A DNA stretch of 45,439 bases from contig LFSQ01000108.1 in the NCBI GenBank assembly GCA_001512785.1, forward strand, positions 1 to 45,439, given 5' to 3'. Within the stretch, counting starts at the first letter, position 1. Each line of letters starts with the position of its first letter. Below are positions 1 to 45,439 of the stretch, piece by piece. The stretch is from Syntrophomonas sp. DTU019 (GTDB lineage Bacteria; Bacillota; Syntrophomonadia; Syntrophomonadales; Syntrophomonadaceae). Under the pieces are notes generated by a model. That model was given only the letters and a program-made list of their open reading frames with translations. It did not search any database and was not told the origin of the DNA. The position numbers and the translations under genes are program-made.

Positions 1-48
1 TACTATTTTATCAAAGAAGGGATTCTCTTTTTTGTTTTCCTTATTCAT
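1..48 (-). CDS. 5' end of an unidentified gene (partial)
   Basis: An ATG at 48-46 on the minus strand opens a frame that runs off the window edge and gives 16 Lys/Glu/Asn-rich residues (MNKENKKENPFFDKIV). It lies 38 bp downstream of the aminotransferase fusion gene and in the same direction, so it may be the next gene of that operon. The purine-rich GGGAG before the ATG is unusually close, so the start is uncertain. Too little is visible to name a family. Confidence 0.35.
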   Translation of the reverse strand, partial: MNKENKKENPFFDKIV

Positions 49-86
49 TCTCCCAGGGTAATCTTACGCTAACCCTAAAAACCGCA

Positions 87-2771
87 TTACAGGCTGCCGG
101 CTTTTTTCAGGGTAGCCAGAGAGTTTTGATATATCGCCGCAATGTCCTCATCGTCCAGCTCATCATTGCCCATTTTTAACCCCGCCAGGCCAAAGCCGTG
201 CTTGGCCGCCAGGTCACGTAAATAGGTGATAGTGGATAAGCTCAGGTTGTTGCCGATGCTGTAATCCTGATAATCGCCTTCTAAGGCCAAAAGCATGGTC
301 TCGGAAAGACAGGCCAGGGTGACCCCATCCCGATATCCCAGGTTAGACCCAAAAGACACCTGGTCGGGGAGCTGTACCAGCCCACCCTCTAAAATGAGCA
401 CATCGCTCCGGGCGCTTATGGTTTCAGGGGCTACATCGGCCGGCCGGGCTACATCGCATACCACTGCACCGGGACGCAGATGGTGGGGGAATATCAGATA
501 TTCCGGCGAATTGCTGGCAGCTACCACCAGCTGGCAATCCGGCAGGGTGGAATCCGTGTCCAGGGAGAGATGCAGCGGACAGCGCTGACCCAGGCTATCG
601 CACCACTCCTGCAGCATCTTGTAGGATACCGGTTGGCCGAGAGTCAAACGGTTTTTTATGTCCCCGGTCAGGGTTGAACACACCCTGGCACCGCTTTTCA
701 AAGCACTGTCCAGCCAGGCGGCTAATCCGCTTCGGCTGCCTTGCTGACAGCGCTGCCAGGCCCAGCTCAAGAGGTCTGCTACCAGTGAGTTGAGGCGATT
801 CTGGCTGCTTTTAACATGCGCCGGATTGCCCAGCAAGGTGATACTGGCAATCTGTTCGGAAAGCATCACCGCGCAGGCCCGGCCGATTGAACCGGTGGCT
901 CCCACTACAGCGCCGCGAGCCTGCTCCAGGTTGATTTTCATCTTACTGGCCCCGGCTGCCAGGGCTTCCATGGCCATCAGGGTGGTAAAGCTGTTGCCGC
1001 TGGTTATAGCTACACCCCTGCCCAGAACCGACCGTCCGCCCCGGGTGACTACTGAGGTCAGGGCTCCCAGGCCGATGATACCAGCCCCCAGATCGCGCCC
1101 AATGTCCACCGCTTTGCGGATGGCCTCGACGGCTTCCTCGCGATGGGTACCCATGATTTCGCGCCCCCCATAAGGCACCCCGATCAGCCAGCCTTCAGCA
1201 ATGCTTCCGTTCAGGGAGCGAATCGCAGGAAGATGGCATACCACTCCGGGTTCGGCAGCGCGGCATTCCCATTCCATAAAGCGGTATAATTCCTCCCGGG
1301 AATAAGTATCGAAGGAAGGGTTGTTCAATATCACATCTTCAGGTCCGGGATAATGGATGATAAAAGCAAACTTCCGGCTGGGGACCTCGCCGCGGTTAAG
1401 CCTGGAGTAGCGGGTTTTTCGATGTCTGTGGCGATAGTCCAGTATTTGTCCGGGAACGGAGGTATCCCCGATTAAATAGCGGTATAACCGGCCATAATGC
1501 TTGTTTTCCATAATCCTGCAGATATCTTCTACGGCCCCTAGCACATAGTCGATGGCTTCATCCTCGACAGTCAGGGGCGGCTCCAGGCGCAGGGTCATGG
1601 AATTGTTGAGATAAGGCGCCAGACGGATGTGATAGCAGTTCAACAGGAACCCAGTCAACAGCGCGGTGAAACCGCCCTGATCGACCAGGTAAGCCATATC
1701 GAAAGAACCGCAGTCTTCCAGCTCGTTGAACTCCAGGCCGATCATCAAGCCCTGCCCGCGCGCCTCTTTGATCACACCCGGGTAGCGTGCCGCCATGAGC
1801 TTGAGCTGCTCCAGCATGTAATCGCCTTTGCGCTTCACATCCTTGATCAAGGCCTGCTCATTTTCCAGCAGTCGTTCCAAAACCGCCTGCCCCACTGCAC
1901 AGGTCAGGTTATTATTGGCAAAGGTGGAGCTGTGCAGCATGCCGAAATCATCATTCCATACCCGCGGTGAGCTGATACACACCCCGATGGGTACAAGGCC
2001 TCCCCCCAGGGCTTTGGCCAACAGCAGCACATCAGGCTCGATGCCCTCGTGCTCACAGGCAAACAGGCGCCCGGTGCGTCCTAACCCGGTCTGTATCTCA
2101 TCCACAATGAATACCACCCCGTACTCCCGGCACAAAGCCTGGACATCGCTAAGATACCCCGGTTTGGCTACTATAATGCCGCCCTCGCCCTGTACAGGTT
2201 CTACAATGAAAGCCGCCACCTGGCCTTTATTGGCGGCAAAAACCTCCCGCAGAGCCTCTGTATCATTGAAAGGCACTTTTATGAATCCAGGGGCTGGTGC
2301 CCGGAATGGCTCTTGATAGGAAGTCTTCCCGGTGGCCGATAAAGCCCCCAGGGTCTTGCCGTGAAAACTGTTGGTGGTGGATACGATCAATTCCCGTCCG
2401 GTTGAAGACCGGGCCAATTTAATAGCGGCTTCCACCGCTTCAGCACCGCTCTGGCAAAAGGTGCAGTAGCACAGATCGCCCGGGGTCAGCTCGGCCAGCA
2501 TATTGGCCAGTTTAAGCGCTTCCACCGGCAAGGAGGGCTGGCACAGGCTGGGAATCTGAGCTTGGCGCACCATATCAAGGCGCTCCCAGATGAAGTCGGG
2601 GTTGTAGCCAAAGGGCAAAGAGCCGTATTGAGCAATAAAGTCCAGGTAGCGCACCCCTTGCTGGTCTATTAAATAGCTGCCCTGGCCAACGGTATATTTT
2701 TTGTCCAAACAAAAGGTCTCCAGGACATCTTTGAGGGTCGGGTTCAAAAGCTCATCGCTCAGGTTAGTCAT
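87..2771 (-). CDS. Aminotransferase class III / acyl-ACP-reductase-like fusion protein
   Basis: Predicted 894 residues. Residues ~10-425 are a fold-type I, class III PLP aminotransferase: the VDEIQTG motif holds the cofactor-binding Asp (~224) and AKALGGG holds the Schiff-base Lys (~253). Residues ~440-875 resemble cyanobacterial long-chain acyl-ACP reductase (AAR): a Rossmann motif VVGATGSIG (~622-630) and a conserved C-terminal block with ACLSETMLLALEG. The Cys there (~821) lines up with the Cys I recall as the acyl-binding residue of the Synechococcus enzyme. If both halves work, an acyl thioester could be reduced to an aldehyde and transaminated to an amine, or the reverse; the substrate is not visible in sequence. 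The start ATG at 2771 is chosen over an in-frame ATG nine codons upstream because AAGGAGA sits 5 bp before it. The gene has its own promoter candidate and is probably not part of the hdr operon. Confidence 0.82.
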   Translation of the reverse strand: MTNLSDELLNPTLKDVLETFCLDKKYTVGQGSYLIDQQGVRYLDFIAQYGSLPFGYNPDFIWERLDMVRQAQIPSLCQPSLPVEALKLANMLAELTPGDLCYCTFCQSGAEAVEAAIKLARSSTGRELIVSTTNSFHGKTLGALSATGKTSYQEPFRAPAPGFIKVPFNDTEALREVFAANKGQVAAFIVEPVQGEGGIIVAKPGYLSDVQALCREYGVVFIVDEIQTGLGRTGRLFACEHEGIEPDVLLLAKALGGGLVPIGVCISSPRVWNDDFGMLHSSTFANNNLTCAVGQAVLERLLENEQALIKDVKRKGDYMLEQLKLMAARYPGVIKEARGQGLMIGLEFNELEDCGSFDMAYLVDQGGFTALLTGFLLNCYHIRLAPYLNNSMTLRLEPPLTVEDEAIDYVLGAVEDICRIMENKHYGRLYRYLIGDTSVPGQILDYRHRHRKTRYSRLNRGEVPSRKFAFIIHYPGPEDVILNNPSFDTYSREELYRFMEWECRAAEPGVVCHLPAIRSLNGSIAEGWLIGVPYGGREIMGTHREEAVEAIRKAVDIGRDLGAGIIGLGALTSVVTRGGRSVLGRGVAITSGNSFTTLMAMEALAAGASKMKINLEQARGAVVGATGSIGRACAVMLSEQIASITLLGNPAHVKSSQNRLNSLVADLLSWAWQRCQQGSRSGLAAWLDSALKSGARVCSTLTGDIKNRLTLGQPVSYKMLQEWCDSLGQRCPLHLSLDTDSTLPDCQLVVAASNSPEYLIFPHHLRPGAVVCDVARPADVAPETISARSDVLILEGGLVQLPDQVSFGSNLGYRDGVTLACLSETMLLALEGDYQDYSIGNNLSLSTITYLRDLAAKHGFGLAGLKMGNDELDDEDIAAIYQNSLATLKKAGSL

Positions 2772-2790
2772 AACGGTCTCCTTTTCGTGT

Positions 2791-2804
2791 GCACACAATT
2801 GTGC
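2791..2804. promoter_or_regulatory. Palindrome in the leader of the aminotransferase fusion gene
   Basis: GCACA-N4-TGTGC, with a perfect 10-bp core CACAATTGTG at 2794-2803, lies between the predicted -10 box and the ribosome binding site of the fusion gene. Its position suits a repressor operator. This is inference from symmetry and location only. Confidence 0.35.
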
Positions 2805-2823
2805 AATATGTTCTGTTATCTAC

Positions 2824-2851
2824 ATTCTAGTGAATAAATACCTGTTGTCAA
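2824..2851 (-). promoter_or_regulatory. Sigma-70-type promoter for the aminotransferase fusion gene
   Basis: On the minus strand TTGACA (2851-2846), a 16-bp spacer and TAGAAT (2829-2824) lie about 50 bp upstream of the ATG at 2771. The -35 matches consensus perfectly and the -10 at five of six positions. Confidence 0.6.
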
Positions 2852-2956
2852 ACTCAAAGTATTTTAACCTCAACTCAGATTGAGCACATAAAATTACTGG
2901 ATTGATGGAATAATAGTGGCAAAGTCTCGAATTATGGTAATTAAGGAGGAAGACCA

Positions 2957-3112
2957 ATGACTGAGGAGTTCAGACAGGAGACTAAAGAGGCTAAGGATAT
3001 AGAACTGGGCAGCTTCGCCTTCTTGCGCAGCGGCTGGTGGGTGCTTCATATTGTCGCCATCGCTGCAGTCTTCTACCTGGGTTGGATGTTTGGCGGCTCA
3101 ATATTCAGGTAG
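2957..3112 (+). CDS. Small single-pass membrane protein (51 aa)
   Basis: ATG at 2957 follows a near-ideal AAGGAGGA with 6 bp spacing and opens a 51-residue frame ending in TAG. The N-terminal ~18 residues are charged and acidic (MTEEFRQETKEAKDIELG). Residues ~26-46 form one hydrophobic segment rich in Trp, Ala, Val and Gly (SGWWVLHIVAIAAVFYLGWM), followed by a short tail ending in Arg. The family is not recognised. It is divergent from the fusion gene and convergent with the flx-hdr operon, so it is probably transcribed alone. The ribosome binding site and membrane segment argue for a real gene; a subunit-like or regulatory peptide role is only a guess. Confidence 0.6.
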   Translation: MTEEFRQETKEAKDIELGSFAFLRSGWWVLHIVAIAAVFYLGWMFGGSIFR

Positions 3113-3142
3113 TCAGACCAGGGCCTGGTTTTATCGAAAAGC

Positions 3143-3197
3143 GAGGGGGACAAAACAATAACCAGGAGTTCAAGCACCTGTCGCAACTGTCCCCCTC
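3143..3197. terminator. Inverted repeat between convergent genes, likely bidirectional terminator
   Basis: GAGGGGGACA (3143-3152) and its exact complement (3188-3197) frame a 35-nt loop. A second nested pair, CCTGGTT/AACCAGG, starts at 3124. It lies between the 3' ends of the small membrane protein and flxA. On the minus strand the stem is followed by GCTTTTC, a weak U tract. The GGGGGACA arms also resemble repeat families seen in Clostridia, so a mobile-element origin is possible. Confidence 0.4.
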
Positions 3198-3217
3198 ATC
3201 GGTTTAGATCCTGCCAG

Positions 3218-4051
3218 TTACCATTCCTGCGGCAGCTGCTTTAACTGGGTGAGGTCGAACACCGGCCCATCCAGGCAAATATACTGGCTGCCGATATTGC
3301 AGCGCCCGCACTTGCCAATGCCGCATTTCATGCGCATCTCCAAAGTGGTTATGATCTGCTCGTCTTTAAAGCCCAGTTTCTGCAGCGACTGCAGGGCGAA
3401 CTTGATCATGATCGGAGGCCCGCAGGTGACCGATACCTTGCCCGCCGGATCCGGGGCCAGCTCTTCCACATAAGCGGGCACGAATCCCACATGGCCGTTC
3501 CAGGCCTCCTCAGGATTGTCGATGGTGATATAAACCTCGGTATCAGGCTCTTTGGGCCATTCCTCGAACAGCTCATTTTTAAAGCACAGGTCATTGTAGC
3601 TGCGCGAGCCGTAGATGATGGTGATTTTTCCGTAATCAGCCCGGTTCTTAAAGCAGTATTTGATGAAGGAGCGCAAAGGGGCCAAACCGATTCCCCCGGC
3701 GATAAAAAGCATATCCTTGCCCTTACTGGCCTCGACCGGAAAGCCGTTGCCGTAAGGGCCCCTTAAACCCAGCTTCTGCCCCACTTCGATGCGGTGCAGT
3801 TCCTCGGTTAAAAGACCAACTCTTTTAATGGCGTACTGCTGGTATTCCTGGCCTTCCTGCCAGGTGCAGGAGAACATGCCTTCACCTACCGGCAGGGACA
3901 GCATGGAACACTGCCCGGGCATAACCTGATAGGGCAGCCCGCCCCCCACGTTGCGGACATAGAAGCTCTTCACATCCGGGGTCTCCTCAACGATATTTAT
4001 CACTTCCACGATATGAGGCACCAGCGGTTGTTCGCAATTACAATTCGACAC
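3218..4051 (-). CDS. flxA: FlxA-type FAD/NAD-binding oxidoreductase subunit with [2Fe-2S] site
   Basis: 277 residues with ferredoxin-NADP-reductase-like architecture, related to PyrK and sulfite reductase subunit B. The N-terminal barrel (~10-105) carries GLRGPYGNG at ~95-103. A nucleotide-binding domain begins with LFIAGGIGLAPLR (~115-127) and includes CGPP (~210). Near the C-terminus, Cys243, 248, 251 and 259 form a PyrK-like [2Fe-2S] site. It should be the NADH-oxidising entry point of the Flx-Hdr complex, passing electrons inward. The start is GTG at 4051, preceded by AAGGAGG inside the end of flxB; the two genes overlap by 14 bp, which suggests translational coupling. It is the last gene of a seven-gene operon. 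Alone it could be called AsrB-like; the neighbours decide the name. Confidence 0.85.
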   Translation of the reverse strand: MSNCNCEQPLVPHIVEVINIVEETPDVKSFYVRNVGGGLPYQVMPGQCSMLSLPVGEGMFSCTWQEGQEYQQYAIKRVGLLTEELHRIEVGQKLGLRGPYGNGFPVEASKGKDMLFIAGGIGLAPLRSFIKYCFKNRADYGKITIIYGSRSYNDLCFKNELFEEWPKEPDTEVYITIDNPEEAWNGHVGFVPAYVEELAPDPAGKVSVTCGPPIMIKFALQSLQKLGFKDEQIITTLEMRMKCGIGKCGRCNIGSQYICLDGPVFDLTQLKQLPQEW

Positions 4052-5057
4052 TGCTGTCCACCTCCTTGATCTCTTTAATTATATCGGTTATCCTCACCCC
4101 GGTCGGGCACACTATGGTGCAGCGCCCGCAGCCGGTGCATAAGGCGTACCCGTAACGCTCGTTGAAGAACTGCAGCTTGTGCAAAAAGCGGTTGCGGAAG
4201 CGCTCCACCCCGGTGGGACGCGGATTGCCTCCTCCGGCCTCAGCGGTATACTCGGCATACATGCAGGAGTCCCAGCAACGGAAGCGGTAGCCCTGATCTC
4301 CCCACATCTTGACCTGTATATCAAAACAGTGGCAGCTGGGGCAGATATAGGTGCAGGCCCCGCAGTTGACACAGGGTTGAGACATCCTTTCCCAAATGGG
4401 GTCATCGAACATGCCTTTGAGCTTTTCAGCCACCCCGGCATAATCCACCTGGGTCTGAAAGGCTTTAGCCTCAGGGGCTTTTAGCTCTTTGTCACTTAAG
4501 AATTCCGCCACTGCCTGGGTCAGTTTTTCCCCCGGCTCAGTCTTAACCTCCCAGATATAGCCCTCATCCCCGGCATCGCGGAGAATGATATCAGTTTCCG
4601 GTTCAGTCATGGCTACACCCATGGCTTCACAAAAGCAGTTAACCCCTGGAGCATAGCAGGCATTGCCGATCAGGGTGACATTATCTCTGCGGGCTTGGTA
4701 GAAGCTGTCCACGAAGCCGCGGGTTAAGAACACATCATCCAGGCAGCGTATGGCTCTGGCATCACAGGCCCTGACCCCGAAAATCACCCGTTTGCTGCCG
4801 TCTTCATGGGTTTGGCCTATACTCAAATCCTGGCCCTGCTGTTTAAGGTCATACATCCGCTCGGTCTGTGGAAACAGTACGTATTTGGGCGAGGTATATA
4901 CATTCAAGGCGTTGAGCAGTAAAGGCCTGGTTTTATGCTCATCATTCCAGGGGTAGAAGCCGCTGCCATTTTCGTTTGCCATGGGCACGAAAACCGCTGC
5001 CTGTTGGGCGATTTTATCCAGTAAGGCGGTCACTTTGTCTTTGCTTAATACTTTCAC
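4038..5057 (-). CDS. flxB: FlxB-type iron-sulfur subunit (AsrA-like)
   Basis: 339 residues resembling anaerobic sulfite reductase subunit A. An N-terminal region of about 220 residues contains a Cys-rich stretch (NCFCEAMG). Two ferredoxin-type motifs follow: CVNCGACTYICPSC (~230-243) and CTGCGRCTIVCP (~305-316), each expected to bind [4Fe-4S]. Its role would be electron relay between FlxA and the Hdr module. The letter B or C is assigned from position in the operon, not from alignment. It starts at GTG 5057, 15 bp after flxC. Its ribosome binding site sits next to a run of nine G on the coding strand (5064-5072). Confidence 0.8.
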   Translation of the reverse strand: MKVLSKDKVTALLDKIAQQAAVFVPMANENGSGFYPWNDEHKTRPLLLNALNVYTSPKYVLFPQTERMYDLKQQGQDLSIGQTHEDGSKRVIFGVRACDARAIRCLDDVFLTRGFVDSFYQARRDNVTLIGNACYAPGVNCFCEAMGVAMTEPETDIILRDAGDEGYIWEVKTEPGEKLTQAVAEFLSDKELKAPEAKAFQTQVDYAGVAEKLKGMFDDPIWERMSQPCVNCGACTYICPSCHCFDIQVKMWGDQGYRFRCWDSCMYAEYTAEAGGGNPRPTGVERFRNRFLHKLQFFNERYGYALCTGCGRCTIVCPTGVRITDIIKEIKEVDSSVEL

Positions 5058-5063
5058 GCTTCT

Positions 5064-5072
5064 CCCCCCCCC
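5064..5072 (-). repeat. G9 homopolymer at the flxB ribosome binding site
   Basis: Nine consecutive G on the coding strand lie in the 15-bp gap between the flxC stop and the flxB GTG start and form or adjoin its Shine-Dalgarno. Length changes in such a tract could alter translation; whether it varies cannot be seen from one sequence. Confidence 0.5.
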
Positions 5073-5975
5073 TTATATGAAATCGTCGGGATCGTCTTCC
5101 CTGTAGACGCTCAAAGCCGGCTTTTGCCCTTCCACATAGCTCATCCCCGCTTCATAGGGACCGAAGAAGTGGTTGGCATCTTTGGCCAGCTTGTTGTTGA
5201 TCAGCATCAGGGGTATATCGACCGGGCAGATCCGCTCGCATTCCCCGCATTCTATGCAGCGTCCCGCCATATGCAGGGCTTTGACCAGGTGATACATCAT
5301 ATTGTCGCTCGTGCTGGTCTCCCGCCCCACCCACTGGGGACGCATTTCATCGTATATACAGGTGCGGCAGTCACAGGCTATGCAGGCCTGCCGGCAGGCA
5401 TAGCACCGTATGCATTTGGCAAACTCTTTTTCAAAGAACTGATAGCGTTCGTCATAGGACATGTTCTCAATGGCTTTCACTTTGGCAAAGCGCTCCCCGC
5501 TCATATGCGGTGGCTGCTTTTCGCCGATTAATTCGTCATAGATGACCGGATTGGGAACCAGGCAGTTCTGGCATTTCACCGCCAGTTCCTCTTCTTTCAC
5601 ATCCACTAATCCCGATTGGGCTTTAATGGCCAGGAGAGGGTCTTTCATCCCCGGGCAGCAAACCCCTATGATATAGAGCCGCTCCCGTTGTATCTGCCTG
5701 TCCTCCAAAAGGCGCACTATCCCCCGGGAGTCACAGCCTTTCACCACTATGCCGATCCTTTCCTGCCCGTCGCGCAGCTTGAGCAGGTAGGTGCTGCTGT
5801 TGTGGATGGCATACTGATTGAACGCCATGTGCTCCAGGTCGGCTTTGCTCCTGGCTATATAAGGCCTGATGGCATAATCGGGATGATTCTCTTCCCAGCC
5901 GATGAACACATCGATTTTGCCGGCATCGAACAGCCCGGCAGCAATGGATTTGATTTTATCGCTTATCGCTTTCAT
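5073..5975 (-). CDS. flxC: FlxC-type iron-sulfur subunit
   Basis: 300 residues. A central Cys pair (CQNCLVPNP, ~143) recalls FrhB/coenzyme F420 hydrogenase-beta-related proteins. A Cys-rich segment CIRCYACRQACIACDC (~189-204) and a ferredoxin motif CIECGECERICP (~242-253) should bind [4Fe-4S] clusters. The role expected from context is cluster relay in the Flx module. Its ATG overlaps the flxD stop codon (ATGA arrangement at 5972-5975), so the two should be translated in a coupled way. Downstream, flxB follows after 15 bp. Confidence 0.8.
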   Translation of the reverse strand: MKAISDKIKSIAAGLFDAGKIDVFIGWEENHPDYAIRPYIARSKADLEHMAFNQYAIHNSSTYLLKLRDGQERIGIVVKGCDSRGIVRLLEDRQIQRERLYIIGVCCPGMKDPLLAIKAQSGLVDVKEEELAVKCQNCLVPNPVIYDELIGEKQPPHMSGERFAKVKAIENMSYDERYQFFEKEFAKCIRCYACRQACIACDCRTCIYDEMRPQWVGRETSTSDNMMYHLVKALHMAGRCIECGECERICPVDIPLMLINNKLAKDANHFFGPYEAGMSYVEGQKPALSVYREDDPDDFI

Positions 5976-6406
5976 CGCGCATCCCTCAGCTTTCTATTAG
6001 GGCCCAGGTTTTTTACCCCCTGGACAAATCTGGTCATGGTTTCCTGGAACTTAGGCCCTTCAGCCCCTGAAATCCAGGCGGTCTGATAGCGCTCCGGCTC
6101 TATGCCGATATACTCCATCAGGCTTTTCATCATGGTATGCCGGCGGCGGTTGTAGTAATTGCCACTAACATAGTGGCACTCGCCCGGGTGTCACCCCGAG
6201 AGCAATACCCCGTCCGCCCCGCGGTTTAAAGCCCGCAGTACTAATAACGGGTCCATCCGGCCTGAACAGGGGGTTCTGATTATCCTCACATCAGCCGGGT
6301 ATTCCAGGTGGTTTAAGCCTGCCAGGTCGGCAGCCGCATAGCTGCACCAGTTGCAGGCAAAAACGATTATCTTGGGCTGCCATGAGCTGGATTCATTTAT
6401 ATGCAC
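5972..6406 (-). CDS. flxD: FlxD/MvhD-like selenoprotein, [2Fe-2S] subunit (UGA = selenocysteine)
   Basis: Reading the in-frame TGA at 6193-6191 as selenocysteine gives 144 residues, a normal MvhD length; without readthrough the product is a 71-residue fragment. The read-through sequence is LLSG-U72-HPGECHYVSGNYY, where MvhD/FlxD proteins have SGCHPG(E/D)CHY. The other cluster ligands are present: FACNWC (18, 21), TPCSGR (47) and C77. Sequence after the TGA stays in frame and in family to the end. FlxD should bridge the Flx module to HdrA. The start is GTG 6406, with GGAGG 10-14 bp upstream inside the end of hdrA (10-bp overlap). Methanogen VhuD proteins are known to carry Sec at this site. 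Confidence 0.85.
6160..6178 (-). promoter_or_regulatory. SECIS-like hairpin for flxD
   Basis: On the coding strand TGCCACTA-TGT-TAGTGGCA forms a perfect 8-bp stem beginning 12 nt after the TGA. The apical loop lies about 20 nt downstream of the UGA and contains G, within the spacing required for bacterial SelB-dependent decoding. Confidence 0.75.
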
Positions 6407-8388
6407 AGGGCGTCCACCTCCGCTGCTAGTTGTTCATGGGTAAATCCTTTGAGGTTCAAGGCTGCGGTCCGGCAGGCCGGCAGGCAGGCTCCGCACCCCT
6501 GGCACAGGCTGGTGTTGATCTCGGCTACCTGTCTGGTAAAGGGCCCGTGGCCATGCATGCCGCGCTCCATAATCTCTTTCATGGAGATGGCTTTGTAAGG
6601 GCAGATGGGCACGCATAACTCGCATCCCGAGCACTTGCTGATATCTACCTCACAGGTCATGGGTTCGACAGCCAGCCTGGGCTTGGAGAACAGGCCGCAC
6701 ACCTTGACCGCAGCTGCGCTGGCCTGGGCTACACTGTCCGGTATGTCTTTGGGGCCCTGGCAGGCTCCAGCCAGATATACCCCGGCAGCGAAGGTTTCTA
6801 CCGGCTGCAGCTTGGGATGGGCTTCCTGGTACCAGCCGTCTTTGTCGGTGGAAAAACCGATTGTTTTAGCCAGATCCAGGGCATCCTGGTTGGGCACCAT
6901 GGCGGTAGCCAAAACCACCAGATCAGCCTCGAATTCCATGGGACGGCCCAAGAGGGTGTCTTCAGACTTCAGGATCAGCTTGTCGCCCCTGGGGTAGATC
7001 TTGCTTACCCGGCCGCGAATGTATTTGGCGCCGGCATTTAAAGCCCGCTGGTAGAATTCCTCATAATTCTTGCCGCCAGTGCGCACATCCATGTAGAAGA
7101 CATAGGCCTCACTGTCGGGTATTTTGTCTTTGACCTGATACGCGTGCTTGGCGGTAAACATGCAGCAGGCCCTGGAGCAATAGCTCTTGCCCTTGCTATC
7201 GTCGCGGGAGCCGACACACTTGATAAAGGCCACTTTCTTGGGCTCTTTGCCGTCGGAGGGGCGCTTTATTTTCCCGGCAGTTGGACCGCCTGAGCTGACC
7301 AGCCTTTCAAACTGCAGGCTGGTAATGACATCGGGGTATTTGCCGTAGCCGTACTCGCCGTAGCGGTTTTGCCAATCGATCAAGTCATAACCGGTAGCCA
7401 CAACCATAGCACCGACTTCTACATCCACCAGTTCATCCTTGTCGTCAAAGCGGATAGCCTGGGTGGGGCACAGTTTCTCACATATACCGCATTTGCCCGA
7501 GGTCAGTTTGGTGCAGTTGGCCGCATCGATCCTGGGCTTGCCCGGCACTGCCTGCGGGAACAATTTGTGAATAGCGGTGCGGTTGCTCATATTCATCTCA
7601 AATTCGTCTTTTATCTTTTTGCTGGGACATTTTTCCCAGCAGGTGCCACAGCCGGTACACAGACTCCAGTCCACGTACTTGGCCTTCTTCTTTATGGTCA
7701 CAGTGAAATTGCCGATATATCCGGTTACCCTGACAACTTCACTGTAAGTCATCAGTTCAATGTTAGGATGCTGCGCCACAGCAACCATCTTGGGGGTGCC
7801 TATTCAAGCGGCACAGTCCATGGTGGGGAAGGTTTTATCGATCTGTGTCATCTTGCCTCCTATGGAGGCCTCTTTTTCCACCAGTATCACCGGGTAGCCG
7901 GCCTCAGCTATATCCAGGGCGGTCTGCATGCCGGCAATCCCTCCCCCGATAACCAGGGCTTTCTTGGTAATGGGAATGGTGGAGATCTCCAGGGGTTTGT
8001 TTTTTATGACCTTCATCACACCCATGCGCACCAAATCCATGGCTTTGCGGGTGGCTTCCTCGCTATCAAAGTGCACCCAGGAGTCCTGCTCGCGGATGTT
8101 GACCATCTCGAACAGGTAGCCGTTTATCCCCCCGGCCTCAACCGCCCGCCGGAAGGTGTTCTCATGCATGCGCGGTGAGCAGGAGGCCACCACCACCTGC
8201 TCCAACTCATGCTCTTTGATCGCGTTCCTGATCATCTCCTGCCCGGGGTCGGAACACATATATTTATAAGTGGTGGAATATACCACTCCGGGCAGGTTTC
8301 TGGCGTATTCCGCCACCTTTTCGGTATCTACACTGGCTTCGATATTGGTGCCGCACTGGCACACAAATACGCCCACTCGTTTTCTCAT
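6397..8388 (-). CDS. hdrA: Heterodisulfide reductase subunit A, selenoprotein (UGA = selenocysteine)
   Basis: 663 residues once the in-frame TGA at 7806-7804 is read as Sec195. The N-terminal ~130 residues carry conserved Cys (10, 12, 45, 70). A Rossmann FAD site VIGGGIAGM begins at ~146. Then TFPTMDCAA-U195-IGTPKM matches the HdrA motif in which a Cys normally precedes (I/L)xTPKM. Ferredoxin-type motifs follow: CTGCGTCWEKCP (~244), CGICEKLCP (~300) and two C-terminal ones, CSGCELCVPICP and CQGCGACLPAC. HdrA is the flavin-containing core that bifurcates electrons in known Hdr complexes. Frame and homology continue across the TGA, and some methanogen HdrA proteins have Sec here. An automatic annotation would split it into pieces of 194 and 463 residues. 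Confidence 0.9.
7766..7786 (-). promoter_or_regulatory. SECIS-like hairpin for hdrA
   Basis: On the coding strand GG-T-TGCTG-TGGCG-CAGCA-T-CC forms a stem with one U-U mismatch starting 17 nt after the TGA. The apical loop UGGCG has G at its second position, at about +25 from the UGA, as expected for a bacterial SECIS. Confidence 0.6.
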
Positions 8389-8416
8389 CCACTAACCCTC
8401 CTTGCCCGAAATGAGC

Positions 8417-9637
8417 TTATGCTTTCTGCCTTTTCTTGAGCTCCCCGGTCACAAAGGCATCCGCCACTTTGGTGGCTTTGTCTTTATCTGTAACCATTAA
8501 TTCCGCTATCTTTAGGCTCTTTTTCTCATCCTGAGCCATCAGTTCGGCCAATATCTGGGCCCGCTCGGGGTCCGCAATTATTCTGGCCGCCATTTTTTCC
8601 GGATTCTTCTGTATGCCCTTGAGCATAGCCTCGATCTTCTTCTGCGTAGCCTCCTGGTCAGCCGGGCTCTGTTCTTCGCCGTCAGCCTTTTCTGCAGCCG
8701 GGCTGGCGGCAGCTCTGGCTGCTTTTTGGGGTTTTTTGGCCTCTTCTTCCGCTGCCAGGGCTGCGGCTTTTTCCGGAAGGCTGTGCAAATAGCTGATAGC
8801 ATCTACAAAGTGGCGAGTTATCCCGATTTCCTGCGGGCTATAGCCTCCGGCTAAGGCTACCATCTCGGTTATATAATAAACCGGCATATCGAGCTTCACA
8901 CCCATGGCCTTTTCCACCTTGGCCTGGCGCATGTCCAGGTTAAGCATACATAAGGGGCAGGCGGTGATAATACATTCAGCCCCGGCAGCCCGGGCGTTTC
9001 TTATTACCTCATATATCATTCTGCTGCCGATATCAGGCCTGGAGGTAGCCAGAGCCGCTCCACAGCACTCGGTCTTGTACGGCCACTCAACTGTCCTGGC
9101 TCCCAAGGCGGTCATAATCTGATCCATGCTGCTGGGGTCTTCGGTGTCATCGAATCCGGTATGGGCTACCGGCCGTACTAACAGGCAGCCGTAATAACAG
9201 GCTGCTTTCATGCCTTTTAAGGATTTGCTCACCTTTTTCTGTATGGCCTCAATTCCCACATCCCGGACCAGCCACTCCAATACTGAGACGGTCGTGGTCT
9301 GGGCTGAAAACTCCATCGCAATAGCCTCCTGGATTTTATCGCGCAAGGCCTGATCTGCTTTGGCTTCCACCTCCACCGCGCGATGGCGGTTATAGCAGGC
9401 TGCACAGGGGGCCAGCAAAGTATCCAGGTTCATCTTTTCCATAATAGCCAGGTTGCGAGCCGGCAGGGACAGGGAGAGGAGCTTGTTGGTATTGTGCGCC
9501 GAAGTAGCCCCGCAGCAGTTCCAGTCTTCCAGTTCCCTCAGTTTGACCCCCAACATTTCCGCGGTTTTAAGGGTTGAAAGCTTGTACTCAACCCCGCTGC
9601 CAGACCCGGAGCAACCGGGGTAATAAGCGATTTCCAT
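8417..9637 (-). CDS. hdrB: Heterodisulfide reductase subunit B with a C-terminal repeat extension
   Basis: 406 residues; HdrB is usually about 290-300. Residues 1-~285 contain the two CCG domains: YYPGC at the N-terminus, WNCCGA (~40), APCAACYNRH (~78), YYGC, TECCGAA and ACPLC. These bind the unusual cubane clusters of the disulfide/thiol active site in HdrB. Residues ~288-406 are an extra tail: an Ala/Glu/Lys/Pro-rich linker, then three tandem ~14-residue units of the type (A/V)xDxxKAxKIAELM. The tail has no Cys, so it should not bind clusters. The start is ATG 9637 with a G-rich ribosome binding site overlapping the 3' end of hdrC, 3 bp away. Confidence 0.88.
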   Translation of the reverse strand: MEIAYYPGCSGSGSGVEYKLSTLKTAEMLGVKLRELEDWNCCGATSAHNTNKLLSLSLPARNLAIMEKMNLDTLLAPCAACYNRHRAVEVEAKADQALRDKIQEAIAMEFSAQTTTVSVLEWLVRDVGIEAIQKKVSKSLKGMKAACYYGCLLVRPVAHTGFDDTEDPSSMDQIMTALGARTVEWPYKTECCGAALATSRPDIGSRMIYEVIRNARAAGAECIITACPLCMLNLDMRQAKVEKAMGVKLDMPVYYITEMVALAGGYSPQEIGITRHFVDAISYLHSLPEKAAALAAEEEAKKPQKAARAAASPAAEKADGEEQSPADQEATQKKIEAMLKGIQKNPEKMAARIIADPERAQILAELMAQDEKKSLKIAELMVTDKDKATKVADAFVTGELKKRQKA

Positions 9638-9640
9638 GTA

Positions 9641-10207
9641 TTATTCCCCCCCCATTTGGGCGGTCCGTTCAAAGATCGCCTGTACTTCCTGACTGCCTTT
9701 GATGCGATGGGGCATGAGCTCGATCTTGCCGCGCTTCATCATTGGCAGTCCCAGTTCCATGTCCTTGAAAAGCTGTCCGGTTTTAAGGTTATGATAAAGA
9801 AGTATCCCGGCTTCAAAGGAGCGGCCAAAGCGCTTGACCCCACCCAGAAAGCCCTCATTGAAGGCTGCCACTTTTTTGTCGGTCACCAGGCCTTCAGCCA
9901 GGGCTTCGCGGCGCAGGGCATCCATCAATGACGCTATATCAACGTTGCGCGGGCACCGCGCAGAACAGGTTTCACATGAAGCACAAATCCAGATGCTGTC
10001 TGCCCTTAAGGCCTCATCAACCAGGTCCAGCTGCAGGAGGCGGATGATCTGCCGGGGCGGGTAGTCCATAGCGAAGGCTACCGGACAGCCTGCCGAGCAT
10101 TTGCCGCATTGATAGCAGTGATTGATGCTGGTATGGGCTTCATGTTCTATTTTGGCAATGATGGCCTTTTCAGCAGTCACTGGTATGAGGGCCGAAGCCT
10201 CCTTCAT
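9641..10207 (-). CDS. hdrC: Heterodisulfide reductase subunit C
   Basis: 188 residues. Two ferredoxin motifs, CYQCGKCSAGCP (Cys 31, 34, 37, 41) and CASCETCSARCP (Cys 75, 78, 81, 85), bind the two [4Fe-4S] clusters that connect HdrA to HdrB. The spacing and the following helical segment match HdrC. The start ATG 10207 is preferred over a frame extending to 10315 because GGAGAGAAGATT precedes it and the extra 36 residues are not family-like. It is the first gene of the hdrCBA-flxDCBA operon, so the promoter and leader structures upstream should control all seven genes. The last codons contain a G8 tract. Confidence 0.88.
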   Translation of the reverse strand: MKEASALIPVTAEKAIIAKIEHEAHTSINHCYQCGKCSAGCPVAFAMDYPPRQIIRLLQLDLVDEALRADSIWICASCETCSARCPRNVDIASLMDALRREALAEGLVTDKKVAAFNEGFLGGVKRFGRSFEAGILLYHNLKTGQLFKDMELGLPMMKRGKIELMPHRIKGSQEVQAIFERTAQMGGE

Positions 10208-10242
10208 AATCTTCTCTCCTTCCCTTGGCGAATCTATAATGA

Positions 10243-10263
10243 ACCACCGGCACCAGCGGTGGT
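10243..10263 (-). promoter_or_regulatory. Leader hairpin upstream of hdrC
   Basis: ACCACCG (10243-10249) and CGGTGGT (10257-10263) form a perfect 7-bp stem with a 7-nt loop, 36 nt upstream of the hdrC start. It could act as an mRNA stability element or operator. Confidence 0.4.
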
Positions 10264-10270
10264 CTATACT

Positions 10271-10338
10271 GGCAGACTGTCTAAAAGACGGTTTAACATA
10301 GAAACGAGTACTCATACGACATTATCCGACAGTCTGCC
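10271..10338. repeat. 11-bp inverted repeat in the hdr operon leader
   Basis: GGCAGACTGTC (10271-10281) and its exact complement (10328-10338) enclose 46 bp, downstream of the predicted hdr promoter. The size suits either a pair of operator half-regions with looping or a large RNA stem. Confidence 0.55.
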
Positions 10339-10369
10339 ACGATATATCAATACACAGCTATTTAATTAT

Positions 10370-10398
10370 AATATAAATGTGCATCATATTGATGTTAA
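10370..10398 (-). promoter_or_regulatory. Promoter candidate for the hdrCBA-flxDCBA operon
   Basis: On the minus strand TTAACA (10398-10393), a 17-bp spacer and TATATT (10375-10370) form a plausible sigma-70-type promoter. The spacer contains CATCA-TAT-TGATG (10382-10394). Just upstream, TTGTTA-N6-TTACAC (10403-10420) resembles a Rex (NADH-sensing) site, matching only part of the consensus. Regulation by NADH/NAD ratio would suit an NADH-linked complex but is inference. Confidence 0.45.
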
Positions 10399-10555
10399 AA
10401 GTTTGTTAATGGTGTTACACGATTGGCAAAAGTGCATACTATATTCAATCTGTGCAGCATCAACCATTACTGGTTAAATAGCCAAAAAGCGGCTTAATCA
10501 GACTGAATCGGGATGTTGCGCCGTCGGAAGGGTTAAAACCAATATGAGCCGTGAT

Positions 10556-10568
10556 GAGGGTCACCCTC
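10556..10568. promoter_or_regulatory. 13-bp palindrome GAGGGT-C-ACCCTC
   Basis: Perfect 6-bp arms around one base lie about 160 bp upstream of the hdr promoter candidate. It may be an operator; no protein is implied. Confidence 0.3.
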
Positions 10569-10659
10569 TGCATTTTCGGGTGAAAAATCAGAGCAGGCTT
10601 TTAATCTATTTTCCACAACTTTCCAGCATATCTTTTAAAAAACGGCACAAAATAGAATC

Positions 10660-10734
10660 AGAAACCGGCAGTTACAACAGATCAATAAGCCCCTGGAAAA
10701 TGGATAAGTCTTATTGATATAACTGTCGGTTTCT
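10660..10734. terminator. Long imperfect hairpin after the membrane-protein gene
   Basis: AGAAACCGGCAGTTA plus ATCAATAAG (10660-10689) pairs with CTTATTGAT plus AACTGTCGGTTTCT (10710-10734): about 23 pairs with one G-U wobble and a small bulge, closing a 20-nt loop. It lies just past the 3' end of the minus-strand gene at 10757, with a weak U-rich tract on either strand, so it may terminate that operon. Confidence 0.5.
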
Positions 10735-10741
10735 TTTAAGA

Positions 10742-10807
10742 CCGCTGGCAGACTGATTAAACACAGTCTTTGGTAACACCAAATCTGTGTTTGTAAGCTG
10801 CCAGCGG
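10742..10807. repeat. Three-tier nested hairpin over the 3' end of the membrane-protein gene
   Basis: Three successive perfect pairings share one axis: CCGCTGGCAG (10742-10751) with 10798-10807, AAACACAG (10759-10766) with 10785-10792, and TTTGGT (10769-10774) with 10778-10783. That gives 24 pairs with small internal loops. It covers the last ~17 codons and the stop of the upstream gene and abuts the hairpin at 10660-10734. Confidence 0.6.
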
Positions 10808-11212
10808 ATTTATTGTGCTGCTGAACAGCCAAACCCATATAGAGAGTATGGGCGCACTGATCAAAAGCCCGTAATAATAAGCCGGATAAGCCAAGCTGCT
10901 GGATTTGAACAGGGACAACCAGGGCAAAAGCGGGGTCATCCAGAAGCTGAGGATAAAGATGGCGTAATTGTATATCTGCCCGGGGTTCCAGCCGGTAAGC
11001 AGAATAACAGTCATCAAATACGCGGGAAGCTGCCATAACAAGGCTGCCATAATACGCTGACCCAGCTGGCACCCTTGCAGGGACAAAGCCTCCCGGCTGA
11101 TTATGATAAGGTACAGCACAGCGGCAATGTATTCCATTCCCGCCCAGTAGCTGAACAGCCATACCGTAAACCAGGCGAAAACATGTATCCATAACAGGCG
11201 CAATGCTACCAC
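10757..11212 (-). CDS. Hydrophobic membrane protein, YiiX-like neighbour
   Basis: 151 residues from GTG 11212. The protein is strongly hydrophobic with about four membrane segments: HVFAWFTVWLFSYWAG, YIAAVLYLIII, PAYLMTVILLTGW and a C-terminal pair around YYYGLLISAPILSIWVWLF. No family was recognised. The start is placed at GTG 11212 because AGAGGTGGGG precedes it and it overlaps the stop of the YiiX-like gene by 7 bp, typical of coupled translation. A longer in-frame start at 11278 would lie fully inside the upstream gene. An alternative frame over the same DNA (10635-11192) has a much less protein-like composition. Confidence 0.6.
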   Translation of the reverse strand: MVALRLLWIHVFAWFTVWLFSYWAGMEYIAAVLYLIIISREALSLQGCQLGQRIMAALLWQLPAYLMTVILLTGWNPGQIYNYAIFILSFWMTPLLPWLSLFKSSSLAYPAYYYGLLISAPILSIWVWLFSSTINPLAAYKHRFGVTKDCV

Positions 11213-11817
11213 AGCTGCCCCACCTCTCTGATCACCTTGACGTAAGGGCTGTGGTAGAAGCTGTCCGGCGGCACCCACAGATCATGGTTGGGATCGAAAT
11301 CCACGCCCTGCAGCTGATAAGCCTTCCACATAATCTTGCTGCAGTTCCAGGTGTTATGCCCGGATTTAAAGGCCACCGGATAGAATAGCTCCCCCAGCTG
11401 TTCTGTGGCATAAGCCACCGCTGCCTGTTTTATCGCAGGGTCGACATCAACCCGCAGCAAACAGACCTGTGGATATTCACGGAAATGCTCAATTGATTGC
11501 AGGGTTATGCCCAGGTCAGCATAGCCTTCAATGATCTGACCCGAGCCTACATATAAGGCGGCATGGGAATAGCGCCCGTAGGCACAGTGAGGATATGCTC
11601 CCAGGACAATATCCCCCGGTTCCAGGCCTTCAAAGGAAATGTCGTTATTACAGGGCACAGGGTTTCCATATCCGATATTGCCTGACAATGCGCTTTTGAT
11701 ATAAGCATGGGTAACCCCTTCAGGATGAAAAATAATGCTGTGATTATTGGCTATAATAACTATTGCTGCTATCAATGTCAGCAGCGGGAAAATCAACAGG
11801 TTAAACGGCTGCTTCAT
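11206..11817 (-). CDS. YiiX/YebB-like NlpC/P60-fold (permuted papain) hydrolase
   Basis: 203 residues. An N-terminal hydrophobic segment (~6-25) should anchor or export the protein. The rest resembles the YiiX family: EPGDIVLGAYPHCAYGRYSHAALYVG (~70-95; described by its GDIVL and YSHAAL motifs) contains the likely catalytic His, and NTWNCSKIMWKAYQ (~165-178) contains the Cys in the circularly permuted arrangement. The family includes predicted amidases or proteases acting on lipids or peptidoglycan; the substrate here is unknown. A start ATG at 11817 follows GGAG. The gene overlaps the next membrane-protein gene, suggesting they act together. Confidence 0.75.
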   Translation of the reverse strand: MKQPFNLLIFPLLTLIAAIVIIANNHSIIFHPEGVTHAYIKSALSGNIGYGNPVPCNNDISFEGLEPGDIVLGAYPHCAYGRYSHAALYVGSGQIIEGYADLGITLQSIEHFREYPQVCLLRVDVDPAIKQAAVAYATEQLGELFYPVAFKSGHNTWNCSKIMWKAYQLQGVDFDPNHDLWVPPDSFYHSPYVKVIREVGQLW

Positions 11818-11879
11818 GCATCTGGCTCCAATCTACAGATAAGGATTACCCCTTGATATCATTAATTGTGGTTTTGTTT

Positions 11880-12275
11880 TTAGGCCAGCTGTTCATCCAG
11901 CAATGTACAGCATAATCTTAAAATATCGGTTTCGCTGATAATGCCGGCCATTTGGCCATTTTCCATGACCGGCAGGCCGCTGATTTTGTGCTTCAGCAAA
12001 AGCTTGATCGCTTCCCTTAAATCGGCTTCAGCCGCTACTGTTACTACATCTTTATTCATTACCCAGTCTACCGGGGTTTCCAACACAAATCCTGGTGAAC
12101 GCAAAGCCTTTTCTATATCATGCTGTACGATCATGCCGACCAGGGTACCTTGAGCCAGTACCGGAAGCCGGCGAATGCCGTTTTCCACCATCAGTTCCAG
12201 GGCGTCACCAATGGTTTTGCGGCTTTCAATGCTTATAACCCGGCTGGTCATGATGTCTTTAACCTTCACCATCAA
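11880..12275 (-). CDS. CBS-domain pair protein
   Basis: 131 residues made almost entirely of two CBS motifs: residues ~6-60 (VKDIMTSRVISIESRKTIGD... with LPVL near ~40) and ~70-125 (VMNKDVVTVAAEADLREA... with SGLPVMENGQMAGIISETDIL). Such Bateman modules bind adenosine nucleotides such as AMP, ATP or S-adenosylmethionine and often sense energy state. There is no fused effector domain, so it is a stand-alone sensor. GAGGTG lies upstream of the ATG. It is followed by the YiiX-like gene after 62 bp; a functional link is not shown. Confidence 0.85.
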   Translation of the reverse strand: MMVKVKDIMTSRVISIESRKTIGDALELMVENGIRRLPVLAQGTLVGMIVQHDIEKALRSPGFVLETPVDWVMNKDVVTVAAEADLREAIKLLLKHKISGLPVMENGQMAGIISETDILRLCCTLLDEQLA

Positions 12276-12513
12276 TCACCTCTTGTTTTTATTCTATCAC
12301 AGGGTATCACCTATAAAACGCTATCTGGTATGATTAACATATTTCACCTATGGCCGCAAATGCCACCCTTTAAAGGGGCTAATCAGTACACCGGCAATCA
12401 CCCGCTTACCCTACTGGCTTAACAAAAACCTCCTCCTTTTTAGTCACCGATTAAAGAACGGATTTTAGTGCGGGTTTGCGGTACAATAGTAAAAAATATA
12501 GTCGAGGGTTGTC

Positions 12514-13230
12514 ATGCGGGCGATTATAAGAAAGCTGGATAAGCAGCAGGAGTTGAACACCGAAGAATATCAAAGTCTGATGGGCTATATACAGCAGCTG
12601 CGCATGCAATCATTGCCGTCTTATCAGGTTTTCTATCAGCGCTACGCCGGTGTGCTCTATAAGCAGTATTCCACCTATCTGCCGGAATTTGAATATACAC
12701 TGGGGGATGCAGTGGCTTTGCTGGCAGAGCAGCCGGAGCTGCTGCCTTTAGCCCTGCAGCGCCCGGTACAGTGGCAGCATTTTCCGCCCCCTTATCGCCC
12801 CTATTTACAGGCCTGTGCGCAAAACCGGCTCAAAGGGCAGCTGTTTTATGAGGTTGTCAGGCAGATGGCTGACAAACCGGAAAGCCCGGTCAGCCTGCCC
12901 CGCCCCCGGGAGGCTGAGGTGGTTATGCTGTTTGAGGATCAAAACCCTTTCAAGGAACGGGGATTAAAAGCCCATTTTGATCGTTTGAGCCGTTTTACCT
13001 TTATTACCCGGCTGCAGAGTGTGCGCTATCTGACCCGGCATAAGGCCAAGCAGGACCGCGTGGAGGTTCTGGCCCCGGACCGTTTGGGGGGCATATTTAC
13101 CAATAAGGAAAAATCGATATATTACTATATTTACCTGACCGAGTCCGTAGAGGCCAGGGCCCGGAAAGCCTGTGCCCTGCTAAATCTGGCTCTTTATGGG
13201 CAGGTAATGGGAGATGGTCATGATATTTAA
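12514..13230 (+). CDS. Unrecognised protein 1 of the Hsp70-like operon
   Basis: 238 residues, no family recognised. The N-terminal half is helical with many Tyr, Leu and Gln. A Pro-rich stretch (PVSLPRPRE, ~130) leads into a C-terminal half rich in basic residues and aromatic beta-like segments (SIYYYIYLTE, ~207-216). No signal peptide, membrane segment or Cys-rich motif is seen, so it should be cytoplasmic. ATG follows GAGGG. It opens a four-gene plus-strand operon and overlaps gene 2 by 11 bp. The AT-rich region upstream has a possible -10 TACAAT at 12482 but no good -35. Confidence 0.7.
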   Translation: MRAIIRKLDKQQELNTEEYQSLMGYIQQLRMQSLPSYQVFYQRYAGVLYKQYSTYLPEFEYTLGDAVALLAEQPELLPLALQRPVQWQHFPPPYRPYLQACAQNRLKGQLFYEVVRQMADKPESPVSLPRPREAEVVMLFEDQNPFKERGLKAHFDRLSRFTFITRLQSVRYLTRHKAKQDRVEVLAPDRLGGIFTNKEKSIYYYIYLTESVEARARKACALLNLALYGQVMGDGHDI

Positions 13231-14677
13231 CAGCGGGCTTGCGGTTGACGCCGGTCTATTCGACATATGGCAGCAAGAACTGGCAGAACGCCACCAAATC
13301 CGGTATTCCGAGCTAAATCCGGCTGACATGGTCATAAACCAGCCGGAAGAGGCGGAACTGCTGGTAAGGGCCTGGTTTTATAACGGCAGGAGCCGGGATT
13401 TATACATAGCCTTATTCCACAACCTGCACAAGATGGCGATTATTAAATGGCTGGTTCAGTCGCCAGCGGCGATGATCCAGGGCTTTCTCCAATTCCTGCC
13501 CGGGTATATTCTGATCTATCGCCCCCGCCCGGTTCAGCTGCAGTTTTTAATCCATCTGTACAGCGATGATCTGGCTGCTTATTACCCGGCTATAGCCAAA
13601 AGCCTGGATAAAGAGTCCTGTAAATACCTGCTGTCCCGTTCTGCCAATGCCAGCCTGCGCCGGCTGTTAAAGACCGCTCTTCAGACCGCAGGCCCGGAAC
13701 ATGGTCTGGCCTGCTTCGGACTGGACCCCAAGCGCCTGTCTGCGCAGGATTTTGCAGGCTTATACGGCAAAAAAAACCAAAACCTGCTTAAAGCCCTGGA
13801 CTCAGTGGCCGACTGTGTCCGCTACCGCTTGAAGCATGTTTACGGCATCGGTCCTTTTATGAATAACCTGGCAGCCGTTGAAGCTGTTTTTGCAAGCGGT
13901 TTGGTAATTGACAGCCTGGCTATTCTATTGGATCTCTATGAAGACTATGCGGAAAAACCAAATCTGGCCGGAGTACTCGAGGATGAACAAGCAGCCAGGC
14001 GTTTTGCCCGGGTTTTGCGCAAAGTCGCTCCTGTTTATGCCATGCTGGAACATGCCCCGGCGGCTGCGGCGGCTTATAGAGCCCTGCATGAGCGTTATTT
14101 TCCCGGTATCCCCCCAAGCGCTTCTGCATATGCCAGCCTTGAATTGATGGATCAGCTTTTATCCACCAACCAGTCTGTTGCCGCGGTTAAAGCGGCTGTG
14201 AAGCTGTGGCACCGGCAAATCCTGCTTGAAGGCTACGGTGAACATGAGCCTTTGTTTAACCATAGTGACCATTTAGATATGCTGGCGCTGAAAACCCTGG
14301 TCAACGACTTAAGGCTATCCCAGCCGCAAGAGGCTTTCACCTTGATCCTGGCGGCTCTCTGGCTCGATCAGCACCATGCTTTAGGCCTGGATTCCGCAAA
14401 TGCCCTGTGGATTTTTACTCAATGCCGGGATTTCTGGTGCTGGGTTCCCAGTCAGGTGTTTTTCAATGCCCAAATCTGGTCCCAATTGCGCACAATGCTG
14501 CCGGAGGAGAGCAGGCAGGAGGGGGATAGGTTATTAACCCGTATACAAGAGATGCAGGACGATGTTTTGCAGTCTGATCTAAAACAGCGGCCCGATCTGT
14601 TTAAACAGCCCCAGAGGATAATTGAGCGCCACATCCTGGCAGGGGCTTTTTTGGGGGTGTTTGGCAATGAATGCTGA
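13220..14677 (+). CDS. Unrecognised alpha-helical protein 2 of the Hsp70-like operon
   Basis: 485 residues, predicted mostly helical from the spacing of Leu and Ala, with no recognised domain. The start is put at ATG 13220 rather than ATG 13214 because GGGAG is 6 bp upstream of the former and directly abuts the latter. It overlaps gene 1 by 11 bp and gene 3 by 11 bp. No membrane segment is evident. It could be a scaffold with helical repeats, but no periodic repeat is clear by eye. The tight coupling with the ATPase gene is the only functional clue. Confidence 0.7.
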   Translation: MIFNSGLAVDAGLFDIWQQELAERHQIRYSELNPADMVINQPEEAELLVRAWFYNGRSRDLYIALFHNLHKMAIIKWLVQSPAAMIQGFLQFLPGYILIYRPRPVQLQFLIHLYSDDLAAYYPAIAKSLDKESCKYLLSRSANASLRRLLKTALQTAGPEHGLACFGLDPKRLSAQDFAGLYGKKNQNLLKALDSVADCVRYRLKHVYGIGPFMNNLAAVEAVFASGLVIDSLAILLDLYEDYAEKPNLAGVLEDEQAARRFARVLRKVAPVYAMLEHAPAAAAAYRALHERYFPGIPPSASAYASLELMDQLLSTNQSVAAVKAAVKLWHRQILLEGYGEHEPLFNHSDHLDMLALKTLVNDLRLSQPQEAFTLILAALWLDQHHALGLDSANALWIFTQCRDFWCWVPSQVFFNAQIWSQLRTMLPEESRQEGDRLLTRIQEMQDDVLQSDLKQRPDLFKQPQRIIERHILAGAFLGVFGNEC

Positions 14678-16223
14678 TAAACTGGATACCAACGCCTATG
14701 GCTTGATGCTGGAAGAGCTGTTGCAGCGGCTTAAGCAGGAGATCGATTCTCACTTCGATATAAATACGGCCCCAACCGATTCCGAATTGGACCAGTATAT
14801 ACTGAAAATCAACAGCTTCTATTATGAGGGTTTTCTCAAGTACTACCTGCCCCAATTTGAACAGCGCTGGCATGCTGAAGCCAGGGAACTGCTGATGCTC
14901 GCCCAGCAGCAGCAAGTACTGGAAACCAACATCATGTCCACACTCAAACGCTATACTCGTTTACATAATCTCTTAAAGACCCTCCTGACAGGTCTGACTG
15001 CCTTTTGCCAGGACACTGATTATGAAATGCACCTTATACAGGAAGAAATTACCCGTCAGGGCAGCGAACTGCTCTCCGCTTTAAGTGACTTGCACCATCA
15101 ATTGAACTCGTTAAAGGACTTCTTAACATCGCTGCTGCCTTACCTCAAAGATGATGAGTTGACGCAATATATTGGCGATTATCCCGCATACATCGAAGTT
15201 TTCCAGCTTTTTGGCTCAAGTGCTGCAGAGTCTGCCATCGGTTCTCACAAATTGGCTTTGGCTATCAGCGAATTAAGCTACCTGATCAATTTGGCCGGTA
15301 ATACAGCCATGGCTGACCAAAAGCAGCGCTTGAAAGCAACAGAGGAAATGCAGCGCCGTATTGACCTGCTCAAGGATGAGGTCGATAGTGATGATCCCTT
15401 CAACTCATGGATAAGCCGGCACCTGGCATCCGAATTGAGCCTTTATGCTGCGGCTTTGTCAGACTCTATGGCTTCACCAGACCTGCAGGCTTTGATACTC
15501 AAGCGCTTACAGGGATGGCGCAAAACCCTGCAGGTAATAAATAGCTGCGGCTCGAAGCTGTTACAACCTGATGCGCTTTACGGCCTGATCTGCCTGTCCG
15601 CAGAGAATGCACAGGAAGCCCTGCGGGATATAGAGTTTTCCATAGAGCAGTTGCATAAGATCATCGCCGGCCTCGAAGCAAACCCGGAACCCAGTTACAA
15701 GACCTTGGTGCAGGTCAGGGAATGGCTGGCTTTTTGGGGGCCTTTTTTGCGCAGTATGAGCGGGGAAGAGGAAATGCGCCGGGTGCCCCGGTTAAACAGC
15801 CTGCTCCATCAGGTCAAAGTGGGAATTTCTTTTTTGTCCAATCAGCTCAGCATGATTGAAACCTCACGCCGCCGTTCGGCTTACAATCAGGATTACGTAG
15901 GGCGCATGCGGGATCTGGCAGCGACTCAGCTGGGAGTGCTGATGCAGTTGAAAGCCGACCTTGACCGCCTGCTGGCCCCGCGCAACGTGTCGCGCACCTG
16001 GAAGGATATGGGGGTGCGCCTTACCAAAATACCCCTGCAAAAAGGCGAGGTATTCCCTGAGGAGCATATCAGGCTTCTCACTCAGGCACACTGGGATGCC
16101 CGCCTGGACCCGGAGCAAGCTGACTATACCATCGTTCATGAAGAAGGCGACTTGTTCATAATTCAGGTTTTGAACGAAGAACAGGTGGAAATACCTTATA
16201 TGGTATTGACCCGGAGAGCCTAA
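14667..16223 (+). CDS. Unrecognised coiled-coil-rich protein 3 of the Hsp70-like operon
   Basis: 518 residues. Long heptad-like helices fill residues ~1-430, with repeated LxxLxxxL spacing (for example LHHQLNSLKDFLTSLLPYL, ~147-165). A compact, more mixed C-terminal domain (~435-518) ends in short beta-like segments (DLFIIQVLNEEQVEIPYMVL). The order coiled coil then small beta head is reminiscent of GrpE, the Hsp70 exchange factor, but no GrpE signature is clear. ATG 14667 follows GGGGGTG and lies inside the end of gene 2. The Hsp70-like gene starts 19 bp downstream. Confidence 0.7.
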   Translation: MNADKLDTNAYGLMLEELLQRLKQEIDSHFDINTAPTDSELDQYILKINSFYYEGFLKYYLPQFEQRWHAEARELLMLAQQQQVLETNIMSTLKRYTRLHNLLKTLLTGLTAFCQDTDYEMHLIQEEITRQGSELLSALSDLHHQLNSLKDFLTSLLPYLKDDELTQYIGDYPAYIEVFQLFGSSAAESAIGSHKLALAISELSYLINLAGNTAMADQKQRLKATEEMQRRIDLLKDEVDSDDPFNSWISRHLASELSLYAAALSDSMASPDLQALILKRLQGWRKTLQVINSCGSKLLQPDALYGLICLSAENAQEALRDIEFSIEQLHKIIAGLEANPEPSYKTLVQVREWLAFWGPFLRSMSGEEEMRRVPRLNSLLHQVKVGISFLSNQLSMIETSRRRSAYNQDYVGRMRDLAATQLGVLMQLKADLDRLLAPRNVSRTWKDMGVRLTKIPLQKGEVFPEEHIRLLTQAHWDARLDPEQADYTIVHEEGDLFIIQVLNEEQVEIPYMVLTRRA

Positions 16224-16242
16224 ACATCAGGGGGTTTGGCGA

Positions 16243-17646
16243 ATGCGGCTCGGCATTGATTTTGGCACAGCATATACCAGGATGGCAGCACTGACAGCAG
16301 ACGGATTGGTTTATTCCGGCTCCGCTTGGCCGGGACCCATCCCCGGCATCCTGGCCTGCTGTCCTGCTACGGGCCAAATATACTTCGGTACGGAGGCTAA
16401 TGAGGTTGACCGGAATGAGGTTCTGGTCTGGCCTAATTTTATATTGGACCTGTGGCAAAACCCTGAAACAGTCATAGGAAATCTGGATTTCGAAAAAATC
16501 ATGGCGGCTTATTTGGCTTTTTTAAAACAGCAAATACCGCTGGGTTCAGGCCAAGCCATTGAAGCCGTAACCCTGTCCATGCCCGCTTATTGCAGCATAA
16601 ATACCCGGAACCGGCTGTATAACGCTTTGCATCAGGTATTTGCCGATGCAGCCATCAGTTTGCTTCCCGAACCGCTTTCCATCTTATTAGGGTATCAGGC
16701 CCTGCATCCTCAACAGGAATTGGCAGGTGATATTCTGCTCATAGACTTTGGGGATGGCCGGGTTAGTTTCAGCATTATGAGTTTAGTCTCAAACAGGAGA
16801 GAGCTGATTTTGGAAACACAGTTGGAGATGGACCAGGGCATTGAGCTGGACAGCTTTGTGCATGCTGTTTTAGGTCCCCATGCTCAAGCCCTGGGCTTAA
16901 GTGGTAAAAAGGGCTGGAGATTCAATTGTATTATTTTAGCGGGAGGAGCTTCCCATACCCCGGAAGTCTTGCCGCAGATAAAGGCCCTGTTTCCTGATGT
17001 GCCGCTTTTTCAGGGTCAGCCCGATCAGCCTTATACAGCTGTCGGCAATTGCCTGTGGGCGACCAGTGGACTGCAATTGTTCACCATCTGCCCGTTCCAG
17101 TTTTATATTGCCAGGAAAAACCCCCAGGCAGAGGAGGGTTATGAGTTAGAGCCCATACCTTTTGACACCATCAACCTGGAATTGGATATTACCAGGACTT
17201 ACCGCATTTTCTCCCTGCCGGTAACTTCGCCCTATAACCTGGCCAAAAATCCCGGCGATGTTGAGATAAAGATATATGCTGCTGATGAAGCCCCGGGAAG
17301 ATCGCCGGAGACACTGCCTCCCCGGGAACTGGTCCTGCACTGGGAGCAAGCCGATTACAACGGTGCTGAAGTTGTGCATATTCATTATGATTTGGCCAGT
17401 TCACAACTCTTTGTGAATTTCTCTGATAACCTCCTCGCTTCTCCGGAGGTAGAGCTCTTCCACGGCTGGAAGGCCAGGCAACTCGCTCAGTCACTGTGGC
17501 TGTCAGATTATAAACATGTTGACAAAGACCTGCTAAAAGCCCTGCAGAAGCAGCTGCAAAGCAATCCAGGCGAAAGTGCTTATAACAATCAGCTTATGAC
17601 TACTTACTACAAACTGCTCTGCGTGCTGCAGATATTAAACCCCTAA
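16243..17646 (+). CDS. Hsp70/actin-fold ATPase, compact divergent form
   Basis: 467 residues. The N-terminus has the phosphate-1 loop GIDFGTAYTRMA (4-15). ISLLPEPLSILLGY (138-151) matches the connect-1 region with its Glu (143). ILLIDFGDGRVSF (164-176) is phosphate-2, and CIILAGGASHTPEV (229-242) is the adenosine motif. Phosphate-2 to adenosine is only ~62 residues, against ~140 in DnaK, so subdomain IIB appears absent. Residues ~280-467 are not a clear DnaK substrate domain, though the region has beta-rich stretches and a helical end (LLKALQKQLQ). It probably binds ATP and works with the three preceding proteins. No DnaJ or canonical GrpE is nearby, so a housekeeping chaperone role is unlikely. 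Confidence 0.8.
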   Translation: MRLGIDFGTAYTRMAALTADGLVYSGSAWPGPIPGILACCPATGQIYFGTEANEVDRNEVLVWPNFILDLWQNPETVIGNLDFEKIMAAYLAFLKQQIPLGSGQAIEAVTLSMPAYCSINTRNRLYNALHQVFADAAISLLPEPLSILLGYQALHPQQELAGDILLIDFGDGRVSFSIMSLVSNRRELILETQLEMDQGIELDSFVHAVLGPHAQALGLSGKKGWRFNCIILAGGASHTPEVLPQIKALFPDVPLFQGQPDQPYTAVGNCLWATSGLQLFTICPFQFYIARKNPQAEEGYELEPIPFDTINLELDITRTYRIFSLPVTSPYNLAKNPGDVEIKIYAADEAPGRSPETLPPRELVLHWEQADYNGAEVVHIHYDLASSQLFVNFSDNLLASPEVELFHGWKARQLAQSLWLSDYKHVDKDLLKALQKQLQSNPGESAYNNQLMTTYYKLLCVLQILNP

Positions 17647-17710
17647 AAGGTATCGGCTATCACTGCGAAAATTCATTTGCTAAAAGGAAATATCAGGTGA
17701 TACCTTTTAG
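17643..17710. terminator. Inverted repeat after the Hsp70-like operon
   Basis: CTAAAAGGTATC (17643-17654) and its exact complement (17699-17710) flank 44 bp, starting within the stop codon region of the last gene. It may be a terminator with a long loop, although no U tract follows, or a repeat remnant. Confidence 0.35.
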
Positions 17711-17807
17711 CCCCTGATTCGCAGGCTTTCACTTTGCATTTAACCCTGTGCTTTTCAATACCTCCACTGATACCGGCTAAGAACCTCGGAACTACTTTGA
17801 TGCTCAA

Positions 17808-18599
17808 TTACTCATGGGCTTTTCTATCATCACCGCCGGCATCTGCACCGGTATAGATCCGCACCGCATCGCGCAGGAAAAGCGCAGCCCCGGGCTGTAT
17901 TCTGTCATAGTAAGCGGTAAAGCGCTCATCATCGACATATAGCTGGGTTACTCCGGCATGGGCTTCCTTGCTGTATTGGCTCCAAAAATAACACAGCCAT
18001 TGACGGTGCAGGTCAGCGGCCTTCTGAGCCAATTCGCCTCCCGGGTCGCCTGCTGCCATAGCCGCCTTGAGGGTTTGGTTGAAAGCATGGCTCAGTTGCT
18101 CGACTTCAGCCCATTGCTCCGGGGTCATGTTCAATACTTTTCGATTGGCCGCATCGACCGCATCATGACCGTATTTTTCTCGGGCCTCAGCCCCATACTG
18201 CTGTTCATTTTCCGCTACCAATTTGCGTTTAAAGCCTTCAAACCTTTCCGCATCAGCCATAGCAATTCTCCCTTCTTTCATGGCGATAGTTTTTTCCACA
18301 TTGGCAATCAGCAGATTCAATTGCTCCCGCCTGTGAAGCAGTTCACGGTGGTGCTTTTTCAAGGCCGAAAGGCCGTCAAAAGCTGGATTCTCCAGAATGG
18401 CTTTGATCTGTTTAAGCCCCACCCCCAGTTCCCGGTAAAGCAATATGTGCTGCAGGCGGTCTAATTGGCCGGACTCGTAAATGCGATATCCAGCGGCATT
18501 GATTCGCGCCGGTTTGAGCAGACCAATCTGATCATAGTAGCGCAAGGTCCTGGGGCTGACACCGGCCATGCGGGCCAGTTCCTGAACCGTATATTCCAT
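17808..18599 (-). CDS. TipA-like MerR family multidrug-sensing regulator
   Basis: 263 residues. Residues ~1-70 are a MerR winged helix-turn-helix (YTVQELARMAGVSPRTLRYY), then a dimerising coiled coil (~75-110). The C-terminal half (~115-250) has the TipAS architecture, with FKRKLVAENEQQYG and the later WxxY-type segments, a domain that captures peptide antibiotics or other bulky ligands in TipA and Mta-type proteins. The start is ATG 18599, with AGGAG nine bases upstream; the extra ten residues of a longer frame lack a site. It probably activates its own promoter. Target genes beyond itself are not evident. Confidence 0.85.
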   Translation of the reverse strand: MEYTVQELARMAGVSPRTLRYYDQIGLLKPARINAAGYRIYESGQLDRLQHILLYRELGVGLKQIKAILENPAFDGLSALKKHHRELLHRREQLNLLIANVEKTIAMKEGRIAMADAERFEGFKRKLVAENEQQYGAEAREKYGHDAVDAANRKVLNMTPEQWAEVEQLSHAFNQTLKAAMAAGDPGGELAQKAADLHRQWLCYFWSQYSKEAHAGVTQLYVDDERFTAYYDRIQPGAALFLRDAVRIYTGADAGGDDRKAHE

Positions 18600-18620
18600 G
18601 TCCATCATCTCCTGATAAGA

Positions 18621-18651
18621 ACTATACACCTTTACGTTGCGTCAAAGTCAA
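18621..18651 (-). promoter_or_regulatory. MerR-type promoter with 19-bp spacer
   Basis: On the minus strand TTGACT (18651-18646), exactly 19 bp, then TATAGT (18626-18621). The spacer holds an imperfect dyad, CTTTGAC...GTAAAG. An overlong spacer with a central dyad is the hallmark of promoters that MerR-family proteins activate by DNA distortion, so autoregulation by the downstream TipA-like protein is likely. Confidence 0.7.
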
Positions 18652-18831
18652 TTAATGAAAACAGGAAAATGACAGCAGGAATCAATTTTGCTGATATGGA
18701 AAATCTACTGAGTGTTTTATGGATTAGCACAATTCCGAGTTGTTTGGGGTTAGATAGGTTGCAGGAGTCTTTAAGAATATAATGAGATGTGCGCTGTTAT
18801 ATTAACCAATCAGAGGAAAGGATGACTAACC

Positions 18832-19647
18832 GTGATTACTACCCTGGCATTGCATCCGGCAGCAGCAAAGCTGATCATCGGGCAGGCGGTAGCGGCTCTC
18901 CCCGAGGTGCAGCAGGCTTTTAAGCAGGGCAAAATCATAATCTCAGCCGGTACCACCAATGTTATGGTGGCCAAGGCCCTGTTACATGCGGAAGTAAAAA
19001 ACCTGGAGCCTTATGCAGCAGGCATTATTACCCAGAGAGCCGCCTGCGTTACTGAACCCGGGCAAAGGGTCGGCCCGCTGTGCCTGGATTGCGGCACCCC
19101 GGTGGCAACCGACTGGCTTGATTTCCTGAACAGCATGCGCCCGGGGGATATATTTATCAAAGGAGCCAATGCTTTCGACAGCACGGGATGTATCGGGGTT
19201 CTGCTCGGGGACGACACCGGCGGAACGGTGGGCAAAGCCATCGGTACCATCAAAGCCCGCAAGATTAAATGGATAGCCCCGGTCGGGCTGGAAAAAGCCG
19301 TTCCCAGCTGTATAGAAGCCGAACGATGGATGTCAGCCATACCTGAGAGCAGCCTGCGTCTGGGTCACAAATGCGGCTATATAGCGGTTTCCAATACCAG
19401 AATTATCACCGAAATAGACGCTTTGAGAATACTGACCGGGGCCGAGGCGGTACAAATAGCTGCCGGAGGGGTCGGGGGAATGGAAGGGGCCAGTGTTCTG
19501 GCCGTCAAATGCCGGGATGAAGCCCACTGCCGAGAGGTATTGCAATTGGTCAAAACCGCCAATCAGACCAGGCCTCTGAATGTTAAACGACAGAGCTGTG
19601 CCGGCTGCAAGAACCCCTGTTTTATGCGCAAACCCGGCGTTAAATAA
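18832..19647 (+). CDS. Conserved-looking protein of unknown function with C-terminal Cys motif
   Basis: 271 residues from GTG 18832, with AGGAAAGGA upstream. The family is not recognised. The sequence is glycine-rich and enzyme-like: GKIIISAGTTNVMVAKAL (~33-50), GDIFIKGANAFDSTG (~104-118), GVLLGDDTGGTVGKAIG (~121-137) and IAAGGVGGMEGASVL (~209-223). Cys residues cluster in CLDCG (~83-87) and CAGCKNPC (~256-263), which may bind a metal or cluster. There is no membrane segment. It is flanked by two MerR-type regulators and converges with the second, 4 bp apart. A nucleotide- or cofactor-binding metabolic role is possible but unproven. Confidence 0.65.
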   Translation: MITTLALHPAAAKLIIGQAVAALPEVQQAFKQGKIIISAGTTNVMVAKALLHAEVKNLEPYAAGIITQRAACVTEPGQRVGPLCLDCGTPVATDWLDFLNSMRPGDIFIKGANAFDSTGCIGVLLGDDTGGTVGKAIGTIKARKIKWIAPVGLEKAVPSCIEAERWMSAIPESSLRLGHKCGYIAVSNTRIITEIDALRILTGAEAVQIAAGGVGGMEGASVLAVKCRDEAHCREVLQLVKTANQTRPLNVKRQSCAGCKNPCFMRKPGVK

Positions 19648-19651
19648 ATGA

Positions 19652-20146
19652 TTACTTGCCGCGCAGCCAGGACAGCCAGGAGCGGCTTTTGCTCTCCTGT
19701 TCTGCTTTCCACAGATTCAGGAATTCGTCGATCTTCTTCTCCCTTTCCAGATTGCGCTCCTGAATCTTCTTCTCCAGGCTGGCCATCCTTTCTTCCAGCC
19801 GGCGGTTTTGCCGCATCAGTTCATCGTTTTGCTCAATAATGCGGCGGGCAATGCTGACCATCTCTTTCAGCTGATTCTCGGCTTGAACGCTCACCAAAGC
19901 GAGCTCCTGGCTGTTTTCACTGTCCTGCGCGGTTTCCAGGGCCAGTTTGATAGCGGTGGTATTCAGCCCTTTCTCCTTAAGCTTCAACACCAGCCTTAAG
20001 GTATCCAGGTCAGCCTCGCTGTACATGCGATCGCCGCGTTCATCGCGCTTGATTTTTATTTTGAGGCTGTTTTCCAGGTAGCGCAGGGTATGCTGCTCGA
20101 TGCCCAGCATCTCAGCTACCTCGCCTATTTTATAAAATCTCTCCAT
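19652..20146 (-). CDS. MerR-family regulator with coiled-coil tail
   Basis: 164 residues. The N-terminal ~70 residues are a MerR helix-turn-helix (YKIGEVAEMLGIEQHTLRYLE). Residues ~95-160 are a long, highly charged coiled coil (LEERMASLEKKIQERNLEREKK region), and there is no ligand-binding domain. The architecture resembles RacA or short structural MerR-like proteins more than metal or drug sensors. ATG 20146 follows AAAGGTGA. A promoter-like pair TTGATT-N17-TTTATG lies just upstream. Its target is unknown. Confidence 0.8.
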   Translation of the reverse strand: MERFYKIGEVAEMLGIEQHTLRYLENSLKIKIKRDERGDRMYSEADLDTLRLVLKLKEKGLNTTAIKLALETAQDSENSQELALVSVQAENQLKEMVSIARRIIEQNDELMRQNRRLEERMASLEKKIQERNLEREKKIDEFLNLWKAEQESKSRSWLSWLRGK

Positions 20147-20681
20147 ATCACTGTCACCTTTCTTAAGCTCACTTCATAAATTGTTAGCAGGTGAAGCAAT
20201 CAAGGCCCAATCCCGACAATCAGGCTTCAGGAAGCTCAAAAAAATTTGTTAAGCGATACCTCATGAAGCTCGTATTGTGAACCTGATTATCAACCTAATC
20301 CAGCCCATATTGTGAAGCCGTTACTTTCCCTGCCCCTTCTTTTTTCAGCTCATATACAGCTTGATAAATGTATATGAGCAGCCGTCCACAATAGGACGGT
20401 TTTTTTTGTTGGTTGAAACAAATTATCCGTTCTTGAAAATTCTCCCTTACCCGCTGCCCGTTACCGGCAATGCAGATCGCCCACGGCTTGAGCCTGATTA
20501 TTAACAGAAGCCTTACCGTGTCAGAAGCACGCTGTTTAGCAGGATTTTTGCTTGAAAATGTTGAACTGCATTAGTGTAAGATAATTCTTTCACAAAAGCG
20601 AAGGGGGGGGCAGCTGAAGACTATTCAAAAAGCAGATTTGTATTGCAGTAATTTACAAGGTACAGGGGGTAATAGAAAAAG
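20147..20681. other. 535-bp intergenic region with possible small RNA
   Basis: No gene is seen. The left part carries the leader of the minus-strand MerR gene and two copies of TATTGTGAA-like sequence. At 20348-20407 two adjacent hairpins end in a strong plus-strand terminator, although no plus-strand gene lies between 19647 and there. The right part (20410-20681) holds a G8 tract at 20603-20610 and the leader of the transporter gene. Confidence 0.55.
20348..20407 (+). terminator. Tandem hairpins with intrinsic terminator
   Basis: GCTCATATA/TATATGAGC (20348-20356, 20371-20379) is followed at once by CCGTCC/GGACGG (20382-20387, 20394-20399) and eight T. The second is a textbook Rho-independent terminator on the plus strand. 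As no plus-strand gene ends nearby, it probably ends a short RNA or a leader transcript starting in 20150-20340. Confidence 0.7.
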
Positions 20682-21329
20682 ATGGCAAACGAAATGAAGG
20701 TTACCGGTCATATTCAAGAAGTGGTAGGCAATCCAACCCCGCTGGGATTACTGGGGTTGGCTTTGGTCACCCTGGTGGCTTCTTCACAGAAGCTGGGGAT
20801 AACCGAGGGAACCGCTTACATTGTTCCCTGGGCCATTTTTCTGGGTGCAAGCGCGCAATTTGTAGCAGGATTACTGGACTTTAAACACAACAACACCTTC
20901 GGGGGAACAGCCTTCTGCGCTTACGGCTTTTTCTGGTTCGGCGTGGCTATGACCTGGATGATCGGTAACGGCACTATTGGTTTAAACGAAGCTGCGGTTA
21001 TAGATGGCAAACAACTGGGCTTCGCTTTCCTGGGTTATCTGTTCTTCACCATCTTTATGACCATAGGAGCTATGGGAACCAATAAAGTGCTCTTTACGAT
21101 ATTCTTCTTGATCGATTGCCTCTTCTTGGGGCTAGCGTTGAGCACTCTGCAGATCGGCAATGTGCATCTGTGGCATGAAGTTGCGGCTTATTCCGAGCTG
21201 TTTATTTCAATATGCTCATTCTATCTATCCGGAGCGACGGTATTAAACGTTCATTACGGCTACACCGTGCTGCCGGTCGGGGCTCCCTTCGGTTCTTTTT
21301 ACCAAAAATCACTGGCCGCCAAGAAGTAA
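20682..21329 (+). CDS. satP: GPR1/FUN34/YaaH family acetate (succinate) transporter
   Basis: 215 residues with six hydrophobic segments. The family signature NPTPLGLLGLAL (~17-28, NPAPLGL in most members) is at the first helix, and FxxGxxQxxxG-like AQFVAGLLDF (~58) is at the second. Family members are channel-like carriers of acetate and succinate in the cytoplasmic membrane. Here it may export or balance acetate formed from fatty-acid or ethanol oxidation. ATG 20682 has AGGGGGT 11 bp upstream. It is monocistronic and followed by a strong terminator. Confidence 0.85.
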   Translation: MANEMKVTGHIQEVVGNPTPLGLLGLALVTLVASSQKLGITEGTAYIVPWAIFLGASAQFVAGLLDFKHNNTFGGTAFCAYGFFWFGVAMTWMIGNGTIGLNEAAVIDGKQLGFAFLGYLFFTIFMTIGAMGTNKVLFTIFFLIDCLFLGLALSTLQIGNVHLWHEVAAYSELFISICSFYLSGATVLNVHYGYTVLPVGAPFGSFYQKSLAAKK

Positions 21330-21357
21330 TAGGGCATGTCTGCCCAGGACTTAAAGC

Positions 21358-21395
21358 AAAGACCGTTTTCAGTTCAGAGCTGAAAACGGTCTTTT
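21358..21395 (+). terminator. Rho-independent terminator after the acetate transporter
   Basis: AAAGACCGTTTTCAG (21358-21372) and its perfect complement (21380-21394) form a 15-bp stem with a 7-nt loop, ending in a T run. It may also serve the minus strand, where the following gene converges. Confidence 0.88.
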
Positions 21396-21524
21396 AATAT
21401 TATGCCGCCTCACTCGCATGGTGTGCCTATAGCAGACTCGCTGATTTTTGCAATTCAGTCCACATGCACCAGCCTTACTGGTATGTAATAAGCCTATGGC
21501 AGTGCTTTTTAGATGCAGCCTGTT

Positions 21525-22454
21525 CTACATAGCTTTCAAGCGTTTGATCTCCTCTTTCAACAGCTGATTTTCCATCTGCAGCCGCTGCAGTTGTTCCTGT
21601 TGGCTGAGCCCGCTGCTCGCTTTGCTGTCGAAGGCTTTATAGTAATAATCCAGCAAAATGCTTTCTCCGTACCCTGCCCCGGGCACCGCCCAGCGCCCAT
21701 TCAGATCGGTCCATTGCGGGGCGATACCGCGGGTGACCAGTACAAAGCGCGGATCCACCAGGGTTTTTCCGGCAGGAAGAGGATCTTTGCATGCGTAAGC
21801 ATACAGATGCTGTATATGTGCCTCCACTCCAGCCGCCGGGGTGGCGAAAATAGCCCCATGCACCCCGTTTTCAAACCTCACCAGGTCAGGATCCGCCCCG
21901 CGCAAATCCTCCATACCGGTAGCCGGCTGGCCGGTGGCGGCCAGACCGCAGTAATTGTTCTGCCAGGGCTGTACCAGACCGCCAAACCTCCACCACCCGG
22001 TCTCTTTGGCAGCCTGGCAAAAAGCTATGTCTCCCCTGATCCCGTACTCAGCGCCAATTCTCAGGTATAATTCCGGCAACTCGCGCGGAGCCGCAGGGTT
22101 GTTCTTTATCATCAAAGCCCTGAGCTGATCAGCAGTGAGAACAGCATTCCCGCGTATCAGGATGTTTTCATCGTGAAGGGGGGTTGTCCCGCTTACCGGC
22201 ACAGTTGGGCTGGATATAAATACCCGGTAGTTGTCGGCATCCCATTGCACATCCATACCCATGCCCTCGCTGATAGCCCGAAGAGGCACCATGGTGCGTC
22301 CATTGATTATTACCGGAGGCACATCGGATGTAATCTCCCGGCCATCCAAAAATATGGTAACAGCTCGCTGGGCCAGTGCCAGAGGCTGGGTTAACAGCAA
22401 CCCTGTAAACAGGACCAGAACAGCGATACTGGCAGCAATTTTGTTGATCTGCAC
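21525..22454 (-). CDS. Secreted glucosaminidase with copper-amine-oxidase-like N-domain
   Basis: 309 residues. The N-terminus is a signal peptide (IAVLVLFTGLLLTQPLALA, ~9-27). Residues ~30-80 form a copper amine oxidase N-terminal-like domain (VIINGRTMVPLRAISEGMGM), a common surface module in Clostridia. Residues ~105-275 match the glucosaminidase (GH73-like) fold with the probable catalytic Glu in CQAAKETGWWRFGG. A short coiled coil ends the protein (LQMENQLLKEEIKRLK). It should cut peptidoglycan glycan strands. The start is GTG 22454: GGGGAGGGC lies 6 bp before it, inside a longer in-frame ATG extension that would spoil the signal peptide. Confidence 0.82.
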   Translation of the reverse strand: MQINKIAASIAVLVLFTGLLLTQPLALAQRAVTIFLDGREITSDVPPVIINGRTMVPLRAISEGMGMDVQWDADNYRVFISSPTVPVSGTTPLHDENILIRGNAVLTADQLRALMIKNNPAAPRELPELYLRIGAEYGIRGDIAFCQAAKETGWWRFGGLVQPWQNNYCGLAATGQPATGMEDLRGADPDLVRFENGVHGAIFATPAAGVEAHIQHLYAYACKDPLPAGKTLVDPRFVLVTRGIAPQWTDLNGRWAVPGAGYGESILLDYYYKAFDSKASSGLSQQEQLQRLQMENQLLKEEIKRLKAM

Positions 22455-22771
22455 AATTAAGCCCTCCCCATTGCTTGTATTCATATTTTAAATACGCATC
22501 ACTAATACTAATATTTCACTGGCTTACCTGAAATTCCTGCCAAAACCGGACTTATTTCGCCTTGAGTGCACTGCCCGCCCGGCCGGGGCCCAAGCCTGTC
22601 ACTGGCAAAAATCTAAGAAATGACCTATTTATACAAGCTTCGGCAACATGTTTTAAAAAAAACGGGCTTTTCTGGCCATAAGCAGACATTTTTTTCAGCC
22701 CTGATGCTGTATCTTATAGTTACCCTCTCTATTTGGAGATTTTCAATCATGATGGCGGAGGATTGGCAAGG
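22455..22771. other. 317-bp intergenic region between divergent genes
   Basis: It contains the start regions of the glucosaminidase and kinase genes. A frame at 22620-22820 has no usable ribosome binding site and overlaps the kinase, so it is not called. No clear promoter, riboswitch or repeat was found. Confidence 0.5.
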
Positions 22772-24838
22772 ATGTCATATTTGCCAAAACAATGGGGAGC
22801 CGCCCTGGCTGCCTCGCTGATAATTTTAATATCCGGCCTGACCGCATACGCGGCTTTCCCAGCCGCGCTGCCGGTGCTGTATCAGATCGGCCTGCCGCTG
22901 GCCTTAATGGCCGCAGCGGCTGCCTTGGCCGTAAACGCTGTTGGGCAAAAGCCCAAGCAGGAGCCGCTTCGCTCTGCATTAGGACCTGATCACCGATATG
23001 ACCTGAATATGACCTGCTGTCAGGCCATGATACTCAACCGCCTGCCGGACAGCATTATAGTATTGAATCCCGATGGCCTGCTGTTTTATCAAAACGAAGC
23101 CGCCAGACGGCTGTTCAACCTGGACGAAGGCACTGCATGGGATGAAGCCAGGCTGGCCGAGGCTTTATCCATTCCTAAAGCCTATCTTCCCGGAATGCAG
23201 TCTGCCTGGCCTGCTGATGGCATTCAGTTTGAAAGCGAGCGTGTGGTCGATGATCAGGAACGCTGCTTCAGGTATCATATCACCTTGATAGAAGATGTGT
23301 ATAGTTTCCGGGTCATCACCGCAACCGACATAACCAGCAGCGTTGTTTCCCGGCATGAATCAGAAGCAGCCCATCAGGCCCAAAGCCAATTCCTGACCAA
23401 TATCGGCCACGAGATCAGAACCCCTCTGATAGGCGTCTTGGGCTCGGTAGACCTGTTGGAGCAGAGCCCGTTAAACGCAGCGCAGCAGGAGAATTTGAAT
23501 ATTATCCGGGAATGCAGCGAACAGCTGCTGACTATCATCAACGAAATCCTGGACGTATCCAAGATCGAGGTTGGCCTGGTAGGTTTAAACCCCACTTGCT
23601 GCCGTATTCGTCCCCTGCTCAGCAGCTCTTTAAAAGCTGTGGAACCGTCGCTAAAGGCCAAAGGGTTGAAGGTGCAGTTGTTGGTTGACGAAGCACTGCC
23701 CGATGCGGTTTATTTGGATCAGCACAAAATGCAGCAGGTGCTCGCCAATGTACTGAGCAATGCCGTAAAATTCACCCATCAAGGCTCGATCACTATCGAG
23801 GCCACGAGAAGCGGCCTGCCTGATAACCCCCGTCTGCTGGTGGCAGTAAAAGACACCGGTATCGGCATAACCCCCGAAGACCTGCCGCGGATTTTTGCCC
23901 CCTTTACCCAGGGGGACAGTTCCACTACTCGTCAATACGAGGGAACCGGTCTGGGCCTGTATATCAGCAAAAAACTGCTCAATTTAATGCAGGGCTCCAT
24001 TCGGGCCGAAAGCCAGCCCGGATCAGGTACTACCATCTACATCGAGGTGCCGTTGCTGGAGCCCTTGCATACTGTTGAAACCGACCATGGCGACATTTCC
24101 ATATCTCCCCCGGGGTTTGATAATGCTGTACTTGATTTTGCGCCGGCCCGTATCCTGCTGGCTGAAGACAATCCGTTGAATCAGAAAATCGTCGCCCAAA
24201 TGCTGCATAATTATGGGTTCTACTGCCATGTGGTCAACAACGGCCTGGAATGCCTGGAGGCCCTTCATCGGGAGCCGTTCGATGTGGTCTTGCTGGATAT
24301 GCAGATGCCGGTTATGGATGGTTATGAAACCGCGGCCTTAATCAGCCAGGATCCCAGCCTCAACCATATAGCGGTTATAGCCATGACAGCCCACTCCATG
24401 GTAGGCGACCGGGAAAAATGCCTGGCCAGCGGTTGCTGCGATTATATCGCCAAGCCCTTTAAAGCCAGTGAACTGGCGCAAATAATCACCCGGCATCTGC
24501 CTCAACCGGGCCGGGATGCAAAAGCCGATAAAGATAGCCTGCTCATAAATGAGTTGATGCCTGAACTGCTGGAGATGCTTGAGGAAATGCTGGACTCATC
24601 GTACATCTGCTGGCAAAAGAAGGACCTTGCGGGATTACAGAGCCTGGCCCATGACATTAAGGGCACTGCCGGCATGTACGGCCTTTTGGCCATTTCTCAA
24701 CTGGCCGCCAGGTTGGAAAGAGCTGCACGGGAACACGAATATGACAGCCTGTCTGACATTATTTTCCAGCTGGAGGAAAAATGTGAGCAGATAAAGGATC
24801 AGTTCCTGGGGCAAGCTGCAAACAACCTGACGGTGTGA
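22772..24838 (+). CDS. Membrane hybrid sensor histidine kinase with receiver and HPt domains
   Basis: 688 residues. Two membrane helices (~10-60) are followed by a PAS-like domain (~85-200). HisKA has the phospho-acceptor His in GHEIRTPLIG (~210). HATPase motifs are NVLSNAVKFTHQG (~325), DTGIGI and GTGLGL. A receiver (~465-585) has RILLAEDN, the acceptor Asp in VLLDMQMPVMDG and the Lys in IAKPF. A C-terminal HPt domain carries LAHDIKGTAGMYG with its His (~625). It can therefore run a full His-Asp-His relay to a distant regulator; no output response regulator is adjacent. ATG 22772 is chosen over ATG 22733 because GGAGG is 10 bp upstream. DegV follows after 81 bp. Confidence 0.9.
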   Translation: MSYLPKQWGAALAASLIILISGLTAYAAFPAALPVLYQIGLPLALMAAAAALAVNAVGQKPKQEPLRSALGPDHRYDLNMTCCQAMILNRLPDSIIVLNPDGLLFYQNEAARRLFNLDEGTAWDEARLAEALSIPKAYLPGMQSAWPADGIQFESERVVDDQERCFRYHITLIEDVYSFRVITATDITSSVVSRHESEAAHQAQSQFLTNIGHEIRTPLIGVLGSVDLLEQSPLNAAQQENLNIIRECSEQLLTIINEILDVSKIEVGLVGLNPTCCRIRPLLSSSLKAVEPSLKAKGLKVQLLVDEALPDAVYLDQHKMQQVLANVLSNAVKFTHQGSITIEATRSGLPDNPRLLVAVKDTGIGITPEDLPRIFAPFTQGDSSTTRQYEGTGLGLYISKKLLNLMQGSIRAESQPGSGTTIYIEVPLLEPLHTVETDHGDISISPPGFDNAVLDFAPARILLAEDNPLNQKIVAQMLHNYGFYCHVVNNGLECLEALHREPFDVVLLDMQMPVMDGYETAALISQDPSLNHIAVIAMTAHSMVGDREKCLASGCCDYIAKPFKASELAQIITRHLPQPGRDAKADKDSLLINELMPELLEMLEEMLDSSYICWQKKDLAGLQSLAHDIKGTAGMYGLLAISQLAARLERAAREHEYDSLSDIIFQLEEKCEQIKDQFLGQAANNLTV

Positions 24839-24919
24839 AATAATCGAGCACAAATATTGACAGTTTGCGGTTGTTCAATTATATTTACCATCATATGGGG
24901 CTTGAAGGGAATAATTGCT

Positions 24920-25750
24920 ATGGCTATACACATCATAACTGACAGCACCGCATATCTGACCGAAAAAATGCTGCAAGACGAAGACATCCGGATAGTGCCT
25001 CTCAATGTTATGCTGCAGGGCAGGCAATACCGCGAAGGCATTGACCTGAACAATCGCGAATGCTACCGGATTATGCGCAGTCAATCGGTTTTCCCCACCA
25101 CCTCTCAGCCTTCCGTGGGCGATTTCCTGCAGGCATATCGCTCCTTGCCCCCTGGAGCCGAAGCCCTGGTGATACTGATATCCTCTGGGCTTTCAGGAAC
25201 CTGGCATGCTGCAGAAATGGCTCAAGCAATGTTGAACCGCGATGATGTAAAAATCCATGTGATAGATTCGTGGAGCACTACTATAGGCCTGGCTCTGCAG
25301 ATTATGCGGGTGTGTGAGCTGCGCCGCCAGGGCCAGGGCATTGATGCTATTCTAGAAGAATTGAAACGGATCATTCCCAAAACCAGAATATTTTTTGTAG
25401 TAGATAATTTGGAGTACCTCTACAGGGGTGGGCGCATCGGCCCTGCAGCCAAGTATTTCGGCAACATGCTGCAAATTAAACCTGTTTTGTATATTCATCA
25501 TGGAAAGATAGATGTGTTTGACAAGATTCGCACCAAACACAAAGCAGTATCACGGATTGTCGAAGCTTTTTCCGACCTGTCTCCACAGGTAGAAAAACTG
25601 GCCGTCACTCATGTTGACGCCCCGGAAGAAGCAGAAGAACTGAGACAGCGCTTAGCCGAAATCTACAGCGGTTCCATTTATTTGAGAGAAACCGGTCCGG
25701 TCATAGGTGCTCATGTTGGCCCCGGCGCCGTGGGCCTGGCTTACCTCTAG
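24920..25750 (+). CDS. DegV family fatty-acid-binding protein (copy 1)
   Basis: 276 residues of the DegV fold: HIITDSTAYL at the N-terminus, VPLNVMLQGRQYREGIDL (~33-50), TTSQPSVGDF (~70-79), ISSGLSGTW (~97) and a C-terminal GPVIGAHVGPGAVGLAYL. DegV (FakB-type) proteins bind one fatty acid for phosphorylation by the kinase FakA, which is not in the window. ATG 24920 follows GAAGGGA; the longer frame is less likely. A second copy is at 35249-36088. A link to the upstream kinase gene is not supported by more than proximity. Confidence 0.85.
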   Translation: MAIHIITDSTAYLTEKMLQDEDIRIVPLNVMLQGRQYREGIDLNNRECYRIMRSQSVFPTTSQPSVGDFLQAYRSLPPGAEALVILISSGLSGTWHAAEMAQAMLNRDDVKIHVIDSWSTTIGLALQIMRVCELRRQGQGIDAILEELKRIIPKTRIFFVVDNLEYLYRGGRIGPAAKYFGNMLQIKPVLYIHHGKIDVFDKIRTKHKAVSRIVEAFSDLSPQVEKLAVTHVDAPEEAEELRQRLAEIYSGSIYLRETGPVIGAHVGPGAVGLAYL

Positions 25751-25781
25751 CTGGGGATAAGCACTCTTTTGTCATCTACAT

Positions 25782-25835
25782 GGGGAAAAAGTGCTGACAG
25801 GAACGGTTTTACCTTCATCATGACGCTTTTTCCCC
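25782..25835. terminator. Convergent terminator between degV and metF
   Basis: GGGGAAAAAGTG (25782-25793) pairs with CGCTTTTTCCCC (25824-25835) across 30 nt, 12 pairs with one G-U. It lies between the 3' ends of convergent genes and could terminate both transcripts. Confidence 0.5.
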
Positions 25836-25838
25836 TTA

Positions 25839-26705
25839 TTACGCCATTCCCACGTTTTTTACAATTTGGGTGATCTGCCGGGGTTTGTTCATAGTATAAA
25901 GATGAATCCCGGGCACATCATTGCTCAACAGGTTTTCTATCTGCCGGCTGGCGAAATCTATGCCGGCTTTTTCCATATCGGCCGGAACCTCGCCGTAAAG
26001 ATCCAACAGCTTCACCAAAGTCCCGGGCAGTGAAGCCCCGGAGAGATACAGCATGCGTTTGATCTGATTGGCGTTTAGTACCGGCATAATGCCCGGCACA
26101 ATAGGGCAGGTAATGCCAATCCGTTCCGCTTTGTCAATGAAATCGTAATATTTGCGATTGTCAAAGAAAAACTGGGTTATCAAAACATCCACTCCGCTGT
26201 CCACCTTTTCCTTCAGATGGCCTAGGTCCTGATCAAGCCGCTCGCATTCGGGGTGGCCTTCCGGGTAAGCTGCTGCCAGTATGCCGAAATCAGCCTTTTT
26301 CCTGGCATCTCTGATCAATTCACTGGCATAGCGATATTCACAGGCGTTTATGTCGAAGGTGGGATCGTCCTCAGGCAAATCCCCTCTTAAAGCCATTATG
26401 TTGCGGATGTTTTCCTGCCACAGGCTCTCCAAAATGGCATCCACTTCGCTGCGGCAGTGAGCCACACAGGTCAGGTGGGCCACTACCTCCATGCTGTAGT
26501 GCTTTTTTATATGTGCAGCAATCTCTACCGTTCTGTCCCGTGTGCTGCCCCCGGCTCCATAAGTGACGCTTATAAAACCGGGGTTGAGCTTTTGCAGCTC
26601 TTCAACGGTTTGATATATGGTTTCCAGCGGGTAGTCTCTGCGCGGAGGGAACACCTCCAGCGAAAGCACTGAGGACCCGGGTTTATAAAGTTCCAGGACT
26701 TTCAT
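25839..26705 (-). CDS. metF: 5,10-methylenetetrahydrofolate reductase
   Basis: 288 residues, the normal length of a MetF barrel. Motifs include LSLEVFPPR near the N-terminus, SVTYGAGGSTRDRT (~47-60), AHLTCV (~76), NIMALRGDLPEDDP (~95-108) and FFFDNRKYYDF. It reduces methylene-THF to methyl-THF with FAD, feeding methionine synthesis or the methyl branch of the Wood-Ljungdahl pathway. GAGGATATGCC precedes the ATG. It follows icd by 54 bp in the same direction, so may be co-transcribed. No metV or rnfC2 partner is adjacent, so its electron donor is unclear. Confidence 0.9.
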   Translation of the reverse strand: MKVLELYKPGSSVLSLEVFPPRRDYPLETIYQTVEELQKLNPGFISVTYGAGGSTRDRTVEIAAHIKKHYSMEVVAHLTCVAHCRSEVDAILESLWQENIRNIMALRGDLPEDDPTFDINACEYRYASELIRDARKKADFGILAAAYPEGHPECERLDQDLGHLKEKVDSGVDVLITQFFFDNRKYYDFIDKAERIGITCPIVPGIMPVLNANQIKRMLYLSGASLPGTLVKLLDLYGEVPADMEKAGIDFASRQIENLLSNDVPGIHLYTMNKPRQITQIVKNVGMA

Positions 26706-26759
26706 GGCATATCCTCACATGGTATGATAATCAGGCTGTCAGCAGTCAGCCAGTTGTCA

Positions 26760-28037
26760 TTAAGGCATGTTGGCTATCAGTGCGTCTGCAAACTGAGAGC
26801 ACTTGACCTCGGTAGCGCCCTCCATTAAACGGGCAAAATCATAGGTCACCACTTTGTCGGCGATGGTCTTTTCGATGGCCGCGATAATCAAATCAGCGGC
26901 TTCATGCCATTGCAGGTGCCGCAGCATCAGTTCCCCGGAGAGGATTACCGATGAGGGGTTGACTTTGTCCAGGCCTGCATATTTGGGCGCGGTGCCGTGC
27001 GTAGCTTCGAAAACCGCGTGCCCGGTCACATAATTGATGTTTGCCCCCGGAGCAATGCCGATGCCTCCCACCTGAGCTGCCAGGGCATCGGAAATGTAAT
27101 CCCCGTTGAGGTTTAAGGTGGCTACCACATCAAATTCGCGCGGCCGGGTGAGGATCTGCTGCAGGAAGATATCGGCAATAGCATCCTTGATTATGATTTT
27201 GCCGGCCTTTACGGCCTCAGCCTGGGCCTGCTCGGCTGCCGCCTCGTCCTGCTCATCCTTGATGCGATCGTACTCTGCCCAGGTAAACACCTGCGAGCCG
27301 AACTCGCTTTCGGCCAGCTCATAACCCCAGTTCTTAAATGCCCCTTCGGTATACTTCATTATATTCCCCTTATGCACCAGGGTAACACTGCTTCTTTTGT
27401 TTTCCAGGGCATATTTTATAGCCGCCCTGATCAGGCGTTTGCTGCCTGTTTCCGACACCGGTTTGATCCCTATACCCGAGCTTTCGGGGAAGCGTATCTT
27501 GTTTACCCCCAATTCCTTTTGCAGGAACTCTATCAGCTTTTTAACCTCGGGTGATCCCTGAGGATACTCGATTCCAGCATAAATATCCTCGGTGTTCTCC
27601 CGGAAGATTACCATATCGGTGTCCTCCGGCCTTTTCAGCGGCGACGGCACCCCCGGGAAATAGCGCACCGGGCGCAGGCAAACATAAAGATCCAGCTCCT
27701 GGCGCAGGGCCACGTTAAGGGAGCGTATGCCTCCGCCCACCGGGGTAGTGAGCGGTCCCTTGATGGCAATTATACAATCGCGGATAACGTCCAGGGTCTG
27801 CTGCGGCAGCCATTCACCGGTAAGATTAAAAGCTTTTTCACCGGCCAGCACCTCGTGCCACATGATTTTGCGCCTGCCCTGATAGGCCTTTTCCACGGCC
27901 GCATCCAAAACCCGGGAAGCTGCGGCCCATATATCCGGACCGGTTCCGTCCCCAATGATAAAAGGAATAACCGGGTGGTCAGGCACATTTAAAACACCGT
28001 TTTTTACCGTGATCTTTTCACCCCGGGGTAGATTCAT
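26760..28037 (-). CDS. icd: Isocitrate dehydrogenase (NADP-type family)
   Basis: 425 residues. Recognisable are the substrate-site segment around [23 protein letters not shown] (described; ~100-122), [32 protein letters not shown] (~210), [22 protein letters not shown] (~320) and the C-terminal [11 protein letters not shown] (~358). It oxidises isocitrate to 2-oxoglutarate and CO2. The size and motifs fit bacterial ICDH, not the shorter LeuB or homoisocitrate enzymes. ATG has GGAGGGC upstream. It stands directly after the aconitase-like subunits and citrate-synthase-like gene, giving a pathway to glutamate. Cofactor choice is not decided here. Confidence 0.92.
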
Positions 28038-28103
28038 AAATAAACGCCCTCCTGAAATAGCTTGTTTTTTAATAAGGGTTTGACCAGTACCTGGGGAGGT
28101 CTG

Positions 28104-28604
28104 CTAATCGAAATTGAAAGTGCCGTATTTCTTGAAATGCTCCACCAAACCGCCATCGGAGAGGATTTTAAGCATAACCTTGGGCAGAGGAGTCGTGGGT
28201 ATATCGATATTTTTGGTGAGATTGTGGACTACGCCGTTTTCTAAATCGACTTCTATTTTGTCCCCTGCATCGATCAGGTCAGTGTTGCATTCCACCAACG
28301 GCAGACCGGTATTGATACAATTGCGGTAGAATATGCGCGCAAATGACTTGGCTAATACTGCGCTTATATCAGCATTGATGATGGCCAAAGGGGCCTGTTC
28401 CCGCGATGATCCACAGCCGAAGTTTCGCCCCGCAACTATAAAGTCGCCTTTGCTCACCTTGCTGTAAAAATCAGGGTCCAGGTCTTCCATCACATGCCTG
28501 GCCAATTCCTTCATATCAAGGGTTTTAAACTTATACCTTCCTGAAATGATGTAATCGGTGTTAACATCATCCCCAAACTTGTGGCAAATACCGCGTAAAC
28601 TCAA
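28104..28604 (-). CDS. Aconitase/isopropylmalate isomerase-type small subunit
   Basis: 166 residues, LeuD-type swivel domain: FGDDVNTDYIISGRY (~9-23) and the signature GRNFGCGSSREQAPLAI (~60-76). It works with the large subunit encoded just upstream. The start is the TTG at 28604, since GAGGAGGGCC lies directly before it; a longer TTG frame would put that site inside the gene. By sequence it could be LeuD, homoaconitase or aconitase; the adjacent icd and citrate-synthase-like genes favour aconitase. It is spaced 19 bp from the large subunit and 66 bp from icd. Confidence 0.85.
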   Translation of the reverse strand: MSLRGICHKFGDDVNTDYIISGRYKFKTLDMKELARHVMEDLDPDFYSKVSKGDFIVAGRNFGCGSSREQAPLAIINADISAVLAKSFARIFYRNCINTGLPLVECNTDLIDAGDKIEVDLENGVVHNLTKNIDIPTTPLPKVMLKILSDGGLVEHFKKYGTFNFD

Positions 28605-28623
28605 CTGCTTGGCCCTCCTCAAC

Positions 28624-29880
28624 TCAATTGATATAATCCCGGGGGTCAGTAATAGCCCCGGTCAAAACTGATGCTGCTACTGTGGCCGGGGATGCCAGGT
28701 AAATAAAGGCTTTATTGTTGCCCATGCGCCCTTTGAAGTTGCGGTTGGCAGTTGAGATCACGTTTTCGCCGTCAGAGGGCACGCCGTTGTGTGTGCCCAC
28801 ACAGGGACCGCAGCCCGGAGTCACCACGGCTGCACCGGCTTCTACGAAAATCTCCAGCAGCCCTTCACGAATCGCCTGTAACATAACCTGCCGCGAAGCA
28901 GGAGCCACTATGAGGCGAACCCCAGGGCGAATCCGCCTTCCTTTGAGAATAGCGGCCGCAATGCGCAAATCCTCAATGCGCCCGTTGGTGCAGGTCCCTA
29001 TCACTCCTTGCTGAATAGGGGTTCCGGCTACCTCGCTGACCGGAGACACATTGTCCACGGTATGCGGTTTGGCAACCTGCGGTTCGAGCTTGGAGACATC
29101 GTATTCTTTAACCCTTGCATAAACGGCATCGGGATCTGCTTTAACCGGGGCAAAAGGCCGCTGGCTGTGCTGTTCAACCCAGGCCCGGGTTTTGTCGTCA
29201 GCTTCCATCAGGCCAACCTTGGCGCCCATTTCAATCGCCATATTGCTTATGGTAAAGCGGGCTTCAACCGATAGGGCATCGATGGCAGGCCCGACATATT
29301 CGGCAGCCATATAGGTTGCACCATCTGCAGTAACATCCCCGATCAAATAGAGAATCAAATCCTTGGAATAAACCCCCGGGGGCAAAGTGCCGTTAATCAC
29401 AAATTTAAAGGTCTCCGGGACTTTAAACCACAACTTCCCGGAAATCAGACCGGCCGCCAGATCGGTTGAGCCCACCCCGGTGGAAAAAGCGTTTATGGCC
29501 CCATAGGTACAAGTATGAGAATCAGCCCCGATTACCAGGTCGCCTGGGACCACATGGCCTTGTTCCGGTACCAACTGGTGACATACCCCATCCCCGATGT
29601 CATAGAGTATAATGCCCTGCTCGGCAGCGAACTGCCGCATCTGCTGGTGCAGTTCCGATACCCCTTGCAGAGGGCTGGGGGCACTGTGGTCAATGACCAT
29701 GGCGATCTTGCTGGGATTAAAGACCTGTTTGGCCTGCATCTCCCGAAAGGCCTGAATGGCCAGAGGTGAAGTGCCATCCTGTCCCATGATGAAGTCAAGA
29801 TCGGCCACCACAATATCATTGGCTTTTGCATCCTGCCCGCTTTTTATGGACAGGATTTTTTCAGCTATTGTTTTGCCCAC
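28624..29880 (-). CDS. Aconitase/isopropylmalate isomerase-type large subunit
   Basis: 418 residues, the size of archaeal-type LeuC/aconitase-like large subunits. The N-terminus is GKTIAEKILS. VIGADSHTCTYGAINAFSTG (~105-124), GTCTNGRIEDL (~285) and VVTPGCGPCVGTHNG (~345) supply the three Cys ligands of the [4Fe-4S] cluster. It isomerises a hydroxy-acid through dehydration, here most likely citrate to isocitrate. The start is GTG 29880 with GAGGGGAG upstream; the gene overlaps the citrate-synthase-like gene by 20 bp, suggesting coupled translation. LeuC cannot be excluded from this sequence alone. Confidence 0.87.
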   Translation of the reverse strand: MGKTIAEKILSIKSGQDAKANDIVVADLDFIMGQDGTSPLAIQAFREMQAKQVFNPSKIAMVIDHSAPSPLQGVSELHQQMRQFAAEQGIILYDIGDGVCHQLVPEQGHVVPGDLVIGADSHTCTYGAINAFSTGVGSTDLAAGLISGKLWFKVPETFKFVINGTLPPGVYSKDLILYLIGDVTADGATYMAAEYVGPAIDALSVEARFTISNMAIEMGAKVGLMEADDKTRAWVEQHSQRPFAPVKADPDAVYARVKEYDVSKLEPQVAKPHTVDNVSPVSEVAGTPIQQGVIGTCTNGRIEDLRIAAAILKGRRIRPGVRLIVAPASRQVMLQAIREGLLEIFVEAGAAVVTPGCGPCVGTHNGVPSDGENVISTANRNFKGRMGNNKAFIYLASPATVAASVLTGAITDPRDYIN

Positions 29881-31054
29881 ATTGCTCCCCTCTTCCTCTG
29901 ATATAATCTTCATAAATGTACATCAATTCCTTGTCAAAAAGCGATCTTTTCAGGTCGATGGCCAGCTGGCGGGCCCTTGCCAGGAGCTCTTCAGCCTCTT
30001 CTTTGGTCAACTGTATGCCATACTCATGCTTGAATTTTGAAGCCACCGCAGCCGAACCGGAATGCTTGCCGATCACTATCTGCCGCTCCAGGCCAACCTC
30101 TTCCGGGGCAAACACCTCATAGGTGAGGGGATTTTTCAAAACCCCATCGCCGTGAATGCCCGATTCATGGAAAAATATATTTCTCCCCACTATAGGCTTG
30201 TTAACCGGCAGAATACGTCCGGAAGCCCGGGCTACATATTCCGCCACTTCCCTGAAAATGGTGGTATTATACGGCACATTCATCTTCAGCAGATATTTTA
30301 GGACCATTATCATCTCCTGCAGGCAGGCATTGCCGGCCCTTTCTCCCAAACCGTTTATGGTCACCCCCACGTAATTGGCACCGGCATAAATGCCGGCCAG
30401 GGCATTGGCGGTGGCCATGCCGAAATCATTGTGGGTATGCATTTCTATATTTATACCTACGGCATCAATGAGGGTTTTTATATAACGGTAGGTGGTGTTG
30501 GGGGTTAAAATGCCCACTGTATCACAGAATCTCAAGCGATCCGCCCCGGCATGCTTGGCCACCAGGGCAAATTCAGTCAAAAACTCGGGGTCAGACCGTG
30601 AGGCATCCTCAGCATTTACGGAAACATACAGGCCGTTATCCTTGGCGAATTCGCAGGCCTGCCGCATGCGGTTCAACACGTCCTGGCGGGTGGTGCGCAG
30701 TTTGTGTTCAATGTGAATGTCAGATGTGGAAATGGATATAGCCACAGCATCCACTCCGCAGCACAGAGACTCTTTTATATCAGAAATCACCGCCCGGTTC
30801 CAGGCCATGATACTGGCCTTCAAGCCCAGGTCAACAATCTTTTTGATGCACTCTTTTTCGAAACCACCCATAACCGGGATGCCGGCCTCAATCTGGTCAA
30901 CCCCTATACTATCCAGGAATCTGGCTATTCTTATTTTTTCGGCATTGGCGAAAACCACTCCGGCCGTCTGTTCCCCATCACGCAAGGTGGTATCAACTAT
31001 GTTGATTTTGGCGCCTTCTTGCTTAAACCACTCCCGGCCTAGACTGTTATCCAT
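29861..31054 (-). CDS. Re-citrate synthase candidate (homocitrate/isopropylmalate synthase family)
   Basis: 397 residues of the DRE-TIM metallolyase family: VDTTLRDGEQTAGVVF (~20-35), the metal ligands in HTHNDFGMATANALAG (~208-223) and NGLGERAGNA (~237). The conserved ESGIHGDG (~295) follows. There is no C-terminal leucine-regulatory domain, so it is not a standard LeuA. Sequence alone suggests NifV/homocitrate synthase, but aconitase-like and true isocitrate dehydrogenase genes follow directly, and no si-citrate synthase gene was seen. In Clostridium kluyveri a member of this family makes citrate with Re stereochemistry. ATG 31054 has AGGAG seven bases upstream. Start of an operon 31054 to 26760 or beyond. 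Confidence 0.75.
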   Translation of the reverse strand: MDNSLGREWFKQEGAKINIVDTTLRDGEQTAGVVFANAEKIRIARFLDSIGVDQIEAGIPVMGGFEKECIKKIVDLGLKASIMAWNRAVISDIKESLCCGVDAVAISISTSDIHIEHKLRTTRQDVLNRMRQACEFAKDNGLYVSVNAEDASRSDPEFLTEFALVAKHAGADRLRFCDTVGILTPNTTYRYIKTLIDAVGINIEMHTHNDFGMATANALAGIYAGANYVGVTINGLGERAGNACLQEMIMVLKYLLKMNVPYNTTIFREVAEYVARASGRILPVNKPIVGRNIFFHESGIHGDGVLKNPLTYEVFAPEEVGLERQIVIGKHSGSAAVASKFKHEYGIQLTKEEAEELLARARQLAIDLKRSLFDKELMYIYEDYIRGRGEQCGQNNS

Positions 31055-31118
31055 CAATTCACTCCTCTCTTGCTCATTTATTTTCTATCCCCATCACAGC
31101 ATTAAATGTACAGGCAGA

Positions 31119-32570
31119 CTATTCTGCGGATAAGCATTTGTCAATCAGCTGATTCACCAGGGCCGGGTTAGCCTGGCCTTTGGTGGCCTTCATCACCTGG
31201 CCCACTAAAAACCCGGCCGCTTTCTGTTTTCCGCCCCGGTAGTCCGCAACCACTTTGGGATTGGATTGTAACACCTCTTCTATTATACGCATCAAGGTAT
31301 CCTGGTCTGATATCTGCGCCAGGCCTTTTTCCTTGACAATGGTTGGAGCATCTTTGCCACTGGCAAACATCTCCGCAAAGATATCCTTGGCCATTTTGCC
31401 GCTGATAGAACCATCATCCACCATTTGCAACAGGCCTGCCAGCTGCCCGGGCTTAATCAGGCACTCGGCTATATCCATATTCCCCTGATTGAGGTATTTG
31501 TTTAGCTCACCCATCATCCAGTTGGCTACTGTTTTGGGCTGCGGGTACTCAGCCACACACTGGTCGAAATAGGCCAGGTATTGCGGGGTAGAGGTTATTA
31601 TAGCCACATCATAAGGCGGCAGCCCGTATTCATCCATCAATCTCCGCTGGGCCTGATCGGGCAGTTCCGGCATGCTTTGGGCAATGCTTTTTACCCATTC
31701 CGGGTCGATGACCAGCGGAGGCAGGTCCGGTTCCGGGAAATACCTGTAATCATGGGCTTCTTCCTTGCTGCGCATTGATCTCGTAACCTGCTTCTCCTCA
31801 TCCCAAGTGCGGGTTTCCCGCTCAATCACCTCGTCGTCATCAAGCAGGTCCATGTGCCGCCGGGCTTCGTATTCGATGGCCTTTTCCAGGGCACGGAAGG
31901 AGTTGAGGTTCTTGATCTCGGTGCGCACCCCGAGTTCTTTCTCACCCCAAGGCCGCACCGAAACATTGGCATCACAGCGCAGCGACCCTTCCTGCATCTT
32001 GCAATCCGATACCCCGGCAAACAGCATGGTGGAACGCAGCTTCTCCAGATACTGCCTGGCTTCGGCCGCGCTTCTCATATCAGGCTGAGAGACTATCTCC
32101 AACAGGGGTACACCGGAGCGATTGAGATCAACCAGGGAAAAAGCCGTCTCGGTTATGCTGCCCTGATGCACCAGCTTGCCGGCATCCTCTTCCAGGTGAG
32201 CGCGCACAATACCGATGCGCTTGCTTTGGCCGTCCACATATATGTCCAGATACCCGTTGGCACAGATGGGCAGATCATACTGCGAGATCTGATAGGCTTT
32301 GGGCAGATCCGGATAGAAATAATTCTTGCGGTCAAACTTGCAATAGCTGGCAATCTCACAGTTCAATGCCAGGCCGGCCCGTATGGCAAATTCCACCGCG
32401 CGTTTGTTCAAAACCGGGAGCATGCCCGGGAAGCCTGCACAGATCGGACACACATTAGTATTGGGCTCAGCCCCGAAGCTGTTAGGGCAGCCGCAGAATA
32501 TCTTGGTATTGGTCTTCAGCTCCACATGTACTTCCAGGCCTATTACGATCTCATAATCATATTTTTTCAT
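31119..32570 (-). CDS. gatB: Asp-tRNA(Asn)/Glu-tRNA(Gln) amidotransferase subunit B
   Basis: 483 residues, normal GatB length: N-terminal [15 protein letters not shown] (~5-19) with Cys-rich zinc-site elements ([17 protein letters not shown]), [15 protein letters not shown] (~80-94), HLEEDAGK (~125) and [11 protein letters not shown]. The C-terminal YqeY-like tail (~330-483) binds tRNA. With GatA and GatC it converts misacylated Glu-tRNA(Gln) or Asp-tRNA(Asn). ATG overlaps the gatA stop by one base (TAATG) and has GGGGGTG upstream. Confidence 0.95.
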
Positions 32571-34024
32571 TATTTCACCCCCAAAGCGGGTTTGGCCAGA
32601 TGAAAGCTGGTAGCCTGCTCAAATGCATAGGCAGCCTTGATAATAGTGCTTTCAGCGAAAGGCTTGCCTATCAGCTGCAGGCCTATCGGCATCCCGTCCG
32701 CGAAGCCACAGGGAATCGACATGCCTGGCAACCCTGCCATATTGACCGGAACGGTCAGAATATCATTCATATACAAGGTCAGGGGATCCCCGACCTGTTC
32801 CCCAATCTTGAAGGCCACGGTAGGGGTAGTGGGCGCAGCTATTACGTCGAAATTCTCAAACACCTGGTCAAAGTCATTCTTCAGCAGACGGCGAACCTTC
32901 AGGGCTTTAAGATAGTAAGCCTCGTAATACCCTGCACTGAGTGCATAGGTTCCCAACATAATACGGCGTTTCACCTCAGGGCCGAACCCCTGTGCCCGGC
33001 TCTGGGAAAACATGTCCACCACGTTTTCGGCTGAGAAATCCCTCAGACCGTATCTCACCCCGTCATACTTGGCCAGGTTGGCGCTGGCCTCGGCATTGGC
33101 CACCAGATAATAAGCCGGTAAGGCATATTCGCTGTGGGGCAATGACACCTCATCCACTACCGCCCCCAAGGACTCGTAGGTTTTTAAGGCCTGCATAACC
33201 GCCGCCTTCACCTGTTCATCGACCCCTTGTTGAAAATATTCACGCGGATAGGCAATCTTCAGGCCTCTGATATCATCCTGCAGACTATCCGGATAATTGG
33301 GGACCTCGATATTGATACTGGTCGAATCCAGGGGATCATATCCGCTAATGGTTTTTAATACCAGGGCACAGTCCGCCACATCGCGGGTCAATACCCCGAC
33401 CTGATCCAGTGAGGAAGCATAAGCGATGACCCCCCAGCGGGAAATCCTGCCATATGTAGGCTTTATACCCACCACTCCACAGTAAGCTGCGGGTTGGCGA
33501 ACCGACCCGCCGGTGTCAGATCCCAGGCTGAAAGGGATTTCGCCTGCTGCTACTGCAGCCGCCGATCCACCTGAAGAGCCTCCCGGGACCCGATTGTAGT
33601 CCCAGGGGTTGTGGGTGGGGAAAAAGGCGGAATGTTCGGTAGAAGAGCCCATAGCGAACTCATCCATGTTCAATTTGCCCACCATTACGGCACCGGCCTC
33701 AATCAGGCGGCTCACTGCAGTGGCATCGTAATTGGGGACAAAATTCTCCAGCATCCTGGAAGCACAGGTGGTCTTTACTCCACGGGTACAGAATACGTCT
33801 TTCAAACCATAGGGAATCCCTGCCAGGCCCTGGTAATTGCCCTGTTTGTCGATAGCCCGGGCAATCTCCCTGGCACTGTCTTCCAAAACCGTGATAAAAG
33901 CCCGCACCTTTGGCTCGACTGCCTGGATGCGCACCAAGCAGGAATCCAGTATTTCTTCAGCAGTGGCTTCCTTTTTTTCCAGAAGGGATTTTAATTGGTG
34001 GATTGTCAAATCACAGAGCTGCAC
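32570..34024 (-). CDS. gatA: Asp-tRNA(Asn)/Glu-tRNA(Gln) amidotransferase subunit A
   Basis: 484 residues with the amidase signature: [14 protein letters not shown] (~68-81) with the catalytic Lys, [20 protein letters not shown] (~148-167) and [20 protein letters not shown] (~169-188) giving the cis-Ser/Ser pair. It releases ammonia from glutamine and feeds it to GatB. The start is GTG 34024 with GGGGTG upstream. It lies 12 bp after gatC and overlaps gatB, a standard gatCAB operon. Confidence 0.95.
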
Positions 34025-34036
34025 CGTATCACCCCT

Positions 34037-34321
34037 TTACAATATCTTGGGAACTTTATACTGCCCATCTTCCGCCATCGGGGCATTGGCCAGCATCTCG
34101 TCCCGCTCGGGACTGTTTTCAACCACATCCTCGCGAAATACGTTGGAAATAGGCAGGATATTGTCCAAAGGTTCTATATCCTCGGTATTTACCATTTTCA
34201 GGCGGTCAGCATACTCCAGGATCGCCCCCAGCTGTTCAGCCATTTGCTCTTTTTCCTCCTGGCTCAAGCTGAGACGCGCCAGTAATGCCACATGTTCGAC
34301 CTCGGCAATAGTCAGAGCCAT
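34037..34321 (-). CDS. gatC: Asp-tRNA(Asn)/Glu-tRNA(Gln) amidotransferase subunit C
   Basis: 94 residues: VEHVALLARLSLSQEEKEQM near the N-terminus, then a linker with LDNILPISNVFREDV. GatC wraps around and stabilises GatA-GatB. The ATG at 34321 follows GGGGGAAAAGGA; a frame extending 11 codons further is unlikely. Upstream DNA (34345-34380) is AT-rich with TATAAT-like hexamers and is the probable promoter of gatCAB, though no good -35 is visible. Confidence 0.92.
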   Translation of the reverse strand: MALTIAEVEHVALLARLSLSQEEKEQMAEQLGAILEYADRLKMVNTEDIEPLDNILPISNVFREDVVENSPERDEMLANAPMAEDGQYKVPKIL

Positions 34322-34413
34322 TCCTTTTCCCCCATTTAGGCAAAATTTAATCACTATATTATATCATTATATTAAACTCAGGTCACTAAAACTAAACCCT
34401 GATTAAACCGGCT

Positions 34414-35103
34414 TTATTGGCCTGCCAGGCTCAAAGCGGCAACTATAAGCGGTGCTATTAAGAGAGCCGGCAGGAGATTGGCAATGCGAATTCGGGCTAC
34501 GCCGATGATGTTCAACCCCAGAGCCGCTATGATAAGCCCTCCCAGGGAAGTGATGGTGTTCATCATCAACGGTGTCAGAACGGGTTTAAGCCATACTGCT
34601 CCCAGGCTGATGGTACCCTGATATATCAAAACCGGCAGGAAGGACAATATAACCCCCACCCCGTAGTTGGCGCTGAAAACCACCGCAAAAATCCCATCCA
34701 GCAGGGCTTTTACCTTCAAAACATGGTAATTGCCGGTCAGGCCGTCTTCCAGGGCTCCGACGATCCCCATAGCACCCACACAAAACAGCAGGCTGGCGGC
34801 GATAAATCCCTCTATAAATCGATTGCCTTCCGCTTGCAATCCTTGTTGTATCTTATCGCCCCAGGTTTGCAGGCGCTGTTCCCACCGCCGCCACTCTCCG
34901 ACCACTGCGCCGAGGGCCAGGCTGATGCCCAATACCGCCCAATTGTCGGCTTTAAGAGCATATTGCAGGCCGATCGCAATTACTACCAGGCCCAGGCCAT
35001 CTTGAATGGTGCGATTGAAATTCTCCGCTATGCCTTTGCGGAACAAATACCCCAGAAGCCCCCCTGCAACAATGGCCCCAGCATTTATCAAGGTTCCCAG
35101 CAT
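34414..35103 (-). CDS. DUF554 (YdfK-like) membrane protein
   Basis: 229 residues with about six hydrophobic segments, starting GTLINAGAIVAGGLLGYLF, then GLVVIAIGLQYALK (~38), FIAASLLFCVGAMGIVGALEDGL (described; ~100-122) and a glycine-rich GGLIIAALGLNII near the C-terminus. This pattern matches the DUF554 family of small integral membrane proteins of unknown transport role. ATG 35103 has GGGGGGACTGAGG upstream. It stands between a degV terminator and gatC, probably with its own promoter. Confidence 0.85.
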   Translation of the reverse strand: MLGTLINAGAIVAGGLLGYLFRKGIAENFNRTIQDGLGLVVIAIGLQYALKADNWAVLGISLALGAVVGEWRRWEQRLQTWGDKIQQGLQAEGNRFIEGFIAASLLFCVGAMGIVGALEDGLTGNYHVLKVKALLDGIFAVVFSANYGVGVILSFLPVLIYQGTISLGAVWLKPVLTPLMMNTITSLGGLIIAALGLNIIGVARIRIANLLPALLIAPLIVAALSLAGQ

Positions 35104-35204
35104 CGAGCCTCAGTCCCCCCACACACTATGAAATAAATAATATCTCGCTCAAATCCCGCTACATCCCCGCTGGCAGCAGCGCAACCTATCCCCTGCAAAT
35201 ATGA

Positions 35205-35231
35205 CCAAAAAAAACTCCCTCATTGAGGGAG
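35205..35231 (-). terminator. Rho-independent terminator after degV copy 2
   Basis: On the minus strand CTCCCTC-AAT-GAGGGAG (35231-35215) is followed by eight or more T. It ends the ligA/pcrA-side transcript 17 bp after the degV stop. Confidence 0.88.
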
Positions 35232-35248
35232 AGCAGTTGCGGTTCTCC

Positions 35249-36088
35249 TCAAGACTCGAAAAAGACGGCATATGTTCCCTGGCCTACATGAGCCCCGATG
35301 ACCGGGCCTACTTCCCCAACTATGATCTCACGCGGCTTAAACCTGGCTTGAATGCTTTGCTGGAGGAATTCAGCGGCTTCCGGGCTATTGGCATGACTTA
35401 GCCCTACCGTTTGCCGGGACAGGTTTGTACCCTTACTTTCCATAATATCCAGTATCTTGCGCATCGCCGATTTGTGCCCCCGGGCTTTGTTCAAAGGCAT
35501 TATATAACCGTCACGATCAAAATGCAGAATCGGTTTGATATCGAGAACATTGGCCAGTGTTCCTTTGCTGCGGGATATGCGCCCGCCTTTGATCAGATAC
35601 TCTATATTGCCTACGGTGAAAATACACTGCATGCGTTCCCGCATTTCCTCCAAACGCTCCATTATGGCCTGCAGATCACTGCCCTGCTCTGCCAGGCGAG
35701 CGGCTTCCAAAACCATCAAACCACATCCTACCGAGGCTTTGCGGGTGTCAAAGACGGTGAGCCGGGGATCATCGATCATTTTCTGGGCTACCTGACCTCC
35801 CTGAAAGGTGCCCGATATTCCCGAAGAAAAGTGAATCGCCAGCACCTGCGAACCATCGCTTAAGGCCTCTTTATAGACCCGGGTCATTTCCTCCATAGTA
35901 GGCTGAGTTGTGGAGGGCAAAACCGGAGACTCCTCCATCATCCGGTAGAATTCGCTGTTGCTGATCTCTCCAGGTAAATAGACTTTTTCACCAAATCGCA
36001 CCTGGAGTTGTACTATGCCGATATTATATCTTTTTATGATATCCTCGGGGAGATCACAGCAGCTGTCGGCTACAATTCGTATACTCAT
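35249..36088 (-). CDS. DegV family fatty-acid-binding protein (copy 2)
   Basis: 279 residues: IRIVADSCCDLP at the N-terminus, VYLPGEISNSEFYRMM (~38-53), LPSTTQPTMEEM (~58-69), HFSSGISGTF (~88) and the C-terminal GEVGPVIGAHVGQGTYAVFF. Same fold and role as copy 1 (binding of a fatty acid in lipid metabolism) but clearly diverged, so they may have different acyl preferences. The ATG at 36088 is used; a start five codons upstream lacks a site. It follows ligA by 76 bp and is followed by a strong terminator. Confidence 0.87.
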   Translation of the reverse strand: MSIRIVADSCCDLPEDIIKRYNIGIVQLQVRFGEKVYLPGEISNSEFYRMMEESPVLPSTTQPTMEEMTRVYKEALSDGSQVLAIHFSSGISGTFQGGQVAQKMIDDPRLTVFDTRKASVGCGLMVLEAARLAEQGSDLQAIMERLEEMRERMQCIFTVGNIEYLIKGGRISRSKGTLANVLDIKPILHFDRDGYIMPLNKARGHKSAMRKILDIMESKGTNLSRQTVGLSHANSPEAAEFLQQSIQARFKPREIIVGEVGPVIGAHVGQGTYAVFFES

Positions 36089-36164
36089 AATATTCAACCC
36101 CATTGATTTTGGTAAAGCCAGGATGTGCTTATTATACCCTAAGTTTATAGGTTCAGCACAGATA

Positions 36165-38183
<2,019 letters not shown>

Positions 38184-38188
38184 CTAAA

Positions 38189-40282
38189 TTATCCGATTTT
38201 CTCCAATGGAGCCAGATCCAGGCGCAACATGCGAATCCCGGCCCTTTCAAAATCCACCACTGCAATCTGATCATCATCGATAAGCGCCGTGATGATGCCC
38301 ATGCCAAATTTGCGGTGGATAACCGTATCCCCGGCCGTCAACTGCTCTTTTACCGCCTCTTTATGCTGCGGTGAGACCATCAATTCCTGCGGTATCTCCA
38401 TCAGGAAGCGTGAGGGCGGATTGCTGCGCTCATAGCCATAAAGCAGTCTGCTCACCGCATTGGTCAGATAGAGCCGTTCCATCGCCCTGGTTATGCCCAC
38501 ATAGCACAATCTTCGTTCTTCCTGGATTTCCTGCGGGGTTTCACTGCGATAGGAAGGAAAAACCCCTTCTTCCATGCCAGTCATGAATACCACCGGGAAC
38601 TCCAGGCCTTTGGCCCCGTGCAGGGTCATCAGAAAAACCGTGTCAGAGTGATTCATTTCGTCAGTATCCTGCACCAGTGCAAGCTGGGCCAGGAACTCCT
38701 CCAGGCCTTCACCCCCCTGGGCTTCGAATTCGATGGCCAGCGAACGCAATTCCCGCAGGTTATCAATGCGGCTTTCAGCATCTGCGGCATGGCTGTTTTT
38801 CAGTTCATCCAGATAGCCGCTCATTTCCAGGACCTGGTCTATAATCTCCCTGACTGATACCGATTCAGCAGCCAAAGCGGTAAAATACCTAATCATACCA
38901 TAAAAATCCGTCAACTTATCAGCTGTTTTGCCGCTTATGCCCGGGATAGAACCGGCTTGATCCAGTACTTCCATCAAGGAAAGACCGGTTTGAGCAGCGA
39001 TGCTGTTTATCTTTTCCAGGGTTTTTTCCCCGATGCCCCTGCGGGGCACATTTATAATCCGTTCCAGGCTCAAGCGGTCATTGTAATTGCAGGTCAGCTT
39101 GAGGTAGGCGATTATATCTTTAACCTCTTTGCGCTCATAGAAACGGCGCGCTCCCACAATCTGATAAGGTATATATTTTTTTAACAAGGCTTCTTCCAAA
39201 ACGCGTGACTGGGCATGGGTGCGGTAAAAAACCGCGCAATCGCTATAATGCCGCCCTTCGCGGTCCACCAGATCGGCAATCGTATCGGCCACAAAACGGG
39301 CCTCTTGAAAACTGTCGGCAGCACAGAAATAAACCAGTTTGCATCCACCCTGAATATCGGTGAAAAGCCGCTTTTCTTCGCGCTCCTCGTTGTTGGCGAT
39401 CACAGCGTTGGCCGCATCGAGGATAAACTGACTGGAACGGTAATTCTGTTCCAGCTTTATAACCCGGGCTTCCGGGTAATCCTGTAAAAAGCGCTTAATA
39501 TTATAGGGTTCTGCACCTCTCCAGCTGTAAATGGACTGATCGGGATCACCTACCACATACAGGTTGTGGTGTTTTTGGGCCAGGAGCTTGGCCCATTCAT
39601 ACTGAGCGTAATTGGTGTCCTGATACTCGTCGATCATGATGTGTTTAAACCACTGTTGATATTTCTCGAGTACTTCTGGATACTCCTTAAAAAGCCGTAC
39701 GCATAAAACGATCAAATCCTCAAAATCAAGGGCATTCAGCTCTTTTAAGCGGTGCTGGTAGAGGCGGTATACCCTGAGGTATTTCTCCCGCACCGCTTCT
39801 GAGGCCTGCAGCTTTAAAAAATACCCTTCCGCATCCCTCAGGCTGTTTTTGGCCTTCTTAATCTGGTACAGGATGCTCTCGGGCCTGTTCTCATAATCGT
39901 TTTCCTCTTTTAAGATATTCTTAATTATGGCCTTAGCATCGCCCTCATCCATAATGGAAAAATTGGGTTGATAGCCCAGATGGCCGATATCCATACGCAG
40001 AATACGGTAGCAGGCGGCATGGAAGGTTTGAATCCACTGGCCCTGGAAATCGCGAACCAGCGAGGCGACTCGGGAACGCATCTCCTGTGCGGCTTTGTTG
40101 GTAAAAGTGATGGCCATAATGGAATGCGGTGAAAGGCCACTGCTGATAAGGTGAGCCAGCCGCCGGGTCAAGACCCTGGTTTTGCCGCTGCCGGCGCCGG
40201 CCAAGACCATACAAGGTCCGTTTACGTGCAAGACGGCCTCCTGCTGCTGTTCATTTAAATCGGAAATAATACCCTCGTTCAA
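38189..40282 (-). CDS. pcrA: UvrD/PcrA-type superfamily I DNA helicase
   Basis: 697 residues: Q motif and Walker A (LNEQQQEAV, AGAGSGKTRVLTRR ~40), TFTNKAAQEM, Walker B IDEYQDTNYAQY (~215), GDPDQSIYSWRGAEP, QNYRSS, LMTLHGAKGLEFPVVF (~555) and VGITRAMERLYL. The C-terminus ends with a Tudor-like stretch (VIHRKFGMGIITAL). It is a 3'-5' helicase in repair and replication-fork clearing. The start is placed at TTG 40282 because GAGGTG is 7-12 bp before it; the longer frame from 40330 lacks a site. Confidence 0.93.
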   Translation of the reverse strand: MNEGIISDLNEQQQEAVLHVNGPCMVLAGAGSGKTRVLTRRLAHLISSGLSPHSIMAITFTNKAAQEMRSRVASLVRDFQGQWIQTFHAACYRILRMDIGHLGYQPNFSIMDEGDAKAIIKNILKEENDYENRPESILYQIKKAKNSLRDAEGYFLKLQASEAVREKYLRVYRLYQHRLKELNALDFEDLIVLCVRLFKEYPEVLEKYQQWFKHIMIDEYQDTNYAQYEWAKLLAQKHHNLYVVGDPDQSIYSWRGAEPYNIKRFLQDYPEARVIKLEQNYRSSQFILDAANAVIANNEEREEKRLFTDIQGGCKLVYFCAADSFQEARFVADTIADLVDREGRHYSDCAVFYRTHAQSRVLEEALLKKYIPYQIVGARRFYERKEVKDIIAYLKLTCNYNDRLSLERIINVPRRGIGEKTLEKINSIAAQTGLSLMEVLDQAGSIPGISGKTADKLTDFYGMIRYFTALAAESVSVREIIDQVLEMSGYLDELKNSHAADAESRIDNLRELRSLAIEFEAQGGEGLEEFLAQLALVQDTDEMNHSDTVFLMTLHGAKGLEFPVVFMTGMEEGVFPSYRSETPQEIQEERRLCYVGITRAMERLYLTNAVSRLLYGYERSNPPSRFLMEIPQELMVSPQHKEAVKEQLTAGDTVIHRKFGMGIITALIDDDQIAVVDFERAGIRMLRLDLAPLEKIG

Positions 40283-40512
40283 GAAAAAGCACCTCATTAA
40301 AGGAAACCCATTGGGCACAGCACCCGACATTATGGGTTATTATTACCATAGCTAACAGATATAGCCCTTTTATGATAACATAAGTCAGGCTATTATTCAT
40401 GGCCACAGTGTGGCTGCAGGCCATGTTTTCCTGATAAAGCCTTGAAGTACATGCAGCATATTATTACAATCCATATAAATAGCAGCAGGGCACTGGGGGA
40501 GGAGGATTTGAC

Positions 40513-41223
40513 ATGAAGCCACTTAGGCGAATTATCGTAACAATAGCGGCCCTTTTAGCTGTCATAGCTTTTATCAGCTGGGGGGCTCAGTTTGCGCCCC
40601 GGCATATATCCCCCATCACGGACCTGCTCCCTGCTGATAAAGCCCTGCCTCCCTCCCCGGTGGAGAATATCCCGGTTGAGCAGTTGAAGACCCCGGATCT
40701 TATACTTTTAGGAGCCCGGGCGGAGGCCAAAAACGCCACTCGTTATGATGCCTCCTATCAGGTTATGGCCTATCCCGGGGGCGATGTAGCCCCGGATCGC
40801 GGGGCCTGCACCGATGTGGTGGTAAGGGCTTATCGTAACGCCGGCATCGACCTGCAGGTTTTGATCCATGAGGATATGAAGGCTCATTTCAGCAAATATC
40901 CTCAGCTCTGGGGTTTGAAGGGTCCGGACGCCAATATCGACCACCGCCGCGTGCCCAATCAGATGCGTTTCTTTGAGCGGCATGGCCAGAGCCTGCCGCT
41001 TGACCATCCCGGCGACCCCAACTTGTGGCAGTGGGGAGATGTGGTCTACTGGCGTTTCTCCAATGGGCTTGAACATTGCGGCATCGTCAGCGACCGGCGC
41101 AACCATGAAGGCATACCCTTGGTAATACACAATGCCTGTATTTGCCGGGAAGAAGATGCACTTTTGCGCTGGGAGATTATCGGGCATTATCGCTATCCCA
41201 CTGATGGCGGCGAAAGGAGTTGA
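40513..41223 (+). CDS. DUF1287 family exported protein
   Basis: 236 residues. A hydrophobic N-terminal segment (~8-25) looks like an uncleaved signal anchor. The body has the DUF1287 pattern: MAYPGGDVAPDRGACTDVVVRAYRNAGID (described by DRGACTDVVVRA ~97-108), DHRRVPNQMRFFERHG, WGDVVYWR (~176-183) and HCGIVSDR. The conserved Cys and His suggest an NlpC/P60-like hydrolase fold; the substrate is unknown. ATG 40513 follows GGAGGAGGATTTGAC. The Smr gene starts 5 bp downstream, so they are likely co-transcribed. Confidence 0.83.
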   Translation: MKPLRRIIVTIAALLAVIAFISWGAQFAPRHISPITDLLPADKALPPSPVENIPVEQLKTPDLILLGARAEAKNATRYDASYQVMAYPGGDVAPDRGACTDVVVRAYRNAGIDLQVLIHEDMKAHFSKYPQLWGLKGPDANIDHRRVPNQMRFFERHGQSLPLDHPGDPNLWQWGDVVYWRFSNGLEHCGIVSDRRNHEGIPLVIHNACICREEDALLRWEIIGHYRYPTDGGERS

Positions 41224-41228
41224 TAACA

Positions 41229-41636
41229 GTGGAGACCTTGAACCTGCACGGCATGGGCCTCGATGAAGCCCTGCAGAAAACCTGCAACAGCATTCAGTGG
41301 TGTTTGCAGCACGGGGTGGACATATTGGACATAAATCATGGCAAAGGCCATCACAGCGAAAGGAACTTTTCGGTCATCAAATCCGAGGTGCGCAAAATGC
41401 TCAAAACCCTCCCGGAAATAAAAGCTGCCGGGTATAAAGTGGTTTATGGGGAATGGGATTTGCCGGTATGTCTGACTTTTGATGCCGGCCATACCCTGGT
41501 GTTGATCAAAGGGCTGGAGCACCAGTATCTGGGGGGTAAAAAGGTGCAGGAGAAAAACCTCCGCATTTATTCAGCTGAAGCCCGCCGGGAACGTAAAGCT
41601 GCCAAGGCCAGAAAGGCCTTAAAGCGCAAAAGATGA
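41229..41636 (+). CDS. Smr (MutS2 C-terminal) domain protein
   Basis: 135 residues. The N-terminal ~80 residues are a Smr domain: TLNLHGMGLDEAL (LDLHG-type, ~3-15), ILDINHGKGHHS (HGxG-type, ~36-47) and IKSEVRKML. Smr domains are nucleases or nucleic-acid binders. The C-terminus is very basic (ARRERKAAKARKALKRKR), fitting RNA or DNA binding. GTG 41229 is chosen because AAAGGAG lies 9 bp upstream; a TTG at 41220 would abut the site. It converges with the PAP2 gene 3 bp away. Confidence 0.75.
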   Translation: METLNLHGMGLDEALQKTCNSIQWCLQHGVDILDINHGKGHHSERNFSVIKSEVRKMLKTLPEIKAAGYKVVYGEWDLPVCLTFDAGHTLVLIKGLEHQYLGGKKVQEKNLRIYSAEARRERKAAKARKALKRKR

Positions 41637-41639
41637 TTG

Positions 41640-42209
41640 CTAGTAAAACACCCTCTTCTCCATACATTTATGAGTTCGTATCATGATAAACAGGAATATC
41701 CCGCCAATGGCAAAGCCTGCCACAATATCGCTCAGATAATGTACATTCAGATAGATACGGCTGAGCCCTATCAGCAATATGATCAGCCCGCTTGCTATCT
41801 GTAATCCCCGCCGCAAAGCGCCTTGCAGATACAGCGAGATAATATACGCCACAAATCCATAAAACACCAGGGAAAGCATGGCATGGCCGCTGGGGAAGCT
41901 GAATCCCCCGGCATAAACCAGATGCTCGCCCAGGGGGCGGATACGCCCGAATAACACCTTGAGCAAACTCATAGCCAACCAGGCTGAGGTTAATCCCACA
42001 TCCAGTATCAAAGCCAGACGCCAGCGTTTGTCAATAATCAACAATATAGTAGCCAGGCTGCATAGTGTGATTAATGTCGCGGAATTCCCCAATCCGGTAA
42101 TGATGGTGAAAATCCACGTCAACCCGCGCTGATGCTGGGCGGTCACCCAATGTTGTATCGCCCTATCCCAACTGCTTATATTAACAATAATCTGCACCCA
42201 TTGATTCAC
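41640..42209 (-). CDS. PAP2-type membrane phosphatase
   Basis: 189 residues with about five membrane helices. The three PAP2 motifs are present: KVLFGRIRPLG (~64-74), FPSGHAMLS (~85-93) and SRIYLNVHYLSDIVAG (~150-165), including both catalytic His. Likely acts on undecaprenyl pyrophosphate or phosphatidic acid at the outer membrane face. GTG 42209 has GGAG 8 bp upstream. Confidence 0.9.
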   Translation of the reverse strand: MNQWVQIIVNISSWDRAIQHWVTAQHQRGLTWIFTIITGLGNSATLITLCSLATILLIIDKRWRLALILDVGLTSAWLAMSLLKVLFGRIRPLGEHLVYAGGFSFPSGHAMLSLVFYGFVAYIISLYLQGALRRGLQIASGLIILLIGLSRIYLNVHYLSDIVAGFAIGGIFLFIMIRTHKCMEKRVFY

Positions 42210-42594
42210 AAAAAATTCTCCTTATAGAAGCTGTTGTCTGGCTTATTTTAAGTGCCTGGCACTTTTTGTATGGCTGGATGGTTGTTTCCTAGCCGTTTAC
42301 TTGTACTCTTTACCCCGTATCTAAACCCGCCTTACGAAACCGCGGAAACGCTTTTTGGCAGCACTCATACTGTCTTAATGCCGGTAATCATTCATTTCTG
42401 TCATTGCTCTGCATGGTTGCTACAGCACGACTGAATAAGTTGCTTTACCCTTCAATTATATGCACTAGTACATTTTATCAAAATGCAAAAGAATATAATC
42501 CAATATTTGTCATATATTTCAGACTGGTTAAATGTATATTAATATGATATCATTTACATATCAGGATAGCACTGAAGAAAAGGGGGATTTTGTA
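42210..42594. other. 385-bp intergenic region with palindromic repeat
   Basis: No gene is seen. It holds AGTGCCTGGCACT at 42251-42263 followed by TTTT, one of five copies of this palindrome near the right end, and an AT-rich stretch (42470-42560) that should contain the promoter of the SPFH gene, although no clear -35/-10 pair stands out. Confidence 0.5.
42251..42263. repeat. GTGCCTGGCAC palindrome, copy 1
   Basis: AGTGCCTGGCACT is symmetric around its central base. Followed by TTTTT, it could work as a small terminator hairpin for the minus or plus side. Confidence 0.65.
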
Positions 42595-43437
42595 ATGGTG
42601 GAGAAAAGCGCCTGGAAAATCAATGGCTTCCTGGCCCTGTTGGTTGGCATAATATTGCTCGCTTTGGCAGTCAAGAGTTTTATGGCCGAATCCATAGCAG
42701 CAGGAATCATCTCCATTCTGGCGGCAATTGTGGTTTTTTCTTCTATCATCGTGGTCCAGCCCAATCAAGCCCAGGTTGTCACCTTCTTTGGCCGCTACAT
42801 CGGCAGTGTTTCTTCCAGCGGCTTTTGGATGGTCACGCCTTTGACGGTGCGCACCAAGGTTTCCTTGCGGGTTAACAACTTCAACAGCAAGACCTTAAAA
42901 GTCAATGATGTCACCGGCAATCCGGTAGAAATCGCCGCAGTGGTAGTGTACCGGGTCGTAGATACTGCCAAAGCCATCTTTGATGTCACCAATTATGAGC
43001 AATTTGTGGAAATCCAAAGTGAAACCGCACTGCGCCATGTAGCCACCAAGTATCCTTACGACAGTTTCGGTGAAGAGGTTCTGTCGCTGCGTGGCAGTGC
43101 CGATGCGGTTGCTGAGGAGTTAACCCGGGAATTGCGGGATCGCTTATCCCTCGCCGGGGTTGAAGTCATGGAAGCCCGCTTAACTCATCTGGCTTATGCC
43201 ACTGAAATAGCCAGTGCCATGCTGCAGCGTCAGCAAGCTTCCGCCATACTGGCAGCCAGGCAGATGATTGTTGATGGAGCAGTCGGCATGGTACAGATGG
43301 CCTTGAAGCGGCTGGAACAAGACGGCATTTTGGAACTTGACGAAGAGCGTAAGGTGGCGATGATCAACAACCTCCTGGTGGCCATTATTTCCGAACGCGG
43401 CGCACAACCTATACTGAACACCAGCAGCATCTATTAG
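42595..43437 (+). CDS. SPFH/band-7 (prohibitin-like) membrane protein
   Basis: 280 residues. Two hydrophobic segments (~10-28, ~33-52) precede the SPFH domain (~53-240): IIVVQPNQAQVVTFFGRYIG, GFWMVTPLTVRTKVSLRVNNF, then RDRLSLAGVEVMEARLTHLAYA and the QRQQASAILAARQMIV helix. Such proteins organise membrane microdomains or anchor proteases. ATG 42595 with AAGGGGGA upstream is preferred over a 21-residue extension. A small ribbon-helix-helix gene follows after 9 bp, an arrangement seen in other genomes to my knowledge. Confidence 0.88.
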   Translation: MVEKSAWKINGFLALLVGIILLALAVKSFMAESIAAGIISILAAIVVFSSIIVVQPNQAQVVTFFGRYIGSVSSSGFWMVTPLTVRTKVSLRVNNFNSKTLKVNDVTGNPVEIAAVVVYRVVDTAKAIFDVTNYEQFVEIQSETALRHVATKYPYDSFGEEVLSLRGSADAVAEELTRELRDRLSLAGVEVMEARLTHLAYATEIASAMLQRQQASAILAARQMIVDGAVGMVQMALKRLEQDGILELDEERKVAMINNLLVAIISERGAQPILNTSSIY

Positions 43438-43446
43438 GAGCGCAAC

Positions 43447-43617
43447 ATGGCTAAGCTTAAAAAGAGCTTTCTTCTGCGCATCGACCCCCAGGTTTACGCC
43501 GCCCTGGAACGATGGGCACAGGATGAATTGCGCAGCGTCAACGCGCATATCGAGTATATTTTAAGAGAAGCCTTGCTTAAGACAGGTCGCTTGCTGAAAA
43601 CCAAAAAGAATAATTAA
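43447..43617 (+). CDS. Arc-like ribbon-helix-helix small protein
   Basis: 56 residues: [20 protein letters not shown] (beta strand plus helix 1) then [15 protein letters not shown] (helix 2), the ribbon-helix-helix fold with a basic tail ending KTKKNN. ATG 43447 is preceded by GGAG at the SPFH stop, so the two are translated as a unit. RHH proteins usually bind operator DNA as dimers; the pairing with an SPFH protein suggests autoregulation or a membrane-linked partner. It is easily missed because of its size. Confidence 0.78.
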
Positions 43618-43618
43618 A

Positions 43619-43673
43619 GGTGCCAGGCACCATGCTTATTCACCTATTGTGCCATAAGTGTTGTGCCTGGCAC
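43619..43673. repeat. GTGCC(A/T)GGCAC palindromes, copies 2 and 3
   Basis: GGTGCCAGGCACC (43619-43631) and GTGCCTGGCAC (43663-43673) lie 31 bp apart between the RHH gene and the ferritin-like gene. Each is self-symmetric and they also pair with each other, a REP-doublet-like arrangement. Confidence 0.65.
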
Positions 43674-43745
43674 TTTCCATCATTTGCAATGCTTGTTTAA
43701 TATGTGTTTCTCTAGTAAAATATAAAAAATTGGGGAGGTTTTGCT

Positions 43746-44204
43746 ATGGCCCTAACACCGTATGAATCTATTATCAATATGGCAATTGACTACGAAATAG
43801 AGGCTTATGAATTCTACCATGCCTTATCGCAGAAGAACCTGGAACCCGGAATGAAGCAGATCTTTGACGAACTGGCCCAGGAGGAAAAGAACCATCGTGA
43901 CATACTGACAGAGTTTTTAAGAAACCCCGACAAGCCCCTGAAGTTTAAGGCTCCTGCTGGCGATTTTAAGGTCGCTGAATCAGTAGAGCTTCCCCCCCTA
44001 ACCCTGGATATGAAACCGGTCGATGCCATCGCCCTGGCCATGAAAAAGGAAGAAGAGGCCATGAATAGATACCTGGTTCTTGCTCAGGAAAGTGACAGTG
44101 CGGCACAAAAGGGGATTTTTGAAGAACTGGCCAAGATGGAGCAAGGCCACAAGACCAGGTTGGAGGATATCTACACCAACATGGCTTTCCCCGAAGTGTG
44201 GTAA
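43746..44204 (+). CDS. Ferritin-like/rubrerythrin-family diiron protein
   Basis: 152 residues forming a four-helix bundle: YEIEAYEFYHAL (~19-30), ELAQEEKNHRDIL (~43-55), MKKEEEAMNRYLVLAQ (~99-114) and ELAKMEQGHKTRLEDIY (~126-142). The paired Glu and ExxH motifs are the diiron ligands. There is no C-terminal rubredoxin domain, so it is an erythrin-like protein, probably for peroxide reduction in an anaerobe. GGGGAGG precedes ATG. It is monocistronic, with a terminator right after. Confidence 0.88.
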   Translation: MALTPYESIINMAIDYEIEAYEFYHALSQKNLEPGMKQIFDELAQEEKNHRDILTEFLRNPDKPLKFKAPAGDFKVAESVELPPLTLDMKPVDAIALAMKKEEEAMNRYLVLAQESDSAAQKGIFEELAKMEQGHKTRLEDIYTNMAFPEVW

Positions 44205-44215
44205 AAATAGCTTAC

Positions 44216-44245
44216 AAAAAAAGACCGGTCATCCGGTCTTTTTTT
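44216..44245 (+). terminator. Rho-independent terminator after the ferritin-like gene
   Basis: AAAAAGACCGG-TCAT-CCGGTCTTTTTTT forms an 11-bp stem with a 4-nt loop and a T run, 11 bp after the stop codon. Confidence 0.9.
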
Positions 44246-44288
44246 GTTGCCAACTGCCAGCATCATGCGCAATAACTGAATAACTGTA

Positions 44289-44299
44289 GTGCCTGGCAC
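44289..44299. repeat. GTGCCTGGCAC palindrome, copy 4
   Basis: Same 11-mer as the copies at 42251 and 43663, here followed by ATTTTG, upstream of the TadG-like gene. Confidence 0.65.
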
Positions 44300-44394
44300 A
44301 TTTTGTAAAAGTTCTGACAGATATTTAACGATAATTATAGTGAATCGTGGTGGTTAATCGGTTTTATCTCAACATTATCCAGGGGAAATCCGCA

Positions 44395-45261
44395 ATGAAA
44401 TGCTTATTTAAACAAATGCAAAACCAGGATGGCACGGTAACAGTACTTGTAGCTTTATTATTGGTGGCTTTGATGGGTTGTGTTGCACTGGTAGTCGATT
44501 TTGGGGTCATGTATTCAAACAAGTCCAACCTGCAGAATGTTGCCGATGCTGCGGCATTGGCAGGAGCACAGGATCTCACCAATACAACTGCGGCCAAAAT
44601 TACAGCCCGCAATTATGCGCAATTAAACGGGGTTGCAGCAGCAAACACCATTGTCAATGCTCCATACGAGGGTGACTCAACCAAGATAGAAGTGATATGC
44701 ACCCGCAACGTACCGTTTTTATTTGCCAGGGTTTTTGGAATGACTGATGCTGATGTCTCTGCTCGAGCGGTAGCTCAAAAGGAACAATGGAACGGTGAAG
44801 CACTGCCATTTATAAATCTGGACGATAAGTATGGAGCGGAAGGCACCATTCTTCAGGCCTGGGAAAAGGTTGACCCTGGTGATAAAGAAAGAATTCATAA
44901 TGATGACTTGATCGTTTCACCCGACAATACCAGTATAAAAGTTAAGTATGAAGACGGCTCCATCATGTTCAAAAAAGGCAAAGACAACAGCCTGAATGCT
45001 GCACTGAACAACATTTTGGTAGTTGGCAGGACTGTATATCTGTTTAGTCTGTCTAATGAAGTAATTGATTCTGGTGATTATAAAAAGAAAGGACCGAAAG
45101 AATTAAAGAACAAGGATCTTATCCCCCTGGAAGATACGGTTCTTTTAGAATGTGAGATCGTTAAATGTGAAGGCAAATTGGTTACTTTAAAATTAATCAA
45201 AGTGTATGATCTTTCAGCAGGAGTGTACCCTAAAAGCGGCCCACCAAAGCTGATCGAATAA
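44395..45261 (+). CDS. TadG-like protein (Flp pilus/secretion-type N-terminus)
   Basis: 288 residues. The N-terminus has the TadG-like helix with the pattern DGTVTVLVALLLVALMGCVALVVDFG (described; ~12-37), then YSNKSNLQNVADAAALAGAQDL (~40-61), typical of pilus-associated Tad proteins inserted by one membrane helix. The C-terminal ~170 residues are not a von Willebrand domain and are unrecognised, with repeated short beta-like and Lys-rich segments. No other tad genes are in the window. ATG 44395 with AGGGGA upstream is used; a GTG 16 codons earlier is less likely. Confidence 0.72.
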   Translation: MKCLFKQMQNQDGTVTVLVALLLVALMGCVALVVDFGVMYSNKSNLQNVADAAALAGAQDLTNTTAAKITARNYAQLNGVAAANTIVNAPYEGDSTKIEVICTRNVPFLFARVFGMTDADVSARAVAQKEQWNGEALPFINLDDKYGAEGTILQAWEKVDPGDKERIHNDDLIVSPDNTSIKVKYEDGSIMFKKGKDNSLNAALNNILVVGRTVYLFSLSNEVIDSGDYKKKGPKELKNKDLIPLEDTVLLECEIVKCEGKLVTLKLIKVYDLSAGVYPKSGPPKLIE

Positions 45262-45268
45262 AGGCGAA

Positions 45269-45279
45269 GTGCCAGGCAC
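45269..45279. repeat. GTGCCAGGCAC palindrome, copy 5
   Basis: Opposite central base to copies 1, 3 and 4. It lies 7 bp after the TadG-like stop, at the border with the repeats at the window end. Confidence 0.65.
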
Positions 45280-45299
45280 CGATACCAAGGGACGCTCTC

Positions 45300-45325
45300 G
45301 ATGACACAAGGGGATGACACAAGGG
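45300..45325 (+). repeat. Tandem 13-bp direct repeat
   Basis: GATGACACAAGGG occurs twice without a gap (45300-45312 and 45313-45325), followed by GACGTG. Short AAGGGGAC-type units like this are often found near REP-like elements. Confidence 0.6.
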
Positions 45326-45343
45326 GACGTGTTGAGACCACTG

Positions 45344-45381
45344 AAAAAGTACCCTTATCAAGCCGCTATTGAGTACTTTTT
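45344..45381. mobile_element. Possible edge of an insertion sequence
   Basis: AAAAAGTAC (45344-45352) and its complement (45373-45381) flank 20 bp directly after GTTGAGACCACTG. This sequence resembles ends of some transposase-bearing elements, but no transposase gene is in the window and no target duplication can be tested, so the call is weak. Confidence 0.25.
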
Positions 45382-45439
45382 GAACCGGTCCGTTGGATTA
45401 ATCAATAATCTGCGCTGCAATAACCATGAAAAAATAGTA

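Follow-up and report, generated by a model that had tools for sequence, protein, structure and literature searches.

An undescribed four-gene operon of the Syntrophomonadales built around a divergent Hsp70 with an apparently eroded ATPase

Our comparative analysis identifies an undescribed four-gene operon, A-B-C-D, around a private and divergent Hsp70 of the known superfamily in syntrophic butyrate-oxidising bacteria of one order, the Syntrophomonadales. In the window, by which we mean the whole 45,439-nucleotide stretch of Syntrophomonas sp. DTU019 DNA that was analysed, the four genes are co-directional open reading frames (Table 1). The operon proposed in a first-pass annotation of this DNA was borne out, as all four frames are present and A to D are inherited together. 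The 11-bp overlaps it had described were confirmed between A and B (13220-13230) and between B and C (14667-14677), and a 19-bp gap without overlap separates C from D; median spacings in the operon family are 4 bp for A/B, -4 bp for B/C and 5 bp for C/D. No description of the operon was found in the open-access full-text literature, and A-D are not discussed in the main text of the S. wolfei proteomics papers, as judged by locus-tag range and chaperones. We consider it reasonably likely that the operon encodes a dedicated machine derived from Hsp70 and GrpE, which in the window has turned into an ATP-independent binder or scaffold.

Table 1. Features of the A-B-C-D operon in the window.
Feature	Position	Strand	Description
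Operon A-B-C-D	12514..17646	+	four co-directional open reading frames
Gene A	12514..13230	+	238 aa; best conserved of the four subunits; C-terminal half basic; without known family
Gene B	13220..14677 (ATG at 13220)	+	485 aa; without known family; 11-bp overlap with A
Gene C	14667..16223 (ATG at 14667)	+	518 aa, acidic; long helices and C-terminal beta domain; probably GrpE-like; 11-bp overlap with B
C-terminal GrpE-wing-like domain of C (residues 437-518)	15975..16220	+	
Gene D	16243..17646	+	467 aa; Hsp70-derived, ATPase eroded
Remnant NBD of D (lobe I and IIA)	16243..17070	+	retains phosphate-1, the Glu of LLPEP and the adenosine GG; has lost the catalytic lysine; phosphate-2 degraded
Site of the missing subdomain IIB in D	16828..16845	+	near residues 196-201; intact relatives have about 96 more residues here
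SBD-beta-like domain of D (ICPFQFYIA ... IPFDTINLELD ...)	17086..17469	+	most strongly preserved part of D in the family
Short lid-like helical segment at the C-terminus of D	17500..17643	+	

The Hsp70 ancestry of D is most apparent in its relatives, the majority of which are 550-597 aa long and carry about 100 extra residues exactly at the gap of the window's D. On its own, the window's D reaches only sub-threshold Hsp70 scores in Pfam and NCBIfam; intact members of the family match PF00012 (7e-18) and DnaK models (1e-18), and profile comparison pairs them with BiP and DnaK chains of the PDB at an E-value of about 7e-27. An AlphaFold2 model of D from S. wolfei subsp. methylbutyratica (pLDDT 85, pTM 0.79) comprises an NBD, a beta-sandwich and C-terminal helices. 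The top Foldseek hits of this model are all full Hsp70s, aligned across both domains including SBD-beta (E 6e-28), and its matches include the Ssz1-containing RAC core (6sr6). The intact relatives have the architecture of the superfamily, an Hsp70-type NBD followed by SBD-beta and a helical lid, and are divergent full Hsp70s, an intact member scoring 65 bits against NCBIfam DnaK equivalog cut-offs of 648-822. The window's D lacks subdomain IIB, yet aligns with its relatives over the remainder at 30-60% identity. The first-pass annotation had described D as an Hsp70/actin-fold ATPase without IIB; the Hsp70 type and the absence of IIB stand, but the fold is not an anonymous one, since the intact relatives are full Hsp70s. 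As to whether D belongs to a known ordinary family, the Hsp70 superfamily in which it lies is known, but D is no ordinary member.

Tested against PilM, FtsA and Ppx models, D gave single weak matches to FtsA (7e-4) and Ppx (6e-3) and none to PilM; HSP70 models score best. An identity as PilM, FtsA, Ppx or MreB was rejected, which for the first three agrees with the first-pass annotation. That D could be an actin-like filament protein, or the ATPase of a PilM/FtsA-type membrane machine, is very improbable: MreB (1e-11) and BeeR (8e-8) models appear as secondary matches of some members, as expected from the shared fold, but HSP70 or DnaK models are the best matches and the modelled SBD-beta and lid are absent from actin-like filament proteins. 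A D-like match in genome G083 was set aside as an ordinary HscC-like Hsp70 beside a J-like protein.

Neither Pfam nor NCBIfam places A, B or C, and no credible Pfam match was obtained for these proteins singly or as families of 17-31 members. The earlier view of three proteins without a recognised family was borne out; A and B match nothing, and C is probably GrpE-like. "Small basic protein" suits the window's A (pI 9.2) but not the A family (median 7.7). No J-domain partner is encoded in the operon, A, B and C having neither a conserved HPD nor a Pfam DnaJ match. A and B represent two deeply conserved, wholly unannotated families in ecologically central syntrophic butyrate oxidisers.

The idea that the last 80 residues of C resemble a GrpE wing was recorded before the structure search. 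The predicted secondary structure of C agrees with a beta wing placed C-terminally of a long helix. A predicted C fragment (pTM 0.43) has one long helix together with a small beta domain, and in a Foldseek comparison of C with 350,542 PDB chains ranks 1 and 2 were GrpE (9a81 and 1dkg; E 0.048 and 0.066), the next hit following at 0.44. Alignment of C with GrpE by hhalign gave a probability of 3-5%, with 4 of 300 column shuffles scoring equally high and one unrelated family higher, and C has no Pfam GrpE match. On balance we lean towards a GrpE-like C, and the "coiled-coil protein" of the first-pass annotation, for which long helices are indeed predicted, would rather be such a protein with a beta wing. 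GrpE opens DnaK by an outward tilt of IIB (PMC8215388), so that the window's D, having no IIB, cannot undergo exchange of the classical kind. Moreover, the wing residues of C are invariant even in genomes with an IIB-less D or with no D (L093, L094), and C is therefore not simply the exchange factor of D. Taken together, these two points imply that C has another role too or acts on ordinary DnaK; the window's genome also encodes a normal DnaK and a normal GrpE.

The ATPase of D is eroded in the window. The phosphate-1 motif GIDFGTAYT (residue 4) and the adenosine motif ILAGGAS (residue 231) support the earlier report of nucleotide motifs, but the third, phosphate-2, is degraded to IDFGDGRVS (residue 167) from the IDIGGGTxDFSF of intact relatives (DIGGGTxD to DFGDGRVS, GGGT to GDGR). 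The spacing from phosphate-2 to the adenosine motif is about 63 residues, in line with the roughly 62 reported. Furthermore, FFKLxLKR, whose lysine aligns with that of LSIKRR in DnaK, is replaced by NFILDLW, and the gap corresponds to residues 194-203 and 208-281 of the genome's own DnaK, i.e. to subdomain IIB. With the catalytic lysine gone, phosphate-2 broken and IIB missing, the working ATPase first envisaged is not upheld; the window's D is probably dead as an ATPase and unable to hydrolyse ATP. It retains phosphate-1, the phosphate-2 Asp, the Glu and the adenosine GG, and may still bind nucleotide.

Comparison of 36 D proteins indicates that the missing IIB is not the design of the family and that its loss goes with active-site decay. 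IIB is present in 22 of them, 21 of which keep phosphate-1, the lysine of FFKLxLKR, the Glu of LxxEP, GGGTxD and GG, and all 14 IIB-less proteins have a broken phosphate-2 and no lysine. Two further D proteins, those of G015 and G016, are degenerate beyond these 14. In the nearest relative, from the window's own genus (L055, 6236-7924), IIB is kept and the Glu, the GGGT of phosphate-2 and the lysine are lost, which suggests that catalysis was lost before IIB. Within the window's genus IIB may have been lost once or twice: equal junction lengths suggest one event, but on a tree of A, B and C combined L055, which has IIB, is the sister of the window (SH-aLRT 80). Across the same tree, eroded and intact D proteins interleave: the starred branches force at least three state changes and the whole tree four, and more than four would be implied if erosion is irreversible. 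Judged from these sequence comparisons, the same erosion has occurred several times in parallel, the exact number of losses being uncertain because long branches meet in the tree.

Eroded D proteins are nevertheless under purifying selection. Between the window and G003, dN/dS is about 0.24 for D, 0.14 for A, 0.17 for B and 0.13 for C. In eroded lineages only, SBD-beta overtakes the NBD in conservation, as the NBD falls to or below the level of the SBD. These data bear on the possibility that the genes are relics of a neutrally decaying system in which D is becoming a pseudogene, a very unlikely and already disfavoured reading. D is the fastest evolving of the four genes and is absent in L093 and L094, as decay would predict, but the reading frames of the operon genes are open in the genomes examined, the dN/dS values of all four genes are low, the SBD-beta core is 40-57% identical within eroded groups, and several lineages have shortened but intact frames. 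In the L093 and L094 lineage, A-B-C are kept and no D lies between C and the next gene.

ATP-driven allostery is the defining property of Hsp70s. At one and the same operon position, D occurs intact, half-way eroded (L055), IIB-less, NBD-truncated or completely lost, and this series represents a natural experiment in which the contribution of an Hsp70 without its motor and the order of its dismantling become directly testable.

We propose that the four genes specify a dedicated machine of the Hsp70 type that is private to the Syntrophomonadales. D derives from a full Hsp70 with NBD, peptide-binding beta-sandwich and lid, and would have a GrpE-like partner in C, whose long helical arm would carry a GrpE-type beta wing at its end. 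The family-specific subunits A and B would serve as client or adaptor in place of a J-domain protein; their roles, the formation of a complex and a single dedicated client are inferred. The ancestral D might have used ATP to chaperone a single specific client or assembly. The ATPase was then probably lost in the window's genus and, in parallel, in several other lineages: the catalytic lysine and phosphate-2 went, and IIB either together with them or last. The remaining D would be an ATP-independent binding or scaffolding subunit working through its SBD-beta domain and its contacts with A-B-C. A bolder and less probable version of this proposal is an Hsp70 machine that does without a J-protein: A and B would stand in for the J-domain cochaperone, C would be a GrpE of increased size, and the ATP-driven cycle would have been converted, several times independently, into an ATP-independent scaffold, with loss of IIB after loss of catalysis.

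A different reading is that the window's D, like yeast Ssz1, is an Hsp70 that binds nucleotide without cycling; ATP would then be a structural cofactor that fixes the conformation of D in an A-B-C-D complex. The motif residues retained in the window's D (phosphate-1, the phosphate-2 Asp, the Glu and the adenosine GG) are consistent with it, and Ssz1, which was among the structural matches as 6sr6, provides a precedent: in the yeast RAC it binds substrate through its SBD and does not hydrolyse ATP (PMC7083937). However, IIB, which closes over the nucleotide, is absent from the window's D, and the other IIB-less members lack nearly all nucleotide motifs, so that binding is no requirement of the family. 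We regard this reading as a minority possibility. For the ATP-independent D that we favour, Ssz1 in RAC would still be the closest working analogy, as a non-hydrolysing Hsp70 retained for binding in a stable complex (a complex that is inferred in the case of D). It is an analogy and not a membership, as Ssz1 keeps its NBD, lacks the lid, is eukaryotic and has the J-protein Zuo1 as its partner; the two are unrelated as systems.

Prokaryotic Hsp70s were grouped in a 2021 review into DnaK, HscA and HscC (PMC8215388). The operon resembles the DnaK-GrpE system in that D has an NBD, SBD-beta and lid, C has a helical arm and a probable wing, and the GrpE-like gene directly precedes the Hsp70 gene, as in grpE-dnaK. 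In contrast, identity between D and the DnaK of the same genome is only about 25% for the NBD and 14% for the SBD, C has 518 aa compared with about 200 in GrpE, and the operon lacks a J-protein and has two unannotated subunits. HscA and HscC are, like D, dedicated Hsp70s with NBD deletions, but they keep most ATP-binding and hydrolysis residues and have J-protein partners (PMC8215388), whereas the window's D has lost IIB and the catalytic residues and its operon encodes no J-protein.

Searches of 121 relatives with D, C and B gave matches in 45, 49 and 50 genomes, respectively, which are practically the same genomes and belong to the Syntrophomonadaceae, the family of the window, and to a single sister family in the same order. 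With all four genes conserved in about 50 genomes, chance can be ruled out. Wherever contigs allow, gene order and strand are invariant in both families, and partial gene sets reflect contig ends or loss of D. Of 398 Bacillota genomes drawn, 10 matched the A profile, all within these two families, and the other 388 lacked A; a scan of GTDB species for A returned 42 loci, most of them titled Syntrophomonas or Syntrophomonadaceae and the rest unplaced Bacillota or Gelria bins. The expected co-occurrence was found, with A-D always together and never separate except for the occasional loss of D (L093, L094), but a system spread across the Clostridia was not, as the operon is confined to one order. 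Within that order it is not essential, because three well-assembled genomes of the same family (G008, G014, G032) lack it.

Several genomic contexts were considered and rejected. A mobile or defence element was discarded, as PADLOC and PHROG gave no match of note and no relatives of A were found in viral contigs. A PHA-granule system was also discarded: the distribution of class III PHA synthase differs from that of the operon, the window's genome having the operon and no match, and G014 and G019 having matches and no operon. Divergently transcribed from the operon in most loci are genes for a membrane-anchored peptidase C92-like protein (window 11206-11817, minus strand) and a small membrane protein (10757-11278, minus strand); the synteny is common, but a functional link was rejected, as genomes without A-D have the membrane protein as well. 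Directly upstream of A, on the same strand, there is often a gene for a polysaccharide deacetylase lipoprotein (L060, L068, L082, L085 and others), which is absent from this position in the window. Promoter and terminator scans of the operon were uninformative. A perfect 12-bp inverted repeat (17643-17654 and 17699-17710, with 44 nt between the arms) overlaps the stop codon of D and is possibly a terminator or regulatory element. Just downstream of D, the window encodes a MerR-family regulator with a TipAS antibiotic-recognition domain (17808-18629, minus strand).
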